Position numbers and translations under genes: made by a program. From Flavobacteriales bacterium BRH_c54 (GTDB lineage: Bacteria; Bacteroidota; Bacteroidia; Flavobacteriales_E; Vicingaceae), in contig LADZ01000019.1 of NCBI GenBank assembly GCA_000961845.1, positions 1-64,000 on the forward strand: DNA of 64,000 nt, read 5' to 3'. Positions 1 through 64,000 of this stretch are shown piece by piece (within the stretch, counting starts at the first letter, position 1; each line of letters opens with the position of its first letter). The notes under the pieces were generated by a model, which was not told where the DNA came from, made no database searches, and saw only the letters and a list, made by a program, of their open reading frames with translations.

Positions 1-48
1 TTGATATTGTTGTTGATATGCTTCGAAAGAGTTTATTTTTAATGACAT
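1..48 (-). CDS. N-terminal fragment of a divergent gene, possibly acetyl-CoA synthetase
   Basis: Reading the minus strand from an ATG at 48 gives 16 open codons running off the left edge: MSLKINSFEAYQQQYQ. The Ser-Phe-Glu-x-Tyr pattern right after the start resembles the beginning of bacterial acetyl-CoA synthetases (AcsA), which often open with a similar S[FL]EEY segment. That resemblance rests on very few residues. A gene diverging from sucA here would leave about 170 bp of intergenic DNA, a normal arrangement. No clear TAnnTTTG box is visible for it on the minus strand. Sixteen codons cannot prove a gene. Confidence 0.35.
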   Translation of the reverse strand, partial: MSLKINSFEAYQQQYQ

Positions 49-164
49 AGGTGAAATTTTATTGCGTTTTGATGTCTAAAATTAGACAAAAAAGAGGAAA
101 CCACATTTTTAAAATCATGATTTTTTAGAACATTTAACAACACTAATTTTTCTAACTTCTAAGC

Positions 165-194
165 TTTGTTAAACAGATATTTTATTTACTTTTG
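165..194 (+). promoter_or_regulatory. Bacteroidota-type promoter of sucAB
   Basis: TTTG at 165-168 and TACTTTTG at 187-194, spaced by 18 bp, match the Bacteroidota -33/-7 consensus (TTG, 17-22 bp, TAnnTTTG). The ATG of sucA follows 25 bases after the -7 box. Confidence 0.7.
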
Positions 195-219
195 TCTATT
201 CAAAAATCAAGACAAAGGC

Positions 220-2931
220 ATGGACAAACATTCCTATTTAAGCAATGCAGATGGAGCTGTAATTGAAGATTATTACCAGCGTTACATCAATAACCCTGAC
301 AGTGTTTCGGAAGGATGGAGAAAATTTTTTGAAGGATTCGAATTTGCTCGTAAAAACTACGACACTGATGTTCCGGAAAATTTCAACAAAGAATTTAAAG
401 TTTTAGATTTGATTAATGGTTATAGATCCAGAGGTCATTTATTTACTAAAACCAACCCTGTAAGAGCCAGAAGAACCTATAGACCAACATTGGATATTGA
501 AAACTATGGGCTAGAACAAGCGGATTTGGAAACTGTTTTTCAGGCAGGAAACGAAGTGGGCATTGGCCCGGCTAAACTAAAAGATATAATAGATCATTTG
601 CAACAAACTTATTGTGATTCAATAGGCGTTGAATACATGTACATCAGAAAACCTGAAGAAGTTGCTTGGATTAGAGAAAAGATTGAACTTAAAAATAGAC
701 CCAAGTTTTCTGAAAAAGAAAAAAAACACATTTTACACAAGCTGAATCAAGCAGTAGTTTTTGAAAAGTTTTTACATACCAAATTCGTTGGTCAAAAACG
801 TTTCTCATTAGAAGGAAATGAAGCCCTTATTCCTGCTTTAGATGCTGTTGTTGAAAAAGGTGCTGACATCGGCATTAAAGAGTTTATTATCGGAATGGCT
901 CACAGAGGAAGATTAAATGTATTGGCCAACATCTTTAATAAAACCTACGAGAAAATTTTTAGTGAATTTGAAGGGAAAGAATATGAAGATAACCTTTTTG
1001 ATGGTGATGTAAAATACCATTTGGGTTATTCTTGCGATGTGAAAACCGATAACGGGCATGATGTTCACATGACACTAGCCCCCAATCCTTCTCACTTAGA
1101 AACTGTTGGACCGGTTGTAGAAGGAATTACTCGCTCTAAATTAGACACTTATTTAAAAGACGAAAAGAAAATTGTTCCTATCATTATTCATGGTGATGCA
1201 GCTATTGCAGGACAAGGAGTAGTGTATGAAGTGGTGCAAATGGCTCAATTGGATGGCTACAGAGTTGGAGGAACCTTACATATTGTAGTAAATAACCAAA
1301 TTGGTTTTACCACCAACTATATTGACGGACGTTCTAGTACGTATTGCACTGATGTTGCTAAAGTTACTTTATCTCCTGTACTTCATGTAAATGGCGATGA
1401 TGTAGAAGCAGTAATTCAAGCGATACAGTTTGCAATCGAATACCGTCAGACTTTCCATAAAGATGTTTTTATCGACATTTTAGGATATAGAAAATATGGA
1501 CATAACGAAGGGGATGAACCTAAGTTTACTCAACCCCTATTATACAAAGCCATTGGAAAACACAAAAACCCAAGAGACCTTTATTTAGATAAATTAATTA
1601 ATGAAGGAATTATCAGTAAAGAAAAAGCATCCGAACAAGAAAATGTATTTAACCAATTATTGCAAGAAAGGTTAGATGATGCCAAACAAATTGAAAGAGC
1701 TACCGTTTCTCACTTCTTAAACAGAACGTGGCAAGGTGTTGAAGTAAGTGATGAGGATTCTTTTTTAACCTCTCCTGATACTTCTTACGATAAAAAGAAA
1801 TTAATAGAATTAGCTGATAAAATTAACAGTTTACCCAAAGATAAAAAATTCATTAACAAACTTGCTCGACTTTTTGAAGCAAGAAAACAAATGATAAAAG
1901 ATGACAACTTAGATTGGGCAATGGGCGAACTATTAGCTTATGCAACTTTATTAGCAGATAAACACCCTATTCGTTTTTCTGGTCAGGATGTGGAAAGAGG
2001 AACTTTCTCTCATAGACATGCTGTTGTTAAAGTAGAAGATTCAGAAGAAGAGTATACTCCATTAAACAATATATCTAAAGACCAAGCTCCTTTATATATC
2101 TACAACTCTTTACTTTCTGAGTATGGTGTTTTAGGTTTTGAGTATGGTTACGCAATGGCTAGTCCAAATGCATTAACTATTTGGGAAGCACAATTTGGAG
2201 ACTTTAATAATGGAGCTCAAATTATTATCGACCAATTTTTAAGTGCTGCCGAAGAAAAATGGAAAACACAAAACGGATTGGTGATGTTATTACCTCACGG
2301 TTACGAAGGACAAGGAGCAGAGCACTCTAGTGGCAGAATGGAAAGGTTTTTACAGCTTTGTGCTGAAGATAATATGCAAATTGCCAACTGTTCTACTCCG
2401 GCAAATTTCTTCCATATTTTAAGAAGACAATTAAAATGGAATTTTAGAAAACCATTGGTAGTATTTACTCCAAAAAGTTTATTAAGACATCCCAAATGCG
2501 TTTCTACCGTAGATGAATTAGCAAAAGGAAAATTCCAAGAAGTAATTGATGATACCACTGCAAAAGCTAAAGATATAGATACCTTAGTGTTCTGCACAGG
2601 TAAATTCTACTACGATTTATTAGCTAAAAAAGAAGATATAAATGCTGAAAACATTGCTTTAGTAAGATTAGAACAATTGTACCCGCTTCCATTCAACCAA
2701 ATTGAAGAAATAGTAAAGAAATACAACAAAACTAAAAAAATCATTTGGGCACAAGAAGAACCTGAAAATATGGGAGCATGGAGCCATATGATGAGGCATT
2801 TATCTCACTTAAATTTAGAAGTAATTTCATTAGCAGAAAGTGGTGCTCCGGCAACAGGTTCAGCAAAAGCACACGTAGTAAGACATACTGCAATTATTGA
2901 TAAATTATTTGAAAACACATTAGTAAGTTAA
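220..2931 (+). CDS. sucA: 2-oxoglutarate dehydrogenase E1 component
   Basis: SucA is the thiamine-diphosphate-dependent decarboxylase of the cytosolic 2-oxoglutarate dehydrogenase complex (TCA cycle). It converts 2-oxoglutarate to a succinyl group passed to the lipoyl arm of E2. The 903-residue product has the family's full length and motifs: GMAHRGRLNVLAN near residue 225, HGDAA near 324, NNQIGFTT near 358, the YGHNEGDEP segment, and HGYEGQGAEHSSGR near 693 in the pyrimidine-binding half. A TTG codon in frame at 166 would add 18 residues, but it lies inside the promoter and the extension is not family-like, so I start at ATG 220. sucB follows 59 bp downstream; E3 (lpd) is not in the window. 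Confidence 0.97.
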   Translation: MDKHSYLSNADGAVIEDYYQRYINNPDSVSEGWRKFFEGFEFARKNYDTDVPENFNKEFKVLDLINGYRSRGHLFTKTNPVRARRTYRPTLDIENYGLEQADLETVFQAGNEVGIGPAKLKDIIDHLQQTYCDSIGVEYMYIRKPEEVAWIREKIELKNRPKFSEKEKKHILHKLNQAVVFEKFLHTKFVGQKRFSLEGNEALIPALDAVVEKGADIGIKEFIIGMAHRGRLNVLANIFNKTYEKIFSEFEGKEYEDNLFDGDVKYHLGYSCDVKTDNGHDVHMTLAPNPSHLETVGPVVEGITRSKLDTYLKDEKKIVPIIIHGDAAIAGQGVVYEVVQMAQLDGYRVGGTLHIVVNNQIGFTTNYIDGRSSTYCTDVAKVTLSPVLHVNGDDVEAVIQAIQFAIEYRQTFHKDVFIDILGYRKYGHNEGDEPKFTQPLLYKAIGKHKNPRDLYLDKLINEGIISKEKASEQENVFNQLLQERLDDAKQIERATVSHFLNRTWQGVEVSDEDSFLTSPDTSYDKKKLIELADKINSLPKDKKFINKLARLFEARKQMIKDDNLDWAMGELLAYATLLADKHPIRFSGQDVERGTFSHRHAVVKVEDSEEEYTPLNNISKDQAPLYIYNSLLSEYGVLGFEYGYAMASPNALTIWEAQFGDFNNGAQIIIDQFLSAAEEKWKTQNGLVMLLPHGYEGQGAEHSSGRMERFLQLCAEDNMQIANCSTPANFFHILRRQLKWNFRKPLVVFTPKSLLRHPKCVSTVDELAKGKFQEVIDDTTAKAKDIDTLVFCTGKFYYDLLAKKEDINAENIALVRLEQLYPLPFNQIEEIVKKYNKTKKIIWAQEEPENMGAWSHMMRHLSHLNLEVISLAESGAPATGSAKAHVVRHTAIIDKLFENTLVS

Positions 2932-2990
2932 AAAGCTTAGAAGACGGAAACACGAAGACAAAAGTTTTAAAAAATTAAACCTATAAAAAT

Positions 2991-4244
2991 ATGGCTTTAG
3001 AAATGAAAGTTCCCTCACCGGGAGAATCTATAACAGAAGTTGAAATAGCACAATGGTTAGTAGAGGATGGCGATTATGTTGAAAAAGACCAAGCAATTGC
3101 CGAAGTTGATTCAGACAAAGCAACCTTGGAATTGCCTGCCGAAGAAGCCGGAATTATTACACTAAAAGCTGAGGAAGGCGATTTAGTTAAAGTTGGTGCT
3201 GTTGTTTGCTTAATAGATACTGATGCCAAAAAACCCGAAGGATTTGAATCTAAATCAGCTCCTGAAGAAAAAGTAGAAGAAAAAGCCGAAGTAGCAGCAG
3301 CCCCTAAACAGGAAACAACTACTCCTAACCCTGCTCCTGCTACAAAAACAGACGTTAAAGCAACTCCTTTAGCCAAAGAAATGATTAGTGCTAACAACAT
3401 CAACACTAAAAAAATTGTTGGTAGCGGAAGTAATGGAAAAATTACCAAAAGCGATATACAAGCTTATTTAACTAGCGGAATTGACTCATCTGCCATTGCA
3501 GGTTGGGGAGGTTCTCGTGAGCAAGACAAACAAAAAATGTCGATGCTGAGAAGAAAGGTTGCTCAACGTTTGGTTAGCGTTAAAAACGAAACGGCTATGT
3601 TGACTACTTTCAACGAAGTGGACATGAAACCTATCATGGATTTAAGAAATCAATTTAAAGATAAATTTAAAGAAACACATGGTGTAAGCTTAGGCTTCAT
3701 GTCATTCTTCACCAAAGCAGTTACTGAAGCACTTCGTCAGTTTCCTACCGTAAACGGAATGATAGATGGAGATTACATTATAACTTACGATTATGCTGAC
3801 ATAGGTATAGCTGTTAGCTCTCCAAAAGGATTGATGGTTCCTGTGGTTAGAAATGCCGAAAGAATGACATTGGCTGAAATTGAAGCTGAAATAAAACGAT
3901 TGGCAGTAAAAGCTCGTGATGGAAAAATTGATATCTCAGATATGGAAGGAGGAACTTTTACCATTACCAATGGTGGCGTTTTTGGTTCTATGATGAGTAC
4001 ACCAATTATTAATCCTCCGCAAAGTGCTATTTTAGGAATGCATAATATTGTAGATAGACCAATAGCTGTAGATGGAAAAGTAGAAATAAGACCTATGATG
4101 TATGTTGCATTGAGCTACGACCATAGAATTATTGATGGTAGAGAATCTGTAGGATTCTTAAAAGCAATAAAAGAAATGCTTGAAAACCCAAGCAGCATCA
4201 TCTTTGGAGGTAAAAACCCAGATGAAGTGTTACTTAATTTATGA
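2991..4244 (+). CDS. sucB: Dihydrolipoyllysine succinyltransferase, E2 of 2-oxoglutarate dehydrogenase
   Basis: SucB forms the core of the 2-oxoglutarate dehydrogenase complex and transfers the succinyl group to CoA. The 417-residue protein has the expected order: an N-terminal lipoyl domain (residues 1-78) with the DSDKA lipoylation site at Lys43, an Ala/Pro/Glu-rich linker, a peripheral-subunit-binding domain (about 124-160), and the catalytic domain (about 185-417) with the DHRIIDG active-site motif (His378, Asp382). It is transcribed with sucA. Its TGA stop overlaps the ATG of the next gene (ATGA), so the downstream mechanosensitive channel is translationally coupled to it. Confidence 0.97.
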
Positions 4245-5128
4245 TAGGTGAATTTTTAAATAATAGCTGGAGCGAAATTATTAACTCCAACACTATTAAA
4301 TATTTAATTTTTGTAGTTGTAACACTTGCTGTTGCTTCATTGGTATTAGTTATTTTACGAAAAATAGCCACCAAATTAATTAACAGTAATGCCGATAAAA
4401 TTAAAGTTGATCCTACTAACTTTTCTTTCCTAAAAAACTCCTTAAGTTTTATTATTTACTTTATTGCTTTAATAATTATTTTCCGGCATATTCCGGCATT
4501 ACGTTCTTTTGGTTCTGCCTTATTTGCCGGAGCAGGAATTCTAGCGGCTATTATTGGTTTTGCTTCTCAAAAAGCTTTTTCTAACATCATTACAGGAATT
4601 TTTATTCTAATTTTTAAACCATACCGAGTAGGAGATGTTATAGAAATTAGCAATGGTAGAATAGGAACAGTAGAAGAAATTACCTTACGCCACACCATCA
4701 TCAAAGATTTTAAAAATGAACGAATTATAGTCCCAAATACCGTAATTAGTGATGATATTATCATTAACAGCTCTATAACAGACTCTAAAATTCAATGCAG
4801 AGTTGAAGTAGGTATCAGCTACGATTCCGACATAGACCTTGCAATGCAAATTATGCGAAGCGAGTGTGAAAAACATCCTTTAATGATTGATAATAGGACA
4901 CTTGAAGAAACTGCTAAAGATGAACCTATAGTGAGAGTAGCTGTAATTGCTTTAGCAGATTTTTCGGTAAATTTAAGAGCAAATGCTTGGACAGAAAGTT
5001 TTGCTGATGCTTTTCAAATGCGTACAGACTTACTAAAAAGCATTAAAGAACGCTTCGACCGTGAAGGCATTGAAATCCCTTTCCCATACAGAACTATCGT
5101 TTATAAAAAAGACATAGAGAAGAAGTAA
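4241..5128 (+). CDS. Small-conductance mechanosensitive channel (MscS family)
   Basis: This 295-residue inner-membrane protein opens under membrane tension to release solutes during osmotic downshock. Three hydrophobic segments occupy residues 15-40, 60-85 and 90-125. The third is the pore helix in typical Gly/Ala-rich MscS form ([20 protein letters not shown]), followed by [12 protein letters not shown] at the start of the beta domain. The Ala/Gly spacing and length match the short MscS class. It begins within sucB (ATGA overlap), so it is made with the 2-oxoglutarate dehydrogenase complex; no functional link is known to me. It faces panC across 63 bp, where no strong terminator is visible. 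Confidence 0.93.
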
Positions 5129-5191
5129 GGAAAGTTTAAAAGATCTAGCATTTATAAGGTTTAATTAAGTCTCCTTCAAAATTCATTTTTC

Positions 5192-6043
5192 CTAACTATA
5201 TAAAGTAACATTGTCTATTAACCTTACATTGCCTACAAAAACAGCAACAAAAGCAACACAATAAGTTGTTTCTTCCCAATTTGTTATAGGAGTTAATGTA
5301 TTTCCATCAGCAATTTCAAGATATTCTAATTGTAATGCAAGTATATTTTTAATGGCACTAATAAAGTTGTTTTTAACCTCCTCTACACTAAGTATTTTAG
5401 CTTGTTGCTTGGCATCTTGCAAGAACTTATAAATATTGGCTGCTTGTTCTTTTTGTTCAGGTGTTAATCGTTCGTTACGAGAGCTCATTGCTAATCCGTT
5501 AGCTTCTCTAACAATGGGACAACCAATAATTTGAACCGGTAACTTCAGTTGTTTTACTAAATTCCGAACAACAGCCAATTGCTGAAAATCTTTTTCCCCA
5601 AAATAAGCCCTCGTTGGCTGTACAACATCAAAAAAACGCTCTAAAACCATTCCTACACCGTCAAAATGCCCTGGACGATGTTGTGCTTCCATTACTAATG
5701 ATAAGTTCCCAAAATCGTAGCTTTTTTCTATTTTGTTGGGATAAATCTCTTTAACATCAGGTAAAAAAATAACTAGCTTGGCATTATCAGCAAAAGCATT
5801 TTGTATAAAGGCTAAATCTTTATCAGTATGTCTAGGATATTTTTCTAAATCTTCTTTATTATTGAACTGTGTTGGGTTGACAAATATACTACAAACCATT
5901 AGATCATTTTCTTCAATAGCTTTTGCCATTAAAGATAAATGTCCTTGGTGTAAAGCTCCCATAGTGGGGACAAAACCAATGGTTTTATTTGCATAAGATA
6001 AAAGAAATTGTTGAAGTTCAACAACCGTTTTGAAGATAAGCAT
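5192..6043 (-). CDS. panC: Pantothenate synthetase (pantoate--beta-alanine ligase)
   Basis: PanC joins pantoate and beta-alanine with ATP in the cytosol, the last step to pantothenate and thus coenzyme A. The 283-residue product is of family length and carries the nucleotidyltransferase HIGH-type motif GALHQGH (His32, His35), the PTQFNNKEDLEKYPR substrate loop, YFGEKDFQQL, and the KMSKS-like loop MSSRNERL. The start at 6043 puts the TIGFVPTMGA strand at the usual place. panB and panD are not adjacent, so the pathway genes are scattered. Confidence 0.97.
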   Translation of the reverse strand: MLIFKTVVELQQFLLSYANKTIGFVPTMGALHQGHLSLMAKAIEENDLMVCSIFVNPTQFNNKEDLEKYPRHTDKDLAFIQNAFADNAKLVIFLPDVKEIYPNKIEKSYDFGNLSLVMEAQHRPGHFDGVGMVLERFFDVVQPTRAYFGEKDFQQLAVVRNLVKQLKLPVQIIGCPIVREANGLAMSSRNERLTPEQKEQAANIYKFLQDAKQQAKILSVEEVKNNFISAIKNILALQLEYLEIADGNTLTPITNWEETTYCVAFVAVFVGNVRLIDNVTLYS

Positions 6044-6162
6044 AAAAAGCTATTTAATAAAAAGTGTGCAAAATAACGTAATTTTTATCACTCTGTTAAG
6101 CTTTAAGTTCTGAGTTTAATTCTTCCGACTTCAGTCTTCCGTCTTCTAACTTTTAAGTACTC

Positions 6163-7002
6163 CTAAGTATTGCTCTCCTCTTTTGGTTGTTTCATATGTA
6201 CCACTCTTTGTGGGAAAGGAATTTCAACATTATTTTCTTTAAAGTATTCGTACAACCTCACTCTAATTTGACTTTTAATAGATTCTACCCTAAACACTTC
6301 ATCACACCAAAAAAACACCGAAAAATTAAGTGACGAATCTCCATATTCTTGAAACCTTACCGTTGGATCAGGATGACTTAACACTTCTTTTTGCTCTTTA
6401 ACCGCTTTTTCCATCAATTCCATAACCAATTTTACATCAGAGGAATAGTCTACTCCTACTTTAATTTCAAAACGAGAAGAAATAGAGCTATACGTCCAAT
6501 TAATTAAATTATTATTAGTTATCACAGAATTGGGTAAAATAATAAAAGTATCTTCTCGGGTAATTACTGAGGTGGTTCTTAAGTTTATCTTTTGTACTCT
6601 ACCCACAATTCCATCCACTTCAATCACATCATTTACTTTAATAGTAGAATCAAACAATAAAATAATTCCAGAAGTTATATCTCCAAACAAATTTTGCAAC
6701 CCAAAACCAACACCTACCAATAAAGCTGCCGAGCCTGCCAATAAAACAGTAATATCAACACCAACTATTTGGAGCCCTATAGCCACCGCCAAAACAACTA
6801 CAATGTACTTGAAAATGGTAAAAAGTGAATATTTTTTAGGTAAGTCTAATGCCGATTTTCTAAAAATGGCTTTTTTAACCACTTTAATAAAAATGTAAAC
6901 TCCTAAAATAAAAAGCAGTAACGTTATTAAGGTAATTACCCTAAACTGATGCTTTGCAACTGTAAAAAGAGAATAATCTAATATTTCGTTAATATCCATC
7001 AT
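6163..7002 (-). CDS. Second MscS-family mechanosensitive channel
   Basis: The 279-residue protein is a second short MscS-type channel, distinct in sequence from the one at 4241. A hydrophobic helix spans residues 20-42 and two more span about 65-115. The pore helix is AGSAALLVGVGFGLQNLFGD, then a beta domain with VNDVIEVDGIVGRVQKINLR and a short C-terminal alpha/beta domain ending near PFPQRVVHMKQ. It lies 4 bp downstream of the K+ channel gene on the same strand, so the two are probably co-transcribed, pairing two osmotic or ionic channels. The region between its end and panC holds no gene. Confidence 0.92.
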   Translation of the reverse strand: MMDINEILDYSLFTVAKHQFRVITLITLLLFILGVYIFIKVVKKAIFRKSALDLPKKYSLFTIFKYIVVVLAVAIGLQIVGVDITVLLAGSAALLVGVGFGLQNLFGDITSGIILLFDSTIKVNDVIEVDGIVGRVQKINLRTTSVITREDTFIILPNSVITNNNLINWTYSSISSRFEIKVGVDYSSDVKLVMELMEKAVKEQKEVLSHPDPTVRFQEYGDSSLNFSVFFWCDEVFRVESIKSQIRVRLYEYFKENNVEIPFPQRVVHMKQPKEESNT

Positions 7003-7006
7003 TGTT

Positions 7007-7798
7007 TTATTTTAAATCGTTACCACAATTATTACAAAAATTAGCATTTACATTATTTTGATGTTTGCATTTAGCACAAACTTTTTGCTCATTACCAGCT
7101 CGTGCTACCTCAACAGTAAAAATAGCTGTTGGAACAGCAATAATAGAGTACCCAATAATCATTACCACAGACGAAATAAACTTTCCTAAAACTGTAGTAG
7201 GAACAATATCTCCATACCCAACAGTTGTAATGGTAATAATTGCCCAATAAATACTCTGAGGAATACTAGTAAAACCATTTTCTGCTCCCTCCACTACATA
7301 CATTATGGTTCCCATAATTATTACCACAGCTAAAATAGTAAACAAAAAAGTGCTGGTTTTATAAATACTAGAAACTAACGCTTTTTTAAGTGTATTCGCT
7401 TCTTTTATAAACCTTACCAACTTAATTATTCTCACAACCCTTAACAACCTTAACGAACGAATAGCCATCAAAAAATGAATATTGGGTAAAATAAAAATTA
7501 AATAGGTAGGTAAAACAGCCAACAAATCTACCACTCCCCAAAAACTAAAAATATAATTCTTAGGTTTCGGACTAACCCATATTCTTAAAAAATACTCTAT
7601 AGTAAAAACTCCTGTAAAAAATAGTTCTAAAATAAAAAACCCTGAAGTAAAGTCTTGTTCTAACTGTGGTATGCTCTCCAATATTACTGTCAGTACACTA
7701 GCTAAAATCAACCATAATAATACAATATCAAATCTTTTACCCGCTTTGGTATCTGTCCCAAAAATAACAACAAACATTTTGTCTCTAAATGACGGCAT
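7007..7798 (-). CDS. Voltage-gated K+ channel-like protein with C-terminal zinc ribbon
   Basis: Six membrane segments fit the Kv plan. S4 carries regularly spaced charges (RSLRLLRVVRIIKLVRF, about residues 114-130), and the pore loop has the K+ selectivity filter TVGYGD (192-197). The cytoplasmic tail ends in a Cys4 zinc ribbon (CAKC then CNNC, at the extreme C-terminus). The longest frame begins at 7876, but that adds 26 residues lying over the mgtE promoter. A minus-strand -7 box at 7828-7835 points to the ATG at 7798, giving 263 residues. The gene diverges from mgtE and lies 4 bp from the MscS gene at 6163. Ion selectivity is inferred from the filter only. Confidence 0.9.
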   Translation of the reverse strand: MPSFRDKMFVVIFGTDTKAGKRFDIVLLWLILASVLTVILESIPQLEQDFTSGFFILELFFTGVFTIEYFLRIWVSPKPKNYIFSFWGVVDLLAVLPTYLIFILPNIHFLMAIRSLRLLRVVRIIKLVRFIKEANTLKKALVSSIYKTSTFLFTILAVVIIMGTIMYVVEGAENGFTSIPQSIYWAIITITTVGYGDIVPTTVLGKFISSVVMIIGYSIIAVPTAIFTVEVARAGNEQKVCAKCKHQNNVNANFCNNCGNDLK

Positions 7799-7827
7799 AA
7801 AATATAGTATAAGTTGATTCTCACTTT

Positions 7828-7835
7828 CAAAATTA
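7828..7835 (-). promoter_or_regulatory. -7 box for the K+ channel/MscS pair
   Basis: The minus strand reads TAATTTTG here, matching TAnnTTTG, 29 bases before the ATG at 7798. No good -33 element is seen. Its position argues against the longer start at 7876. Confidence 0.45.
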
Positions 7836-7863
7836 GTCAATTTTAAGCGAAAATAATTTCTTA

Positions 7864-7893
7864 TTGGAATTCGCATTGAAAATGATAACTTTG
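7864..7893 (+). promoter_or_regulatory. Bacteroidota-type promoter of mgtE
   Basis: TTG at 7864-7866 and TAACTTTG at 7886-7893, spaced by 19 bp, precede the mgtE ATG by 20 bases. Both elements match the Bacteroidota consensus. Confidence 0.65.
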
Positions 7894-7913
7894 CAAGCCT
7901 TATATACTATGTC

Positions 7914-9266
7914 ATGCAGTTTGAATTAACAAAAGAATTTTTAGACCACCTTAACAATGCTGTTACCGCAGGTGCAGAGCAAGAGGTATTGATGTTAATT
8001 CAAGATTTGCACCCTGCAGATATTGCCGAAATTCTTGATGAGCAATCCTTAAATCAAGCCAAAGCTTTTTTTAGTTTCTTACCACAAGAATTAAGTTCCG
8101 ATGTATTGGTTGAGCTAGATGAAGATACCAGAGAAAAATTCTTAGCAGCCCTAACTTCCCAAGAAATTGCTTCTAAATTCATCGATAATATGGATTCCGA
8201 TGATGCGGCAGATGTTATTGGAGAACTTTCTGATGAAAAAAGAGATGAAGTAATCTCGCACATTGAAGATATAGAACAAGCATCAGACATTCTTAAATTA
8301 CTAAACTACCCCGAAGATACTGCCGGTGGTTTGATGGCAAATGAATTGGCAAAAGTAAATTGGAATTGGACTATTGGAAATTGCCTCACTGAACTTAAAA
8401 AACAAGCTGAAGAATTAGATAAAATTTACACCGTTTATGTTGTTGATGATGATGATGTTTTAAAAGGTAGAATTTCTTTGCGAAAGCTATTACTTACACC
8501 AAGTAATAAAAAGGTAAAAGATATTTATGATGACGACATCCTTTCCGTAACTCCCGATACGGATGATGAACAAGTCGCCAACATCATGGAAAAATACGAT
8601 TTAGTTTCTGTTCCTGTTGTTGATGAAATGGGAAGATTATTAGGTAGAATTACCATTGATGATGTAGTTGATGTAATTAAAGAAGAAGCTGAAAGAGATT
8701 ACCAAATGGCTTCGGGTATTTCTGAAAATGTTGAATCTTCCGATAAATTTTGGATAATCTCCAGAGCAAGATTGCCTTGGTTATTAGTTGGTTTGTTAGG
8801 TGGAATTGTAAGTTCAAAAATTATTGGCATTTACGAAAACCAAATTCAAATTCATCCTGAAATGGCATTTTTCATTCCGCTAATTGCCGCTATGGGCGGA
8901 AATGTTGGAGTTCAATCTTCTGCTTTAATAGTACAAGGGTTGGCTAATAACTCATTAGGGCTAAACAGTGTTTGGAGTAAAGTAGGCAAAGAAATGGCTG
9001 TAGGAATTCTAAACGGAGTAGTTTGTTCTGCCATTATTTTTGGCTATAATTATTTTTTTGAAGAAACCTTAACCCTAGCTATTACGGTAAGCATAGCACT
9101 TATTTCTGTTATCTTTTTTGCAGGAATTTTCGGGACAATTATCCCATTAATGCTAAACAAATATAAAATAGATCCTGCACTAGCAACAGGTCCATTTATT
9201 ACCACTACTAACGATATCTTTGGAATTTTTCTATACTTTTTTATTGGTTACTTAATGTATGCCTAA
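7914..9266 (+). CDS. mgtE: Magnesium transporter MgtE
   Basis: MgtE is an inner-membrane Mg2+ channel gated by cytosolic Mg2+. The 450-residue protein shows the full layout: an acidic MgtE N domain (about 15-130, rich in Asp/Glu pairs), two CBS domains (about 135-260), a connecting helix, and five membrane helices from about 285. The membrane part includes the conserved AAMGGNVGVQSSAL segment in TM2 and the TTTNDIFG motif near the C-terminus. The ATG fits the promoter 20 bases upstream. Its end overlaps the dehydrogenase at 9259 by 8 bp, so the two are co-translated. Confidence 0.96.
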   Translation: MQFELTKEFLDHLNNAVTAGAEQEVLMLIQDLHPADIAEILDEQSLNQAKAFFSFLPQELSSDVLVELDEDTREKFLAALTSQEIASKFIDNMDSDDAADVIGELSDEKRDEVISHIEDIEQASDILKLLNYPEDTAGGLMANELAKVNWNWTIGNCLTELKKQAEELDKIYTVYVVDDDDVLKGRISLRKLLLTPSNKKVKDIYDDDILSVTPDTDDEQVANIMEKYDLVSVPVVDEMGRLLGRITIDDVVDVIKEEAERDYQMASGISENVESSDKFWIISRARLPWLLVGLLGGIVSSKIIGIYENQIQIHPEMAFFIPLIAAMGGNVGVQSSALIVQGLANNSLGLNSVWSKVGKEMAVGILNGVVCSAIIFGYNYFFEETLTLAITVSIALISVIFFAGIFGTIIPLMLNKYKIDPALATGPFITTTNDIFGIFLYFFIGYLMYA

Positions 9267-10200
9267 TATTTTATTCATAGATAGTGTTCACCCTATTTTG
9301 GAAGAACGATTAATACAAATGGGATTTGTATGTGAACACGATTATACTTCCTCAAAAACAAGTATTGAAGAGCGTATTTCCAATTACATTGGCATTGTTA
9401 TCAGAAGCCGATTTACTATCGACAAGACTTTTTTAGATAATGCTGAAAACCTAAAATTTATAGCTCGCTCAGGTGCCGGATTAGAAAATATTGATGTTGC
9501 TTATGCCGCACAAAAAAATATTTCTGTTTTTAATTCTCCCGAAGGCAATAAAGATGCTGTTGGCGAACATGCTATTGGAATGTTACTGATGTTATTCAAC
9601 CAACTAAAACAAGGTGATGCTCAGGTGCGTCAAGGAATTTGGGATAGAGAAGCCAACCGAGGCATAGAATTTTCAGGTAAAACTGTTGGCATTTTAGGCT
9701 ACGGAAACATGGGAGAAGCATTGGCTAAAAAATTAGTCGGTTTCAATTGTAACGTAATCGCTTACGATAAGTATAAAAAAGACTTTGATGGTTTTTTTGT
9801 TGATGAAGTTTCCTTAAACGAGTTGTTTGAACAAACTGATATTTTAAGCATTCACCTACCACTTTCGGAAGAAACCAAACATTATGTAAATACTGCTTTT
9901 CTGAATAACTTTAAGAAAAACATTTACCTGATAAATACCGCTAGAGGAAACAATGTAAAAACTGACGATTTAATTCAAGCACTTCAATCGGGAAAAGTAT
10001 TGGGAGCTTGTTTGGATGTATTGGAATTTGAAAGCAAATCGTTTGAATTAGAACAAACCCACCACGAAGCATTTAACTACTTAAAAAATGCCGAAAATGT
10101 TATTCTTAGTCCGCATGTAGCTGGTTGGACGGTAGAGTCTTATAAAAAACTCTCTACTTTTTTAGCTGATAAAATTGAACTTTTCTTTTCTAAAAAATAA
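9259..10200 (+). CDS. D-isomer-specific 2-hydroxyacid dehydrogenase (phosphoglycerate dehydrogenase-like)
   Basis: This is a cytosolic NAD(P)-dependent dehydrogenase of 313 residues. The Rossmann motif GILGYGNMGEALAKKL lies near residue 143. The catalytic triad is Arg230 (NTARG), Glu257 (LDVLE) and His286 (SPHVAGW). The length matches short family members without the ACT regulatory domain of full SerA proteins. Substrate specificity (3-phosphoglycerate, hydroxypyruvate, lactate or other) cannot be read from the sequence, so I give no symbol. It overlaps mgtE by 8 bp; serC, the usual serine-pathway partner, is not next to it. Confidence 0.9.
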   Translation: MPNILFIDSVHPILEERLIQMGFVCEHDYTSSKTSIEERISNYIGIVIRSRFTIDKTFLDNAENLKFIARSGAGLENIDVAYAAQKNISVFNSPEGNKDAVGEHAIGMLLMLFNQLKQGDAQVRQGIWDREANRGIEFSGKTVGILGYGNMGEALAKKLVGFNCNVIAYDKYKKDFDGFFVDEVSLNELFEQTDILSIHLPLSEETKHYVNTAFLNNFKKNIYLINTARGNNVKTDDLIQALQSGKVLGACLDVLEFESKSFELEQTHHEAFNYLKNAENVILSPHVAGWTVESYKKLSTFLADKIELFFSKK

Positions 10201-10392
10201 TAATGCACATTAATCTTTTTTCTTTTATATGCTGACATTATGACTTTTGTTACAATTCCTTTCTGAAATAATGTCTTGCAATATAGGTAGTTATATGATT
10301 TTTATGTAATTTTTTCAGCATTTTTGTAATGGCAAAAAAATTGAGAATATCGTTAATAAAAATTAATTATTAACCTTTAAATATTATAAGCC

Positions 10393-10830
10393 ATGACAAT
10401 AGTAAAAAGAAACAACAGCGTTTTTCCATCTATTTGGAATGATTTTTTTAACGATGATTTTTTTAGAAACACTGGTTTAAGTGAAACAAGTGCCACAACA
10501 CCGGCCGTAAATATTAAAGAAAATGAGGAGAAATATACCATTGAGTTAGCAGCTCCTGGAAAAAAGAAAGATGATTTTAACATTAAATTAGATCAGAACC
10601 TTTTAACCATTTCTTCAGAAGAAAAATCCGAAAGCACTGAAGAGAAAAAAGATGAAAACTACACTAGAAGAGAATACAGGTACAGTTCATTCTCAAGATC
10701 ATTTACCCTACCCGATGCTGCAGATAACGAAAAAATTTCTGCTCATTATAAAGATGGAGTTTTAAGTATAGAAATCAATAAAAAAGAAGAGGCTAAAGTA
10801 AAACCAACTCGTTTTATAGAAATTTCTTAA
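10393..10830 (+). CDS. Small heat-shock protein, Hsp20/alpha-crystallin family
   Basis: This ATP-independent cytosolic holdase has 145 residues. The alpha-crystallin domain spans about residues 36-138, with AAPGKKKDDFNIKLDQNLLTI and the C-terminal GVLSIEINK strand, a variant of the conserved A-x-x-x-n-GVL signature. It is followed by a short tail. A perfect hairpin begins at its stop codon. The 192 bp upstream contain no TAnnTTTG box; a weak sigma-54-like match (TGGCA, 6 bases, TTG) is at 10330-10344, so an alternative factor is possible but unproven. It heads a group with a lipoprotein and the CbpA/CbpM chaperones. Confidence 0.94.
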   Translation: MTIVKRNNSVFPSIWNDFFNDDFFRNTGLSETSATTPAVNIKENEEKYTIELAAPGKKKDDFNIKLDQNLLTISSEEKSESTEEKKDENYTRREYRYSSFSRSFTLPDAADNEKISAHYKDGVLSIEINKKEEAKVKPTRFIEIS

Positions 10831-10860
10831 ATAGTGCATGAATGGTTCATGCACTATTTA
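10829..10860 (+). terminator. Hairpin terminator after hsp20
   Basis: A perfect 14-bp stem (10829-10842 with 10846-10859) with a 3-base loop begins at the hsp20 stop codon; the 3' arm ends in TTT. It separates hsp20 from the lipoprotein gene. An ATG at 10842 inside this stem is not a plausible start. Confidence 0.8.
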
Positions 10861-10880
10861 ACTTAAAAAACAAAATAGTC

Positions 10881-11372
10881 ATGAAAAAAATAGCATTAAT
10901 ATCATTCTTAGTATTTTCAATATTATCTTGTAATGCTCAAGAAAATGAAAAAGATAAATTAAATACAAAAAAAACTCCTAAAGAAAGTTGGAGTGTGAAT
11001 AAAGAAATAGACAAAGACGATAATATTACAAAATACGATTCCGTTTATACATGGTCGTATTCATTAGCAAATGGAGATAGTAATACGGTAAATTTAGATA
11101 GTGTAATGCAATCGTTTGATGATTATATAAAAAATAATTCATTATTCGATTGGAGCGAGCACTTTTCATTCTTCCCTAAAAATGACTCCTTGCTTATGGA
11201 CAATTTTTTTAAAGAAGACTATTTTTTAAACCAATGGAATCAACTTGATTTTAATATTGACAAAATGATGCATGAAATGGATTCTTTAAGAAATGAGTTC
11301 TTAGAAAAACAATATCCGGAATTAATAGAATCGAAAAAAGAAAAAAATAATCATAAAATTATCGCTCATTAA
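10881..11372 (+). CDS. Lipoprotein of unknown function in a chaperone cluster
   Basis: I do not recognise a named family. The 163-residue product begins with a lipoprotein signal peptide (MKKIALISFLVFSILSC, acylated Cys17), so it is probably membrane-anchored on the periplasmic side. The mature part is charged and rich in Asp, Lys, Asn and Trp/Phe. It contains a W-S-V-N-K-E...YDSVYTWSYS stretch, then a helical segment with Met/Phe/Leu heptads (about 85-150). The frame could start at 10842, but that codon is inside the hsp20 terminator and would bury the signal peptide, so I use 10881. It sits between hsp20 and cbpA, which suggests an envelope-stress role (inference). Confidence 0.75.
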   Translation: MKKIALISFLVFSILSCNAQENEKDKLNTKKTPKESWSVNKEIDKDDNITKYDSVYTWSYSLANGDSNTVNLDSVMQSFDDYIKNNSLFDWSEHFSFFPKNDSLLMDNFFKEDYFLNQWNQLDFNIDKMMHEMDSLRNEFLEKQYPELIESKKEKNNHKIIAH

Positions 11373-11429
11373 CATTAAGTTGCACTATGATAAATAAACT
11401 AAAACTAATACAAAAAATGGTTAACTTAT

Positions 11430-11460
11430 AAAACTCCAACAAAAACTGTTGGAGTTTTTT
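11430..11460 (+). terminator. Rho-independent terminator before cbpA
   Basis: A 12-bp perfect stem (11430-11441 with 11447-11458) is followed by a T run. It closes the lipoprotein transcript 17 bp before cbpA. Confidence 0.8.
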
Positions 11461-11476
11461 ACACACAAAAGACAAC

Positions 11477-12376
11477 ATGGAATTCATAGATTATTATAAG
11501 ATATTAGGGTTAAACAAAAATGCCTCATCAGACGATATAAAAAAAGCCTATCGTAAATTAGCTAGAAAATATCATCCTGACCTAAACCCCAATAATGATA
11601 CTGCTAAAAAACAGTTTCAACAAATAAATGAAGCAAATGAGGTATTAAGTGATCCTGAAAAAAGAAAAAAGTACGACCAATACGGAAAAGACTGGAAACA
11701 TGCAGATGAATTTGAAAAAGCTCATCAGCAACAAAAAAAACAAAATTACTCACAAGGAAATAAAGAATATTTTGCCCATGATTTTGAAGGAAGTGGTTTT
11801 TCTGACTTTTTTGAATCGCTTTTTGGAAATACAAATAAGTTTCGTACACAAAACCAGTCTACTCAATTTAAAGGAGATGACTATAAAGCAACTCTTCAAT
11901 TAAATTTAACAGATATTTTAACTACTCAAAAACAAACTTTAGAGCTTGGTGGTAAAAAAATTCGCTTAACCATTCCCGCAGGTGTTGAAGATGGTCAAAC
12001 CATTAAAATTAAAAGTTATGGAGCTGAAGGTTACAATGGTGGTCCGAAAGGAGATTTATATATAACATTCCATATTGTTAACAATACCGATTTTAAACGT
12101 GTGGGAAATAATTTATACAAAAAAATTGATGTCGATTTATATAAAGCCATTTTGGGCGGATCTATACAAATAGATACATTAACAGGAAAAGTAAAATTAA
12201 ATGTATCCCCTGGTACTCAAAACGGAACAAAAATAAAACTAAAAGGAAAAGGAATGCCCACCTATAAGAAAGAAAACAGTTATGGAGATTTGTATATCAC
12301 CTATAATATAATCATCCCTAAAAACTTAAGTAACAAAGAAAAAGAATTATTTACTGAACTTTCTAAAATGAAATAA
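11477..12376 (+). CDS. cbpA: DnaJ-family co-chaperone, CbpA type
   Basis: CbpA stimulates the ATPase of DnaK and delivers substrates to it in the cytosol. The J domain is residues 4-68 with the essential HPD motif at 33-35. The middle is Gln/Lys/Gly/Phe-rich. There is no Cys4 zinc-finger domain, which separates CbpA from DnaJ. Two beta-rich substrate-binding domains follow (about 125-290, with [15 protein letters not shown] and [11 protein letters not shown]). At 299 residues it has the usual CbpA length. The CbpM-like modulator starts 2 bp after its stop, the classic pairing, which supports CbpA over DnaJ. Confidence 0.93.
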
Positions 12377-12378
12377 TC

Positions 12379-12669
12379 ATGAGTAAAAAACAATATATAT
12401 TATTAGATAAATTTTGCCGACATACAAATATCAGCGATGTTTTTCTTAAAGAACTCATTGAATTTGATATGATTTCACACCAACAAATAGATGATACATT
12501 CTACTTACTCGAAGACGAGATTGACACAATTGAACGTATGTTTCGTTTACACCAAGATTTTGGAATAAACACACAGGGATTAGATATTATTAATGAAATG
12601 TTGCTTCGAATTGAAGAAATGGAAAGCGAAATTCTGTATTTAAAAAAACGTTTGAGTTTATATGAATAA
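12379..12669 (+). CDS. CbpM-like chaperone modulator (MerR-like helical family)
   Basis: The 96-residue protein follows cbpA by 2 bp. CbpM proteins bind the J domain of CbpA and block its action on DnaK. The sequence fits that family: a short N-terminal part with FCRHTNISDVFLKEL, a helix-turn-helix-like middle, a region around ERMFRLHQDFGINTQGLDII that resembles CbpM, and a C-terminal coiled coil (about 70-95). The family call rests on these features and on gene order. It converges with the SPOR protein across 11 bp, with no separate terminator. Confidence 0.85.
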   Translation: MSKKQYILLDKFCRHTNISDVFLKELIEFDMISHQQIDDTFYLLEDEIDTIERMFRLHQDFGINTQGLDIINEMLLRIEEMESEILYLKKRLSLYE

Positions 12670-12680
12670 TGTTGAAGTCA

Positions 12681-13718
12681 TTACATTTCCAAAATCCAAG
12701 CTTTACTATTGTCAGATTTTGCTAATGCCAACGCATCTAAAGCTTGTTGTCTGGTAGAATGACTGTTGTAACTAACCGTCCATAAACCTTTTCTTTTACC
12801 AACTATCCAAGCATCAAAACCTTTATTTTTTAGCTGTTTTACCATTTTGTTAGCATTTTTCTTTTCAGAAAAACATCCTGCAATAATATGGTAACGTAAA
12901 TGGGTTTTAGTAATAACCACTTTTGTGGTATCCACCTCAGTAATATATTTATTTGTTAAAGCAATAGTTACAGGTTGCTCATCTTTTAACCAAGAAAAAG
13001 TAAGATACTTTTCATCTTCAGTAACTTTATTAATGCTTTCTTTTAAAGAAAGAACATCATCATGCTCAAAAGTTGTCAACTCTGTTCTGGGTGAGTAAGT
13101 GGCTGCTTTTTCCTCCGCAAATGGATTTAATTTGGCGTAATTAATATTTTGTGACAGATTATATTTTGAAGGTATCCAAAAAGCTAAAAACCCTAAAGGA
13201 ATAATAATAGCAGCAGCTGCAGCCCATTTTCTAACACTACTTTTATGTTGAGGAAGCGTTTTTACTTGTTCAGCAATTTTTTCCTCGTAGTTCTTTCTCT
13301 TTATAGGACTAACTTGTATTGGTGTTAATCCATAAGAAGAAAGTAAATAGTTTTCACTTAGTGATGGTTCAAAATGAATTCTATTTTCATTATCCATTAC
13401 AAAAGCGCCAATATCTCCAAGAGTAACCTCTTTATTCGTTCTCAATTTTGTTTTTGTAGCTAAAACAAATGCTTCAATTTCTTTTAATGCTTCATCATAA
13501 CTTATGTTTTCTTTTTTAGAAACATAATGAGTAAGTAACCCATCATTAGCAATTAAGTTCTTATTAAAAGAAATTTGCTTAGATGGCGGATGAAATTTAT
13601 GCTGAACTGTTTGAATATAAGCTGGCTTATAATTGCATACAAACCCTCCAAAATTTGGTAGAATCACACACTCATGGTGAAAAAGCAACTGACTTATATG
13701 TACTGAAATATCCAACAT
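12681..13718 (-). CDS. HU-CCDC81/SPOR-domain membrane protein
   Basis: This 345-residue protein combines two N-terminal HU-like domains of the prokaryotic CCDC81 type (about residues 1-130, opening with LLFHHECVILPNFGGFV), one membrane helix (about 165-182, AAAAAIIIPLGFLAFWI), a linker, and a C-terminal SPOR domain (about 270-345, starting YHIIAGCFSEKKNANKMV). SPOR domains bind denuded septal peptidoglycan. The topology puts the HU part in the cytosol and SPOR in the periplasm, as in many Bacteroidota proteins thought to act at the division site. No DNA-binding claim can be made from sequence. kdsB lies upstream on the same strand. Confidence 0.88.
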   Translation of the reverse strand: MLDISVHISQLLFHHECVILPNFGGFVCNYKPAYIQTVQHKFHPPSKQISFNKNLIANDGLLTHYVSKKENISYDEALKEIEAFVLATKTKLRTNKEVTLGDIGAFVMDNENRIHFEPSLSENYLLSSYGLTPIQVSPIKRKNYEEKIAEQVKTLPQHKSSVRKWAAAAAIIIPLGFLAFWIPSKYNLSQNINYAKLNPFAEEKAATYSPRTELTTFEHDDVLSLKESINKVTEDEKYLTFSWLKDEQPVTIALTNKYITEVDTTKVVITKTHLRYHIIAGCFSEKKNANKMVKQLKNKGFDAWIVGKRKGLWTVSYNSHSTRQQALDALALAKSDNSKAWILEM

Positions 13719-13789
13719 AACAACTTACGAAGTTATAAATTTTTAAAAGAAAACAACCGTTAGTTTTAAAAGATTTTTTGATTGTCGGT

Positions 13790-14515
13790 TCAAATCAGGT
13801 TCAAATCTTCAGGAACATCAATAGAAATAGCTTCATGGAAAGTTTCTTTCACTTTAATTTTATAGCCATTTTCTAACCATCGCAACTGCTCCAAGCCTTC
13901 AGCTTTTTCTAAGCTTGACATAGGTAATTGAGTAATTGCTTTCAACACCTCAGCTCTATAGCCATAAATACCAATATGTTTAAAAAATGTTTGGTGATTT
14001 AACCACCCTTTTTCCTCTACTCCCCTTAAAAAAGGCAAGGTTTGGCGACTGAAATACAAGGCAAAATCATCAACAGATTTAATTACTTTAGGTTTATTGA
14101 TATTAAAAAGCTCTTCTTGCTTGGTTATTTTCTTACCTAAGGTAGCAATATCAGTTTTCAAATCTTCAAAACAGCTGCCAACTTCATCAATTTGTTCAGG
14201 GTTGATATAAGGTTCGTCTCCTTGAACATTTATTACCACATCATAGTCTGCATCTAGTTTGTTCAACACTTCAGCACATCTGTCTGTCCCACTTTGGTGA
14301 ACCGTATCTGTATAAACTACTTTGAAATTTAATGCTTGTGCATGGTTGTAAATTCTTTCATCATCGGTAGCAATAATTACATCACTTAAACAAGTAGCCT
14401 TTTTGGCTTGCTCATACACTCTTTGTATCATCGATTTTCCTTTAATCTCTACCAATGGCTTTCCCGGAAACCTTGTAGATGCGTATCGAGATGGAATGAT
14501 GCCTAAAATTTTCAT
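13790..14515 (-). CDS. kdsB: CMP-KDO synthetase (3-deoxy-manno-octulosonate cytidylyltransferase)
   Basis: KdsB activates KDO with CTP in the cytosol for lipopolysaccharide inner-core synthesis. The 241-residue product starts MKILGIIPSRYASTRFPGKP, the N-terminal nucleotide-binding signature. It continues with ATDDERIY, GTDRCAEV, INVQGDEPYI and the HIGIYGYR segment, all family motifs. A longer frame begins at 14665 but its 50 extra residues are not family-like and reach into the intergenic space shared with the amidohydrolase, so the ATG at 14515 is used. Its presence implies a KDO-containing outer membrane. Confidence 0.95.
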   Translation of the reverse strand: MKILGIIPSRYASTRFPGKPLVEIKGKSMIQRVYEQAKKATCLSDVIIATDDERIYNHAQALNFKVVYTDTVHQSGTDRCAEVLNKLDADYDVVINVQGDEPYINPEQIDEVGSCFEDLKTDIATLGKKITKQEELFNINKPKVIKSVDDFALYFSRQTLPFLRGVEEKGWLNHQTFFKHIGIYGYRAEVLKAITQLPMSSLEKAEGLEQLRWLENGYKIKVKETFHEAISIDVPEDLNLI

Positions 14516-14618
14516 GTGTCTATTATAATTGAAGTTGTAAAAATAGTACTTTTCATCAGTAAATAATAATTTTAAAGTGTCACCGCTAACCTCCGTATAA
14601 GTTTTACATTCGTTTTTG

Positions 14619-14626
14619 TAAGTTTG
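14619..14626 (+). promoter_or_regulatory. -7 box upstream of the amidohydrolase
   Basis: TAAGTTTG matches TAnnTTTG and lies 57 bases before the ATG at 14684. There is no convincing -33 element. Confidence 0.35.
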
Positions 14627-14683
14627 CAAATGAAAAATTGATGTCGGTTTAAAAAAATAAAACAAATCATTAAAAATAAACTA

Positions 14684-15850
14684 ATGCACAAAATAACTGC
14701 CGACTATATTTTTACAGGAAATGCTGCTCCAATAAAAAACGGCATCATCCTTATTAAAAATGATGGAACTATAATAGATATTATCGATCCAAAAAATTCA
14801 ACCCTAAGTTTTGATAATGTAAAAAAATATGAAGGTGTTATTTGTCCAGGATTTATAAATACACATTGTCATTTAGAGCTTTCGTATCTTAAAAATGAAA
14901 TACCACAAAAGACAACCTTACCTGGATTTGTTAAAGAATTAGTACAAAAAAGAAACAACTTTTCTGAAAAAGAAAGACAAGCAGCTATTAATAAGGCAGA
15001 GCAAGAAATGATAGAAAATGGAATTGTGGCTGTAGGCGATATTGCTAACGGAAATAGTACTTTTCAGCTAAAAGCAAAACACAACATTTATTACCATACT
15101 TTTTTAGAAGTTTTTGAAATAGACGATGAATTAGCCAAAAGTGCCTTTGATAAAGTAGCACAATTAAAAGCTACTTATTTTAATAAAAATCAAATCAGCA
15201 TTGTTCCTCATGCTCCTTATTCTGTTTCAAAATCGTTATTAAAACTTATTGTTTCTCAAGAAAATACTATTTTCACTATTCACAACCAAGAGACTGATTC
15301 TGAGAAAGCTTTTTTTAAAGAAAAATCAGGGAAATTATATGAACAAATGGCTGCTTTTAATCCTAAAGTAGCCACTTGGGAAAATCAAAAAGACGGCTCT
15401 TTAGCACATTATCTTCCTTATTTTAAAAATGCAACATCGCTTTTATTAGTTCACAATACGTATACAACAAAAGATGATATTGCTTATGCTAAAGAACAAA
15501 ACATTCCTATTTATTGGTGTTTTTGTCCCAAAGCCAATTTATACATAGAAAACACACTGCCTGATTTTACTTTGTTTGAAAACGAAAATTGCACAATAGG
15601 TACCGATAGTTTAGCCAGTAATGATACACTTTCTGTGTTAGAAGAGTTAAAAGTGATTACTGAAAATACCCCAATCTCATTAGAAAAACTCATCAAATGG
15701 TCAACCTACAATGGAGCAAAATACCTCAATATTGAAAGTCAATTTGGCTCAATTACTAAAGAAAAAAAACCGGGAATAAACTTGCTGACTAACATCAACT
15801 TAGAAGAATTAAAACTAACTCAAGACAGCTCTATTGTAAAACTTTATTAA
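14684..15850 (+). CDS. Metal-dependent amidohydrolase (cytosine deaminase/chlorohydrolase class)
   Basis: The 388-residue enzyme belongs to the amidohydrolase superfamily. The metal site shows PGFINTHCHLELS (His61, His63), a third histidine in VPHAPYSVSK, IHNQET, and the catalytic Asp in IGTDSLASND near residue 310. This class deaminates or dechlorinates nucleobase-like substrates, and aminofutalosine deaminases of the alternative menaquinone route are close relatives, but neither substrate can be assigned from the sequence. It has a separate promoter and is divergent from kdsB; ctaB starts 66 bp downstream with its own -7 box. Confidence 0.88.
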   Translation: MHKITADYIFTGNAAPIKNGIILIKNDGTIIDIIDPKNSTLSFDNVKKYEGVICPGFINTHCHLELSYLKNEIPQKTTLPGFVKELVQKRNNFSEKERQAAINKAEQEMIENGIVAVGDIANGNSTFQLKAKHNIYYHTFLEVFEIDDELAKSAFDKVAQLKATYFNKNQISIVPHAPYSVSKSLLKLIVSQENTIFTIHNQETDSEKAFFKEKSGKLYEQMAAFNPKVATWENQKDGSLAHYLPYFKNATSLLLVHNTYTTKDDIAYAKEQNIPIYWCFCPKANLYIENTLPDFTLFENENCTIGTDSLASNDTLSVLEELKVITENTPISLEKLIKWSTYNGAKYLNIESQFGSITKEKKPGINLLTNINLEELKLTQDSSIVKLY

Positions 15851-15880
15851 AGCTTATAATATATAAATAGTTAATTTTTA

Positions 15881-15888
15881 TATTTTTG
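15881..15888 (+). promoter_or_regulatory. -7 box of the ctaB-DUF420 pair
   Basis: TATTTTTG matches TAnnTTTG, 28 bases before the ctaB ATG. No matching -33 TTG at the right spacing is apparent. Confidence 0.5.
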
Positions 15889-15916
15889 TACACTCAACTA
15901 AAACTAAAAAACAAAC

Positions 15917-16804
15917 ATGAGTCAAGCAAAAACAAAAATAGCTGCACTTCCTTTAGCTGGAAGAATTGTAAGCTATGCTCATTTGTTTAAATTAAGACTT
16001 ACCTCTTATGTTGTTTTATCAGCTGTTTTAGGTTATTTTATAGGAGTTCAAACCATTAATTACACCATACTCTTTTGGTTAATCTTAGGTGGTTTTTTAA
16101 TTACTGCAAGTTCAAACGCTCTAAACCAAATTTTAGAAAAAGATACTGACAAACTAATGAAGAGGACTCAATGCAGACCACTTCCTGACGAAAAAATGTC
16201 AGTTGTCCATGCTTCCATAATTTCACTCTTAATGGGAGTTGTTGGTGTGTTTATTTTATGGTTTGGTATTAATCCACTAAGTGGTATTTTAGGTGCTTTA
16301 GCTATAGTAACCTATGCAGGAATTTACACTCCTCTAAAAAGAATTACCACCTATTCTGTTTTTGTTGGAGCTTTCCCAGGAGCTATTCCTCCAATGTTGG
16401 GATGGGTTGCTGCAACAGGTTTTTTTAGCTTAGAAGCAGGAATTTTATTTGCGCTTCAATTTCTATGGCAATTTCCTCATTTTTGGGCTATAGCTTGGAA
16501 ATTAGATAATGATTACAAAAAAGCGGAATTAAAAATGTTACCTTTCAACAAAAAAAACAAAACGACTTCTATAATTATTCTTTTAAGTGCTTTAGTGTTA
16601 TTTAGTGGAAGCTTTTTACCTGAATATTTTAATATCTCCGGAAGAATTGCAACTATAACACTTTTTATACTTGCTGCACTAATGGTTTATCCGGCAATAA
16701 AGTTGGTAAAAACACAAGATGATAAATATGCCCTAAAGATAATGTTAATGTCTTACCTTTATCTTGTGTCATCATTAGCTATTCTTTTAATAGATAAAAA
16801 CTAA
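15917..16804 (+). CDS. ctaB: Protoheme IX farnesyltransferase (heme o synthase)
   Basis: CtaB attaches a farnesyl group to protoheme in the inner membrane, giving heme o, the precursor of heme a for cytochrome oxidase. The 295-residue polytopic protein has the UbiA-family prenyl-diphosphate site in N-Q-I-L-E-K-D-T-D with MKRTQCRPL following, and the second polar loop LDNDYKKAELKMLP. Eight or nine membrane helices are predicted by eye. It is not within the cox operon at 58.8-63.5 kb but about 42 kb away, paired with a DUF420 protein, which is also linked to oxidase assembly. Confidence 0.95.
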   Translation: MSQAKTKIAALPLAGRIVSYAHLFKLRLTSYVVLSAVLGYFIGVQTINYTILFWLILGGFLITASSNALNQILEKDTDKLMKRTQCRPLPDEKMSVVHASIISLLMGVVGVFILWFGINPLSGILGALAIVTYAGIYTPLKRITTYSVFVGAFPGAIPPMLGWVAATGFFSLEAGILFALQFLWQFPHFWAIAWKLDNDYKKAELKMLPFNKKNKTTSIIILLSALVLFSGSFLPEYFNISGRIATITLFILAALMVYPAIKLVKTQDDKYALKIMLMSYLYLVSSLAILLIDKN

Positions 16805-16809
16805 TAGAT

Positions 16810-17316
16810 TTGAAGAACAAAACACTTATCATTGTTATTTCAATTGCATTACCTTTAGCGGTTGCTATTTTGTTTAACGTTAAACTTCCTAATATAGAAC
16901 CTCTTAGTTTTCTCCCCCCCATTTACGCAGGAATTAATTCCGTTACTGTTTTCACTTTACTATTTGCTGTAATAGCCATAAAAAAAGGCAATAGAAAAGT
17001 CCATGAATTTTTAATGAAAATTAGCTTGGCATTGTCTGCTGTGTTTTTGATAATGTATGTAGCTTACCATATCACCTCAGACCCAACAAAATTTGGTGGA
17101 GATGAGTCAACAAAAATCATTTACTTAGTTATACTAATTTCTCATATTATATTATCTGTAACTATTATCCCTTTAGTATTAATAACCTACAATAGAGCAC
17201 TTTTACAAGAATTTGATAAACATAAAAAAATAGCACGTATAACATTCCCATTATGGCTATATGTGGCAATTTCAGGTGTTATCGTTTATTGGATGATTTC
17301 ACCATATTACGTTTAA
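16810..17316 (+). CDS. DUF420 membrane protein, probable cytochrome oxidase assembly factor
   Basis: The 168-residue protein has about five hydrophobic segments and starts with TTG five bases after ctaB; no in-frame ATG lies nearby. DUF420 includes YozB/CtaM of Firmicutes, which is needed for maturation of heme-A oxidases. Conserved features here are the VHEFLMKISLALSAVFLIMY helix, AYHIT, a helix with LISHIILSV and the Trp/Tyr-rich last helix (PLWLYVAISGVIVYW). Histidines inside membrane segments could bind heme or copper. Its coupling to ctaB supports a role in oxidase assembly (inference). Nothing recognisable lies in the next 150 bp. Confidence 0.85.
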   Translation: MKNKTLIIVISIALPLAVAILFNVKLPNIEPLSFLPPIYAGINSVTVFTLLFAVIAIKKGNRKVHEFLMKISLALSAVFLIMYVAYHITSDPTKFGGDESTKIIYLVILISHIILSVTIIPLVLITYNRALLQEFDKHKKIARITFPLWLYVAISGVIVYWMISPYYV

Positions 17317-17474
17317 AAATCTTACTTATTGGCATGATTTTTTATTGCCTTTATAAATAAATTGTATTTTTAAGTCCTTAGTTTGAAACTTTTTAATTTT
17401 TGAATCGTTAAAGTACAGTGTTGATTTTTGTCGATTAATATGACGCATTAATCTAAAAGATTTTATTTATTTGT

Positions 17475-17482
17475 TATTTTTG
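17475..17482 (+). promoter_or_regulatory. -7 box of the YwqK-type gene
   Basis: TATTTTTG matches TAnnTTTG, 32 bases before the ATG at 17515. There is no good -33 element. Confidence 0.45.
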
Positions 17483-17514
17483 TTTAAATTTACGTTCCAT
17501 TAAACTTCATTTTA

Positions 17515-18399
17515 ATGAAATATATATACTACATAATTATCACAGTTTTTATCTCCTCAAACATTAGTGTTGCGGCACAGAAGTTTGAAATAATAAATGG
17601 GGATACCATTAACTATATAGACGAGAATAACCTTAAACAAGGTTTTTGGAAAATATTTGGAAGAATGAAAAAGCTTCCTGATTATCAACCAGATCAAGTG
17701 GTTGAACAAGGTGATTACGAAAACAGTCGTAAGCAAGGCATATGGAAAATGTTTTATCCAAACGGTAAAACAAAAAGTGAAGTTGCTTACGTAAACAGCA
17801 GACCAAATGGTTATTACAAAACTTATTACGAGAATGGTGAATTAGAAGAAGAAGGTGAATGGAAAAACAATAGAAATGTTGGTAAATTCGTTAGAAAACA
17901 TCCAAATGGTGAAGTTGCTCAAGAATTTGTTTTTAATGAAAAAGGTAAAAGAGATGGTGAGCAAAAATATTACTACGAAGATGGTGCAGTAATGATTGTT
18001 GCCGAAATTAAAGAAGGAAAAGAAGAAAAAGTAACTGAATATTATCCTGATGGTTCATTAAAAGCCGAAAAGGTATTTATTGACGGAAATTTAGATGTTG
18101 CTAACACTAAAGTATATGAACCTAAAACTCCTATTAAAGAAGTAGTAACAACCGAAAAAGATCCCGTTAAAATAGTTAAAGTTGATAAGGCTGAAGATGT
18201 AAATAAAGGTATCTTTGACGGAAACGGAAACCATAAGTTATACAACAAAGACAAGCAAATATCAAAAGATGGTTTATTTAAAAACTACCGTTTGATGGAT
18301 GGAAAAAACTACAAGTATGATGAAAACGGAATTTTAATAAGCATTGAATTAATTAAAAACGGAAGATATATTGGTGAAGCACCACTTCCAAAAGATTAA
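17515..18399 (+). CDS. Secreted YwqK/MORN-like repeat protein
   Basis: The 294-residue product has a Sec signal peptide (about residues 1-22, ending SVAAQ). About seven imperfect repeats follow, of the form G-x-W-K-x-Y-x-x-N-G-K-x-x-x-E (for example QGIWKMFYPNGKTKSE and NRNVGKFVRKHPNGEVAQE), separated near 205-235 by a Lys/Val-rich spacer. These are MORN_2 repeats, annotated in databases as YwqK-family; the toxin-antitoxin label attached to some members is not supported by any neighbouring toxin here. Location is probably periplasmic or outer-membrane associated. Function unknown. A smaller relative lies at 22158. Confidence 0.85.
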   Translation: MKYIYYIIITVFISSNISVAAQKFEIINGDTINYIDENNLKQGFWKIFGRMKKLPDYQPDQVVEQGDYENSRKQGIWKMFYPNGKTKSEVAYVNSRPNGYYKTYYENGELEEEGEWKNNRNVGKFVRKHPNGEVAQEFVFNEKGKRDGEQKYYYEDGAVMIVAEIKEGKEEKVTEYYPDGSLKAEKVFIDGNLDVANTKVYEPKTPIKEVVTTEKDPVKIVKVDKAEDVNKGIFDGNGNHKLYNKDKQISKDGLFKNYRLMDGKNYKYDENGILISIELIKNGRYIGEAPLPKD

Positions 18400-18417
18400 T
18401 TTTATAACCCTTATTTT

Positions 18418-18452
18418 AAAAAACCCAACTTTTAATAAAAGTTGGGTTTTTT
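18418..18452 (+). terminator. Rho-independent terminator after the YwqK-type gene
   Basis: A perfect 16-bp stem (18418-18433 with 18437-18452) with a 3-base loop and a T run lies 18 bp after the stop codon. Confidence 0.88.
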
Positions 18453-18491
18453 GTTTTATAGATTAACATTATTTTTACCAAAAATTTAAAT

Positions 18492-19967
18492 ATGCCTGAA
18501 AATCGATTAAAAATCTATAACAGCTTAAGCTCTAAAAAAGAAGCTTTTGAACCACTCTCCCCTCCATTTGTTGGACTTTATGTTTGTGGACCTACGGTTT
18601 ATAATGAAGTGCATTTAGGGAATGTTAGAACTTTTATCACTTTCGATATAGTATATAGATATTTAAAATTTTTAGGTTATAAAGTGCGATATGTAAGAAA
18701 CATAACTGATGTTGGACATTTAGTTGATGATGCAGATGCAGGAGAAGATAAAATTGAAAAGCGTGCCCGATTAGAAAAAATTGAACCTATGGAAATTGTT
18801 CAGAAATATACCAACAGTTTCCATGATGTTACCAAATTGTTTAACTTAATTTCTCCAAGTATAGAACCTACAGCATCAGGTCATATTATTGAACAAATTG
18901 AGATGATTCAACAAATCATTAAAAATGGTTATGCTTACGAAATAAACGGTTCTGTATATTTTGATGTGAAGAAATATGCTAAAAAATATAATTACGGAGA
19001 ACTTTCAGGTAGAAAATTAGACGAACTTATTGAAAATACAAGAGAAGAATTAGAAGGTGGAACAGACAAAAAATTCTTTGCCGATTTTGCTCTTTGGAAA
19101 AAAGCCTCCGAAAATACCATTATGAAATGGCCTTCTCCATGGGGAATTGGCGTGCCGGGTTGGCATTTAGAATGTTCTGTAATGAGTACTAAATATTTAG
19201 GCAAATCTTTTGATATTCATGGAGGCGGTATGGATTTAAAATTTCCACACCACGAATGCGAAATCGCTCAATCTGTTGGTAGCGGAAATGAACATCCTGT
19301 TAAATACTGGATGCACGGAAACATGCTTACTGTAAACGGAACTAAAATGAGTAAATCCTTGGGTAATTCTTTCTTACCTCTTGAGCTAATAGCAGGAAGC
19401 CATCCTTTACTAGAAAAAGGCTACTCACCAATGGTAGTTAAATTTTTCTTCTTACAAGCCAATTACAGAAGTACTGTAGATTTCTCTAACGAAGCTTTAC
19501 AAGCTGCCGAAAAAGGATATGCAAGAATGATGACTGCCATCGAAACATTAAACAAAATTATACCTTCAGCTACTACATCATTTAATATTGATACGTTGAT
19601 TAATAAAACCAACGAAAGCATGAATGATGATTTTAATACCCCCGTAACTATTGCTAACTTATTTGATGGTGTTAAAATCATAAATAACATAAAAAGCGAA
19701 AAAGCTACCATAACAGCTGAAGATTTAACAAAACTAAAAGCTTTATATAACAATTTTATTTTTGATATTTTTGGATTACAAAAAGAAAGCTCAACTGCTA
19801 AAAATGATTACTTAGATGATATCATGAATGTTATTATGAACATTAGAAATGAAGCAAAAGCATCTAAAAACTGGGCACTCTCAGACTTAATCAGAGATGA
19901 ACTAAAAAATTTAAACATTACTATTCAAGACTCAAAAGATGGCTCAAATTGGACTGTGGAGAATTAA
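18492..19967 (+). CDS. cysS: Cysteinyl-tRNA synthetase
   Basis: CysRS charges tRNA-Cys in the cytosol. The 491-residue protein is of family length. It has zinc ligand Cys32 in VCGPTVYNEVHLGN, the HIGH-type motif HLGN at 41-44, GWHLECSVMS, the HHECEIAQS zinc/adenylate region, and KMSKS at residues 285-289. The C-terminal anticodon-binding DALR-like helical region ends near KDGSNWTVEN. Its 3' end overlaps the next gene by 29 bp, so the M28 protein is likely co-expressed. Confidence 0.97.
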   Translation: MPENRLKIYNSLSSKKEAFEPLSPPFVGLYVCGPTVYNEVHLGNVRTFITFDIVYRYLKFLGYKVRYVRNITDVGHLVDDADAGEDKIEKRARLEKIEPMEIVQKYTNSFHDVTKLFNLISPSIEPTASGHIIEQIEMIQQIIKNGYAYEINGSVYFDVKKYAKKYNYGELSGRKLDELIENTREELEGGTDKKFFADFALWKKASENTIMKWPSPWGIGVPGWHLECSVMSTKYLGKSFDIHGGGMDLKFPHHECEIAQSVGSGNEHPVKYWMHGNMLTVNGTKMSKSLGNSFLPLELIAGSHPLLEKGYSPMVVKFFFLQANYRSTVDFSNEALQAAEKGYARMMTAIETLNKIIPSATTSFNIDTLINKTNESMNDDFNTPVTIANLFDGVKIINNIKSEKATITAEDLTKLKALYNNFIFDIFGLQKESSTAKNDYLDDIMNVIMNIRNEAKASKNWALSDLIRDELKNLNITIQDSKDGSNWTVEN

Positions 19968-20964
19968 CCTGTTTCTCCTATTAATACTTAGTTTTTTTAT
20001 ATTTTCTTGTGAAGATGAAAAAGAACAAGAACAACAACAAACAACACAACCGAAAAAACCGATAAAAACTGCTTTTATTCCACTCGAAAAACCTAATTTC
20101 AGTGAAGATTCTGCCTACCTATATGTACAACAACAAGTAGATTTTGGCCCTCGTTTTCCTAATAACGAAGCCCATGGAAAATGTGCTATTTTCTTAAAAA
20201 ATAAATTGGCTTCTTTTGGCTTTTCTAGTCAAATTCAAGAAGGAAAAGCAACTACTTTTAATAATAAAAACATTACCATAAAAAACATTATAGGTACACA
20301 CAACCCAACTGCAACAAAAAGAATTTTATTATTTGCCCATTGGGATACTCGACCTTTTGCCGACCATGATGATAAAGACAGAACAAAACCAATTTTAGGT
20401 GCTAATGATGGAGCAAGTGGCGTAGGTATTTTGTTAGAAGTAGCTCGTCAGATAAACATTACACAGCCGGAAATTGGAATTGACATCATTTTTTTTGATG
20501 CTGAAGATTACGGACAACCTTCAAGCTTAATGAGTCCATCGTTAGCAGAAACTTGGTGTTTGGGCTCTCAATATTGGGCAAGAAATCCTCATATACCTGG
20601 ATATAAAGCCGATTTTGGAATTTTACTCGATATGGTTGGAGGACCAAATCCACAATTTACCAAAGAAAGTATTTCTATGAGGTATGCTCCTAATATTGTT
20701 AGGAAAGTATGGGATGTTGCCAAAAGATTAGGACATCAGCATGTGTTTGTTGATAAAGAGACTTATTTTGTTGGAACTGACGATCATCAATTTGTAAATG
20801 AAATTGCCAACATACCAAGTATAGACATTATCCATTTTGAAGAAAGTACAGGTAGTTTTCATCAGTCGTGGCATACCCATGATGATAATATGGAAGTAAT
20901 AGATAAAAACACATTAAACATTGTTGGAGAAACAATTTTAGGAGTTATTTACAATGAAAAATAA
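19939..20964 (+). CDS. M28-family lipoprotein, glutaminyl-peptide cyclotransferase-like
   Basis: The 341-residue exported protein has a lipoprotein signal (FFIFSC, Cys about residue 24). The catalytic domain of the M28 fold follows: HWDTRPFADHDD and GANDGASGVGILLEVA (zinc Asp), IFFDAEDYG (Glu), LDMVGGPNP, DDHQFV and SWHTHDDN (zinc His). DMVGGPNP and the SWHTHDDN ending match animal and Bacteroidota glutaminyl cyclases more than aminopeptidases. Glutaminyl cyclases form N-terminal pyroglutamate on exported proteins, common in Bacteroidota where signal peptidase often leaves Gln at +1; several exported proteins in this window have AQ or SQ at the cleavage point. It overlaps cysS by 29 bp. Confidence 0.85.
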   Translation: MAQIGLWRINLFLLLILSFFIFSCEDEKEQEQQQTTQPKKPIKTAFIPLEKPNFSEDSAYLYVQQQVDFGPRFPNNEAHGKCAIFLKNKLASFGFSSQIQEGKATTFNNKNITIKNIIGTHNPTATKRILLFAHWDTRPFADHDDKDRTKPILGANDGASGVGILLEVARQINITQPEIGIDIIFFDAEDYGQPSSLMSPSLAETWCLGSQYWARNPHIPGYKADFGILLDMVGGPNPQFTKESISMRYAPNIVRKVWDVAKRLGHQHVFVDKETYFVGTDDHQFVNEIANIPSIDIIHFEESTGSFHQSWHTHDDNMEVIDKNTLNIVGETILGVIYNEK

Positions 20965-20981
20965 TTTTTTTTAATTCTCTC

Positions 20982-21011
20982 TTGCATATTACGAATATTT
21001 GTTTACATTTG
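20982..21011 (+). promoter_or_regulatory. Strong consensus promoter of the acidic lipoprotein
   Basis: TTG at 20982-20984 and TACATTTG at 21004-21011 with 19-bp spacing form a near-ideal Bacteroidota promoter. The ATG follows 61 bases after the -7 box. Confidence 0.7.
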
Positions 21012-21072
21012 TGACCTATTTTGACGAATAGAAAACTAAAAATCAATCAATAACCAAAAACAATTAATTAAA

Positions 21073-21318
21073 ATGAAAAAAGTATTAGCATTATTAATGG
21101 TTGCAGGTATGTTCTCTCTAGTAGCATGCGGACCATCAGAAGAAGAAAAAGCAGCAGCAGAAGCAGAAGCTCAAAAAATCGCTGACGATTTAATGAAAGG
21201 CTTAGAAGAAGCTGTTGAAGAAGAACCAACTGCTGAAGTAGAAGAAGCTCCAGCTGACTCTACAGAAGCTCCAGCTGAAGAAGCTACTGAAACTCCAGCT
21301 GAAGAATCTGCTGAATAA
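21073..21318 (+). CDS. Small, highly acidic Glu/Ala-rich lipoprotein
   Basis: The 81-residue product has a lipoprotein signal (VLALLMVAGMFSLVACG, acylated Cys19). Almost the whole mature part is Glu, Ala, Pro and Thr, with a run of EEAPADSTEAPAEEATE type near the C-terminus. Such a sequence is expected to be disordered and strongly negative. The family is not one I can name. It is monocistronic: a near-ideal promoter upstream and a strong terminator 29 bp after its stop suggest high expression. Role unknown; a surface or periplasmic spacer or cation-binding peptide is only a guess. Confidence 0.8.
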   Translation: MKKVLALLMVAGMFSLVACGPSEEEKAAAEAEAQKIADDLMKGLEEAVEEEPTAEVEEAPADSTEAPAEEATETPAEESAE

Positions 21319-21346
21319 GTATTAAATAAGATTTATCTTATAAATT

Positions 21347-21379
21347 AAGACTGTCAATTTAATGACAGTCTTTTTTTTA
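21347..21379 (+). terminator. Rho-independent terminator after the acidic lipoprotein
   Basis: A 10-bp perfect stem (21347-21356 with 21363-21372), 6-base loop and T run. trmB starts only 14 bp later, so trmB depends on read-through or on an unseen promoter. Confidence 0.88.
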
Positions 21380-21393
21380 TTCTATTTTCTAAT

Positions 21394-22086
21394 ATGGGAC
21401 AAAAAAACAAATTAGCCAAGTGGGCAGACAACTTAACTTTTGGCAACGTTTACCAACCAAAAACCACTGAAGTATTAAATGCTAATTATCATTTAAAAGG
21501 AAAATGGAATACCAAAGTTTTTAAAAATGACCACCCTATTGTTTTAGAACTAGGCTGTGGTAAAGGCGAATATTCTGTTGGACTAGCAAAACACTACCCT
21601 GATAAAAATTTTATTGGACTAGATATTAAAGGTAATAGAATTTGGAAAGGTGCTAAAGAAGCTTTCGAAAAAAACATGAACAATGTTATTTTTATCAGAA
21701 CCAGAATAGATTTTATTACTTCTTTGTTTAACGAAAATGAAGTGGACGAAATTTGGATTACCTTTCCCGACCCGCAACCAAAAGACCGGTTAGCAAGAAA
21801 AAGACTTACCTCTCCCCTGTTTATTGAAAGGTATAAACAAATTTTAAAACCTAATGGCATCATTCACCTAAAAACAGACCATGAAGGATTTTTTAGATAT
21901 ACACTAGAAGAAATTGAATCTCACAACTATCGTTTAATAGAACACACTTTTAATTTATATGGCGAAAAAATTGCTGATTTAGATGAAAAAACGCGTGATA
22001 TACTATCTATAAAAACATTTTACGAAAACTTATTTTCTCAAAAAGGACATAATATTCATTATCTAAAATTTCAAGTAAACAAGTAA
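21394..22086 (+). CDS. trmB: tRNA (guanine-N7)-methyltransferase
   Basis: TrmB methylates G46 in the tRNA variable loop using S-adenosylmethionine in the cytosol. The 230-residue protein has the SAM-binding motif LELGCGKGEYS (about residues 50-60), FIGLDIKGNRIWKGA, the catalytic and tRNA-contacting stretch WITFPDPQPKDRLARKRLT, and HLKTDHEGFF. The start leaves 14 bp to the preceding terminator. The next gene is a separate lipoprotein with its own likely promoter. Confidence 0.96.
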   Translation: MGQKNKLAKWADNLTFGNVYQPKTTEVLNANYHLKGKWNTKVFKNDHPIVLELGCGKGEYSVGLAKHYPDKNFIGLDIKGNRIWKGAKEAFEKNMNNVIFIRTRIDFITSLFNENEVDEIWITFPDPQPKDRLARKRLTSPLFIERYKQILKPNGIIHLKTDHEGFFRYTLEEIESHNYRLIEHTFNLYGEKIADLDEKTRDILSIKTFYENLFSQKGHNIHYLKFQVNK

Positions 22087-22098
22087 GTATAATTATTA

Positions 22099-22128
22099 TT
22101 GTTAAAAGATGAATAAAGCGTAATTTTA
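22099..22128 (+). promoter_or_regulatory. Probable promoter of the YwqK lipoprotein/dnaG pair
   Basis: TTG at 22099-22101 and TAATTTTA at 22121-22128, spaced by 19 bp. The -7 element differs from consensus in its last base. The ATG is 29 bases downstream. Confidence 0.45.
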
Positions 22129-22157
22129 CGAATGAAAATCATCTAAAATAGTGAATT

Positions 22158-22583
22158 ATGCGAAAAATAATTGGTTTAATTATCGTAGTTTTTTTTCTAT
22201 TCTCTTGCAAAGAAAAACATATTGAAAAAACAGAAGAAGCTTACCCCGACAAATCTCCTAAAGTAGTTGGCATCTATAAATTAAATGAAAATCAACAAGA
22301 AATTAAATTCGAAGAAAAAATACTATTTCCTACAGGAGAACTAAAAATGAAAGGCCCTATAGAAAATAACCTCAGACATGGTGTTTGGGTAGCATATTTT
22401 AAATCGGGCAAAAAACAAAGTGAAGGAGAGTTTGTAGATGGAGTAAGGAATGGATTTACCATTGTTTATCATGAAAATGGTAATAAACTTTATGAAGGTT
22501 TTTATACCGATGGCAAAGAATCAGGAGTTTGGAAATTTTACAGTAAAGACGGAAGTTTAAATAGCGAAAAAAAATTTGATTAA
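22158..22583 (+). CDS. YwqK/MORN-like repeat lipoprotein
   Basis: The 141-residue product has a lipoprotein signal (VVFFLFSC, Cys17). Three MORN_2-type repeats follow (LRHGVWVAYFKSGKKQSEG, VRNGFTIVYHENGNKLYEG, KESGVWKFYSKDGSLNSE). It resembles the larger secreted YwqK-type protein at 17515 but is lipid-anchored and shorter. dnaG begins 6 bp after it, so both are probably on one mRNA, an unusual partner for primase. Function unknown. Confidence 0.85.
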   Translation: MRKIIGLIIVVFFLFSCKEKHIEKTEEAYPDKSPKVVGIYKLNENQQEIKFEEKILFPTGELKMKGPIENNLRHGVWVAYFKSGKKQSEGEFVDGVRNGFTIVYHENGNKLYEGFYTDGKESGVWKFYSKDGSLNSEKKFD

Positions 22584-22589
22584 CACGTA

Positions 22590-24530
22590 ATGATTCCAAA
22601 GGATACCATAGATGAAATTTTTAACGCCTGCATTATTGAAGATGTTGTAGGCGATTTTGTTACGCTTAAAAAAAGAGGTGCAAATTATTTAGGTAACTGT
22701 CCTTTTCATAACGAAAAAACTCCCTCTTTTACGGTTTCTCCTGCTAAAGGAATTTATAAATGTTTTGGATGCGGAAAAGCCGGAAACTCCGTAAATTTTA
22801 TAATGGAGCACGAGCATTATACTTATCCCGAAGCACTTAAATACCTAGCCGACAAATACCAAATTGAAGTTGAAGAAGAAGAGCAAAGTGATGCTCAAAT
22901 ACAAGCTGCCAACGAAAAAGAAAGCCTTTACATTGTTTCTAATTTTGCTGCCAAATATTTTGCTAACGAACTGCTTAATACCGACAAAGGCAAAGCTATA
23001 GGTTTAAGTTATTTTGAAGAAAGAGGTTTTACGCCCGAAACAATAGAAAAATTTCAGTTAGGTTATAGTCCTGATGAATGGACATCCTTTACAGATGAAG
23101 CCCAAAATGCAGGGTACGATATTAAATATTTAGAAAAATCTGGACTAACTATAGTTAAAGAAAATAAAAAATTTGACCGATTTAAAGGCAGGGTAATGTT
23201 TCCAATCCATAACCTCTCTGGTAGAGTATTAGGTTTTGGAGGAAGAATATTAACCAACGATAAAAAAGCAGCAAAGTATATTAACTCTCCTGAATCGGAA
23301 ATTTACGATAAGAGTAATGTGCTTTATGGAATTTATTTTGCCAAAAAAAGCATTACACAGGAAGACAATTGTTTTTTAGTAGAAGGTTATACCGATGTAA
23401 TTTCTTTATCTCAAGCCGGAGTAGAAAATGTGGTGGCATCTTCCGGAACTTCTCTTACTGAAGGACAAATTAGGTTAATTAGTCGCTACACAAAAAACAT
23501 TACCATACTTTATGACGGAGATATTGCCGGAATTAAAGCTTCCTTTAGAGGAATTGATATGATTTTGCAAGAAGGGATGAATGTAAAAGTAGTACTTTTT
23601 CCTGACGGGGAAGACCCAGATTCATATGCTAAAAAAGCTACAACCGAAGAGTTAAAAGAATATATTGGAGAAAAAGCTCAAGATTTTATCCAGTTTAAAA
23701 TAAGCGTTTTACTAGAAGAATCAGGTAAAGATCCTATAAAACGAGCTGAACTTATTAAAGACATTGTAAGTAGTATTGCCCTTATTCCCGACCAAATTAA
23801 AAGAGCGGTTTATACCAAAGAATGTAGTGTGCTGTTAGAAATCCCTGAGCAAGCACTTATCAACGAAATCAATAAAATACTCCGTAAAAAATATACAAAA
23901 CAATCTTCCTCCTCGGAAGAAATAATTACTGAAACAGATTATCAATCTTTTACTCCAACAGAAAAAAAAGATGCTTCCAATACAGATTTATTAAATTGGG
24001 AAAGAGAAATTATTCGTTTACTAATTAATTATGCCGATAAAACCATAAAAGTTAAAGTAATACAAGAAGAAAAAGAAGAAACACGAGAAATTCCGATTGT
24101 TACTTATATCGTTCATTCTTTGCTTGGTGATGAAATTGAATTTACTACTCCTGTCTACCAAAATATTTTTTTGCTCTACAACACCCATCTTAAAGATGAG
24201 AAAATAATGTCTCAACAAACATTAATTCAACATGAAGATACTGCCATAAAAGATACTGCAATTGATTTACTTTCAACAAAATATGAATTAAACGATTGGG
24301 GAAAACATAACATTACCGTAAACACAGAAAACAACCAACTCGAAATAGCTGTTATCAACTCTGTGCATGCTTTTAAACTTTGTAAAGTAAAACACCTCAT
24401 CAAAAAAACACAAGAAGAACTTAAAGGAGTTGATGATGAAAATCAAATAAAAATCATCCAAAAAATTATGCTGTTAGAGCAAATTAAAGCTCAACTTTCT
24501 GATAAATTAGGGATTATTATTGTAGAGTAA
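22590..24530 (+). CDS. dnaG: DNA primase
   Basis: DnaG synthesises RNA primers at the replication fork. The 646-residue protein has the N-terminal CHC2 zinc finger (Cys37, His40, Cys58, Cys61). The TOPRIM catalytic core has Glu265 in LVEGYTDV and Asp309/Asp311 in YDGDIAG, and a DnaB-binding helical C-terminal part follows. The usual sigma-factor gene partner (rpoD) seen in other phyla is absent, as is normal for Bacteroidota. A terminator overlaps its stop. Confidence 0.97.
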   Translation: MIPKDTIDEIFNACIIEDVVGDFVTLKKRGANYLGNCPFHNEKTPSFTVSPAKGIYKCFGCGKAGNSVNFIMEHEHYTYPEALKYLADKYQIEVEEEEQSDAQIQAANEKESLYIVSNFAAKYFANELLNTDKGKAIGLSYFEERGFTPETIEKFQLGYSPDEWTSFTDEAQNAGYDIKYLEKSGLTIVKENKKFDRFKGRVMFPIHNLSGRVLGFGGRILTNDKKAAKYINSPESEIYDKSNVLYGIYFAKKSITQEDNCFLVEGYTDVISLSQAGVENVVASSGTSLTEGQIRLISRYTKNITILYDGDIAGIKASFRGIDMILQEGMNVKVVLFPDGEDPDSYAKKATTEELKEYIGEKAQDFIQFKISVLLEESGKDPIKRAELIKDIVSSIALIPDQIKRAVYTKECSVLLEIPEQALINEINKILRKKYTKQSSSSEEIITETDYQSFTPTEKKDASNTDLLNWEREIIRLLINYADKTIKVKVIQEEKEETREIPIVTYIVHSLLGDEIEFTTPVYQNIFLLYNTHLKDEKIMSQQTLIQHEDTAIKDTAIDLLSTKYELNDWGKHNITVNTENNQLEIAVINSVHAFKLCKVKHLIKKTQEELKGVDDENQIKIIQKIMLLEQIKAQLSDKLGIIIVE

Positions 24531-24558
24531 AATCCCCTATTCTACCGAAAGGGGATTT
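24530..24558. terminator. Bidirectional hairpin between dnaG and the cupin gene
   Basis: A 9-bp stem (24530-24538 with 24550-24558) with GC core and A/T flanks lies between two convergent genes and can serve both. Confidence 0.7.
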
Positions 24559-24567
24559 ATCTAACAA

Positions 24568-24966
24568 TTATTCTTCTTCAAAAATCCTATCTTCTTTATT
24601 AAATTTAGGCATTTGTACAGAAAGCACTTTTACAGGAGTTTCAGAGGTTACTTTTAGCGAGTGAAACGTATCTTTAGGGATGATGAAAAAATCACCTTTC
24701 TTAATTTCAAACTGCTGTTCGCCAACTGTCATTATTCCTGCTCCATCAATAACAGTAATACTTTCGGTATGCTCCACATGTTTGTGCGATTTTACACTTT
24801 GCTTTATCCAAATAAGAAAATAAGAAGCGTGTTCATTTTCATAAATCGGTTCAACATGTATATTCTCATAGGTAGTTTGAGGCTCAATAATCTCTAGCGA
24901 TTGCTTTTCTTGAGCAAATCCTAAAGTTGTACATAACAACAAAATAATTATTAAAATACTTTTCAT
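24568..24966 (-). CDS. Exported cupin-domain protein
   Basis: The 132-residue product has a Sec signal peptide (residues 1-18, ending GFAQ). A single small cupin barrel follows (about 50-125), with metal-ligand-type motif H-K-H-x(4)-E (KSHKHVEHTESI) and the second motif around GDFFIIPKDTFHS. Such periplasmic cupins bind a metal ion but their substrates vary, and no enzyme activity can be assigned. It lies 50 bp downstream of the HMA-domain gene on the same strand but has its own -7 box, so it may or may not belong to the metal module. Confidence 0.8.
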   Translation of the reverse strand: MKSILIIILLLCTTLGFAQEKQSLEIIEPQTTYENIHVEPIYENEHASYFLIWIKQSVKSHKHVEHTESITVIDGAGIMTVGEQQFEIKKGDFFIIPKDTFHSLKVTSETPVKVLSVQMPKFNKEDRIFEEE

Positions 24967-25002
24967 GGGTAACTTTTTATAGGTTTCGCGTTATAAAAAT
25001 AA

Positions 25003-25010
25003 CAAAAATA
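25003..25010 (-). promoter_or_regulatory. -7 box of the cupin gene
   Basis: The minus strand reads TATTTTTG, matching TAnnTTTG, 36 bases before the ATG at 24966. There is no clear -33. Confidence 0.4.
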
Positions 25011-25016
25011 TTATTC

Positions 25017-25367
25017 CTATTTATGTCCACCTTTTTGGCAACAAGCTGGAAGTTGCTCATAAGCTTTTTCGTTTGCCGGAAGCTTGTCTGCATCATATCC
25101 CACTTTAGTTACTGCTTCTTTTAATTTTTCAGGAGTGGTTTTCTTTGGATTATATTCTATTGTAAACACAGCTGTTTCAACATCTAGTTCCGATTTTTTT
25201 ACTCCTTTTTCATAAGCAAAAGCTTTTTCCAATCGCTCCTTACACATACCGCACTGAGCTGATGTTTTAATTTTTATCGTTGCTGTTTTTTTAGTGTCTT
25301 GTGCTTTCACATCATTTACAGAAAAGCTAAAAACACTTACTAATAATAATACAAATAAATTTTTCAT
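25017..25367 (-). CDS. Exported heavy-metal-associated (HMA) domain protein
   Basis: The 116-residue product has a signal peptide (about 1-22, cleavage near VKAQ). An HMA ferredoxin-like domain follows, with the metal-binding pair CGMC (in AQCGMCKERLEKAF) and the family pattern VETAVFTIEYNPKKTTPEKL. The C-terminus carries a further Cys pair and His (PACCQKGGHK). Such proteins bind Cu+ or similar soft metals. The gene starts 12 bp after the TonB-dependent receptor ends, on the same strand, so they form an operon. Metal identity is inferred, not shown. Confidence 0.88.
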   Translation of the reverse strand: MKNLFVLLLVSVFSFSVNDVKAQDTKKTATIKIKTSAQCGMCKERLEKAFAYEKGVKKSELDVETAVFTIEYNPKKTTPEKLKEAVTKVGYDADKLPANEKAYEQLPACCQKGGHK

Positions 25368-25379
25368 GAGATTTAATTT

Positions 25380-27578
25380 TTATAGTTTATTGAATTTATA
25401 TCTGATTCCCGCATAGGTAATTCTACCATTTATAGAACCCCATATTAAAGAGGCATCAAAATTAGAGCCAAAAGGATCATTAGCCGCAATAATAGGATTA
25501 TCTTGCGTAAAATTAGTCAAGTTTTCTACTCCAACATACACTTCAAAATGCTTAAATGCTCGGGTTACTTGCCCATTAAACATAAAATAAGATAACGACC
25601 TTGACGGAATTTGATAGTCTGCCGGATTAGTTTCGGTACTTGGTAACCTGCTCGTTCCAAACCACTGTCCCGTAAGATCAAACTTCCATTTATCGAAATT
25701 AGTAGCATAAGCAATATTCATAAATGCTCTGTTGGTTGGCACTAATGGTTTTGTTTTTCGTCCACTTTTGTAATCAGTTTGAATATCGTAAAACTTATAC
25801 GCAGTTCTTAACTCCAACTGTTCAGTAATTCTAACATGAAGTTCCACTTGTAAACTATGAGAAAACGATTTTCCATCTAAATTATAAAACACTACTTCGT
25901 TGGGGTTTTCCATATCAATCACCACTTGATTTTCAAAATCGGTATAATAGTAATCTGTGCTAAAAGTCATTTCTTTTTTAAACAACTCAAAATTATGAGT
26001 TAAACTCGTTCCGTAATTCCAAGCTATTTCAGGATTTAATTCTTCAGTTACCACATTTCTTGAACTTGCCATAACACTAGCACTTTCAATAAACGGATTA
26101 GCTGTTCTAAAGCCTCTTCCCACAGAAAATCTCCATGCCGAAAGCTGCGTAAAATTATATTTATAATGTAATCTTGGTGTAAAAAAAGCTCCATACATAT
26201 TGTGGTAATCTCCTCTTGCCCCCAATACCAATGCGCTTTTATTTCCGGTATAAGTATATTCTGCAAAAGCTCCCGGAACCACTTCTTCTCTACCAAAAAG
26301 TGAATCGTTATAGTTTTTATCATACAGGTCGTACTGCATACTTCCCCCAAATTTAATGGTGTTGTGCGTATTGCCTATAATAGTTTGATAAATAGAATTG
26401 AAATACCAACTTGTTTGTTCAGCATTAAATTTTTTATCGCCATAATTCGATTGGTGACTATGGTATTTAAAATTCTGAATAATACCTATGCTCTTATATT
26501 TCTTTTCAGGAAAGAGAAATCCATTTTTATTGAACACTTCAAATTGTTTGGTGGTTACCCCAATTTTAAACAGCCTATTTTCATTCGTAATTCGGTTTTG
26601 ACCTGCTTCCAACTCATCATAAACTCCTCTAAAACCAAATTGAGACATGAATTTTTTACCCCTATATTTCCACCTATTGAAAAAATTATATTGCGTTTTT
26701 ATCGGCATATCCAAAAAACTATCATCATTCATATCCCACTCTACCGACTGATTACTAACGTGAGCAAGCGACATCGTACTCCATTTTTCACTCAATTTTT
26801 GAGCTCCATGAATATTTAATTCCATTCTACCTTTTTCGTTTCCGTAAACATTTACAAATAAATTTTCTGATTCATCAGGCTTAAGCATTTCAATATTAAT
26901 CTGACCTGTAATAGATTCGTAACCATTCACTACCGAACCTGCTCCTTTAATAATTTGAATCGATTCTGCCCAAGTTCCAGGAACAAAGGTTAGTCCGTAA
27001 GCTGACGATAAGCCTCTAATTAACGGTAAATTCTCTGCCTGAATTTGAGTATAAATACCATCCAAACCCAACATTTGAATTTTTTTAGTCCCGGAAACGG
27101 CATCCGTAAAGTTTACATCAACCGTTGCATTGGTTTCAAAACTTTCAGAAATATTGCAACAAGCCGCTTTTTCAAATTCTTGTTTATTTAATTTTTCTAC
27201 CAATAAAGGATTTACAATATCAATTTTGGTAGTGGCTTCTTTTTCAACCACTTCAAATTCCTTTAAATCCACATTGCTTTTCAGCTCAATATTTAAGGGT
27301 TTATTGGGAATACTTTTTAAAACCGTACTGTCGGCTTGATAGCCCACAAAACTAACTATCAAAGTGGCAGGAAATGTATCCGGAGCTGCTATTTCAAAAG
27401 TTCCATCTGCTTCGGTAACCGTTCCTTTATCGGCATTTAGCCAATAAACATTAGCACCCGGTATGGGCATTTTGTGTTCTCCGTTGTGCATTTCAAATAC
27501 ATTTCCTTTAAGGTTTTGAGAAAACCCTACGGCAATATTGAACAGCAAACAGATAAGAATTATAAGATGATTTTTCAT
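25380..27578 (-). CDS. TonB-dependent outer-membrane receptor, likely for a metal
   Basis: The 732-residue receptor has a signal peptide (ending VGFSQ), an N-terminal carboxypeptidase-D regulatory-like domain (about 20-105), a plug with the GLSSAYGLTFVPGTWAESIQIIKG region and YESITGQINIEM, and a 22-strand barrel ending in a TonB-receptor-type final strand (ITYAGIRYKFNKL). A longer frame to 27692 adds 38 residues with no signal-peptide character, so the ATG at 27578 is used. Its plug contains a CC pair (EKAACCNIS). Its place between a HYC_CC_PP-like gene and an HMA gene suggests copper or another soft metal as cargo. Confidence 0.93.
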   Translation of the reverse strand: MKNHLIILICLLFNIAVGFSQNLKGNVFEMHNGEHKMPIPGANVYWLNADKGTVTEADGTFEIAAPDTFPATLIVSFVGYQADSTVLKSIPNKPLNIELKSNVDLKEFEVVEKEATTKIDIVNPLLVEKLNKQEFEKAACCNISESFETNATVDVNFTDAVSGTKKIQMLGLDGIYTQIQAENLPLIRGLSSAYGLTFVPGTWAESIQIIKGAGSVVNGYESITGQINIEMLKPDESENLFVNVYGNEKGRMELNIHGAQKLSEKWSTMSLAHVSNQSVEWDMNDDSFLDMPIKTQYNFFNRWKYRGKKFMSQFGFRGVYDELEAGQNRITNENRLFKIGVTTKQFEVFNKNGFLFPEKKYKSIGIIQNFKYHSHQSNYGDKKFNAEQTSWYFNSIYQTIIGNTHNTIKFGGSMQYDLYDKNYNDSLFGREEVVPGAFAEYTYTGNKSALVLGARGDYHNMYGAFFTPRLHYKYNFTQLSAWRFSVGRGFRTANPFIESASVMASSRNVVTEELNPEIAWNYGTSLTHNFELFKKEMTFSTDYYYTDFENQVVIDMENPNEVVFYNLDGKSFSHSLQVELHVRITEQLELRTAYKFYDIQTDYKSGRKTKPLVPTNRAFMNIAYATNFDKWKFDLTGQWFGTSRLPSTETNPADYQIPSRSLSYFMFNGQVTRAFKHFEVYVGVENLTNFTQDNPIIAANDPFGSNFDASLIWGSINGRITYAGIRYKFNKL

Positions 27579-27648
27579 AAAAATTAGATTATTAAAATTA
27601 TACACTATTGATTTATACTGCAATAAGCAGCAGCCAAGTGTAATAATT

Positions 27649-28044
27649 CTATAATCTAAATACCTGAATAACTTTGAGTAAGTCGTAACCACTTAATGGT
27701 GGTGGCAGCTTATGAAAAAAAGTAAGAAAAGTAGGTTGTATAGCTGGTGTTTTAACGGCTTGAGGAAGCTCATTAACCACTAATAAAGTAATTTTTGATA
27801 CGCTGATATCTTGAAAATTAACGGTGGAATTTACATTGTAATCAAACGTGATTTTATCAAAATCACAGCATTTATTGCTTAACTCACAATCAGATTTGGG
27901 TTTACAATCTTCAAATTCACCTAAGCTATAAAACGTATCGTTGGCAATATAACAGGTCATTTTGGAAACACTTACTTGCAAGGATGCAAATAGAATTACC
28001 AATGCCATTAAAAATCCGGTGATATGTTTTGCTACTTTTTTCAT
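27649..28044 (-). CDS. Small exported Cys-rich protein, HYC_CC_PP-like
   Basis: The 131-residue product has a signal peptide (MKKVAKHITGFLMALVILFA...). Its mature part has Cys residues in KMTCYIAND, an EFEDCKPKSDCELSNKCCDF cluster, and the PPP motif (KLPPPLSG). This order (xxC, CC, PPP) matches the Bacteroidota HYC_CC_PP family found upstream of metal-type TonB receptors, although the first motif is MTC rather than HYC. Frames starting at 28074 or 28059 are possible, but a -7 box at 28062-28069 favours 28044. It is 70 bp upstream of the receptor. Role unknown; metal binding is inferred. Confidence 0.72.
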   Translation of the reverse strand: MKKVAKHITGFLMALVILFASLQVSVSKMTCYIANDTFYSLGEFEDCKPKSDCELSNKCCDFDKITFDYNVNSTVNFQDISVSKITLLVVNELPQAVKTPAIQPTFLTFFHKLPPPLSGYDLLKVIQVFRL

Positions 28045-28061
28045 GACAGAAAAACTCATGA

Positions 28062-28069
28062 CAAATTTA
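28062..28069 (-). promoter_or_regulatory. -7 box of the metal module
   Basis: The minus strand reads TAAATTTG, matching TAnnTTTG, 17 bases before the ATG at 28044. No -33 is obvious. Confidence 0.4.
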
Positions 28070-28074
28070 ACCAT

Positions 28075-28477
28075 TTTTCTGTTTATCTGCTGAAAATGAT
28101 GTTAAAAAGCTATAAAAAGCCCACTACAAGCGTCATTTCTGAAATTTTGTAGTGCAACGGAAAATTATCGAGAATCTGTTTGAAATAGTCTTTCTCCTCT
28201 TGAGAGGAGATGATGTTGTTCAAAGTTGCGACAGCAGCGAGATTACAACATCAGAGGTGTGTTTTTGTAACTAAACACACTCATAAGCAACAAATATAAA
28301 TTCGCATTGAGCTACACTCAACGCTAAAGCAATTACGCTCCGTTGGAGCTTAAAAAGCACTTAAGAGGGTTTTGTAAACTATTTTTGATATATTTGGGAA
28401 AATAAGTATAACAGTTTTGTGAATTTTATCATATATACTGTATAAGTTACAAGCAACCTTAAATGAAAGACTAAACA
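28075..28477. other. Gene-free region with structured repeats
   Basis: No open frame with coding character is present between the metal module and the AbiJ-like gene. The stretch contains three consecutive hairpins (28193-28280), a short GCTCC/GGAGC hairpin at 28337-28349, and a TATTTTTG -7 box at 28380-28387. The base composition of the middle part is richer in GC than the surrounding intergenic DNA. Confidence 0.6.
28193..28280. repeat. Cluster of three adjacent perfect hairpins (REP-like)
   Basis: Stem 1 pairs 28193-28200 with 28203-28210 (8 bp, 2-base loop). Stem 2 pairs 28211-28219 with 28245-28253 (9 bp). Stem 3 pairs 28257-28264 with 28273-28280 (8 bp). All three are perfect, follow each other within 0-3 bases and lack T runs, so they are not ordinary terminators. 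They resemble repetitive extragenic palindromes seen in Bacteroidota; no transposase of the REP-associated type is in the window. Confidence 0.6.
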
Positions 28478-29332
28478 ATGACGTTATTTTCACAGCGAAT
28501 AGGAAAAACACCAATTAAAAGTGTAATACAGACAGAAACTATAGATGAAGATTTAAAAAATGCTTTGTGGAATGGCTTGACGATTTTTTATTGGAAAGGT
28601 GAAGTAAAGTATGACAGTATAGAAAGTAATGAAGATTCTGTTCAGGTATTATTATCAAGAATTTGGATTCATTATTTCAAAAAACGTCTTGACGAGAAAC
28701 CATATTTCTTTAAATGGTATCATGAAGTTTTAAAGCAATATTTTTTTTCTGCTAAGTGGTATGAAGTTTATGATTTTTTAGAGTTTGTTCCACTTAACTA
28801 TACTCCAGATTATTCTAGTCAGACTAATGATGCTTTCATGGAATATAGTAATAATGTATTGGAAAGAGAAATCTCCGCTTACAGGTTCGTTAACGGAACT
28901 TTGACTCAGATTAGCTCAAAAGAAGAAGTTGAATCAATTGAAGAGGCACTTACTATAACGGACAACCTCAAGCCAGTAAAGACACATTTAAATCGGGCTT
29001 TAGAACTTTTTTCCGACAGAAAATCACCAGACTATAGAAATTCAATTAAAGAATCAATAAGTGCTGTAGAATCATATTGTTCAATTTTGACAGGTAATCC
29101 AAAAGCAACACTTGGGCAAGCATTAAAACTAATTGAAAAAAACAATAATATTCACCCAGCATTAAAAAATTCATTTAGTAGTTTATATGGTTATACAAGT
29201 GACGCAGATGGAATTAGGCACGCACTTATAGAAGACGACAACTTAAATCAAGAAGACGCAAAATTTATGCTTGTAGCTTGTAGTGCTTTTATTAATTATT
29301 TAAAACAAAAAGAAGCAAAAACAACAAAATGA
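28478..29332 (+). CDS. AbiJ-like abortive-infection protein
   Basis: The 284-residue cytosolic protein opens with MTLFSQRIGKTPIKSVIQ followed by an LKNALWNGL region. That is the pattern of the AbiJ N-terminal domain 4 family, which is attached to phage-defence effectors. The C-terminal third (about 185-280) reads as an all-helical HEPN-like/AbiJ C domain (RNSIKESISAVESYC, then DADGIRHALIEDD and FMLVACSAFINYL). A canonical HEPN RNase motif (Arg, 4-6 residues, His) is not obvious; GIRHA is the nearest candidate. Flanks are structured intergenic DNA and a second accessory gene. Defence is inferred from the family; no antitoxin partner is adjacent. Confidence 0.75.
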   Translation: MTLFSQRIGKTPIKSVIQTETIDEDLKNALWNGLTIFYWKGEVKYDSIESNEDSVQVLLSRIWIHYFKKRLDEKPYFFKWYHEVLKQYFFSAKWYEVYDFLEFVPLNYTPDYSSQTNDAFMEYSNNVLEREISAYRFVNGTLTQISSKEEVESIEEALTITDNLKPVKTHLNRALELFSDRKSPDYRNSIKESISAVESYCSILTGNPKATLGQALKLIEKNNNIHPALKNSFSSLYGYTSDADGIRHALIEDDNLNQEDAKFMLVACSAFINYLKQKEAKTTK

Positions 29333-29365
29333 CCCCAAAAATACGAGCTAAGCTCTGCGAAAGCA

Positions 29366-29425
29366 AAGTAGGAAGCTGCTTAGGTCGAGTAGGTAAAATA
29401 CCTTAAAAAGACTATTTTTGTAGTA
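29366..29425 (+). repeat. Diverged copy of the tatD upstream region
   Basis: This segment aligns with 30272-30347: both share GGAAGCT or GGGAGCTT, then CTTA, GTCGAGTA (29384-29391 and 30290-30297), AAAATA, CTTA, an A run and the -7 box TATTTTTG (29413-29420 and 30336-30343). The order is conserved with small indels. The copies bracket the gene at 29507, as if an insertion duplicated the region. Confidence 0.55.
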
Positions 29426-29446
29426 ATGATAAAACCATCACTAAGC

Positions 29447-29490
29447 CCCTTGATAAATTGCTAATGCTTCAGTTTAGCGATTGCGAAGGG
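29447..29490 (+). repeat. Long interrupted hairpin upstream of the secreted protein
   Basis: CCCTT (29447-29451) pairs with AAGGG (29486-29490), and an inner 9-bp stem pairs 29456-29464 with 29474-29482 (one G-T pair). There is an asymmetric internal bulge and a 9-base loop. No T run follows, so it is not a plain terminator; it may be a leader structure or a repetitive element. Confidence 0.5.
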
Positions 29491-29506
29491 AAGTAATAAT
29501 TGAACT

Positions 29507-30217
29507 ATGAAATTTCTTCACTTAATATTATTTCTGGTTATCGTAGTTAGTTCCACTTTCTGCCAAAAAAATTCATTAACAACCTTCTCGGACTCTTTAG
29601 ACCTATATAAACTTGACAAATATTCAGGAAATTTTTATCTACGAATATGGACAGAAAGACAAATTGTTGACATTTGGCAACGTGATTCTTCAGACCTATT
29701 CCCTGGAGGTTACTCTGTTAAGTTAATTAATTGGACATCAGACTATTTTTCAGATAATAACGATGAATTTGCAAGGACATATAAAATGGAGGATAGTTAC
29801 TGGAGTTGGCAAGCAAATAAAACAAAATATCTAATTGATTCCATCGATATTATTAAACTAATTTCCTCCATTGATAAAAATAACTTACAATCTTATGTTG
29901 ATCCAAATACACTTATCTTCGAATTAAAAAATTCAACAGGGTATAATTATTACAATTTATCCAATGCAAAAGAGCAGTTAAATGTTTCTGATGCCGAAAA
30001 GATTGTTGTTTTTATTGACAAATTAAGTGAACTCCTTAATATGAAAAAATACTGGGAAGAATTTATTGAACAAATTCCTGTAGAGTGTTATAATAATGGT
30101 GGAGTAATCACTACTTGTAAAACATTAAGTAAAAAAGAAAAGAGACTTCTCAAAAAAAGAAGAAATAAACTACCACTAACATTATCTACATTTTATAGGG
30201 GAGTTGGTAGAAATTGA
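29507..30217 (+). CDS. Secreted protein of unknown function
   Basis: I do not recognise the family. The 236-residue product has a clear signal peptide (MKFLHLILFLVIVVSSTFCQ), and Cys19 followed by Gln could equally be a lipoprotein site. The mature part is rich in Tyr, Trp, Asp and Ser (for example LYKLDKYSGNFYLRIWTERQ), with two late cysteines (VECYNNGG and VITTCKT). It ends in a basic tail, EKRLLKKRRNK then LSTFYRGVGRN. It lies between two diverged copies of the tatD upstream sequence and next to an AbiJ-like gene, which suggests accessory DNA. Confidence 0.75.
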   Translation: MKFLHLILFLVIVVSSTFCQKNSLTTFSDSLDLYKLDKYSGNFYLRIWTERQIVDIWQRDSSDLFPGGYSVKLINWTSDYFSDNNDEFARTYKMEDSYWSWQANKTKYLIDSIDIIKLISSIDKNNLQSYVDPNTLIFELKNSTGYNYYNLSNAKEQLNVSDAEKIVVFIDKLSELLNMKKYWEEFIEQIPVECYNNGGVITTCKTLSKKEKRLLKKRRNKLPLTLSTFYRGVGRN

Positions 30218-30271
30218 AATAATAAAGCAATTAATAAACTCCCCTAGTACAAACTAAACTCTACTAAACTA

Positions 30272-30347
30272 AAATGGGAGCTTACTTAAGTCGAGTAAAT
30301 ATAAAATAACTTATAAAAAATAACCCCATAAGCCTTATTTTTGCAGT
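30272..30347 (+). repeat. Upstream region of tatD, second copy of the diverged repeat
   Basis: Same repeat as at 29366-29425. Here its -7 box TATTTTTG (30336-30343) ends only 4 bases before the tatD ATG, so transcription may start at or near the start codon. Confidence 0.55.
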
Positions 30348-31118
30348 ATGATTTTAACCGATACACACACCCATTTATATTCCGAGCAATTTAAGGATGA
30401 TATTGATGAAGTGGTGCAAAAAGCCATTAATTTAGGGATTTCCCGATTTTTTTTACCCAACATTGATAGCGACTATACAGCTGCTTTGTTGGCTTTAGCA
30501 AAAAAATACCCTGATAACATGTTTCCCATGATGGGGCTTCACCCTTGTTCGGTAAAAGCTGATTACCAACAAGAATTAGAGCAGGTAGAAAAAATGTTGT
30601 CTGAACACCAAGTTGTTGCCATTGGTGAAATTGGTATTGATTTATATTGGGACAAAACTTTTTTTAAAGAACAACAAGCCGCTTTTCGTCATCAAATCAG
30701 ATTGGCTAAAGCTAATAATTTGCCTTTTGTAATTCATTGCCGAGATGCTTTTGATGAAATTTTTGAAATTTTAGACGAAGAAAATGACGAAAACATGCGT
30801 GGCATTTTCCATTGTTTTACAGGAAATCTGGAGCAAGCACAAAAAATTATCAACTATGGAGGCTTTAAATTAGGGATTGGTGGAGTAGTTACCTTTAAAA
30901 ATGCAGGGTTGGATAAAGTGGTTGAACAAATAAGTCTAGAACATTTGGTTTTAGAAACCGATGCCCCTTATTTAGCTCCTGTTCCTTACCGAGGAAAACG
31001 TAACGAAAGTGCTTACATTATTGAAATTGCTACAAAAGTGGCTAATTTAAAACAAGTTAGTTTAGAAGAAGTAGCTAAAATAACTACCACCAATTCAAAA
31101 ACTGTTTTTGGAGTATAA
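30348..31118 (+). CDS. tatD: TatD-family metal-dependent hydrolase (DNase-like)
   Basis: This 256-residue cytosolic protein has the TatD TIM-barrel metal site: DTHTHLYSEQF (His, His), MGLHPCSV, IGEIGIDLYW (Glu), VIHCRDA (His), GIFHCFTG and ETDAPYLAPVPYRGKRNES (Asp). TatD proteins are Mg2+-dependent 3'-5' exonucleases or deoxyribonucleases acting in DNA repair and turnover. The ATG directly follows a -7 box (see the repeat at 30272), so the mRNA may be leaderless. A short hairpin lies after the stop. Confidence 0.93.
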   Translation: MILTDTHTHLYSEQFKDDIDEVVQKAINLGISRFFLPNIDSDYTAALLALAKKYPDNMFPMMGLHPCSVKADYQQELEQVEKMLSEHQVVAIGEIGIDLYWDKTFFKEQQAAFRHQIRLAKANNLPFVIHCRDAFDEIFEILDEENDENMRGIFHCFTGNLEQAQKIINYGGFKLGIGGVVTFKNAGLDKVVEQISLEHLVLETDAPYLAPVPYRGKRNESAYIIEIATKVANLKQVSLEEVAKITTTNSKTVFGV

Positions 31119-31123
31119 TTCTC

Positions 31124-31151
31124 AGGGCAATTTTATTGATTTTTTTGCCCT
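31124..31151 (+). terminator. Weak hairpin after tatD
   Basis: AGGGCAA (31124-31130) pairs with TTGCCCT (31145-31151), with a T-rich 14-base loop. No T run follows, so termination is doubtful. Confidence 0.35.
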
Positions 31152-31158
31152 TATAAAA

Positions 31159-31188
31159 TTTGATTTTTGCAGAATAGTCCTACATTTG
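31159..31188 (+). promoter_or_regulatory. Promoter of the sdh operon
   Basis: TTTG at 31159-31162 and TACATTTG at 31181-31188 are spaced by 18 bp. The sdhC ATG follows 26 bases after the -7 box. Confidence 0.65.
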
Positions 31189-31214
31189 TCGAAAAATTAT
31201 AAATCGTTCATACC

Positions 31215-31886
31215 ATGAGTAAAGGATTCTCAACATCTTCAGTAGGAAGAAAAATTTTAATGGCCTTATCGGGTTTTTTCTTATTATTTTTTCTTCTACA
31301 ACATTTTGTAATCAACTTTCTATCAGTACTTAGTGCTGATGCTTTTAATGAGACATCTCATTTTATGGGTACTAACCCACTTATTCAATATATCCTTCAA
31401 CCCATACTTCTTTTTGGAGTTTTATTCCACTTAGGAATGGGCATTTACCTTGATTTACAAAACAAAAAAGCAAGACCTGTAAAGTACGCTATGAACAAAC
31501 CGGGAGAGAATGCCAGTTGGATGAGCAGAAACATGATTATTACAGGAATAATGATAATGTTGTTTTTAGGTTTACATTTTTACGATTTTTGGATTCCTGA
31601 AATTAAAGACAAGTTTATTGATGGTATTTGGGACAACCCTACAAAATACTATGAACATCTAGTTCATAAATTTGCAGACCCAGTTAGAGTAGGCATTTAT
31701 GTATTGGCTTTTGTTTTCTTAGCCTTGCACTTATTGCATGGTTTTCAATCAGCATTTCAATCAGTGGGTTTTAACCACAGAAAGTATACGCCTATCATTA
31801 AAAAATTAGGGACACTGTATGCCATCATTATCCCGTTAGGATTTATATTTATTGCAATTTTTCATTTTATCAATCACTCGCATTAA
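31215..31886 (+). CDS. sdhC: Succinate dehydrogenase cytochrome b subunit
   Basis: SdhC anchors the succinate dehydrogenase/fumarate reductase complex in the inner membrane and holds heme b groups. The 223-residue protein has five hydrophobic segments. The single-subunit anchor of the Bacteroidota/Bacillus type is expected because no sdhD lies nearby. His residues are placed in or next to membrane helices (QHFVINF, GLHFYDF, LALHLLHG, FNHRKY, IFHFINH), fitting two hemes. It opens the sdhC-sdhA-(insert)-sdhB order. Confidence 0.95.
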   Translation: MSKGFSTSSVGRKILMALSGFFLLFFLLQHFVINFLSVLSADAFNETSHFMGTNPLIQYILQPILLFGVLFHLGMGIYLDLQNKKARPVKYAMNKPGENASWMSRNMIITGIMIMLFLGLHFYDFWIPEIKDKFIDGIWDNPTKYYEHLVHKFADPVRVGIYVLAFVFLALHLLHGFQSAFQSVGFNHRKYTPIIKKLGTLYAIIIPLGFIFIAIFHFINHSH

Positions 31887-31898
31887 TCTATTTTAAGT

Positions 31899-33914
31899 AT
31901 GTCAAAATTAGATGCTAAAATACCTGAAGGTCCATTAAAAGATAAATGGACAAATTATAAAAACCACATCGATTTAGTTAACCCTGCTAACAAAAGAAAT
32001 ATAGATATTATTGTTGTTGGAACAGGATTAGCAGGAGGTTCTGCTGCTGCATCCTTAGCGGAAATGGGTTATAATGTAAAAGCTTTTTGTTATCAAGATT
32101 CGCCAAGAAGAGCGCACTCTATTGCTGCTCAAGGTGGTATAAATGCTGCCAAAAATTACCAAAATGATGGCGATTCTACTTACCGATTATTTTACGATAC
32201 GGTTAAAGGTGGAGATTACAGAGCAAGAGAAGCAAATGTTTATCGTTTAGCTGAAGTTTCTGCCAATATTATTGATCAATGTGTGGCTCAAGGAGTTCCT
32301 TTTGCAAGAGAATATGGCGGATTGTTAGACAACCGTTCTTTTGGTGGTGTATTGGTTTCCAGAACTTTTTATGCTAAAGGACAAACCGGGCAACAATTAT
32401 TGTTAGGAGCTTATTCGGCTATGAACCGCCAAATTGGTAAAGGAAAAATTAAAATGTATAACCGTCATGAAATGCTAGATTTAGTGCTGGTTGACGGAAA
32501 AGCAAGAGGAATTATTGCCAGAAACTTAGTTACAGGAGAAGTAGAAAGACATTCGGCACACGCAGTAGTTATTGCAAGTGGTGGTTACGGAAACGTATTC
32601 TTTTTATCTACCAACGCAATGGGTTCTAATGTTAGTGCTGCATGGAAAGTACACAAAAAAGGAGCTTTCTTCGCTAATCCATGTTATACTCAAATTCACC
32701 CAACATGTATTCCACGTTCGGGAGAATACCAATCTAAACTTACGTTGATGTCTGAGTCATTAAGAAATGATGGTAGAATTTGGGTGCCAAAGAAAATGGA
32801 AGATGTTAAAGCGATTAGAGAGAAGAAACTAAAACCTACTCAGATAAAAGAAGAAGACAGAGATTATTACTTGGAAAGAAGGTATCCTGCTTATGGAAAC
32901 TTAGTTCCTAGAGATGTCGCTTCTAGAGCTGCTAAAGAAAGATGTGATGCCGGTTATGGAGTTAATGCAACTGGTGAGGCTGTTTATTTAGATTTTTCAA
33001 CTGCTATTCAGCGTTATGGTAGAGAAAAAGCCAATATGTTAGGACTTGAAAATCCAACTGCAGAAAAAATTACTCAATTAGGAGAAGAGGTTATTGAAGC
33101 TAAATATGGTAACTTATTCCAAATGTATGAGAAAATTGTAGATGAAAATCCATACAAAACACCTATGATGATTTACCCAGCGGTACATTATACCATGGGA
33201 GGAATTTGGGTTGATTATAACTTAATGACTACTATTCCGGGATGTTATGCTGCCGGAGAAGCTAATTTCTCTGACCATGGAGCTAATCGATTAGGAGCTT
33301 CTGCATTAATGCAAGGATTAGCTGACGGTTATTTTGTATTGCCTTATACTATTGGAGATTATCTTTCTAATGAAATTAGAACAGGAAAAATACCTACCAA
33401 TTTACCTGAATTTGAAGCTGCTGAAAAAGAGGTGACAGAAAGATTAGAGAAGCTTATCAATAATAAAGGAACTAAGTCGGTAGATTATTTCCATAAAAAA
33501 TTAGGAAAAATAATGTGGGATTATGTAGGGATGGCAAGAAATGAAGCTGGTCTTAAAAAAGCAATGGACGAAATTGCTCAAATTAGAGAAGAATTTTGGA
33601 AAGATGTTTTTGTTCCTGGGAGTATAAATGAACTTAATCCTGAATTAGAAAAAGCCGGTAGAGTTGCTGATTTCTTAGAATTAGGAGAATTGTTTGCTGT
33701 TGATGCATTACACAGAAATGAATCATGTGGTGGACATTTTAGAGAGGAGTCTGTTGAAATGGATGGCGAACAAGAAGGTGAAGCTAAAAGAGATGATGTT
33801 AACTTTAAATATGTTGCTGCTTGGGAATATACAGGAAATCCAAGAGAAGCTGTGCTTCATAAAGAGGAGTTGACTTTTAATGATATTGAATTAAAACAAA
33901 GAAGCTACAAATAG
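31899..33914 (+). CDS. sdhA: Succinate dehydrogenase flavoprotein subunit
   Basis: SdhA oxidises succinate to fumarate at a covalently bound FAD on the cytosolic side of the inner membrane. The 671-residue protein has the FAD-binding motif [11 protein letters not shown] (residues 40-50). The covalent-flavin histidine is His73 in [14 protein letters not shown], and the later motifs are [10 protein letters not shown] and [20 protein letters not shown]. The long form with extra C-terminal sequence is typical of Bacteroidota. sdhB does not follow directly: an unrelated four-helix-bundle gene intervenes. The stop at 33914 is 37 bases before that gene. Confidence 0.97.
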
Positions 33915-33932
33915 TTAATGGTTATTAGTTAT

Positions 33933-33946
33933 TTGTTAATCGTTAA
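33933..33946. repeat. Left arm of a 14-bp inverted repeat bracketing the insert
   Basis: TTGTTAATCGTTAA here is the exact reverse complement of 34374-34387. Together they flank the four-helix-bundle gene that interrupts the sdh operon. Confidence 0.7.
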
Positions 33947-33951
33947 TTGAT

Positions 33952-34335
33952 TTGAAGGAGAATAAAATAAGAAGTTTTGAAGATTTAGAATGTTGGAAAG
34001 TTGGTACAGAGTTAAGAAGGTTTGTTTCTCAACTTGTTAAAACTTTCCCAAAAGAAGAGCAGTTCGACTTAACTTCGCAAATGAAAAGAGCTTCTAGGTC
34101 TGTAACACATAATATTGCTGAAGGATATGGTAGATTTCATTACCAAGAGAATATTCAGTTTTGCAGACAAGCAAGAGGATCGTTGTACGAACTTATTGAT
34201 CAATTTATAGTAGCATTTGATGAAAAATACATAACTAATGAAGAGCTAATAAAAGGAAAAGAGCAGATTAATAAATCATTAGCATTGTTAAATGGATATA
34301 TTAAATATTTAATGAAAGCTAAAAATGAAAATTAA
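33952..34335 (+). CDS. Four-helix-bundle protein (23S rRNA intervening-sequence type)
   Basis: The 127-residue protein belongs to the S23/four-helix-bundle family. Its pattern is FEDLECWKVGTELRRFVSQL, then FDLTSQMKRASRSVTHNIAEGYGR, then QFCRQARGSLYELIDQ, and a final helix with LALLNGYIKYL. Such genes occur inside 23S rRNA intervening sequences and in many Bacteroidota intergenic sites; their function is unknown. The start is TTG at 33952, because in-frame stop TAA lies at 33937. It sits between sdhA and sdhB and is bracketed by an inverted repeat. sdhB must be transcribed through it or from a promoter I cannot see. Confidence 0.9.
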   Translation: MKENKIRSFEDLECWKVGTELRRFVSQLVKTFPKEEQFDLTSQMKRASRSVTHNIAEGYGRFHYQENIQFCRQARGSLYELIDQFIVAFDEKYITNEELIKGKEQINKSLALLNGYIKYLMKAKNEN

Positions 34336-34373
34336 AATATAATTATTCGTTGAAAGTTTATCACTAATAACTT

Positions 34374-34387
34374 TTAACGATTAACAA
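34374..34387. repeat. Right arm of the 14-bp inverted repeat
   Basis: TTAACGATTAACAA mirrors 33933-33946. The second half of the same motif (TTAACAA) repeats immediately after it. Confidence 0.7.
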
Positions 34388-34403
34388 TTAACAAATACAT
34401 ATC

Positions 34404-35156
34404 ATGGATTTAACACTAAAAATATGGCGTCAGAAAGACGCAAAGTCTGAGGGAAAAATGGAAACATATCCCATTAAAAATATCTCAGAACATTCTTCAT
34501 TTTTAGAAATGTTGGATGTGTTAAACGAAAACTTAGTAAACGAAGGTAAAGAGCCAGTTGCATTCGATCACGATTGTAGAGAAGGAATTTGTGGTATGTG
34601 TTCTTTATACATTAATGGTGAAGCTCATGGTCCGGATAGAGGTGTAACCACATGCCAACTACACATGAGAATGTTTAAAGATGGAGATACTATTTACATT
34701 GAACCATTTCGTTCTAAAGCTTTCCCTGTAATAAAAGATTTAGTTGTTGATAGAGGTTCTTTTGATAGAATTCAACATGCAGGAGGTTTTATTTCTGTAA
34801 ATACTTCAGGAAATACACAAGATGCCAATGCGCTGCCAATTCCTAAACCGGATGCTGATAAAGCTATGGATGCTGCAACTTGTATAGGTTGTGGAGCTTG
34901 TGTAGCAACTTGTAAAAACTCATCAGCAATGCTGTTTGTTGCGGCAAAGGTTTCTCAGTACTCTTACCTTCCACAAGGACAAGTAGAAAGAAAAGAGCGT
35001 GTGTTAAACATGGTAGAACAAATGGATAAAGAAGGATTTGGAAACTGTACCAATACCGGAGCTTGCGAAGTAGAATGTCCAAAAGGTATCTCGTTGGAGT
35101 TTATTGCTCGTATGAACAGAGAATATTTTGGGGCTTCAATAGTTTCTGAAAAATAA
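34404..35156 (+). CDS. sdhB: Succinate dehydrogenase iron-sulfur subunit
   Basis: SdhB carries electrons from SdhA to the membrane anchor through three Fe-S clusters. The 250-residue protein has the [2Fe-2S] ligands in [16 protein letters not shown] with a later TTCQLH, the [13 protein letters not shown] set, and the [15 protein letters not shown] set for the [4Fe-4S] and [3Fe-4S] clusters. It follows the four-helix-bundle insert by 68 bp; no TAnnTTTG box is visible in that gap, so it is probably still read from the sdhC promoter. Confidence 0.97.
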
Positions 35157-35172
35157 CTAGCTACTCATTTAT

Positions 35173-35219
35173 AAAAGCAGATAACACGTTCTTAAAAAGT
35201 GCGTTTATCTGCTTTTTTA
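35173..35219 (+). terminator. Terminator of the sdh operon
   Basis: A 12-bp stem (35173-35184 with 35205-35216), with a 20-base loop, is followed by T residues. A GTG codon at 35199 lies inside it and is not a start. Confidence 0.75.
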
Positions 35220-35231
35220 TTTTCTAAAACA

Positions 35232-36440
35232 ATGCCTAAATTTTGGGTCATAACCTGTTTAATTAATTTTTTAATTGCAACTATGCTAGGCTTAGTTTTA
35301 CGCTATGCTTTTATTGGCGAAATCGATTTTAATTTTAGGTTTTTAACTCACGCTCATTCGCATGTTGCCATGCTGGGATGGCTTTATTTAATGTTGTATA
35401 GCTTTATTGTTTACCGCTTTTTACCCAACATCAGGAAAATTTATCATTATTTATTTTTTATTACTCAATTTGCTGTAATCGGCATGTTATTTAGTTTTCC
35501 TTTTCAAGGGTATGCTGCTTTTTCAATAATATTTTCATCCTTACATATTTTTGCTTCCTACTTTTTTATAAAACTGATTTTAAAAGACCTAAAACCATTT
35601 ACTACCATCGATAAACAATTTATTCGTGCTGCATTGTGGTTCATGGTTATTTCCACTATCGGCATTTGGTGTTTACCTATATCTATTGTTGTATTTGGAA
35701 AAAACTCTGATGCTTATAATATTGCTATTCAAACTTTTTTACATTTTCAGTTTAATGGCTGGTTTATTTTTGGTATGATAGGTTTATTTATCAAATACCT
35801 AACTAGTCATCCAACCGAAAAAAATACCCAATTAAAGAAAGCTTTGGGCTGGTTAATTTTATCGGTAGTTTTTACATTAGCTTTACCTATAAGTTGGTTT
35901 GTCAAGCTACCAACATTAAATATCATAAACAGTTTGGGGGTTATTTTTCAACTAATAGGGTTTTATCATCTTATTGTTGCTCTAAAAAAGCCCTTAAACA
36001 CCTTTTTATCATCTGCTACACTTTACATTAAAAGCTTGGTATATTTTATACTAATTTCAATGGTTATAAAAGTACTATTTCAATCATTTTCAGTGTTCCC
36101 AGAAGTAAATGAAGCTTCCATACAAATAAGAAACTTAGTGATTGGTTTTATACACTTATTGATGCTTGGAGTGATTAGTGGTGCTTTGTTGCTTTTTTTA
36201 TCGTTAGAAGGCATTTTTAACCACAACAAACTATTTGCTCGAATTGGCTTAGGCTTATTTATTTTAGGATTTGTGTTAAGTGAAATTTATTTGTTTTTAC
36301 AAGGCGGAATGTATTATTTAAACTTGGGTGAACTACCTCTTTATCATAAAAGTCTGTTAGTATTTAGCTCATTTATTGGTGGAGGGGTATTTTTGTTTTT
36401 GTTGAGTGTTTTATTGATGAATAAGAATCAAAACTTGTAA
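35232..36440 (+). CDS. Polytopic membrane protein resembling heme-copper oxidase subunit I
   Basis: The 402-residue protein is almost entirely hydrophobic, with about 12 membrane segments. Near the N-terminus, FLTHAHSHVAMLGWLYL has paired histidines in a segment like the heme ligand helix of heme-copper and NO reductases, and other His residues occur in later helices (TFLHFQFNG, FYHLIVAL, GFIHLLMLG). Bacteroidota carry related single-gene proteins of unconfirmed function. The canonical active-site patterns of oxidase subunit I are absent. The frame also opens at a GTG (35199) within the sdh terminator; I use ATG 35232. Function unknown; a heme protein is inferred. Confidence 0.75.
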   Translation: MPKFWVITCLINFLIATMLGLVLRYAFIGEIDFNFRFLTHAHSHVAMLGWLYLMLYSFIVYRFLPNIRKIYHYLFFITQFAVIGMLFSFPFQGYAAFSIIFSSLHIFASYFFIKLILKDLKPFTTIDKQFIRAALWFMVISTIGIWCLPISIVVFGKNSDAYNIAIQTFLHFQFNGWFIFGMIGLFIKYLTSHPTEKNTQLKKALGWLILSVVFTLALPISWFVKLPTLNIINSLGVIFQLIGFYHLIVALKKPLNTFLSSATLYIKSLVYFILISMVIKVLFQSFSVFPEVNEASIQIRNLVIGFIHLLMLGVISGALLLFLSLEGIFNHNKLFARIGLGLFILGFVLSEIYLFLQGGMYYLNLGELPLYHKSLLVFSSFIGGGVFLFLLSVLLMNKNQNL

Positions 36441-36441
36441 A

Positions 36442-37896
36442 CTATTGCTCAGCCAACACTTCTTGGTGTGTGTCTATAGCTGTTTTGTAATGTTGGTAAC
36501 GTTCCATAATCTCTTTTACATATTTGTAGGTAATATGTCCCTTGCAATAACCGTGTTTTACTACCTCATCTTTATAATATTTTGGCTTAGACTTATTTTT
36601 AAGGAAATAACTAACCTCTTTCCAGAGCTGAGGATTTTTATTGTATTTCTGTGCTAATCGATACGCATCAAAAACATGTCCGGGACCAACATTATAACTC
36701 GCCAAAACATACTTTACCCTTTCGGTAGAGTCTGCAATTTTGTCTTCCCACATTTTACTTAAATAACGAATGTATTTTACACCCGCTTTAATGTTTTCAT
36801 GAGCTGATGAAGTAGAATCAACGCCATATTTGGCTCCTGTTATTGGCATAAATTGCATCACCCCAAAAGAATTTCCCCAGCCTAATGCACTATTATTAAA
36901 CCTCGATTCCTGATAAATCAAAGCTGCTACCAACTCCCAATCCCAAGGTATTTGTGGAGCATATTTTTTTAACGTTTCATCATACGGAGTAAGTTGTCCA
37001 CTACTCAAGGTAAACGACTCATCATTAATTCGTTTGGCATGCTGCGAACGGTTATCATAATACTTTTTATACAACAACTTAAAAGCTACCGTTTTTTGAT
37101 ATGCTTTCAACCAATTGTTAATAGAAACTGTTAAACTATCACTGTTTTTTCTAAGGGCAAACGCTATTTGCTGTTCGTTGCTTACCTCAACACTTGCATC
37201 AATATTAGGATATTGCCACTCATTTACCAAAGCAATATTTTTATCGGCAACAGTATAATCTATCGTTCCCTGAGCTACTTGTTCAATCAACTGTTCCATA
37301 GAAATTTCTCCGGGTACTACCTGAATTTTAATTTTTTCACCAATTTCTTTTGATAAGCTATTCAAACGCTCATAAAAAGATGATTCTCTTCTAACAAAAA
37401 CCGTTTTACCACCTAACTCTAATGGAGAGTTTACCAATGAGTCTTTAAGTGATTTCTTAGAAATTTTTTTCCAATTTTCCGGCTTACGTTGAACCAGCAC
37501 TTGTTTAGTAAATAAAATAGGGGATGAAAAATCGACTTGTTTTTTTCTATCTAAAGTAACCGTTAAGTTCGCTGCCACTACATCTCCTACACCATGATTT
37601 AAATGAATAAATACACTATCCATATTTTTTATTGGAATAACTTCTAGCTCTACTCCCTGACTTTTAGCATATTGATTCAACAATTCGTACTCAAAACCCA
37701 TAGGCTGCCCTCGATAAATAAAATAACTTGTTGCACTATAATTAATTAAAGCCTTAATTTTACCGTCAGCTCTAATCTCTTTTAAATCTTTTTTTACCGG
37801 ACGAGGAAGATTAGGCTCATTAACCATTACTTCTTTACAACTAAACAAAGAAATGCTAAAAACTAAAATTAATATATATGAGATTTTTTTTATCAT
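36442..37896 (-). CDS. MltF-type membrane-bound lytic transglycosylase
   Basis: The 484-residue lipoprotein (SLFSC, acylated Cys20) joins an amino-acid-binding-protein-like domain (SBP_bac_3, about residues 40-285) to a lytic transglycosylase domain (about 315-450). The catalytic glutamate is Glu330 in LIYQESRFNNSALG, followed by the lysozyme-like GVMQFMP motif. This is the MltF architecture; the enzyme cleaves peptidoglycan glycan strands to 1,6-anhydro ends in the periplasm, the N-terminal domain modulating it. It converges with the heme-copper-like gene within 2 bp. Start 37896 overlaps only non-coding leader of the WG gene. Confidence 0.9.
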   Translation of the reverse strand: MIKKISYILILVFSISLFSCKEVMVNEPNLPRPVKKDLKEIRADGKIKALINYSATSYFIYRGQPMGFEYELLNQYAKSQGVELEVIPIKNMDSVFIHLNHGVGDVVAANLTVTLDRKKQVDFSSPILFTKQVLVQRKPENWKKISKKSLKDSLVNSPLELGGKTVFVRRESSFYERLNSLSKEIGEKIKIQVVPGEISMEQLIEQVAQGTIDYTVADKNIALVNEWQYPNIDASVEVSNEQQIAFALRKNSDSLTVSINNWLKAYQKTVAFKLLYKKYYDNRSQHAKRINDESFTLSSGQLTPYDETLKKYAPQIPWDWELVAALIYQESRFNNSALGWGNSFGVMQFMPITGAKYGVDSTSSAHENIKAGVKYIRYLSKMWEDKIADSTERVKYVLASYNVGPGHVFDAYRLAQKYNKNPQLWKEVSYFLKNKSKPKYYKDEVVKHGYCKGHITYKYVKEIMERYQHYKTAIDTHQEVLAEQ

Positions 37897-37939
37897 AAAA
37901 AATGTTCAACAAGTTATTAATACGTTGGCTTTTCAAAAA

Positions 37940-40063
37940 ATGTTTTTAATTTCAAAAAAAACGGTTTTACTAAGTTTACTCTTAACCACTGCTACAATTG
38001 GCTTTTCGCAAGGTTTATTTAGCAGTAAATTAACTAAAAGTTTTGCAGCTTTAGAAATTCACGACTACTTTAAAGCCAAAAAATACTTTGAAAAATCATT
38101 GAAAAAAAATCCTGTTCCGGCTTCTTATGGACTTAGCATAATTTATTACAGAAACAACAATCCTTTCCATAATATAGATTCAGCTTTATATTATATTCAA
38201 GAAGCATCTTTTCTTTATCCGAAATTAAGTCCAAAGAAAAAAGAAAAATTTAAGGCTTTTGGGGTTGACTCATCAAACATTTATGTTCAACATCAATTAA
38301 TTAATGAAAAATGTTTTGAAGTTGCTAAAAACAAACACTCTATTACTGCTTATAATAAATTTATAGATTGCAATATTGGAGCAAAACAAGTTGATTCTGC
38401 TATTTTATTAAGAAATGAAATTGCTTTTAACTTGGCTAAAAAACAAGAAAACGCTGAAGCAATTCAACATTTTATTACTACCTATCCTAATGCTAATGAA
38501 GTTATTATTGCAAAAAATATTTTAGATACTTTAATCTATAAAGAATTCACTCAACCCAATACCATAGAAAACAACCTAAAATTTATTCAGCAGCATCCTA
38601 ACAATCCATTTGTGCCACAAGCCGAAAGAACCATTTACGAACTTTCTACCGCTGATAAAAAAATAAACTCTTACTATAACTTTATAAAATCAAATCCAAA
38701 AAATCCTTACACAGCAAGTGCTTGGAGAAATATTTATAACTTATCCATTATCAATTATACTACTGATAATATTAAAACTTTTTTAAGAACATATCCCGAA
38801 TATCCTTTTAAAAATGAATTGGTAAAAGATTTTCAGTTGGCAAAAACTGCTTTCTATCCTTTTATGAAAAACAATAAATGGGGGTTTATAAATGAACATT
38901 TGCAAGAAGTAATTCCACCAACTTACGACTTTGTGAACGACTTTAAAGAAGAACTTGCATTAGTAGGTTTAAACGGAAAAATAGGTTTTGTAGATAAAAC
39001 CAATCAGCTGATTATTCCTTTTAAATATGATGAGGCTGAAGATTTTGCAAACGGATTGGCTGTTGTTGGAATAAACGATAAATATGGAATAATTAATCGC
39101 TTGGGAGAGGAAATAGTTCCATTAATGTATGATGAAATTGGAAGCACCAAAAACAAATTTATTGCTGTTGCACTTAACGAAAAGTATGGGTTTATAAATA
39201 CAAACGGTAATCTTGTAATTGGTTTAGAGTACGAGTCTGTAGGATATTTTAACAAGGGTATTGCTTACGTCTTTAAAGATAACAAATATGGCGTTATTGA
39301 TACTAATTTATACTATGTAGTAAAACCTATTTACGATTGGATAGATAATCTGGAAAATGAGTTTATTCGTGTTAAATCAGCACAATTTTATGGTGTTATT
39401 AATAGTAAAGGAGACAGCGTTTTACCTCCCATTTATACTCAAATTACTGAACCCGAAAATGGTTTAGCGATTGTAGTAAAAGATAATCTTTATGGTTATG
39501 TAAATACTAATGGAACGATAATTATTGAACCGACTATTCCATATCAAGATGGTGTTTTAAACTGGGGGTTGTTTAATGATAAAGGCTACGCCAGACAAAT
39601 GACGGAAGGAAAAATAGGCTTAATAGATACCACAGGAAAAAAAGTTGTTCCCGCTTTGTTTGAAGATATTGGGGCAATATCAAAGGATTTAATTGCTATA
39701 AAAAGACACGGCAAATGGGGGTATTGTGATTTTAATACCAAACTTAAAATTCCATACAGTTTTATCATTGCAGGAGAATTTGTTGATGAAATTGCCATCG
39801 TTAACTTTGAAAATAAATTTGGTATAATCAACACTAAAGGCAGCTATGTAATTCCTGCAGAATATGAGTTAATAGAACGATTTTTACCTCAGCTGTTTAT
39901 CGCTGAGAAAAATGATAAAAAAGGACTTATATCAATTGAAAACACAGAAATATTACCATTTTTATATGATAAAATTGAGTTGACAAATGATAAGAAGCTT
40001 ATTAAATTAAGCACAAAAAATGAAATTCAATATTTATTGAAATCTACATTGATGAAAGAATGA
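37940..40063 (+). CDS. Secreted WG-repeat protein with TPR-like N-terminal part
   Basis: The 707-residue product has a signal peptide (MFLISKKTVLLSLLLTTATI, cleavage near GFSQ). An all-helical TPR-like part spans about 30-300 (DYFKAKKYFEKSLKKNP). Eleven WG repeats follow (about 300-695) in the form K-Y-G-x-I-N-x-x-G-x-x-V-I-P-x-x-Y-D; their cores are WGFIN, IGFVD, YGIIN, YGFIN, YGVID, YGVIN, YGYVN, IGLID, WGYCD, FGIIN and KGLIS. WG repeats form beta-propeller-like structures of unknown function. A frame from 37853 overlaps the MltF gene, so 37940 is the start. The next gene overlaps its stop (ATGA). Confidence 0.88.
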   Translation: MFLISKKTVLLSLLLTTATIGFSQGLFSSKLTKSFAALEIHDYFKAKKYFEKSLKKNPVPASYGLSIIYYRNNNPFHNIDSALYYIQEASFLYPKLSPKKKEKFKAFGVDSSNIYVQHQLINEKCFEVAKNKHSITAYNKFIDCNIGAKQVDSAILLRNEIAFNLAKKQENAEAIQHFITTYPNANEVIIAKNILDTLIYKEFTQPNTIENNLKFIQQHPNNPFVPQAERTIYELSTADKKINSYYNFIKSNPKNPYTASAWRNIYNLSIINYTTDNIKTFLRTYPEYPFKNELVKDFQLAKTAFYPFMKNNKWGFINEHLQEVIPPTYDFVNDFKEELALVGLNGKIGFVDKTNQLIIPFKYDEAEDFANGLAVVGINDKYGIINRLGEEIVPLMYDEIGSTKNKFIAVALNEKYGFINTNGNLVIGLEYESVGYFNKGIAYVFKDNKYGVIDTNLYYVVKPIYDWIDNLENEFIRVKSAQFYGVINSKGDSVLPPIYTQITEPENGLAIVVKDNLYGYVNTNGTIIIEPTIPYQDGVLNWGLFNDKGYARQMTEGKIGLIDTTGKKVVPALFEDIGAISKDLIAIKRHGKWGYCDFNTKLKIPYSFIIAGEFVDEIAIVNFENKFGIINTKGSYVIPAEYELIERFLPQLFIAEKNDKKGLISIENTEILPFLYDKIELTNDKKLIKLSTKNEIQYLLKSTLMKE

Positions 40064-40686
40064 TAGAGCTTTTTAAAACATATATCAGCGAACAGTTTAA
40101 ATATCCGCTACCGGGAATAAAAACGCATTTAGAAGCAGCTCCGTACCGAAAAGCTGATGTTGATGAATTAACCAAAAAACAAGCACGCCAAAGTGGTGTT
40201 TTAATTTTATTTTACGAAAAAAATAATACATTACATACCGTCTTGATTAAAAGAGCTATAAACAATAGTAATCATAGCGGACAAATTGCTTTTCCAGGTG
40301 GTAAAAAAGAAGAGCATGATGCAAATTTAATTGAAACAGCTTTGCGTGAAGCTAATGAAGAAATAGGAATTGTTAAAGAACATGTAGAAGTTATTGGCAA
40401 ACTTACCGATGTATTTATTCCTGTAAGCAATTTCTTGATTGCACCCGTTATTGGTTTTATAGATTATTCTCCCACTTTTACCTTACAAATTAGTGAAGTT
40501 TATGATGTAGTAGAAGTTGAAGTCCAAACCCTTATTCATCCCAACACCTTTCAGCAACAAATGGTAAAACTTTCTGGTGGAACACAGCTAAAAGTACCTT
40601 GTTTTGTGGTAAACAAACAAATTGTTTGGGGGGCCACCGCTTTAATGATTAACGAATTACGATATTTAATAAAAGATTTTTATTGA
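40060..40686 (+). CDS. Nudix hydrolase, CoA pyrophosphatase type
   Basis: The 208-residue cytosolic enzyme has a Nudix box GGKKEEHDANLIETALREAN + EEIGI (about residues 86-110), preceded by HSGQIAFP and followed by LTDVFIPVSNF. SGQIAFPGG with the downstream LTDV..PVSNF pattern is typical of the YeaB/NudL CoA diphosphatase group, which splits CoA into 3',5'-ADP and 4'-phosphopantetheine. Substrate is inferred. It overlaps the WG-repeat gene by 4 bp (ATGA) and is followed by a strong bidirectional terminator. Confidence 0.88.
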   Translation: MIELFKTYISEQFKYPLPGIKTHLEAAPYRKADVDELTKKQARQSGVLILFYEKNNTLHTVLIKRAINNSNHSGQIAFPGGKKEEHDANLIETALREANEEIGIVKEHVEVIGKLTDVFIPVSNFLIAPVIGFIDYSPTFTLQISEVYDVVEVEVQTLIHPNTFQQQMVKLSGGTQLKVPCFVVNKQIVWGATALMINELRYLIKDFY

Positions 40687-40707
40687 ACTATCTATCTGTT
40701 GAATAAC

Positions 40708-40743
40708 AAAAAAGCCGATGAAATTAATTTCATCGGCTTTTTT
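40708..40743. terminator. Bidirectional terminator between convergent genes
   Basis: A perfect 36-bp palindrome (A run, GC stem, T run) serves both the Nudix gene and the T9SS-secreted protein gene at 40765. Confidence 0.92.
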
Positions 40744-40764
40744 GTTTAATGTAAATTGAGTTGG

Positions 40765-42159
40765 TTATTTAACCACTACAAATTTGTTAGTAGCAATAAC
40801 CACATCTTTATTTTTAATAGTATAAAAATAAATTCCGTTGTTTAAGTTATCTAATGACAACGTAAGTTTATCAGCAACTGTATTAGCAGTAGCAACCATT
40901 TTACCAGTAATATCCGCTACAATTACTTCAAAACCATTATTTTCTAATTGAAAAGTAATTTGATTGTTAGCAGGATTTGGATAAACAGCAACATTACTTG
41001 CGTTTAATTCATCTATACCAACTACTAAACTAATGTCATTAGCATCTCTAGGTAAGATTTTATAATCTCCGAAAGAATAATGTCCTATACCGGTTACATC
41101 ATAGTGAGAACCAACGACAGCAGTTAAATGATAAAAATAAATATCATCATCAGCTAAAAGTGTTCCCGAACCATCATTAATTTCCCACATTCCAAAACCC
41201 ACAGTATTACTAGTACATTCAGCATTTAAAGTCTGAATTACAACACCTTCCCATTGTTCCATATTGGCATTTCCTGTAGTAGTTACAACAGGAGTTGGTA
41301 AGGTGTTTCCAGAGTTTAAAACAGTAATGTTTGATACAAAAGAAAGTTCTGTTAAACCATTGTATTCGGCAACAGTACCGGTAACTTCAACACTATCTCC
41401 AATCACTAAAGTAGAATCATTTCTTTCGTACACATATATTCCATTCCAAGCAGCAGCACTATCTTGAATAAAGAAAGCATGTCTATCTGGTCCATTTTTA
41501 ACAATTCCTGTAATTACACCCTTAGTAGTAACCACATTACCCACTTCAGGAGAATCTCCATTTACATTAGTTGTAAACTGAATATCATAGATTTTTTTAA
41601 TGGTTGGAGTTGGAGGAGTTGTTGCAGTAATAGCCACAGAATCAACCAAAATTCCTATCTCAAAAGGTGCTGGAGCTGTAGTAGGATCTGTATTTCTAAG
41701 TGATAAAATAAACTCAACGCTAGTAGAGTTAGCAGGAACTGTTACTGTTTGAGAAATCATCACCAAGTTACCACCTGAAGCAGCTGCAACATCAATATAA
41801 GGGTTATATGTCCCATAAGCGCTATTAGTTACATCATAATAATTTGTTCTTAACTCTCCTGAGTTTTGAGCTACTACCCACATTTCTACGAGGTATGATT
41901 CTCCTGGAACAACAGTTACAGGTTGAGTAGTAAACCTTTTATGCGTTGTTGTAGCATTAATTAAAGAAGCCATACTAGTTCCATAAGTAGCTAAGCCTGT
42001 CTTTTCAACTACATTAGCTGAAGTTATGCTTGTTGTGTTTCCCATCCAGTCTGTTGGGTCTCCATTAGCCCAAGAGCTTAGGTCACTTTGAAAAACGGTT
42101 TGTCCGAAACTAACTGCTCCGATACAAACAGCTGTTAAAATTGTAAAGATTTTTTTCAT
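40765..42159 (-). CDS. Secreted DUF5689 (OB-fold) protein with T9SS sorting domain
   Basis: The 464-residue product has a signal peptide (ending VSFGQ). A carbohydrate-binding-like beta sandwich follows (about 20-180). A DUF5689/YhcR-type OB-fold region spans about 190-385 (VVTTKGVITGIVKNG, FFIQDSAAAWNGIYVY, GDSVEVTGTVAEYNGLTEL). The C-terminal type A sorting domain for the type IX secretion system spans about 395-464 (VYPNPANNQITF, VADITGK, LNNGIYFYTI). It is thus exported to the cell surface or medium. OB-folds of this class accompany extracellular nucleases. It is 45 bp downstream of the DUF5689 lipoprotein gene, in a likely operon with the TonB receptor at 46041. Confidence 0.88.
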   Translation of the reverse strand: MKKIFTILTAVCIGAVSFGQTVFQSDLSSWANGDPTDWMGNTTSITSANVVEKTGLATYGTSMASLINATTTHKRFTTQPVTVVPGESYLVEMWVVAQNSGELRTNYYDVTNSAYGTYNPYIDVAAASGGNLVMISQTVTVPANSTSVEFILSLRNTDPTTAPAPFEIGILVDSVAITATTPPTPTIKKIYDIQFTTNVNGDSPEVGNVVTTKGVITGIVKNGPDRHAFFIQDSAAAWNGIYVYERNDSTLVIGDSVEVTGTVAEYNGLTELSFVSNITVLNSGNTLPTPVVTTTGNANMEQWEGVVIQTLNAECTSNTVGFGMWEINDGSGTLLADDDIYFYHLTAVVGSHYDVTGIGHYSFGDYKILPRDANDISLVVGIDELNASNVAVYPNPANNQITFQLENNGFEVIVADITGKMVATANTVADKLTLSLDNLNNGIYFYTIKNKDVVIATNKFVVVK

Positions 42160-42204
42160 AACTATTAATTTTAAGGGGTTAATAAAATTTATCTATTTAA
42201 AAAG

Positions 42205-43449
42205 TTACCATGTTACTATAATATCATCTACTTCCCAAGTTTTACCACTTGATGCCGTTCCTGTATATTTAAAAGCTAAATATACACCATTGGTTAAGTA
42301 AGAATTTAAACTTAACGGACCTCCATTTACCCACGCAAAACCACCTGTAGAAAGATTCGCTCCTAATTGGGTCCATGTTGCAGTTGACGGTGCACTAACT
42401 CCATCATAATTAGTTGAAACCAATACTTCCATATTTGGTCCTGAAAAATTAGAAGCATTTCTAAAGTCAAAAGTAGCATTGGTAGAGGCACTTAAATCAA
42501 TAGCAGGTGAAATTAACCATGCTTCAGAGGCTACATTTCCACTACCTGTCCAGTTAGACATCATTCCATAGAAATTACCTGTTGATCCGGCATCACTTGT
42601 TGTCCAATTGTATGTTCCAATAACCAATTGAGTAGTCCATCCTCCAGAAGTTATACTTTGGTCTTGAAAGTTTTTAGTTAACGTATTTCCTGGATTTCCC
42701 GCTCCAAATCTTGGATTATTAAAAACAACTTCATTTGGATTTCTTATTAAGAATTGTAACGTACTGTTAAACTGACTAACAATTACTATTAATGAGCCAC
42801 TTCCATTAGGAAGAGTATCATTTGCAAAATTAGCATAACCACTTGTTCTAACAATAATAGTATTACCTAAAGAGTCTTCTAACGTTCTACTTTGAGAAGT
42901 TAAATTAACACCATCAGCATAAGTATTTCCTAACTCATTTGAAACAAATTGAACATTTTCCAATTTTATTAGTTTAGCTTGTTGCCCGGTAGTAATCTGA
43001 GCGATGCTAGTAAATACATCCGGTTGTCTATCTCTTTTAGTAGCTTGTTTTATAATGTTATTATCTACATCTACAGAATCTAACTGCATCATTTGGTTAT
43101 AAGTAGAAAGTATTGTTCCTTTTAAAAATACTCTAACCGAATCTCCTTGATATAAACCACCGGAAGATAACAATCTTAAATTAATAGCACCTGTTTCGTC
43201 TTGAATATAGGCTTCTTTGTAAATATTTCCACTTTGTTCATCCATAGTTACCACTGCAAACATCGAAAGTTCATCGGTTATTTTTAATGGAGTACCTTGA
43301 TACATTGCTTTTAAGTCGGCAATAGTAATTTTATTTCCTTCAGGAATGGTTTTGATAGGTGGTGTATCAAAATCTTTTTTACAGCTAACTGAGAAAAGCG
43401 AAATTCCAGCTAATAATAGTAATCCTGTTATTTTTTTAGTAATTGTCAT
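42205..43449 (-). CDS. DUF5689 lipoprotein with C-terminal choice-of-anchor-type domain
   Basis: The 414-residue product has a lipoprotein signal (AGISLFSVSC, Cys23). The DUF5689 domain is about 40-240 (KITIADLKAMYQG, YKEAYIQDETGAINLRL, GDSVRVFLKGTI). A C-terminal beta sandwich (about 260-414, ending TWEVDDIIVTW) is of the choice-of-anchor/DUF5017-like kind. It is predicted to sit on the outer membrane and could pair with the TonB receptor, as SusD-like lipoproteins do, although it is not a SusD homologue. It lies 36 bp downstream of the receptor gene. Confidence 0.85.
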   Translation of the reverse strand: MTITKKITGLLLLAGISLFSVSCKKDFDTPPIKTIPEGNKITIADLKAMYQGTPLKITDELSMFAVVTMDEQSGNIYKEAYIQDETGAINLRLLSSGGLYQGDSVRVFLKGTILSTYNQMMQLDSVDVDNNIIKQATKRDRQPDVFTSIAQITTGQQAKLIKLENVQFVSNELGNTYADGVNLTSQSRTLEDSLGNTIIVRTSGYANFANDTLPNGSGSLIVIVSQFNSTLQFLIRNPNEVVFNNPRFGAGNPGNTLTKNFQDQSITSGGWTTQLVIGTYNWTTSDAGSTGNFYGMMSNWTGSGNVASEAWLISPAIDLSASTNATFDFRNASNFSGPNMEVLVSTNYDGVSAPSTATWTQLGANLSTGGFAWVNGGPLSLNSYLTNGVYLAFKYTGTASSGKTWEVDDIIVTW

Positions 43450-43485
43450 AGTATATTATTGTTAGTATAAAATTAATTAATATTT

Positions 43486-46041
43486 TTAAAATGAGAATGA
43501 TACCATTGCAAAATAGGTTCTTCCCATCATGTATCCAATCATTGGAGGAAATTTATCTATATTGGTTGTAGTATATCTTAATTGTTCAAATCCGCCTGTT
43601 TGAAAGTCTTTATTATCCAATACATTAGTAACATTTAAGTTTACGCGAAGAAAGTAATTGCCAAATTTCCACGATTTTCCTGCAAAAAAGTTTAATGTAT
43701 AGTTATTATCTAATTTAGTTTGATCTAAAATTTGTGACACTTGTGGGTCTGTATCTACAAAATTGTCAACAGCAGATTCAGAACGTCTATCAGGGTTTAC
43801 TTGTAAATAAATATCTGCAAAATAGTTAAAATCTGCTCCTACAAACCAATATTTTGGAGAACGATATCTTAATCCAATTGAAGATACTGTTTGAGGTGAT
43901 TCTCCAATTTTATAGTTTTTCAAATAAATAGTTTTGTTTTCTTCCAATAATTTTGTTGAGTTATCTTGAGTAACTGTTGCTGTTGGTCTAGAGTTATAAG
44001 TAAAATCTCCCATAGCAAATGTTCCTGTAGCGGTAATCGTAGGTGTTACTTTTACTTCTCCACCAAATTCAACACCAACGAAAAGTTGATCAACACCTGT
44101 CATTACATAGTTTACAAAAGTGTTTAACTCATCGTGATAAAAGTTTCTTGACCATAATTTATCTTGAATACTTGTATAAAAAACTGTTGCTCTTGTTTTT
44201 ACTTTAGGATAACGAACAATGTAGTTAAAATCTCCGGAAAATACTTGTTCATTTTTAAGTCCGCTTACTACTTCATCTCTGGTTCTGGGTGATAAGAATG
44301 AATTTCTTGCCAATGGTGCTCTTGTTAAATAAGCTCCATTAATACTGAACATATGTCTTCCTGTAAGTTTGTATACTAATCCAGCTTTTGTTCCAAAATT
44401 AAAAAAGTTTTGTTTTTCAGAATCACCATAAGAATCTTCCGGAAAAAGTCCATTTCTTACATTTCCTGTTCTCCAAAAAGAAGTGTAAGTAGTTGAAGCT
44501 CCAAAAAACCAATCTATTTTAGCCGAAGTTCCGTCTAATTGAGCATAAAAATTAGTGGTATTAATGTTAATATCGTAATCGTACCCAAACTTATCTCCCT
44601 CTCTAACCGCTCTGTTAGGATTATTTAAATCTGTTTGAGCAGCATCTGGGTCAGCAAAATCTCTTTCTGCAAACTGATCCACATCCACCCAAAAATCTCC
44701 TCCTAATAAATCATCTATTACTTTAAAGTTTTTACTTTTATAAATACTACCTTTAATTCCTCCCGACAACGTTAAATTATCAGCTAATTTATGAGTTAAT
44801 GTTGAATTAAATCCATAATCATAAACATCTTGTCTTTGTTCTTCAACAATATATTTAGATCTATTTCCTGTTAAAGATGTTCCTGTTCCATCAACATTAT
44901 CTAAGGTGTAAAGATTTTTGCTGTTAGCAAAATAAAAGTGATCCCAATCTAATTGGGTAGTTGTAGGGTCTTGTGCTTGCCATAAAGCAGTTTGTTGAGC
45001 AAATAATAATTCATCACCCGGATCACTATAAGCACTTGGTAGATTTTTCCAATATTCAGGTCTAGGGTCGGCAGCATCATGCCAATTTAATCTAGTATTT
45101 CCACTTCTACCAAAAGTGTAATAAACAGAAGACATTAATTGGGTCTTATCATTAATATCAAAATAATGGTTTAATATTAATCGAGGTTGGTGTGTATTTC
45201 TTACACGAGAATTTCTTTTTTCTCCATCTTGATACCCCCAATAAGAGTTATAAAAATTATTACCTGTTAAATCGTAAGTTTCTTGAGTAGTAATGCTATT
45301 TCTACCTTGAACAGTTGGTGCTGCAAAACCAACAAAACCTAAACTATGTTTATTGTTTAATTTTTTTTCTATCGATACAAAATAACTTGCTCCACTATAA
45401 AAAGTACCGTCAACATATCCCTCATCAGAATATCTGCCAGAAGCTGAAACTGCTACTGCCATTCCATTGTCCATCATTCCAGTTGAATGCGTAGCCATAA
45501 TTCTGTGACTGTAAGTTCTGTTAGCAAGGGCATAAGAAATGTTAGTCCCTTTTCTTACCGCAGTTGGACGAGCATTAATGTTAGAAGATCCTCCAATACC
45601 TCCAAAAGTAAGTGGTGATGAAGAAATACCATTTTTAGTTTCTTGATAACGGGTAATGTCGTTTAATCCACCCCACAATGCCCAAATAGCTCTACCTGTT
45701 TCGGGGTTGTTTAAGGTAACACCATTCATAGTTACCACAAAATTTTCTGAATCATAACCTCTAATTCTATAACGAGCTACACCAAAATTAAATCCGGCAG
45801 TAGAGTTAAAAATGTCTCGTGAAGATTGTAATAAACCCGAAACATCTTGGTTTTCGGCATTTTCATCTTCCAACGCATCTAAAGTTGTTGTAAAAGTTGG
45901 TACCACCCTGCTAATTTCTGCATCAGTTGTATCTTTCGAATTATTTACAACTTTAGTTGTATCTGTTTGTCCTAACAAGTTGTTTGAAAACAGAAAAAAA
46001 ACGGTGCTAGCCGTAACAATAGAATATCTAAAAAAACTCAT
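43486..46041 (-). CDS. TonB-dependent receptor of the DUF5689/nuclease locus
   Basis: The 851-residue outer-membrane receptor has a signal peptide (MSFFRYSIVTASTVFFLFSN..., ending LLGQ). A plug starts near residue 50 (DVSGLLQSSRDIFNSTAGF, YRIRGYDSENFVVTMNGV), and a long barrel ends in TYFAMVSFSF with terminal Phe. It lacks an obvious carboxypeptidase-D-like N-terminal domain. The frame opens at 46062, but the ATG at 46041 gives the better signal peptide. Substrate unknown; co-location with two DUF5689 proteins and two nuclease-family genes suggests nucleic-acid fragments or phosphoesters. Confidence 0.9.
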   Translation of the reverse strand: MSFFRYSIVTASTVFFLFSNNLLGQTDTTKVVNNSKDTTDAEISRVVPTFTTTLDALEDENAENQDVSGLLQSSRDIFNSTAGFNFGVARYRIRGYDSENFVVTMNGVTLNNPETGRAIWALWGGLNDITRYQETKNGISSSPLTFGGIGGSSNINARPTAVRKGTNISYALANRTYSHRIMATHSTGMMDNGMAVAVSASGRYSDEGYVDGTFYSGASYFVSIEKKLNNKHSLGFVGFAAPTVQGRNSITTQETYDLTGNNFYNSYWGYQDGEKRNSRVRNTHQPRLILNHYFDINDKTQLMSSVYYTFGRSGNTRLNWHDAADPRPEYWKNLPSAYSDPGDELLFAQQTALWQAQDPTTTQLDWDHFYFANSKNLYTLDNVDGTGTSLTGNRSKYIVEEQRQDVYDYGFNSTLTHKLADNLTLSGGIKGSIYKSKNFKVIDDLLGGDFWVDVDQFAERDFADPDAAQTDLNNPNRAVREGDKFGYDYDININTTNFYAQLDGTSAKIDWFFGASTTYTSFWRTGNVRNGLFPEDSYGDSEKQNFFNFGTKAGLVYKLTGRHMFSINGAYLTRAPLARNSFLSPRTRDEVVSGLKNEQVFSGDFNYIVRYPKVKTRATVFYTSIQDKLWSRNFYHDELNTFVNYVMTGVDQLFVGVEFGGEVKVTPTITATGTFAMGDFTYNSRPTATVTQDNSTKLLEENKTIYLKNYKIGESPQTVSSIGLRYRSPKYWFVGADFNYFADIYLQVNPDRRSESAVDNFVDTDPQVSQILDQTKLDNNYTLNFFAGKSWKFGNYFLRVNLNVTNVLDNKDFQTGGFEQLRYTTTNIDKFPPMIGYMMGRTYFAMVSFSF

Positions 46042-46131
46042 GTATATATAATGATATATCAATAATTTAAAAAGCGGTTAGAAGTCTTACTTGGTTGCTC
46101 CCTAGGATGATCACTTTTTATTAATGCGAGG

Positions 46132-46164
46132 CAAAAATAGTAATATTTAATTAGTGAGAAACAA
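46132..46164 (-). promoter_or_regulatory. Promoter of the TonB receptor/DUF5689 operon
   Basis: Minus-strand TATTTTTG (46139-46132) with TTG (46164-46162) 22 bp upstream. The predicted 5' leader to the ATG at 46041 is about 84 bases, longer than others here. Confidence 0.5.
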
Positions 46165-46269
46165 TTTGTTGGTAACTTAATGATTTATTAACCTAAATTT
46201 ATTGTCATCAAAAAGTAGCTAAAAGGTATAATTGTTGAATTATGCTTTATTTTGCAAAAAACAATTTTT

Positions 46270-47328
46270 ATGACTAAAAAAATCATTCTTTCTCTTTGGT
46301 TAATTATAAGCCTACAGATAGTAGCTTTTTCTCAAAACAATACCGATAAAAAAAACTATGCTGTAACTTGTATAGGTTTTTATAATCTTGAAAATTTATT
46401 CGATACAATTGTTGACCCCGATACCACTTTAATTTTGCAAGATGAATTTACTCCACAAGGAAAAAATCGTTGGAACACTTCTAAATATTATGAAAAACTA
46501 GGCAACATGGCTCGGGTTATTTCTGAACTTGGTACAGAAGTTACTCCTGATGGAGCTGCTATTTTAGGGGTTGCTGAAGTTGAAAATAAATCTGTTTTAG
46601 AAGATTTGATAAAACAAGATGCCATTAAGAACAGAAATTACCAAATTGTTCATTACGATTCTCCCGACAAAAGAGGAATTGATGTTGGATTATTATACAA
46701 CCCCAACTATTTTAAAAATGTAAGTGCAAAAAGTTATACACTAAGCATCCCAACCGATAGTAATTTTTTTACACGTAGTCAATTATTAGTTTCAGGAGAG
46801 TTACATGGTGAAAAAATTCATGTAATTGTTGCCCACTGGCCATCACGTAGAGGAGGAGAAAAAAGAAGTAAGCCAAAAAGAATTGCTGCTGCACAATTAG
46901 CAAGAGCCATTATAGATTCATTACAACAAGTTGACCCTAATACAAAAGTGTTTTATATGGGTGATTTAAATGATGACCCTGTAGATGTTAGTGTTAGAGG
47001 TTATTTAAAAGCAGTTGGCACGAAAGAAGAAGCCAATAATGGTAAACTTTATAATCCTTTTGAAGACTTCTTTAAGAAAGGAATTGGAACCTTAGGTTAC
47101 CAAGATGCTTGGAATCTTTTCGATCAAATTATCATTTCCGAGCCACTTTTAGGTGATGATTATTCTTCATTGAAATATTATAAATCAGTCGTTTATAACA
47201 AAAATTACCTCAAATCAGACACAGGCAGATTTAAAGGATATCCTTACAGAACTTATTCTTTTGGAGAATATATTGGCGGGTTTAGTGACCACTTTCCTGT
47301 ATATTTGTATTTAATTAAAGAGATGTAA
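46270..47328 (+). CDS. Exported endonuclease/exonuclease/phosphatase-family enzyme
   Basis: The 352-residue protein has a signal peptide (ending VAFSQ) and a complete EEP fold. The catalytic motifs are YNLENLF, GVAEVENKSVL (metal Glu), IVAHWPSRRGG (His), YMGDLNDDP (Asp/Asn) and FSDHFPVYLYL (final Asp-His). This fold hydrolyses phosphodiesters (DNases, sphingomyelinases, inositol phosphatases). The substrate cannot be read directly; the neighbouring nuclease-like gene and DUF5689 proteins favour a nuclease. It diverges from the TonB receptor operon and is 37 bp from the next gene, so the two EEP genes are probably co-transcribed. The start is the ATG at 46270. Confidence 0.88.
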   Translation: MTKKIILSLWLIISLQIVAFSQNNTDKKNYAVTCIGFYNLENLFDTIVDPDTTLILQDEFTPQGKNRWNTSKYYEKLGNMARVISELGTEVTPDGAAILGVAEVENKSVLEDLIKQDAIKNRNYQIVHYDSPDKRGIDVGLLYNPNYFKNVSAKSYTLSIPTDSNFFTRSQLLVSGELHGEKIHVIVAHWPSRRGGEKRSKPKRIAAAQLARAIIDSLQQVDPNTKVFYMGDLNDDPVDVSVRGYLKAVGTKEEANNGKLYNPFEDFFKKGIGTLGYQDAWNLFDQIIISEPLLGDDYSSLKYYKSVVYNKNYLKSDTGRFKGYPYRTYSFGEYIGGFSDHFPVYLYLIKEM

Positions 47329-47365
47329 TCTCTACACTATTTAACCGCTTACTCAAACTTTTTTA

Positions 47366-48583
47366 ATGAAATATTTTATTGCCTTATTTTTTCTATTTAG
47401 CTCTTTATTCATTACTGCACAAGATACGTTAACAGTAATGGCATATAACATCCTAAATTATCCTGCGTCAAACGCTTCAAAAGCAGACACCCTTAAGCCT
47501 ATAATAAAACATGTGCAACCTGATATTTTTTTAATTACCGAACTTACTTCTTTTAGTGGTATAAATCTTATTTTAAATGATGCCCTAAATGTTGATGGTA
47601 TTTCTCACTATCAAAGTGCAACCTATTTTGATGGTCCGGATACTGACAACATGATTTTTTATAACTCTAACAAACTAGAACTTTACAGTCAATACGAAAT
47701 TCCCACTTCATTAAGAAACATTAGTGAATATGTATTATTTTATAAATCTCCGGGATTAGGACCTGGTGATGATACTATTTTTATTCATTGCTACATGGCA
47801 CACTTAAAAGCTAGTCAGGGATGGAGCAACGAACAGCAACGAAACCAAGAAGCAGTAGTTTTTAAAAATTACTTAGATAATAAAGCTACAACATTAGAAA
47901 ATATAATTTTTGCTGGTGACATGAATATTTATGGTGATTATGAAGCAGCTTTCAACACTATATTGAACGGTGGAAGTGTAAACTTATACGACCCAATAAA
48001 TACACCTGGATTGTGGCATGCCAATTCTTTTTTTGCTAACGTGCATACACAAAGTCCAAGAACTGCAACCTTACCTGATGGTGGTTCTAATGGTGGTATG
48101 GACGACAGATTTGATTGGATGTTTGTGAGTGATGATGTAAGAAGTGGACACAATTACTTTAAATATATACCAAATTCCTATTATGCCTTAGGCAATGATG
48201 GCAACCATTATAATCAATCTATTTTAGCAGCTCCAAGCAACACATCAGTACCTCAAAATGTTCTTGAAGCATTACATTATATGTCAGATCATTTACCTGT
48301 AATAATGAAAACAGAAATTGGTTATACTGTAGGAGTAAAAGAAATGGCTGTCCAATCATGGAAAGGCTATTATGCGAATCAATATTTTCATTTCTCTTCT
48401 GAAAATGTAGAGGAAAAATTAACTATAGAAATTTATGATTTACTAGGAAAATTAATTCAAACTGCTCAATTCAACAATCAAAATCAATTTCAGTTAGCAA
48501 TAAATGAAAATATAAAAGGAATATTTATTTTAAAAATTACTTCTACTAAAACACAGCAAAACTTTAAGCTATTAGCTCAATAA
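47366..48583 (+). CDS. T9SS-secreted endonuclease/exonuclease/phosphatase-family protein
   Basis: The 405-residue protein has a signal peptide (ending FITAQ) and an EEP domain (about 22-315) with MAYNILNYP, LITEL (metal Glu), CYMAHLKASQG (His), FAGDMNIYGDYE (Asp/Asn) and YMSDHLPVIM (Asp-His). The C-terminal type A sorting domain for T9SS spans about 335-405 (LTIEIYDLLGKLI and ILKITS). It is therefore displayed or released outside the cell, whereas the enzyme encoded before it lacks a sorting domain and stays periplasmic. This gives two phosphodiesterase-fold enzymes in two compartments, an arrangement consistent with stepwise breakdown of an extracellular polymer. Confidence 0.88.
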   Translation: MKYFIALFFLFSSLFITAQDTLTVMAYNILNYPASNASKADTLKPIIKHVQPDIFLITELTSFSGINLILNDALNVDGISHYQSATYFDGPDTDNMIFYNSNKLELYSQYEIPTSLRNISEYVLFYKSPGLGPGDDTIFIHCYMAHLKASQGWSNEQQRNQEAVVFKNYLDNKATTLENIIFAGDMNIYGDYEAAFNTILNGGSVNLYDPINTPGLWHANSFFANVHTQSPRTATLPDGGSNGGMDDRFDWMFVSDDVRSGHNYFKYIPNSYYALGNDGNHYNQSILAAPSNTSVPQNVLEALHYMSDHLPVIMKTEIGYTVGVKEMAVQSWKGYYANQYFHFSSENVEEKLTIEIYDLLGKLIQTAQFNNQNQFQLAINENIKGIFILKITSTKTQQNFKLLAQ

Positions 48584-48666
48584 AATGAGGAATGCTAACC
48601 TAACAAAGATGATGTACTTACTTTAGTTGTAAAAGAAGAGAATACAAACTAGAAAAAAATAATTAC

Positions 48667-48688
48667 CCTACTATTGAGTAATAGTAGG
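48667..48688. terminator. Hairpin between the nuclease gene and the small membrane protein
   Basis: A perfect 9-bp stem (48667-48675 with 48680-48688) with a 4-base loop lies between convergent genes. It lacks a T run on either side. Confidence 0.45.
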
Positions 48689-48707
48689 ATATTACAATGA
48701 GAGGAAA

Positions 48708-48899
48708 TTATTTTAAAGTACCTTTTTCTTCAGCTTCTTTATTAAATTTTGCTTGCATTTTTAACCAAACGAACAATCCTACAAAGCCTAAAATAATAAA
48801 AGCTACGTTTAAATTAAAGTATGGAGTTTCTCCTAACCAAATTAATGGTTTAAAGATTGTGTAAAAGAAATCGCCTAACCAGTAAATAAAATCAGTCAT
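48708..48899 (-). CDS. Small membrane protein (DUF6341-like)
   Basis: The 63-residue product is MTDFIYWLGDFFYTIFKPLI followed by a second hydrophobic segment (FNLNVAFIILGFVGLFVWL) and a charged tail (KFNKEAEEKGTLK). This is the layout of the small DUF6341 membrane proteins seen near DUF6427 in Flavobacteria; family assignment is tentative. The frame continues to 48920, but seven extra residues before MTDF have no such character. It is divergent from the DUF6427 gene. Function unknown. Confidence 0.65.
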   Translation of the reverse strand: MTDFIYWLGDFFYTIFKPLIWLGETPYFNLNVAFIILGFVGLFVWLKMQAKFNKEAEEKGTLK

Positions 48900-48977
48900 A
48901 ATATTAAATTTGATGCACAAATGTATAAATTTATCTTTAATAAAAGAACAAAATATATACAGTAAATAAAATTATTC

Positions 48978-49958
48978 GTGTTAAAAATATTCAAATCGAA
49001 TCAACCATTTGTAAATGTGATTGTTGTTCTAGTAACAATTGCTTTAGGCTTACCCATTTTTTTCACTGAACCCACTGCTGTCGATGTAAATTTATTTCGG
49101 TTTAGCGAGTTTTTTAATAGCATAAATAAAACTACTTGGCTAAGATACATCTTGTGGTGTATTTTTACAATTGGTATTGGTTATTATTTAAACTATATTG
49201 TTAATCAATACAAATTAGTAAACAACAATACTCATGTTCCTTTTATTATTTATGTTGTATTACAAACATTATTTCCTGCTGCACTCATTTTTAGTCCAAC
49301 TCAAATAATTATGGTGTTTATTTTATTTATACTACACCAATCTAATGAACTTTATAACACAAGAAAAGAAACGCTAAAAACCTTTAACCTAGGTTTTTTT
49401 ATGGGATTAGCAGCTATTTTATATTTACCCATAGGCTTTTTAATGTTGTTAGTTTGGTTTATTATGAGGTATTATAAGCCTCCTTACTGGAAAGAGTATG
49501 TCGTTTCTTTAATGGGAATTTTTGTGCCTTTTGTTTATCTGTTGGCGTATTATTTTATTTTTAATGAATTCTCTATAGATAAAATATTTTTTATCGAAAC
49601 TGCTACTGAAATTTCAGCACCCATAAATGAAAGTTGGAGTCTAAATCAACTACTATTTTTTATTGTAATGGGGCTTGTTTTTCTTTATGCTCTGTGGCAT
49701 TTTGTTATTGCTACACAAAAAAGTGTTGTAAGGGTTAGAAAGTACAGAAGTGTAATTCTATTGCTGATTCTTGGTATTGTTTTACAGCATTTCATTTTCT
49801 TAAAAAATGCAACAATAAATGCCGATTTTTTTGCATTACTAAGTATTCCTTTATCCATAATAATAAGCAATTTACTCATCGAAATAAAAAAGAAATGGAT
49901 AGCGGAAACTATTTTTATTATTTTCTTTGTTTTGATGTTGATTAATTATTTGAGATAA
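48978..49958 (+). CDS. DUF6427 polytopic membrane protein
   Basis: The 326-residue protein has about 9 or 10 hydrophobic helices, an N-terminal FKSNQPFVNVIVVLVTIALG segment and a cytoplasmic Lys/Arg-rich loop (VVRVRKYRS) near 250. It matches the DUF6427 family of Flavobacteria, function unknown. Translation starts at GTG 48978. The usual upp neighbour is not present. A strong terminator follows. Confidence 0.78.
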   Translation: MLKIFKSNQPFVNVIVVLVTIALGLPIFFTEPTAVDVNLFRFSEFFNSINKTTWLRYILWCIFTIGIGYYLNYIVNQYKLVNNNTHVPFIIYVVLQTLFPAALIFSPTQIIMVFILFILHQSNELYNTRKETLKTFNLGFFMGLAAILYLPIGFLMLLVWFIMRYYKPPYWKEYVVSLMGIFVPFVYLLAYYFIFNEFSIDKIFFIETATEISAPINESWSLNQLLFFIVMGLVFLYALWHFVIATQKSVVRVRKYRSVILLLILGIVLQHFIFLKNATINADFFALLSIPLSIIISNLLIEIKKKWIAETIFIIFFVLMLINYLR

Positions 49959-49960
49959 AA

Positions 49961-49986
49961 AAAGCTCCAACATAAATTGGAGCTTT
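49961..49986. terminator. Bidirectional hairpin terminator
   Basis: A 10-bp stem (49961-49970 with 49977-49986) with a 6-base loop lies between the DUF6427 gene and the convergent aldehyde dehydrogenase. Confidence 0.85.
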
Positions 49987-50006
49987 CTAGTTTTTTATCA
50001 TTGATT

Positions 50007-51566
50007 TTACAAATCAAACTTTATTCCTTGTGCCAATGGCAAACTATCTGAATAGTTAATAGTGTTGGTTTGTCTTCTCATGTAAATTTTCCAAGCATCG
50101 GAACCTGATTCACGTCCGCCACCGGTTTCTTTTTCACCACCAAAGGCACCGCCAATTTCTGCCCCTGAAGTACCAATATTTACATTAGCAATTCCACAGT
50201 CTGAACCTGCATAAGAAAGAAATTTCTGAGCTTCTTTCATGCTTTCGGTCATAATAGCTGAGGATAATCCTTGAGCAACATCGTTTTGTATTTCTATTGC
50301 ATTTTCAACATCTCCACTGTATTTCATTAAATATAAAATAGGAGCAAATGTTTCTGCCTGAACAATTTCAAAATGATTTTCAGCTTCAATAATAGCTGGT
50401 TTTACATAGCAACCACTTTCATAACCTTCGCCCTCTAATACACCACCATCAACCAATACATTTCCACCTTCAGCTTTAGCTTTTTCAATAGCAGCCAAAT
50501 ACATCTCTACAGCAGCTTTATCAATAAGTGGTCCTACGTGATTGTTTTCATCTAACGGGTTTCCAATTCTTATTTGCTTGTAAGCTCCAACAATAGCGTC
50601 TCTTACTTTGTCATAAACCGATTCGTGAATTATTAATCTTCTTGTTGATGTACATCTTTGCCCACAAGTTCCTACTGCACCAAAAACTGCTCCCGGAACA
50701 ACTACTTTTAAATCTGCAGAAGGGGTAATTATAATGGCGTTATTACCACCTAATTCTAATAAAGATTTTCCAAACCGTTCAGCAACTGTTTTTCCAACAA
50801 TTCTTCCCATTCTAGTAGAACCTGTTGCAGAAACTAACGCAACTCTTTTATCAGTAGTCATCAATTCACCTACTTTATAATCTCCATTAATAATACATGA
50901 AATTCCTTCAGGTAAGTTATTTTCTTTTAATATTTCAGCAATAATATTTTGGCATGCTATTGAGCATAAAGGAGCTTTTTCAGAAGCTTTCCAAACACAA
51001 ACATCTCCACAAATCCATGCCAAAGCAGTATTCCAACTCCAAACAGCTACCGGAAAGTTAAAAGCAGAAATAATTCCCACCACGCCTAATGGATGATATT
51101 GTTCTCTCATCACATGTTCAGGTCTTTCTGAAGCAATAGTTAATCCATATAATTGTCTTGATAATCCAACTGCAAAATCGCAAATATCTATCATTTCCTG
51201 TACTTCTCCATAACCCTCTTGTAAGGATTTCCCCATTTCATAAGAAACCAATTTACCAAGAGGTTCTTTCAACTCTCTTAATTTATTTCCAAACTGACGA
51301 ACAATTTCTCCTCGTTGTGGTGCAGGCATTGCTCTAAAAGTTTTGAACGCACTAGTTGCATCTTCCATCACTTTTTCATAATCTTCTTTAGTGGTGGTTG
51401 TAACTTTTCCAATTAATTGACCATCTGTTGGAGAATAAGAAGCTATTGCTTCACCATTTCCGAACGAATGAGAACCCGTTGAAGTTCCGTTGTTAATTTC
51501 TTTTACACCCAACTTATTAAGGGCATCTTTAATTCCAAATTTATCTGCTACTGCGGTAGTTGTCAT
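50007..51566 (-). CDS. amaB: Aldehyde dehydrogenase of the ALDH7 (aminoadipate semialdehyde) family
   Basis: This cytosolic NAD(P)-dependent enzyme has 519 residues, including the 20-odd residue N-terminal extension of the ALDH7 family. The catalytic Cys305 is in GQRCTSTRR and the general base Glu271 in LLELGGNNA. The NAD-binding VSATGSTRMG and the ISAFNFPVAVWSWN segment match antiquitin-type aldehyde dehydrogenases, which oxidise 2-aminoadipate-6-semialdehyde in lysine breakdown. Neighbours give no lysine-pathway genes, so the substrate is by family only. Its own -7 box is at 51602-51609. Confidence 0.9.
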   Translation of the reverse strand: MTTTAVADKFGIKDALNKLGVKEINNGTSTGSHSFGNGEAIASYSPTDGQLIGKVTTTTKEDYEKVMEDATSAFKTFRAMPAPQRGEIVRQFGNKLRELKEPLGKLVSYEMGKSLQEGYGEVQEMIDICDFAVGLSRQLYGLTIASERPEHVMREQYHPLGVVGIISAFNFPVAVWSWNTALAWICGDVCVWKASEKAPLCSIACQNIIAEILKENNLPEGISCIINGDYKVGELMTTDKRVALVSATGSTRMGRIVGKTVAERFGKSLLELGGNNAIIITPSADLKVVVPGAVFGAVGTCGQRCTSTRRLIIHESVYDKVRDAIVGAYKQIRIGNPLDENNHVGPLIDKAAVEMYLAAIEKAKAEGGNVLVDGGVLEGEGYESGCYVKPAIIEAENHFEIVQAETFAPILYLMKYSGDVENAIEIQNDVAQGLSSAIMTESMKEAQKFLSYAGSDCGIANVNIGTSGAEIGGAFGGEKETGGGRESGSDAWKIYMRRQTNTINYSDSLPLAQGIKFDL

Positions 51567-51601
51567 GTTAAATTATTTTAGGTTAATCTTAAAAATGAAT
51601 A

Positions 51602-51609
51602 CAAATTTA
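51602..51609 (-). promoter_or_regulatory. -7 box of the aldehyde dehydrogenase
   Basis: The minus strand reads TAAATTTG, matching TAnnTTTG, 35 bases before the ATG at 51566. No good -33. Confidence 0.4.
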
Positions 51610-51679
51610 ACAAAAACAAAACACCTATTTGAGCTATTTTCCAAAACTTTGAAAAAACTGTAGTTTAAATTTGTTTCGG

Positions 51680-51687
51680 TAATTTTG
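51680..51687 (+). promoter_or_regulatory. -7 box immediately before the DUF2480 gene
   Basis: TAATTTTG ends 6 bases before the ATG at 51694, so the transcript could start at or very near the initiation codon. No -33 at standard spacing. Confidence 0.35.
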
Positions 51688-51693
51688 TTCTGT

Positions 51694-52206
51694 ATGGAAA
51701 ATGAAATTTTAAACAGAGTAGAAAAAAGCGGTTTAATTCAATTAAACATAGAAGACCTCTATCCTAAAGGAGAAAGAGTAAAAATTGACATTACCGATTT
51801 TTTGGAAAATGGTCTTATTTTAAGAGAAAAGCCATTTAGAGAGCTAGTTAGCCAAACCAATTGGGAAGTTTATAAAGACAAGTATGTTGCTATTTTTTTT
51901 AAAGAAGATGCTATAGTTCCATTATGGGCATATATGCTTATCGCTTCTAAACTTGCTCCTATATCCAAAAAAGTCGTTGTAGGTGATTTTTCTGTTTTGG
52001 AAACGGCTATTTTTACTGATGTTTTTAATGCCTTTGATTTTTCTACTTATGCAGATAAAAACCTCATTTTAAAAGGTTGTGGCAAATTACCTATTCCTAA
52101 TAATGTATTTATTGAATTTACACTTAAACTGCAAGAGCAGGCAAAAAGTATTATGTTTGGAGAAGCTTGCTCGGCTGTTCCTGTTTACAAACAAAAAAAG
52201 TCTTAA
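51694..52206 (+). CDS. DUF2480 family protein
   Basis: The 170-residue protein is a DUF2480 member found across Bacteroidota. It is soluble, with NIEDLYPKGERVKIDITDFL, then LREKPFRELVSQTNWEVYKD, and a later GCGKLPIPNNVFIEFTLKLQ with two or three Cys. Function unknown. A TTG in frame at 51685 overlaps the -7 box and is unlikely; the ATG at 51694 is used. It lies divergent from the aldehyde dehydrogenase and convergent with the ompH gene, separated by a strong terminator. Confidence 0.85.
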   Translation: MENEILNRVEKSGLIQLNIEDLYPKGERVKIDITDFLENGLILREKPFRELVSQTNWEVYKDKYVAIFFKEDAIVPLWAYMLIASKLAPISKKVVVGDFSVLETAIFTDVFNAFDFSTYADKNLILKGCGKLPIPNNVFIEFTLKLQEQAKSIMFGEACSAVPVYKQKKS

Positions 52207-52240
52207 TGATAATGATAAACACTAAGACTTTAAAAGTATA

Positions 52241-52274
52241 AAAAAACCTCCAAGCAATCTTGGAGGTTTTTTTT
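52241..52274. terminator. Bidirectional terminator between DUF2480 and ompH
   Basis: A perfect 14-bp stem (52241-52254 with 52259-52272), 4-base loop and T run lies between the DUF2480 gene and the second ompH. Confidence 0.9.
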
Positions 52275-52279
52275 AATAT

Positions 52280-52792
52280 TTAGTTAATTCCTAATTTCTT
52301 TTTTACTAAAGGTAAAATATCATCAGACTCAATAGAGTACAATACTACTCCCATACTAGAATCTAACACGTAAGTATAATTGTTTTCTTTAGCAACATCA
52401 TCAATAGCTTGTTTAGCTTTGTCAATTATTGGTTGTAACAATTTTTCTTCTTTCTTTTGTAAATCTGCTTGAGCAGTTTTTTGAAACTCAGTAATTCTTT
52501 TCTCTAAATCAGTAATTTCTTTAATTTTATTATCTCTAATAATATCAGTCATTACATCTTGCTTGCTTTGAAAGTCTGCTACTTTAGATTCGTATTCTTT
52601 TCTCATAGCATCCATAGTAGTTGTTAATTGAGCTGCATAGTCTTCTATATCTTTTTGAATAGTTTCTCTTTCAGGCATAGCTGCTAATAATTCGTTAGAA
52701 TTAATATGACCTATCTTAACTGATTTTTGAGCAAATACAGAAAAAGACATTGTAATTACTGCTGCTAATAATATTGCTTTTATTGTTTTCAT
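52280..52792 (-). CDS. OmpH/Skp-family periplasmic chaperone, second copy
   Basis: The 170-residue product has a signal peptide (ending SVFAQ) and a long central coiled coil (about 45-120, rich in Lys/Glu/Gln). The end domain matches OmpH/Skp, periplasmic holdases that carry unfolded outer-membrane proteins to BamA. It has its own -7 box at 52842-52849 between the two ompH genes, although both are also in line with bamA. Two tandem OmpH genes after bamA are normal in Bacteroidota. Confidence 0.9.
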   Translation of the reverse strand: MKTIKAILLAAVITMSFSVFAQKSVKIGHINSNELLAAMPERETIQKDIEDYAAQLTTTMDAMRKEYESKVADFQSKQDVMTDIIRDNKIKEITDLEKRITEFQKTAQADLQKKEEKLLQPIIDKAKQAIDDVAKENNYTYVLDSSMGVVLYSIESDDILPLVKKKLGIN

Positions 52793-52841
52793 AAAGTTGT
52801 GTTTATTGTTTGGTTTTAATTATTAAAATTATTTACGGATG

Positions 52842-52849
52842 CAAAACTA
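52842..52849 (-). promoter_or_regulatory. -7 box between the two ompH genes
   Basis: The minus strand reads TAGTTTTG, matching TAnnTTTG, 49 bases before the ATG at 52792. No -33 at correct spacing. Confidence 0.4.
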
Positions 52850-52871
52850 TATTAAATTATTTAAAAATGAC

Positions 52872-53399
52872 TTATTTACCCGGGTCATATCCTAATTTTT
52901 TTAAAACCGCATCACTTTTATTCAATTTAGGATTAGTATATAACATGGTTAAACCACTTGATTTATCAAAGATGATATCGTATCCGCCCATACTTGCTAC
53001 ATCATTTATAGCATTGTAAATTTTATCTTGAATTGGTTTAACTAGTTCCTGTCTTTTCTTAAAAAGTTCTCCATCAACACCAAATTTTTGTTTTTGATAT
53101 TCTTTGGCTTCTTTTTCTTTCTTAATAATTTCCTCTTCTCTCTTTGTTTTCATTTCATCTGTAAGCAAAATTTGCTCTGCCTGATAATTTTTATACAGCT
53201 TATCTATTTCGGCATATCTTCTTTCTAATTGTTTTTGCCACTCTATAGACAATTTATCTAATTCCTCTTGCGCTTCTTTATATTCAGGGATATTTTGTAA
53301 AACATATTCCGAATCTACATAACCTATTTTTTGAGCAGAAAGTGTGAAAGTACTGCTTAATAATACTATTGCTACTAATGATTTTAATACTGTTTTCAT
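52872..53399 (-). CDS. OmpH/Skp-family periplasmic chaperone, first copy
   Basis: The 175-residue product has a signal peptide (ending LSAQ) and begins the mature protein with KIGYVDSEYVLQNIPEYKEA, the OmpH/Skp N-terminal signature. A Lys/Glu-rich coiled coil follows (about 50-120), and the C-terminal part has YNAINDVASMGGYDIIFDKS. Skp-type trimers shield unfolded outer-membrane proteins. It is 32 bp downstream of bamA and co-transcribed with it. Confidence 0.92.
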   Translation of the reverse strand: MKTVLKSLVAIVLLSSTFTLSAQKIGYVDSEYVLQNIPEYKEAQEELDKLSIEWQKQLERRYAEIDKLYKNYQAEQILLTDEMKTKREEEIIKKEKEAKEYQKQKFGVDGELFKKRQELVKPIQDKIYNAINDVASMGGYDIIFDKSSGLTMLYTNPKLNKSDAVLKKLGYDPGK

Positions 53400-53431
53400 A
53401 ATTCAATTTTTTAATTGTTTAACATAAAAGT

Positions 53432-55957
53432 TTACCAACCATTAAGGCTTCCTCCAATACTAAAATGAATTTCTGTTCTGCTATTTGGATCTGTTCTTCC
53501 GGGAATATCATCAAATCTATATCCCCAATCAAGACCTAACAATCCAAACATTGGCATAAAAATTCTAATACCAACTCCAGCAGATTTATTCACTTCAAAT
53601 GGGTTCGATTTACCAAAGGTTGCCCATGAGTTACCTGCTTCACCAAAAACTAAGCCATAAATTGTAGCGCTTGGGTTCAACGAGAAAGGATAACGTAGTT
53701 CTGCTGTATATTTAACTACCGTTGTTGCTCCAGTTGTTGGCGACAACGTTCCATTACCATAACCCCTTAATGCTATAATTTCTCTACCATCCAAATTAAA
53801 GCCTGTCAATCCATCTCCACCTAAATAATACCTGTTAAATGGTGATGTTCCTAAACTTTTATTAAATGCTCCTAAATAACCAAACCCAAACTTAGTATGT
53901 AATACTAAAGAGCGTTTCTCTCCTGCCAATCTAGAAAACCAGGAAGTTTGGAAAGTCCACTGATGAAACTCAACATATTTGTTTTTTTCTTGGATAGACA
54001 TAGATGAATAATCAGTGTCATCTGGTCTGAAATAAGAATAAGGCAAGGTATGTTTTAACGATAAGGTAACACTGGAACCAGAACGAGGATAAATCGGTTG
54101 GTCAATAGAGTTTCTAGATAAAACATGTCTGAAGTTTAAATTATTTGCAAATCCATCAGAAAAAATAAAAATAGAACCATAATTCTGAAGTACATAATAT
54201 TGATAAGCTGCTTCATTATATAGAGTAAAATAATCGTCAGGCACTTTTAATCTTCTTCCTAAACCTACAGAAATACCGTACATTTTCATGAAAGAACGAG
54301 AGTCTCCACTTCCAAAACCAAAGTTGGAATGATTTAAACTAACGCTTAATGAATTTGGTTTTCTGCCTCCAAGCCATGGTTCCATAAACGATAAACTGTA
54401 GCTTTGATAGCCAGTTCCACTGGATTGAGCTCTTAAGCTTAGTTTTTGTCCATCTCCTGATGGTAAAGGTCTCCAAGCACTCCCTTTAAAAAAGTTTTTA
54501 GCAGAAAAGTTGTTAAAAGAAACTCCTAACGTTCCGATAACCCTTCCGGCTCCCCAACCTCCTGACAACTCAATTTGATCGGATGGTTTTTCTTCTACAA
54601 CATATTCAATATCTACCGTACCGTCTTCCTGATTTGGTTTCGGTTTCACATCTAACGTTTCCGGATTAAAGTATCCTAATTGTGCTAATTCTCTTTGTGT
54701 TCTGATAATATCTGCTCTGCTGAACAATTGACCGGGAGAAGTTCTAATTTCTCTTCTAATTACATGGTCTTTAGTTTTTTCATTACCTACAACTGTTATT
54801 TTATTAATCGTAGCTTGTTTTCCTTCATAAATTCTCAATTCTAAATCTATCGAATCATTTTCCACTCTTACTTCTACCGGGTTAACTTGAAAAAACAAAT
54901 AGCCGTTATCCATATATAAAGAACTTACGTCTCTACCACTTTGGTTCATATATAACTTAGCTTCTAACGTTTTTTTGTTATAAACTTCTCCTTTTTGAAT
55001 ATCTAAAATTTTATCTAATTCTTTTGATGAATGGATACTGTTACCTACCCATTTAATTTCCCTAAAATAATATTTGTTACCCTCTTCTACTTCAATATGA
55101 ATCGCAACTAATTTATCATTTACTTTATAAACAGAATCGCTAACTATACGAGCGTCTCTATATCCTTTTTCATTATATTTTTGAACAATATTAGGTTTAC
55201 TTTCTTCGTATTTACTAGGAACAAATTTTGACAATGTGAAAATATTATAAAATCGTTTTCTTTTTACATTTTTAAGGCTTCTTCTTAACTTTCCCGACTT
55301 CATATTTTCATTACCGGAAAAGGTAATGTCTTTTATTTTGGTTCTTTTATTTCTATCAATTTCTATAGTTAAAACTACATTGTTTAACCTTGCAGTATCA
55401 GCCTCTTGAGTGATTTTAACATCTGTATTTAAAAACCCTTTAGCAACAAAATAAGATTTTATTTTGTTTTTGGTATTCATTAATAAATTTTCATTTACCA
55501 CCATACCTGTTGTAAGTAAAATCTCTTCTCTTAATGCTTTTTGTTTACCTTTTTTAATACCTTTAAATTTAAACTTATACAGTCTGGGAAGTTCTTTCAC
55601 GTTAATATTTAAAAATATTTTAGTGCCTTCAATTTTAACAGCTTTCACTTCAATCTCGCTAAAAAGATTTTGATCCCAAAGTTTCTTAATTGCACCAGTA
55701 ACCGCATCTCCAGGCACTTTAATTTCTTGTCCTACAACAAACCCCGATAAAGAAATAATGGCTTGTCCACTAAAAGATTCTGCTCCCGAAACTGTTATTC
55801 CACCAATTTCGTAGGTTTTTGGTGAAGCATAATTTAATTTATCTAACTCACTTGAGAAAGAAAATTGAGCACTTAAAGCTAGTGGTAATAACAAGAGCGT
55901 AGCTAAAATAATTTTTATAGAAGCTTTATTAAGTTTTATTAATATGTTATTTACCAT
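53432..55957 (-). CDS. bamA: Outer-membrane protein assembly factor BamA
   Basis: BamA inserts beta-barrel proteins into the outer membrane. The 841-residue protein has a signal peptide (ending ALSAQ), five POTRA domains (about 45-470, for example GITVSGAESFSGQAII and VVGNEKTKDHVIRREI), and a 16-strand barrel with the family's GGDGLTGFNLDGREIIALRG extracellular loop region (the VRGY/F-like motif is LRGYG) and FGEAGNSW. It ends ...SIGGSLNGW. The order uppS, bamA, ompH, ompH is usual in Bacteroidota. Confidence 0.95.
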   Translation of the reverse strand: MVNNILIKLNKASIKIILATLLLLPLALSAQFSFSSELDKLNYASPKTYEIGGITVSGAESFSGQAIISLSGFVVGQEIKVPGDAVTGAIKKLWDQNLFSEIEVKAVKIEGTKIFLNINVKELPRLYKFKFKGIKKGKQKALREEILLTTGMVVNENLLMNTKNKIKSYFVAKGFLNTDVKITQEADTARLNNVVLTIEIDRNKRTKIKDITFSGNENMKSGKLRRSLKNVKRKRFYNIFTLSKFVPSKYEESKPNIVQKYNEKGYRDARIVSDSVYKVNDKLVAIHIEVEEGNKYYFREIKWVGNSIHSSKELDKILDIQKGEVYNKKTLEAKLYMNQSGRDVSSLYMDNGYLFFQVNPVEVRVENDSIDLELRIYEGKQATINKITVVGNEKTKDHVIRREIRTSPGQLFSRADIIRTQRELAQLGYFNPETLDVKPKPNQEDGTVDIEYVVEEKPSDQIELSGGWGAGRVIGTLGVSFNNFSAKNFFKGSAWRPLPSGDGQKLSLRAQSSGTGYQSYSLSFMEPWLGGRKPNSLSVSLNHSNFGFGSGDSRSFMKMYGISVGLGRRLKVPDDYFTLYNEAAYQYYVLQNYGSIFIFSDGFANNLNFRHVLSRNSIDQPIYPRSGSSVTLSLKHTLPYSYFRPDDTDYSSMSIQEKNKYVEFHQWTFQTSWFSRLAGEKRSLVLHTKFGFGYLGAFNKSLGTSPFNRYYLGGDGLTGFNLDGREIIALRGYGNGTLSPTTGATTVVKYTAELRYPFSLNPSATIYGLVFGEAGNSWATFGKSNPFEVNKSAGVGIRIFMPMFGLLGLDWGYRFDDIPGRTDPNSRTEIHFSIGGSLNGW

Positions 55958-55981
55958 AGTAAAATGTAGGTGAGTATTTGT

Positions 55982-56722
55982 TTAATTATTTAATTGTTCA
56001 CTGGTAAGACCAAACCTTCTTTCTCTATTTTGGTAATCCATAATGGCTTGAAATAAATTTTCTTTTCTAAAGTCGGGCCAAAGAATATTGGTAAAGTAAA
56101 GTTCTGAATAAGCAATTTGCCATAATAAAAAATTACTTATTCTACATTCTCCACTAGTTCTAATAAGCAATTCCGGATCGGGTACATTACAAGTAGTTAA
56201 ATATTTTGTAAGTAACTCTTCATTTATATTATCAATTTCAATATTTTTATTAACTACATCTTCTGCAATTTTTTTAACTGCTTCAGATATTTCCCATTTG
56301 GCACTGTAACTTAATGCTAAAATTAAATTTAATCCTTTATTATCTTTAGTTTTTTCTACAGCTCGCATAAGTTCGTTATAACATTCTGTAGGTAAATTAT
56401 TAAGGTTTCCAATAGCAGAAAGTCTGATATTATTTTTATGCAATTCATTAATTTCATTAGTAATGGTATTTACTAAAAGTTGCATAAGAGCTGTAACTTC
56501 AAATTTAGGTCTTTTCCAGTTCTCGGTAGAAAAAGCATATAATGTTAAATGTTTTACTCCTATTTCAGCAGCACCTTCAACTACACTTTTTACCGAAACC
56601 ACACCTTTTTTATGCCCAAAAACTCTTGGCTTTCGGTGGTTCTTTGCCCACCTACCATTACCATCCATTATAATTGCAATATGTTGAGGGATGTTATTTT
56701 TATCTAAATTAATATTTTCCAT
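55982..56722 (-). CDS. uppS: Isoprenyl (undecaprenyl diphosphate) synthase
   Basis: UppS makes the C55 lipid carrier for cell-wall and LPS polymers from isopentenyl diphosphate. The 246-residue product has HIAIIMDGNGRWAK with catalytic Asp20, the GHKKGVVSVK region, TLYAFSTENWKRP, and the C-terminal PDPELLIRTSGECRISNFLLWQIAYSELYF split across the active-site and dimer segment. The frame can start at 56758, but 12 extra residues overlap the DUF6089 stop region; ATG 56722 is used. It is read in the DUF6089-uppS-bamA-ompH string. Confidence 0.95.
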   Translation of the reverse strand: MENINLDKNNIPQHIAIIMDGNGRWAKNHRKPRVFGHKKGVVSVKSVVEGAAEIGVKHLTLYAFSTENWKRPKFEVTALMQLLVNTITNEINELHKNNIRLSAIGNLNNLPTECYNELMRAVEKTKDNKGLNLILALSYSAKWEISEAVKKIAEDVVNKNIEIDNINEELLTKYLTTCNVPDPELLIRTSGECRISNFLLWQIAYSELYFTNILWPDFRKENLFQAIMDYQNRERRFGLTSEQLNN

Positions 56723-56761
56723 TGGATGCTTAAAAATAGCAAGACGCAAATATAACAATCA

Positions 56762-57472
56762 CTAATTAATAGGAAAGGAACATTTGTCTGTTTTTCTTAA
56801 AAATTTATAACTTAATGAAATTGTCACAAAAGCATACCAATCATTATTTTGAGAATTACTTAGTTGATAGCCATTAAAATGAAGACTTTCAAGTCCATCC
56901 ACTAAATCTGAATAGGTTTTTCTGTAGGTCCATTCTATATTCAGACCCAAATTTTGAATAAAATTAGATTTTATACCTAATCCAAATGGTATTGCCAATG
57001 CTGTTGTTGAAGTACCATAAGATGTGTTAGTCATATTATTTTCTACTTCCGGATTGGTATAAAATCCGGCTACACCAATAAAAACAAATGGTGTAACCTT
57101 AGCTGTTATGTCATTATTTAACTGATAAGGGAAAAAATTAAACTCAATTACCCCATAAGCATCTAACAAGGTGCTCGTGAAGGAATAATTTCTAGTTTCA
57201 AAAAAATTAATGTTCTCGTTTGTTTTAACTTTATCTTCAGCAGCAAGCTTAGCATAATGACCACCAAAACGTAACGAATATCTATAACTTAAATTTTTTC
57301 TATAAAAAACACCAAAAGTTGGGCGTAATTTATTCATTATATTAGGAGCAGGATTAAGTTCTCCAGCATAATATGCTATTCCACCACCTAAGCCTAGTTC
57401 AGAGTGTTGGGAAAATAATTTCGATGAAAAAATTATGATGACTACAAATAAATAAAATTTTACAAATTTCAT
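56762..57472 (-). CDS. DUF6089 outer-membrane beta-barrel-like protein, second copy
   Basis: The 236-residue product has a signal peptide (ending LFSQ) and a small beta barrel: GGGIAYYAGELNP, FYRKNLSYRYSLRFGGHYA, and the central IEFNFFPYQ. The C-terminal WTYRKTYSDLVDGLE and FVTISLSYKFLRK match the DUF6089 family of Bacteroidota. The family lies next to uppS-bamA in many genomes and is probably part of, or processed with, the outer-membrane assembly apparatus; its function is not established. Confidence 0.85.
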   Translation of the reverse strand: MKFVKFYLFVVIIIFSSKLFSQHSELGLGGGIAYYAGELNPAPNIMNKLRPTFGVFYRKNLSYRYSLRFGGHYAKLAAEDKVKTNENINFFETRNYSFTSTLLDAYGVIEFNFFPYQLNNDITAKVTPFVFIGVAGFYTNPEVENNMTNTSYGTSTTALAIPFGLGIKSNFIQNLGLNIEWTYRKTYSDLVDGLESLHFNGYQLSNSQNNDWYAFVTISLSYKFLRKTDKCSFPIN

Positions 57473-57542
57473 AACAGCTCAACTAACGAGATAAGCAATG
57501 AAATATTATATACTTATCGTATCTACAGAAAATAGTATAAAA

Positions 57543-58466
57543 TTAGAATTTAGGAAGGTTTCTTCTACGCTTACTTATTTTATAGTTTACAGTAATCATA
57601 CCCATCATATAAGAATCATTGTCGCTTTTATCTCCCCTTTGTTGAAGATCTCCATAGAGTGTATGGTCTGTAACCCTACCTGATGGGTCTGCAAAATAAG
57701 CAGCTTTATCTCCATAAGCCTCTCTTATTTGGTCTGTACCATAATAATAAGTACTAACATCATCAATATAATCTGTAAACGTTTTTCTCATACTTAATTC
57801 TAAACTAATGCTCCATTGGCTAAAGTTACGCATTCTTGCAGAGCCACCTAAGTTACGTTTAATTCCAATTCCATAAGGAATAACCAATGAAAATCCATTA
57901 TATTGTTTAGGTCCCCCCTCCAATCCTTGTCCTTCTGTATGTAATGGTTTTAACCTATGCCAATCTCCTCTTTGGTCTTGCCCTTGAGGATCGAACCAGA
58001 TGCCACCAACACCACCAAAAAGATAAACCTCGAATCTAAACCAACTTTTACCTCTTACTCCTCTTAACTTGTACAAATGACCAGATTTTTGCTTAATAAG
58101 CATATATTCTAACTGAGCCGAAAGCTCTACAACATGAGATCTAAAATTTAATTGACGTGCAGCTCTTGAAGGTTCTTTAGTAAGAGCATCATCTCCACTA
58201 AACCTCAAATAATATCCACTACCTTTTACATACCAATCTCTTCCTAATTGATATCTATATCCTAGCCCAACCCCAAAACGAGTTGCACTTGGTTCAAAAT
58301 CTCTTAATCCATTAGTTCCAATTTGATCTGCTCCACCTAAATCTCCTAAAAAATTTGTTGCCCCTAAAGCAAAAACATATTCAGTTCGTTGTCTTTTCCA
58401 AGTTTGGGCCTGAAAAAAAGAGGGTATCAATAGTAGTAAAATACTAATCAGTAGTACTTGTCGCAT
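57543..58466 (-). CDS. DUF6089 outer-membrane beta-barrel-like protein, first copy
   Basis: The 307-residue product has a signal peptide (ending FFQAQ). The mature part opens with QRTEYVFALGATNFLGDLGG and has the DUF6089 repeated pattern GLGYRYQLGRDWYVKGSGYY, then YGIGIKRNL and the LSMRKTFTDYIDDVSTYYYG motif. It is larger than its tandem paralogue at 56762. It is the first gene of the string leading to uppS, bamA and the ompH pair. The promoter at 58509-58540 is 42 bases upstream. Confidence 0.85.
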   Translation of the reverse strand: MRQVLLISILLLLIPSFFQAQTWKRQRTEYVFALGATNFLGDLGGADQIGTNGLRDFEPSATRFGVGLGYRYQLGRDWYVKGSGYYLRFSGDDALTKEPSRAARQLNFRSHVVELSAQLEYMLIKQKSGHLYKLRGVRGKSWFRFEVYLFGGVGGIWFDPQGQDQRGDWHRLKPLHTEGQGLEGGPKQYNGFSLVIPYGIGIKRNLGGSARMRNFSQWSISLELSMRKTFTDYIDDVSTYYYGTDQIREAYGDKAAYFADPSGRVTDHTLYGDLQQRGDKSDNDSYMMGMITVNYKISKRRRNLPKF

Positions 58467-58508
58467 TTCTTAGGTGTTATTTATCAAACAGTTAAAATAA
58501 ACAGTTTG

Positions 58509-58540
58509 CAAATATATTACTTTATTCCATAAATACACAA
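58509..58540 (-). promoter_or_regulatory. Promoter of the DUF6089-uppS-bamA-ompH string
   Basis: Minus-strand TTG (58540-58538) and TATATTTG (58516-58509), spaced by 21 bp; the start codon of the first DUF6089 gene is 42 bases downstream. Confidence 0.55.
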
Positions 58541-58648
58541 TTATTTTTTAGTCTATTTTTCTAAACCTATAAAATTTTGTAAATTAATTAGAATCAGTCT
58601 AAACAAATGTTCAAGAAGAAATTTATTGTATTATTTTTTGAAATTTGT

Positions 58649-58678
58649 TTTGAATAATAAATATCTATTGTATTTTTG
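58649..58678 (+). promoter_or_regulatory. Promoter of the cytochrome oxidase operon
   Basis: TTTG at 58649-58652 and TATTTTTG at 58671-58678, spaced by 18 bp, match the consensus; the coxB ATG is 97 bases after the -7 box, giving a leader of about 90 bases. Confidence 0.65.
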
Positions 58679-58775
58679 GCGATAATTTTTTATGCGTATA
58701 ATCATAACCTATATATGATATTACTCATCTAAAATTAAAAGAAATTAATTTTTTACATCAATCTAACAAAAACGT

Positions 58776-59750
58776 ATGGTAGCTTTAGTAGCAATAGTTG
58801 CAGTTTTATTAATTGTAATATCTGCTGTTCAAACACTTAAAATAGCAGAACTTTGGGCAATAAACAAAGGTAAAGTAATTTATGAAGTTACTAAAAAACA
58901 AAACAAGACTCAAGCATTGTTAATGCTTGTTTTTTTAGTTGCTTATTTTGCATTTTTTGCTTGGCAAGTTTGGAAATGGGGTGATTTAATGCTTCCTGTA
59001 TCTGCTTCTGAACACGGGGTTATAACTGACAGGTTATTAAACATTACGTATGCTTTTATTATTCCTGTATTTGTAATTACCCATATTTTTTTATTTTGGT
59101 TTGCTTATAAATACGCTTACAACTCTAATAGAAAAGCCGTTTTCTTTTCTCACTCTAATAAATTAGAGTTAATATGGACAATTATTCCTTCTATTGCATT
59201 AACCGTTTTAATTTTATTTGGACTAAGCAGTTGGAATGAAATTATGACTCCTGTTGATAGTGAAAAAGAACATGTACTTATTGAAGTACAAGCTCAACAA
59301 TTTTCTTGGAATGCAAGATATGCCGGGACTGATGGAAAATTGGGTCGTGCAGGAGTTGAATTTATTGAAGGTGTAAACGCAATGGGTGTTGATATTAAAG
59401 ATGAAAACTCAAAAGATGACAAAATTGTTAGAGGGGAAATTCATCTTCCTGTTGGAGTTCCTGTACAATTTGTGTTTAGATCAATTGATGTGATTCATAG
59501 TGCTTACATGCCTCACTTTAGAGCTCAAATGAACTGTGTTCCAGGAGTTAAAACTCAATTTAACTTTGTTCCTACTATAACTACTGAGGATATGAAAAAA
59601 ATTACTAACAACGAAGATTTTAACTACATTTTATTATGTAATAAAATTTGTGGTGCTGCTCACTACAATATGCAAATGGATATAATAGTTGAGAGCAAAG
59701 AAGATTATGAAAAATGGTTAGCTGAGCAAAAACAGTTTGCCGAAAATTAA
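58776..59750 (+). CDS. coxB: Cytochrome c oxidase subunit II
   Basis: CoxB takes electrons from cytochrome c through its CuA center on the periplasmic side. The 324-residue protein has three hydrophobic segments (about 2-20, 46-68 and 85-115, the first maybe an anchor or leader) and another near 125-145. A CuA cupredoxin domain follows, with ligands His241 (HSAYMPHF), Cys288, Cys292, His296 and Met299 in CNKICGAAHYNM. The CxExC glutamate is Lys here, which is usual in Bacteroidota because only its backbone binds copper. No fused cytochrome c domain is present, so it is aa3-like rather than caa3 with a fused heme. Confidence 0.94.
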   Translation: MVALVAIVAVLLIVISAVQTLKIAELWAINKGKVIYEVTKKQNKTQALLMLVFLVAYFAFFAWQVWKWGDLMLPVSASEHGVITDRLLNITYAFIIPVFVITHIFLFWFAYKYAYNSNRKAVFFSHSNKLELIWTIIPSIALTVLILFGLSSWNEIMTPVDSEKEHVLIEVQAQQFSWNARYAGTDGKLGRAGVEFIEGVNAMGVDIKDENSKDDKIVRGEIHLPVGVPVQFVFRSIDVIHSAYMPHFRAQMNCVPGVKTQFNFVPTITTEDMKKITNNEDFNYILLCNKICGAAHYNMQMDIIVESKEDYEKWLAEQKQFAEN

Positions 59751-59813
59751 AATTCTATAATAAGTAAAAAGTAAAGATTTAATTTTAAGACATTATAATA
59801 ATACATAAATTAT

Positions 59814-61598
59814 ATGAGTGCAACACATCATCATCACGAAGAACAAGATTTTTTATTTAAATACATCTTTAGTCAAGATCATAAGATGATTTCTAAACAG
59901 TTTTTAATTACCGGATTTCTTATGGGGTTCATAGGAATGGTAATGTCAACTTTGTTTAGATTGCAATTAGGTTTTCCCGGAGAAAGTTTTTGGGCCATAG
60001 ATTTTTTCTTAGGAAGTTGGGCTGAAAACGGAGTTATGGCTCCAGATAAATACTTAGCTTTAGTTACCATGCATGGAACTATAATGGTATTCTTCCTTTT
60101 AACAGCAGGTTTAAGTGGAACTTTCAGTAACTTACTTATTCCGCTGCAAATTGGAGCAAGAGATATGGCTTCAGGTTTTCTTAACATGTTGTCTTATTGG
60201 TTTTTCTTTGTATCAACTATTATTATGTTAATTTCTCTTGGTGTAGAAGGTGGATCTGCATCAGCAGGCTGGACGATCTACCCTCCTTTAAGTGCATTGC
60301 CTCAAGCAATACCGGGTTCAGGTTTAGGAATGACACTTTGGTTAGTTGCTATGGCTATATTTATCGCAAGTTCGTTATTAGGTAGTTTGAATTATATTGT
60401 TACTATCTTAAATTTAAGAACAAAAGGTATGACCATGACAAGATTGCCACTTACCATTTGGGCTTTCTTAGTTACAGCTATTTTAGGTGTTCTTTCATTC
60501 CCTGTTCTTCTTTCAGCAGCGTTATTATTAATTTTTGACAGAAGTTTTGGAACAAGTTTTTACTTATCAGATATTTACATTGGTGGTCAGGTATTAGAAC
60601 ACTCAGGTGGTAGCCCAATTTTATTTGAGCACTTATTCTGGTTCTTAGGTCACCCTGAGGTATATATTGTACTGCTTCCAGCATTAGGTATTACTTCAGA
60701 AATAGTTTCTACCATGTCTAGAAAACCAATTTTTGGATATAGAGCAATGGTAACTTCAATTTTAGCAATTGCGTTCTTATCTGTAATTGTTTGGGGCCAC
60801 CACATGTTTGTTACAGGTATGAATCCATTCTTAGGAGCAGTATTTACATTCACAACGTTACTTATCGCAATTCCTTCAGCAGTTAAAGTATTTAATTACA
60901 TAACTACTTTATGGAAAGGAAATATTATTTTTTCTCCTGCAATGCTCTTTAGTATTGGACTAGTATCAACATTTATTTCTGGTGGAGTTACCGGTTTAAT
61001 TTTAGGAGATTCTGCTTTAGATATTAATATACATGACACTTACTTTGTAGTAGGCCACTTCCATATTGTTATGGGACTATCTGCAATATTTGGGATGTTT
61101 GCCGGAGTTTACCATTGGTTCCCTAAGATGTTTGGTAGAATGATGAATAACACTATTGGATTTTTTCATTTTTGGATAACCATTGTGTGTGCTTACGGTG
61201 TTTTCTTCCCAATGCACTTCTTAGGTCTTGCCGGTGTGCCAAGAAGATATTACACTAATTCTGAATTCCCTCTATTTGATAATATGATTGATATTAATGA
61301 ATTAGTAACTTGGTTTGCCATAGTTGCTGCTTTTGCACAATTATTATTTGTATTCAACTTCTTCTATAGTGCTTTAAGAGGTCCTAGATCTTCTCAAAAT
61401 CCATGGAGAGCAAATAGCTTAGAATGGACTGCTCCTGTTGAACATATTCACGGAAACTGGCCGGGTGAAATTCCTGAAGTACATAGATGGGCTTACGATT
61501 ATAGTAAAGTTGATGAAAATGGTGAGTATGTTTCCGGAGAAGATTTTATTTCTCAAGTGGTACCACTAGGACCAAATGAAAAAGATGGAGGACATTAA
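59814..61598 (+). CDS. coxA: Cytochrome c oxidase subunit I
   Basis: CoxA is the heme a/a3-CuB catalytic subunit that reduces O2 to water and pumps protons. The 594-residue protein has 12 or more helices. Key residues are all there: His87 (MHGTIM) and His417 for heme a; His415 for heme a3 in HDTYFVVGHFHIVMG; and His280, His329 and His330 for CuB, with Tyr284 in HPEVY for the His-Tyr cross-link. The N-terminus has a His-rich stretch (ATHHHHEE), typical of Bacteroidota. coxC follows at 61621. Confidence 0.97.
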   Translation: MSATHHHHEEQDFLFKYIFSQDHKMISKQFLITGFLMGFIGMVMSTLFRLQLGFPGESFWAIDFFLGSWAENGVMAPDKYLALVTMHGTIMVFFLLTAGLSGTFSNLLIPLQIGARDMASGFLNMLSYWFFFVSTIIMLISLGVEGGSASAGWTIYPPLSALPQAIPGSGLGMTLWLVAMAIFIASSLLGSLNYIVTILNLRTKGMTMTRLPLTIWAFLVTAILGVLSFPVLLSAALLLIFDRSFGTSFYLSDIYIGGQVLEHSGGSPILFEHLFWFLGHPEVYIVLLPALGITSEIVSTMSRKPIFGYRAMVTSILAIAFLSVIVWGHHMFVTGMNPFLGAVFTFTTLLIAIPSAVKVFNYITTLWKGNIIFSPAMLFSIGLVSTFISGGVTGLILGDSALDINIHDTYFVVGHFHIVMGLSAIFGMFAGVYHWFPKMFGRMMNNTIGFFHFWITIVCAYGVFFPMHFLGLAGVPRRYYTNSEFPLFDNMIDINELVTWFAIVAAFAQLLFVFNFFYSALRGPRSSQNPWRANSLEWTAPVEHIHGNWPGEIPEVHRWAYDYSKVDENGEYVSGEDFISQVVPLGPNEKDGGH

Positions 61599-61620
61599 TT
61601 TATACTTAATTAACGGTTAA

Positions 61621-62211
61621 ATGACTAGTATAGCTTTGGAAAATAACGATTACAAAAAAGAAATTAAGCAAAAGACTGCTAAGCCTTTGTTGTGGATTGG
61701 TTTAATGAGTATTGTGATGTTCTTTGCCGGACTTACTAGTGCTGTAATTGTTAGTAAAGGAACAGCTGTTTGGGAAACCATACAAATTCCTTCCGCTTTT
61801 GCAATAAGTACAGTTTTCATATTATTAAGTAGTCTTACTTTTTATTTAGGAGAACGAAGTTTAAAGAGCAATCAATTAGCTAAAGCTAAACTATTTATTT
61901 TAGCAACATTACTATTAGGATTACTTTTTACAGTAACACAATATTTAGCATGGACAGATTTATATAAAAACGGTGTTGTTTGGGCAGGAAGTGAAAGCAG
62001 TGCAGCAGGTTCGTATTTTTATGCGTTAACAGCTTTACACTTACTTCATTTATTGGGAGGTTTAATTAGTCTTTTAGTAGTTAATTTTAAATCAATAAAA
62101 GAAAAATATAACGCAGAAAATTTATTAGGTGTTCAATTAAGTTCTACGTATTGGCACTTTCTAACTGCCTTGTGGGTATATCTTTATTTATTTTTAATAT
62201 TTATAGCATAA
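61621..62211 (+). CDS. Cytochrome c oxidase subunit III, first of two
   Basis: The 196-residue protein has five hydrophobic helices and the subunit III family pattern AKPLLWIGLMSIVMFFAGL, then LHLLHLLGGLISLL and a final STYWHFLTALWVYLYLFL. It is a short member and probably part of a subunit III built from two genes in tandem, as in many Bacteroidota. It is 22 bp after coxA and 12 bp before the second copy. Confidence 0.88.
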   Translation: MTSIALENNDYKKEIKQKTAKPLLWIGLMSIVMFFAGLTSAVIVSKGTAVWETIQIPSAFAISTVFILLSSLTFYLGERSLKSNQLAKAKLFILATLLLGLLFTVTQYLAWTDLYKNGVVWAGSESSAAGSYFYALTALHLLHLLGGLISLLVVNFKSIKEKYNAENLLGVQLSSTYWHFLTALWVYLYLFLIFIA

Positions 62212-62223
62212 ATAATAACAAAT

Positions 62224-63084
62224 ATGTCAAATTCAACAGTAATGGATAGTAAAACTGCTTGGGGAGGAAATAATGTTTCTCCTTATGGTGCAAGTTATGG
62301 AAAATTAATGATGTGGTTTTTCCTTATTTCGGATGCATTAACCTTTACAGGTTTCTTATCCGCTTATGGATTTTACCGTCACTATTATTCAAGTATATGG
62401 CCATCTGCCGAAAATGTATTTACACATTTTCCTTTTATGCATGGAAACCATCCACTGCTTTACGTTGCATTGATGACATTCATCCTTATCATGAGTTCCG
62501 TAACCATGGTATTAGCTGTAGAAGCTGGTCATAGAATGGATAAAAAAGGAGTTACACTATGGTTAGGATTAACCTTAATTGGTGGTGCAATATTCTTAGG
62601 TTCTCAAGCATGGGAATGGTATCACTTTATTCACGGTACAGAATTAGGAGCTATTGAGTTGGGTAAAGGTTATTTTACACTTCCTGATGGAACAATAGAA
62701 TCTACTAAAGGAATTATTGCTCGTTGGACAGACGAATCAAGACAAATGTTATTATTACCATGGAAAGATGGTGCAGATTATATTACAGTTACCGGAACTC
62801 AAATGAATGAATTTGTAACTAATGGAAAAGAAATTCACGGTGCTAACTTAACACACAATGAGTACGGACATCCTTTATTTGGAGATTTCTTCTTCTTCAT
62901 TACTGGTTTCCATGGTACTCACGTATTTAGTGGTGTTGTTATAAACTTTATTGTATTTGTTAACGTAATAATGGGTACCTACCAAAAAAGAGGTCATTAT
63001 GAAATGGTAGAAAAAGTAGGTTTATACTGGCACTTTGTAGATTTAGTTTGGGTATTTGTATTCACATTCTTCTACTTAATATAA
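62224..63084 (+). CDS. Cytochrome c oxidase subunit III, second, with extended loop
   Basis: The 286-residue protein shows the subunit III membrane pattern: WGNNVSPYGASYGKLMMWFFLISDALTF split between helices one and two, TGFHGTHVFSGVVINFIV, and YWHFVDLVWVFVFTFFYL at the C-terminus. About 85 residues of polar sequence (about 135-220, including GYFTLPDGTIESTKG and TVTGTQMNEFVTN) sit between two helices and form a large periplasmic or cytosolic loop. The loop's role is unknown. It is transcribed with coxA and the subunit IV gene. Confidence 0.9.
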   Translation: MSNSTVMDSKTAWGGNNVSPYGASYGKLMMWFFLISDALTFTGFLSAYGFYRHYYSSIWPSAENVFTHFPFMHGNHPLLYVALMTFILIMSSVTMVLAVEAGHRMDKKGVTLWLGLTLIGGAIFLGSQAWEWYHFIHGTELGAIELGKGYFTLPDGTIESTKGIIARWTDESRQMLLLPWKDGADYITVTGTQMNEFVTNGKEIHGANLTHNEYGHPLFGDFFFFITGFHGTHVFSGVVINFIVFVNVIMGTYQKRGHYEMVEKVGLYWHFVDLVWVFVFTFFYLI

Positions 63085-63116
63085 TTAAATCAAACACATT
63101 TAAAATCTTAAAAGAT

Positions 63117-63494
63117 ATGGAACATTCACACGATCATCATACACCAGAACCATATAAATATGCTGTTCATCACTCTGAAGAAGAGGGTAAAAAAGCTAGA
63201 AGAGTAATATGGAATATGTTTTGGGTGCTTTTAGCTATCACTACTGTAGAGGTTACTTTGGGTTTAATATGGAAAAACATTGGTATTTCTTGGGGAGCAG
63301 TTAAAATGACTTTCATTGTTTTAACTATTGCTAAAGCATATTATATTGTTGCTTATTATATGCACTTAAAACACGAAGTAAAAGCATTAAAAAATACCAT
63401 TATTGTTCCTTTTGTGCTATTCGCATTGTATTTATTATACCATGTAATAACTGAAGGTGTTTATTCTGAAATGATGGAAAAATGGTTATACTAA
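63117..63494 (+). CDS. Cytochrome c oxidase subunit IV
   Basis: The 125-residue protein begins MEHSHDHHTPEPYKYAVHHS, then has three hydrophobic segments (about 30-50, 65-85 and 95-115) with the CtaF/subunit IV pattern FIVLTIAKAYYIVAYYMHLKHE. Subunit IV stabilises the bacterial aa3/caa3 complex. The frame opens at 63048, but that start overlaps the second subunit III gene by 37 bp; the ATG at 63117 is a better fit. A strong terminator follows, closing the operon. Confidence 0.88.
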   Translation: MEHSHDHHTPEPYKYAVHHSEEEGKKARRVIWNMFWVLLAITTVEVTLGLIWKNIGISWGAVKMTFIVLTIAKAYYIVAYYMHLKHEVKALKNTIIVPFVLFALYLLYHVITEGVYSEMMEKWLY

Positions 63495-63511
63495 TTAACC
63501 TTTAATAATCT

Positions 63512-63544
63512 AAAAAACCGTCTCTTTAAGGACGGTTTTTTTTT
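63512..63544 (+). terminator. Terminator of the cytochrome oxidase operon
   Basis: An 11-bp stem (63512-63522 with 63531-63541), an 8-base loop and a long T run. Confidence 0.92.
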
Positions 63545-63607
63545 CTCTTTACTTTCTGTTTTTTAACGGAAAGAATAATAAAGATACATATATTAGATAT
63601 AAATTCA

Positions 63608-63745
63608 TTAAAAAATATTTGCTAAGGGAAATCCAGCTTCTTTACTCCAAACAACTGAGATTAATAATAAAGATAAAACACAAGACATTATAAAATAAGA
63701 AAAGAAAAGCTCATGCAATGCTTTTAAGCGATTTGTATTGTTCAT
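63608..63745 (-). CDS. Possible small single-span membrane protein
   Basis: A 45-codon frame from ATG 63745 reads MNNTNRLKALHELFFSYFIM, then a hydrophobic span (CVLSLLLISVVW), and ends SKEAGFPLANIF before a TAA. One membrane helix with a charged N-terminus is typical of real small proteins, but the frame is short, there is no TAnnTTTG box (the nearest is a TAGTTTG), and no homologue is recognised. It occupies the otherwise gene-free 63545-63820 stretch between two terminators. Confidence 0.35.
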   Translation of the reverse strand: MNNTNRLKALHELFFSYFIMSCVLSLLLISVVWSKEAGFPLANIF

Positions 63746-63820
63746 TGAAGAGTAGCTTTTCGACAAACTAAAACCCTTCTTAAACTGATTATAGACAATG
63801 GAAATTACCTAACTAAAAAT

Positions 63821-63854
63821 AAAAAGAGCCAAACAAAATTGTTTGGCTCTTTAA
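63821..63854 (-). terminator. Terminator of the partial right-edge gene
   Basis: A 14-bp perfect stem (63823-63836 with 63839-63852) with A and T runs, positioned just downstream of the minus-strand stop at 63884. Confidence 0.85.
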
Positions 63855-63883
63855 ATCTTTAAATATAGATAGGTATATATTTT

Positions 63884-64000
63884 TTAATAGAATTTGTATC
63901 TTAAATCAACTACTCCGTATTTATCTTTTAGGGCTTCTAACGAACCCGAAGCTACTGAAGCATATCTACTGTTTAATTGTTGCTTAATATTGGTATAATC
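63884..64000 (-). CDS. C-terminal fragment of a gene cut by the right edge
   Basis: Reading the minus strand from the edge gives 38 open codons, ending SVASGSLEALKDKYGVVDLR then YKFY and a TAA, followed by a strong terminator 30 bp further on. The uninterrupted frame and the terminator make a real gene likely. The family cannot be told from so short an end. Confidence 0.6.
   Translation of the reverse strand, partial: DYTNIKQQLNSRYASVASGSLEALKDKYGVVDLRYKFY

Follow-up and report, generated by a model that had tools for sequence, protein, structure and literature searches.

What is a gene for a small four-helix-bundle protein doing between sdhA and sdhB, and how did it come to lie inside an inverted repeat? 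The question is raised by the first 64,000 nucleotides of contig LADZ01000019.1 of Flavobacteriales bacterium BRH_c54, the whole of which was analyzed here and is referred to as the window. An earlier note had placed the gene within an sdhC/sdhA/sdhB operon and described a 14-bp repeat on either side of it. Its coordinates were all correct, sdhC, sdhA and sdhB flank the gene, and the repeat is real, being in fact part of longer heptamer arms. The features of the locus are the following.

31215 to 31886, + strand: sdhC, host operon
31899 to 33914 (stop codon 33912 to 33914), + strand: sdhA, host operon, upstream neighbor
33910 to 33947, + strand: left (5') arm, a lag-7 array of score 19 with its inverted partner at 34360 to 34397
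33912 to 34397, + strand: whole element, ~480 bases, extent as suggested by the arms
33952 to 34335, + strand: four-helix-bundle gene (23S rRNA IVP/S23 family; PF05635, TIGR02436), 127 aa, likely TTG start
34360 to 34397, + strand: right (3') arm, a lag-7 array of score 17, 92% complementary over 24 nt
34404 to 35156 (start at 34404), + strand: sdhB, host operon, downstream neighbor

The word TTGTTAATCGTTAA (33933-33946) recurs as its exact reverse complement at 34374-34387, and GTTATTAGT (33921-33929) has a mirrored copy at 34363-34371. The inverted repeat extends beyond 14 bp to 24 nt at 92% complementarity (33923-33946 and 34374-34397), the 14-bp repeat being the best stretch of two ~38-nt complementary heptamer arrays, 33910-33947 and 34360-34397. 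The left arm consists of the heptamers GTTAATG, GTTATTA, GTTATTT, GTTAATC and GTTAATT and includes the TAG stop codon of sdhA (33912-33914), while the right arm is built from the complement of these heptamers and ends 6 nt 5' of the sdhB start. The alignment score of this arm pair, 38, was reached in none of 1500 dinucleotide shuffles and at one of 800 equally spaced places in the window, the latter unscreened for the element itself. The inverted repeat is not due to chance. An Rfam search of the window gave no match. The gene lacks an initial ATG, reading AAG-GAG-AAT where ATG-GAT-AAT stands in the 97%-identical copy that a related genome (G005) carries at this junction. Because the ATG of that copy is replaced by AAG in the window, translation likely starts at a TTG just 5' of this stretch, or else the start is damaged.

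The product matches PF05635 (4.7e-31, 107.6 bits against a curated cut-off of 33.8) and TIGR02436 (4e-28, 97.8 bits against 24). Its AF2 model (pLDDT 96) is a four-helix bundle with 2gsc (Z 21.3, rmsd 0.9) and 2rld as the best fold matches, followed by Avd (4dwl); it resembles the XCC0516 structure and, more distantly, DGR Avd. Avd in DGR complexes aligns with the model at Z ~15 and 1.6-1.9 Å, with a sequence identity of 7-8%. Since a Z near 13 can arise by chance among helical bundles, the link to Avd leans also on the homology of Avd and PF05635 that was proposed earlier (PMC10053308). The protein is under strong purifying selection, with dN/dS of 0.02-0.18 in most orthologous pairs (the exceptions are two close L002 pairs, 0.37 and 0.71) and low values even where a site is occupied in several species, and it therefore matters. 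The PF05635 family is present in 157 of 198 Bacteroidota genomes, at up to 16 copies each.

The genome to which the window belongs holds ten family matches, and most of the full copies are bracketed by an inverted repeat whose sequence is specific to the copy and whose style is common to all, with units such as GAAGTTA/GAAGCTG, AACCTCA/AACATCA, AGTTTAT and AGAGAAA. The copy at the L008 site is armless. A literal end repeat shared between copies was rejected: the genome contains eight occurrences of TTAATCGTTAA, a number close to that for the reversed control, and two of these eight are at the sdh helix-bundle gene. The 14-bp repeat that the earlier note suggested might recur at other family members does not do so. 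Arm sequences differ between loci and are matched only within a locus; what the copies share is the kind of arm.

This kind of arm is widespread. With an inverted-repeat score of at least 26 taken as matched arms, 65% of 79 loci in the taxonomic family, which are partly non-independent as some are orthologous sites, had arms matching their own partner, compared with 5% when partners were swapped. The corresponding values were 47 and 3% for 30 phylum-wide loci. A set of 81 loci from public genomes, including Planctomycetota, Chloroflexota, Clostridia, SAR324, Acidobacteria, CPR, KSB1 and Verrucomicrobia, gave 64 versus 12% in Bacteroidota and 90 versus 7% at the 20 loci from other phyla. On eleven plasmids, ten cyanobacterial and one from Riemerella, matched arms surrounded 10 of 11 copies (91 versus 9%). 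Swapped partners scored at 3-12% over all sets, and 3.6% of 197 control ORFs had flanks reaching the threshold. In both flanks the dominant lag is 7 (or 14), a signal seen neither in shuffles nor in the coding core, and the matched arms are mostly heptameric, with 8-base units in some lineages. The arms are polar, the G-rich one being the 5' arm at 110 of 119 loci (110:9), and AG is present in 93 of 114 unit consensuses (62 expected). Units follow the same order in both arms, and at L106 an exact 24-mer of varied units is found. Arms of one locus fit each other better than they fit the arms of the closest protein relative (110 versus 55). The heptamer family follows the protein only above ~65% identity, and a permutation test for their coevolution across phyla was non-significant (248/1000).

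The idea that heptamers are a general intergenic feature was rejected: the 392 kb of G004 contig C6 contain three lag-7 arrays (score at least 14), no commoner than arrays of other lags. This scarcity ties the heptamers to helix-bundle genes, though gene-free arrays exist. One lone array (CTTCCGACTTCAGTCTTCCGTCTTCTAACTTTTAA) is found in the window at 6122-6156, between panC and an mscS-like gene and with no helix-bundle gene, and is possibly a relic arm. Phage records gave no match. In the open-access literature searched, we found no prior description of inverted heptamer arms around the IVP/S23 family. The matched inverted layout surrounds the PF05635 family in most bacteria examined.

The helix-bundle genes are typically co-directional with both neighbors (41 of 44 and 87 of 94, versus 161 of 263 control genes), which in turn are typically 430-510 nt apart around the gene, with a median gap of 460 nt. 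In most cases no more than ~10 nt separate the start of the 5' arm from the upstream stop codon, which the arm itself often supplies. Arms near stops would follow from short operon spacers alone, but the excess of upstream TAG stops would not (45 of 111 loci versus 99 of 500 controls, p 1e-5). The element sits in operons and in the direction of transcription, in agreement with the earlier suggestion that it tolerates operon transcription. Three cyanobacterial plasmid copies (L288, L290 and L294) are antisense to both neighbors, unlike almost all others; this outcome is not predicted by the mRNA-tolerance model and counts against the explanation that we favor below. Other cyanobacterial plasmid copies (L293, L295 and L296) occupy cas6/cas4 and cmr2/cmr3 junctions and are flanked by heptamer arrays at either end.

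Comparison of relatives, mostly as draft assemblies, revealed that the sdhA-sdhB junction is empty, filled or differently filled. G002, with a 100% identical sdhB, lacks the gene and has a 54-nt AT-rich spacer; G021, whose sdhB is 90% identical, has a 6-nt spacer, and spacers of 6-40 nt are found in most relatives. G004 (sdhB 98%) has a 37%-identical protein with GGCAATA arms, G005 (sdhB 85%) has the 97%-identical protein with GTTATTT arms, and G017 and the more distant G032 have yet other occupants, giving five different occupants across these junctions. The empty site in close relatives that the earlier note had asked for thus exists, and the gene is not carried by all relatives. The AT-rich spacers of G002 and G003 were considered as arms-only hairpins and rejected, as their DNA folds were weakly beyond shuffles (z -1.2 and -1.4). 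In G027 the junction (L036) contains 759 nt with a nucleotidyltransferase-like ORF and more, and heptamer arms are absent from it. The junction seems insertion-prone in general.

Empty and filled alleles of close relatives have flanks that are 93-97% identical. The window genome has 544 nt at the L001 site, compared with 15-28 nt in most relatives (nearest 93-95% identical); the insertion replaced ~15 nt of spacer, and its 3' arm provides a new in-frame ATG for the next gene. No target-site duplication, as anticipated in the earlier note, was found at L001, the one clean empty site, and the other sites are too altered to judge. At this site G000 has a helix-bundle element, whereas G003 has a 322-aa ORF with weak HARE-HTH similarity between AGTTTGA-type heptamer arms (L249:1169-2137), and such arms may be able to carry other cargo. 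A 270-aa ORF with no Pfam match also lies between AGTTTGA-type arms (L242:1403-2215). L262 of G000 is an arms-only hairpin (z -5.2), and the corresponding site of G002 contains a gene whose arms are different. At L010/L262 (G000 contig C56, ~10.7 kb) a truncated helix-bundle gene with ~45 aa of the domain was observed between AGTTTAT-type arms, relatives having only a short remnant.

The arms move together with the gene. Twenty-six pairs of genes that are 78-82% identical at the DNA level lie in unrelated neighborhoods and have the same heptamer family in nearly all cases, and the arms therefore travel with the gene. Synonymous divergence at sdh is 0.51 for the armed gene versus 1.05 and 1.20 for its neighbors, and the armed gene is well below its neighbors at most polymorphic sites, the exceptions being L006 and some L002 comparisons. 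The armless L008 copy, at a fixed site, has a synonymous divergence like that of its neighbors. Recombination between strains could partly cause the low values. No co-conversion tract was found at sdh, where identity peaks in the gene and falls at once in sdhA and sdhB. The proposal that this is a mobile element is borne out by its return to the same sites and by the empty, filled and differently filled junctions among relatives, and its mobility is well supported.

The arms close a fold in the mRNA (z -3.2). Selection on an RNA stem through G-U pairs is unsupported: arm mismatches comprise 34 of the sense G-U type and 59 of the antisense type, with no excess of sense-strand G-U pairs, and it is therefore not clear that pairing in the mRNA maintains the match between the arms. 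The arms showed no compensatory changes, and orthologous arms differ by one-sided gain or loss of units. From these sequence patterns, we infer that matching arises when a copy is formed and not by selection for RNA pairing.

The locus is, in our judgment, probably best explained as a transposase-less, IVS-like mobile element of ~400-550 bp that lives between operon genes and operates as proposed here. Its plan is a G-rich 5' arm, mostly of AG-N5 repeats, followed by the IVP/S23 Avd-like gene and a complementary 3' arm, and it is inserted between two co-directional genes, from the stop of the first to just before the start of the second. This anatomy recurs throughout the family and across phyla, with presence and absence in relatives, reoccupation of junctions and arms traveling with the gene. 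By analogy with its structural relative Avd, the protein may be a nucleic-acid-binding ring, predicted to recognize the arm hairpin of its own element as a DNA single strand or as RNA. Short operon spacers would be the targets to which it delivers the folded element, and the insertion would be finished there by enzymes of host replication or repair. As the new copy forms, the two arms would be equalized, one being copied from the other, and they would later drift as whole repeat units are gained or lost. Pairing of the arms in the operon mRNA, a step suggested by the fold and by analogy, would give a long stem that RNase III could excise as in the classical 23S rRNA IVS, and sdhB would thereby stay expressible. 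As the earlier note surmised, the element has no transposase of its own: PF05635 is its sole ORF, and no nuclease or recombinase gene is present in it. With PF00078 and Y1 also undetected in many carriers, host enzymes or an unrecognized trans-acting factor are left as the presumptive mover. We infer both the chemistry of movement and the mRNA excision.

Other explanations share parts of this evidence. The element could be MITE-like and moved in trans by a Y1 (HUH, RAYT/IS200-like) transposase that recognizes the arm hairpins, with the gene as an accessory. Hairpin ends, the absent target duplication and the arms-only copy at L262 of G000 (z -5.2) resemble REP/RAYT, and each of the six genomes in the genus contains 1-6 Y1 matches; however, PF01797 was undetected in 17 of 46 carrier genomes, some of which have nine copies and are >90% complete, each locus has an arm sequence of its own, in contrast to the conserved sequence of REP families, and the helix-bundle protein is itself under strong selection. 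We consider this unlikely. A retroelement, in which the Avd-like protein would work with a reverse transcriptase supplied in trans, would be in keeping with the fold match to Avd, and heptamer slippage and inverted copying would suit template switching. Yet 33 of the 46 carrier genomes, among them five of the six genus members, have no PF00078 match, which makes such an element very improbable; the window genome has one PF00078 match, on another contig.

It is also quite unlikely that the arms are kept for their RNA structure, as a cassette for mRNA processing (an RNase III site or a hairpin for stability) that benefits the operon, with turnover due to inter-strain recombination. The co-directional operon placement, the fold z of -3.2 and a dN/dS that is low even where several species have the site occupied would all fit such a cassette, but the mismatch types (34 sense G-U versus 59 antisense), the one-sided changes in orthologous arms, the different occupants of one junction in relatives 98-100% identical in sdhB, and the identity peak in the gene with its immediate drop in sdhA and sdhB speak against it. 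Least probable of all, and contradicted by the data, is the view that this is simply an accessory gene around which AT-rich repeats or terminators happen to lie. The genome is AT-rich and the L008-site copy is armless and vertically inherited, yet matched arms are found at most loci compared with 3.6% of control genes, polarity and lag 7 are strict, and relatives have empty sites.

Among known systems, the 23S rRNA IVS with an S23p ORF (Coxiella, Leptospira) have the same protein family, a size of ~430 nt and complementary, stem-forming borders. The Coxiella IVS is excised by RNase III and has tandem heptamers (GACAGAT) just upstream of its ORF in strain-variable copy number (PMC4990558), comparable to the lag-7 arrays at 33910-33947 and 34360-34397. 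The rRNA IVS sits in an rRNA gene, whereas the sdh element is located between protein-coding sdhA and sdhB, and the Coxiella S23p was judged probably not expressed (PMC4990558), in contrast to the strong purifying selection on the sdh protein. By location the sdh element is no rRNA IVS, but by structure it is the intergenic counterpart. DGR Avd (4dwl, 8ub7) shares the fold (Z ~15), but the sdh gene is not accompanied by an RT, a template repeat or a variable repeat, and its identity to Avd is 7-8%. REP/RAYT elements and MITEs are likewise short, hairpin-ended and intergenic, with arms-only copies and no target duplication seen. The arms described here differ in being locus-specific and heptad-periodic, each copy in the window genome having its own sequence and none being conserved, and the encoded protein is not of a nuclease family. 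TAACTGA heptanucleotide arrays, found a short distance upstream of start codons in Cyanobacteria, Bacteroidota and Beggiatoaceae, were described as direct repeats of one word (PMC4679880); their polarity is the same as that of the sdh right arm, and no link to an IVP gene was found in that paper. The IVP family is also listed among CRISPR-Cas-associated functions (PMC3936711), and the genes in those cas loci are of the same family as the plasmid copies between cas6/cas4 and cmr2/cmr3, where the arms suggest hitch-hiking elements. The TAACTGA arrays may represent arms, and the cas-operon IVP genes insertions, of this one class of element.

A broader, more tentative possibility is that heptamer-armed IVP elements form one ancient class of mobile DNA, spanning Bacteroidota, Cyanobacteria, Planctomycetota, Chloroflexota, CPR and others, that has no catalytic protein of its own and whose ends lack a conserved sequence and are rebuilt as a matched hairpin at each site; the rRNA IVS, the cas-operon IVP genes and the scattered heptamer arrays would be its forms or relics. 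The IVP/S23 family, with many copies per genome and no function known so far, has been linked case by case to rRNA fragmentation, CRISPR and retroelements. A single layout covering these cases offers an explanation for unexplained heptamer arrays, and is a warning that the presence of an IVP gene in cas or other operons should not be read as function. Ends that are matched within a copy yet different between copies are unlike ordinary transposon ends and call for a new copying mechanism, and the common layout gives the family a testable role in arm binding and the spread of the element.
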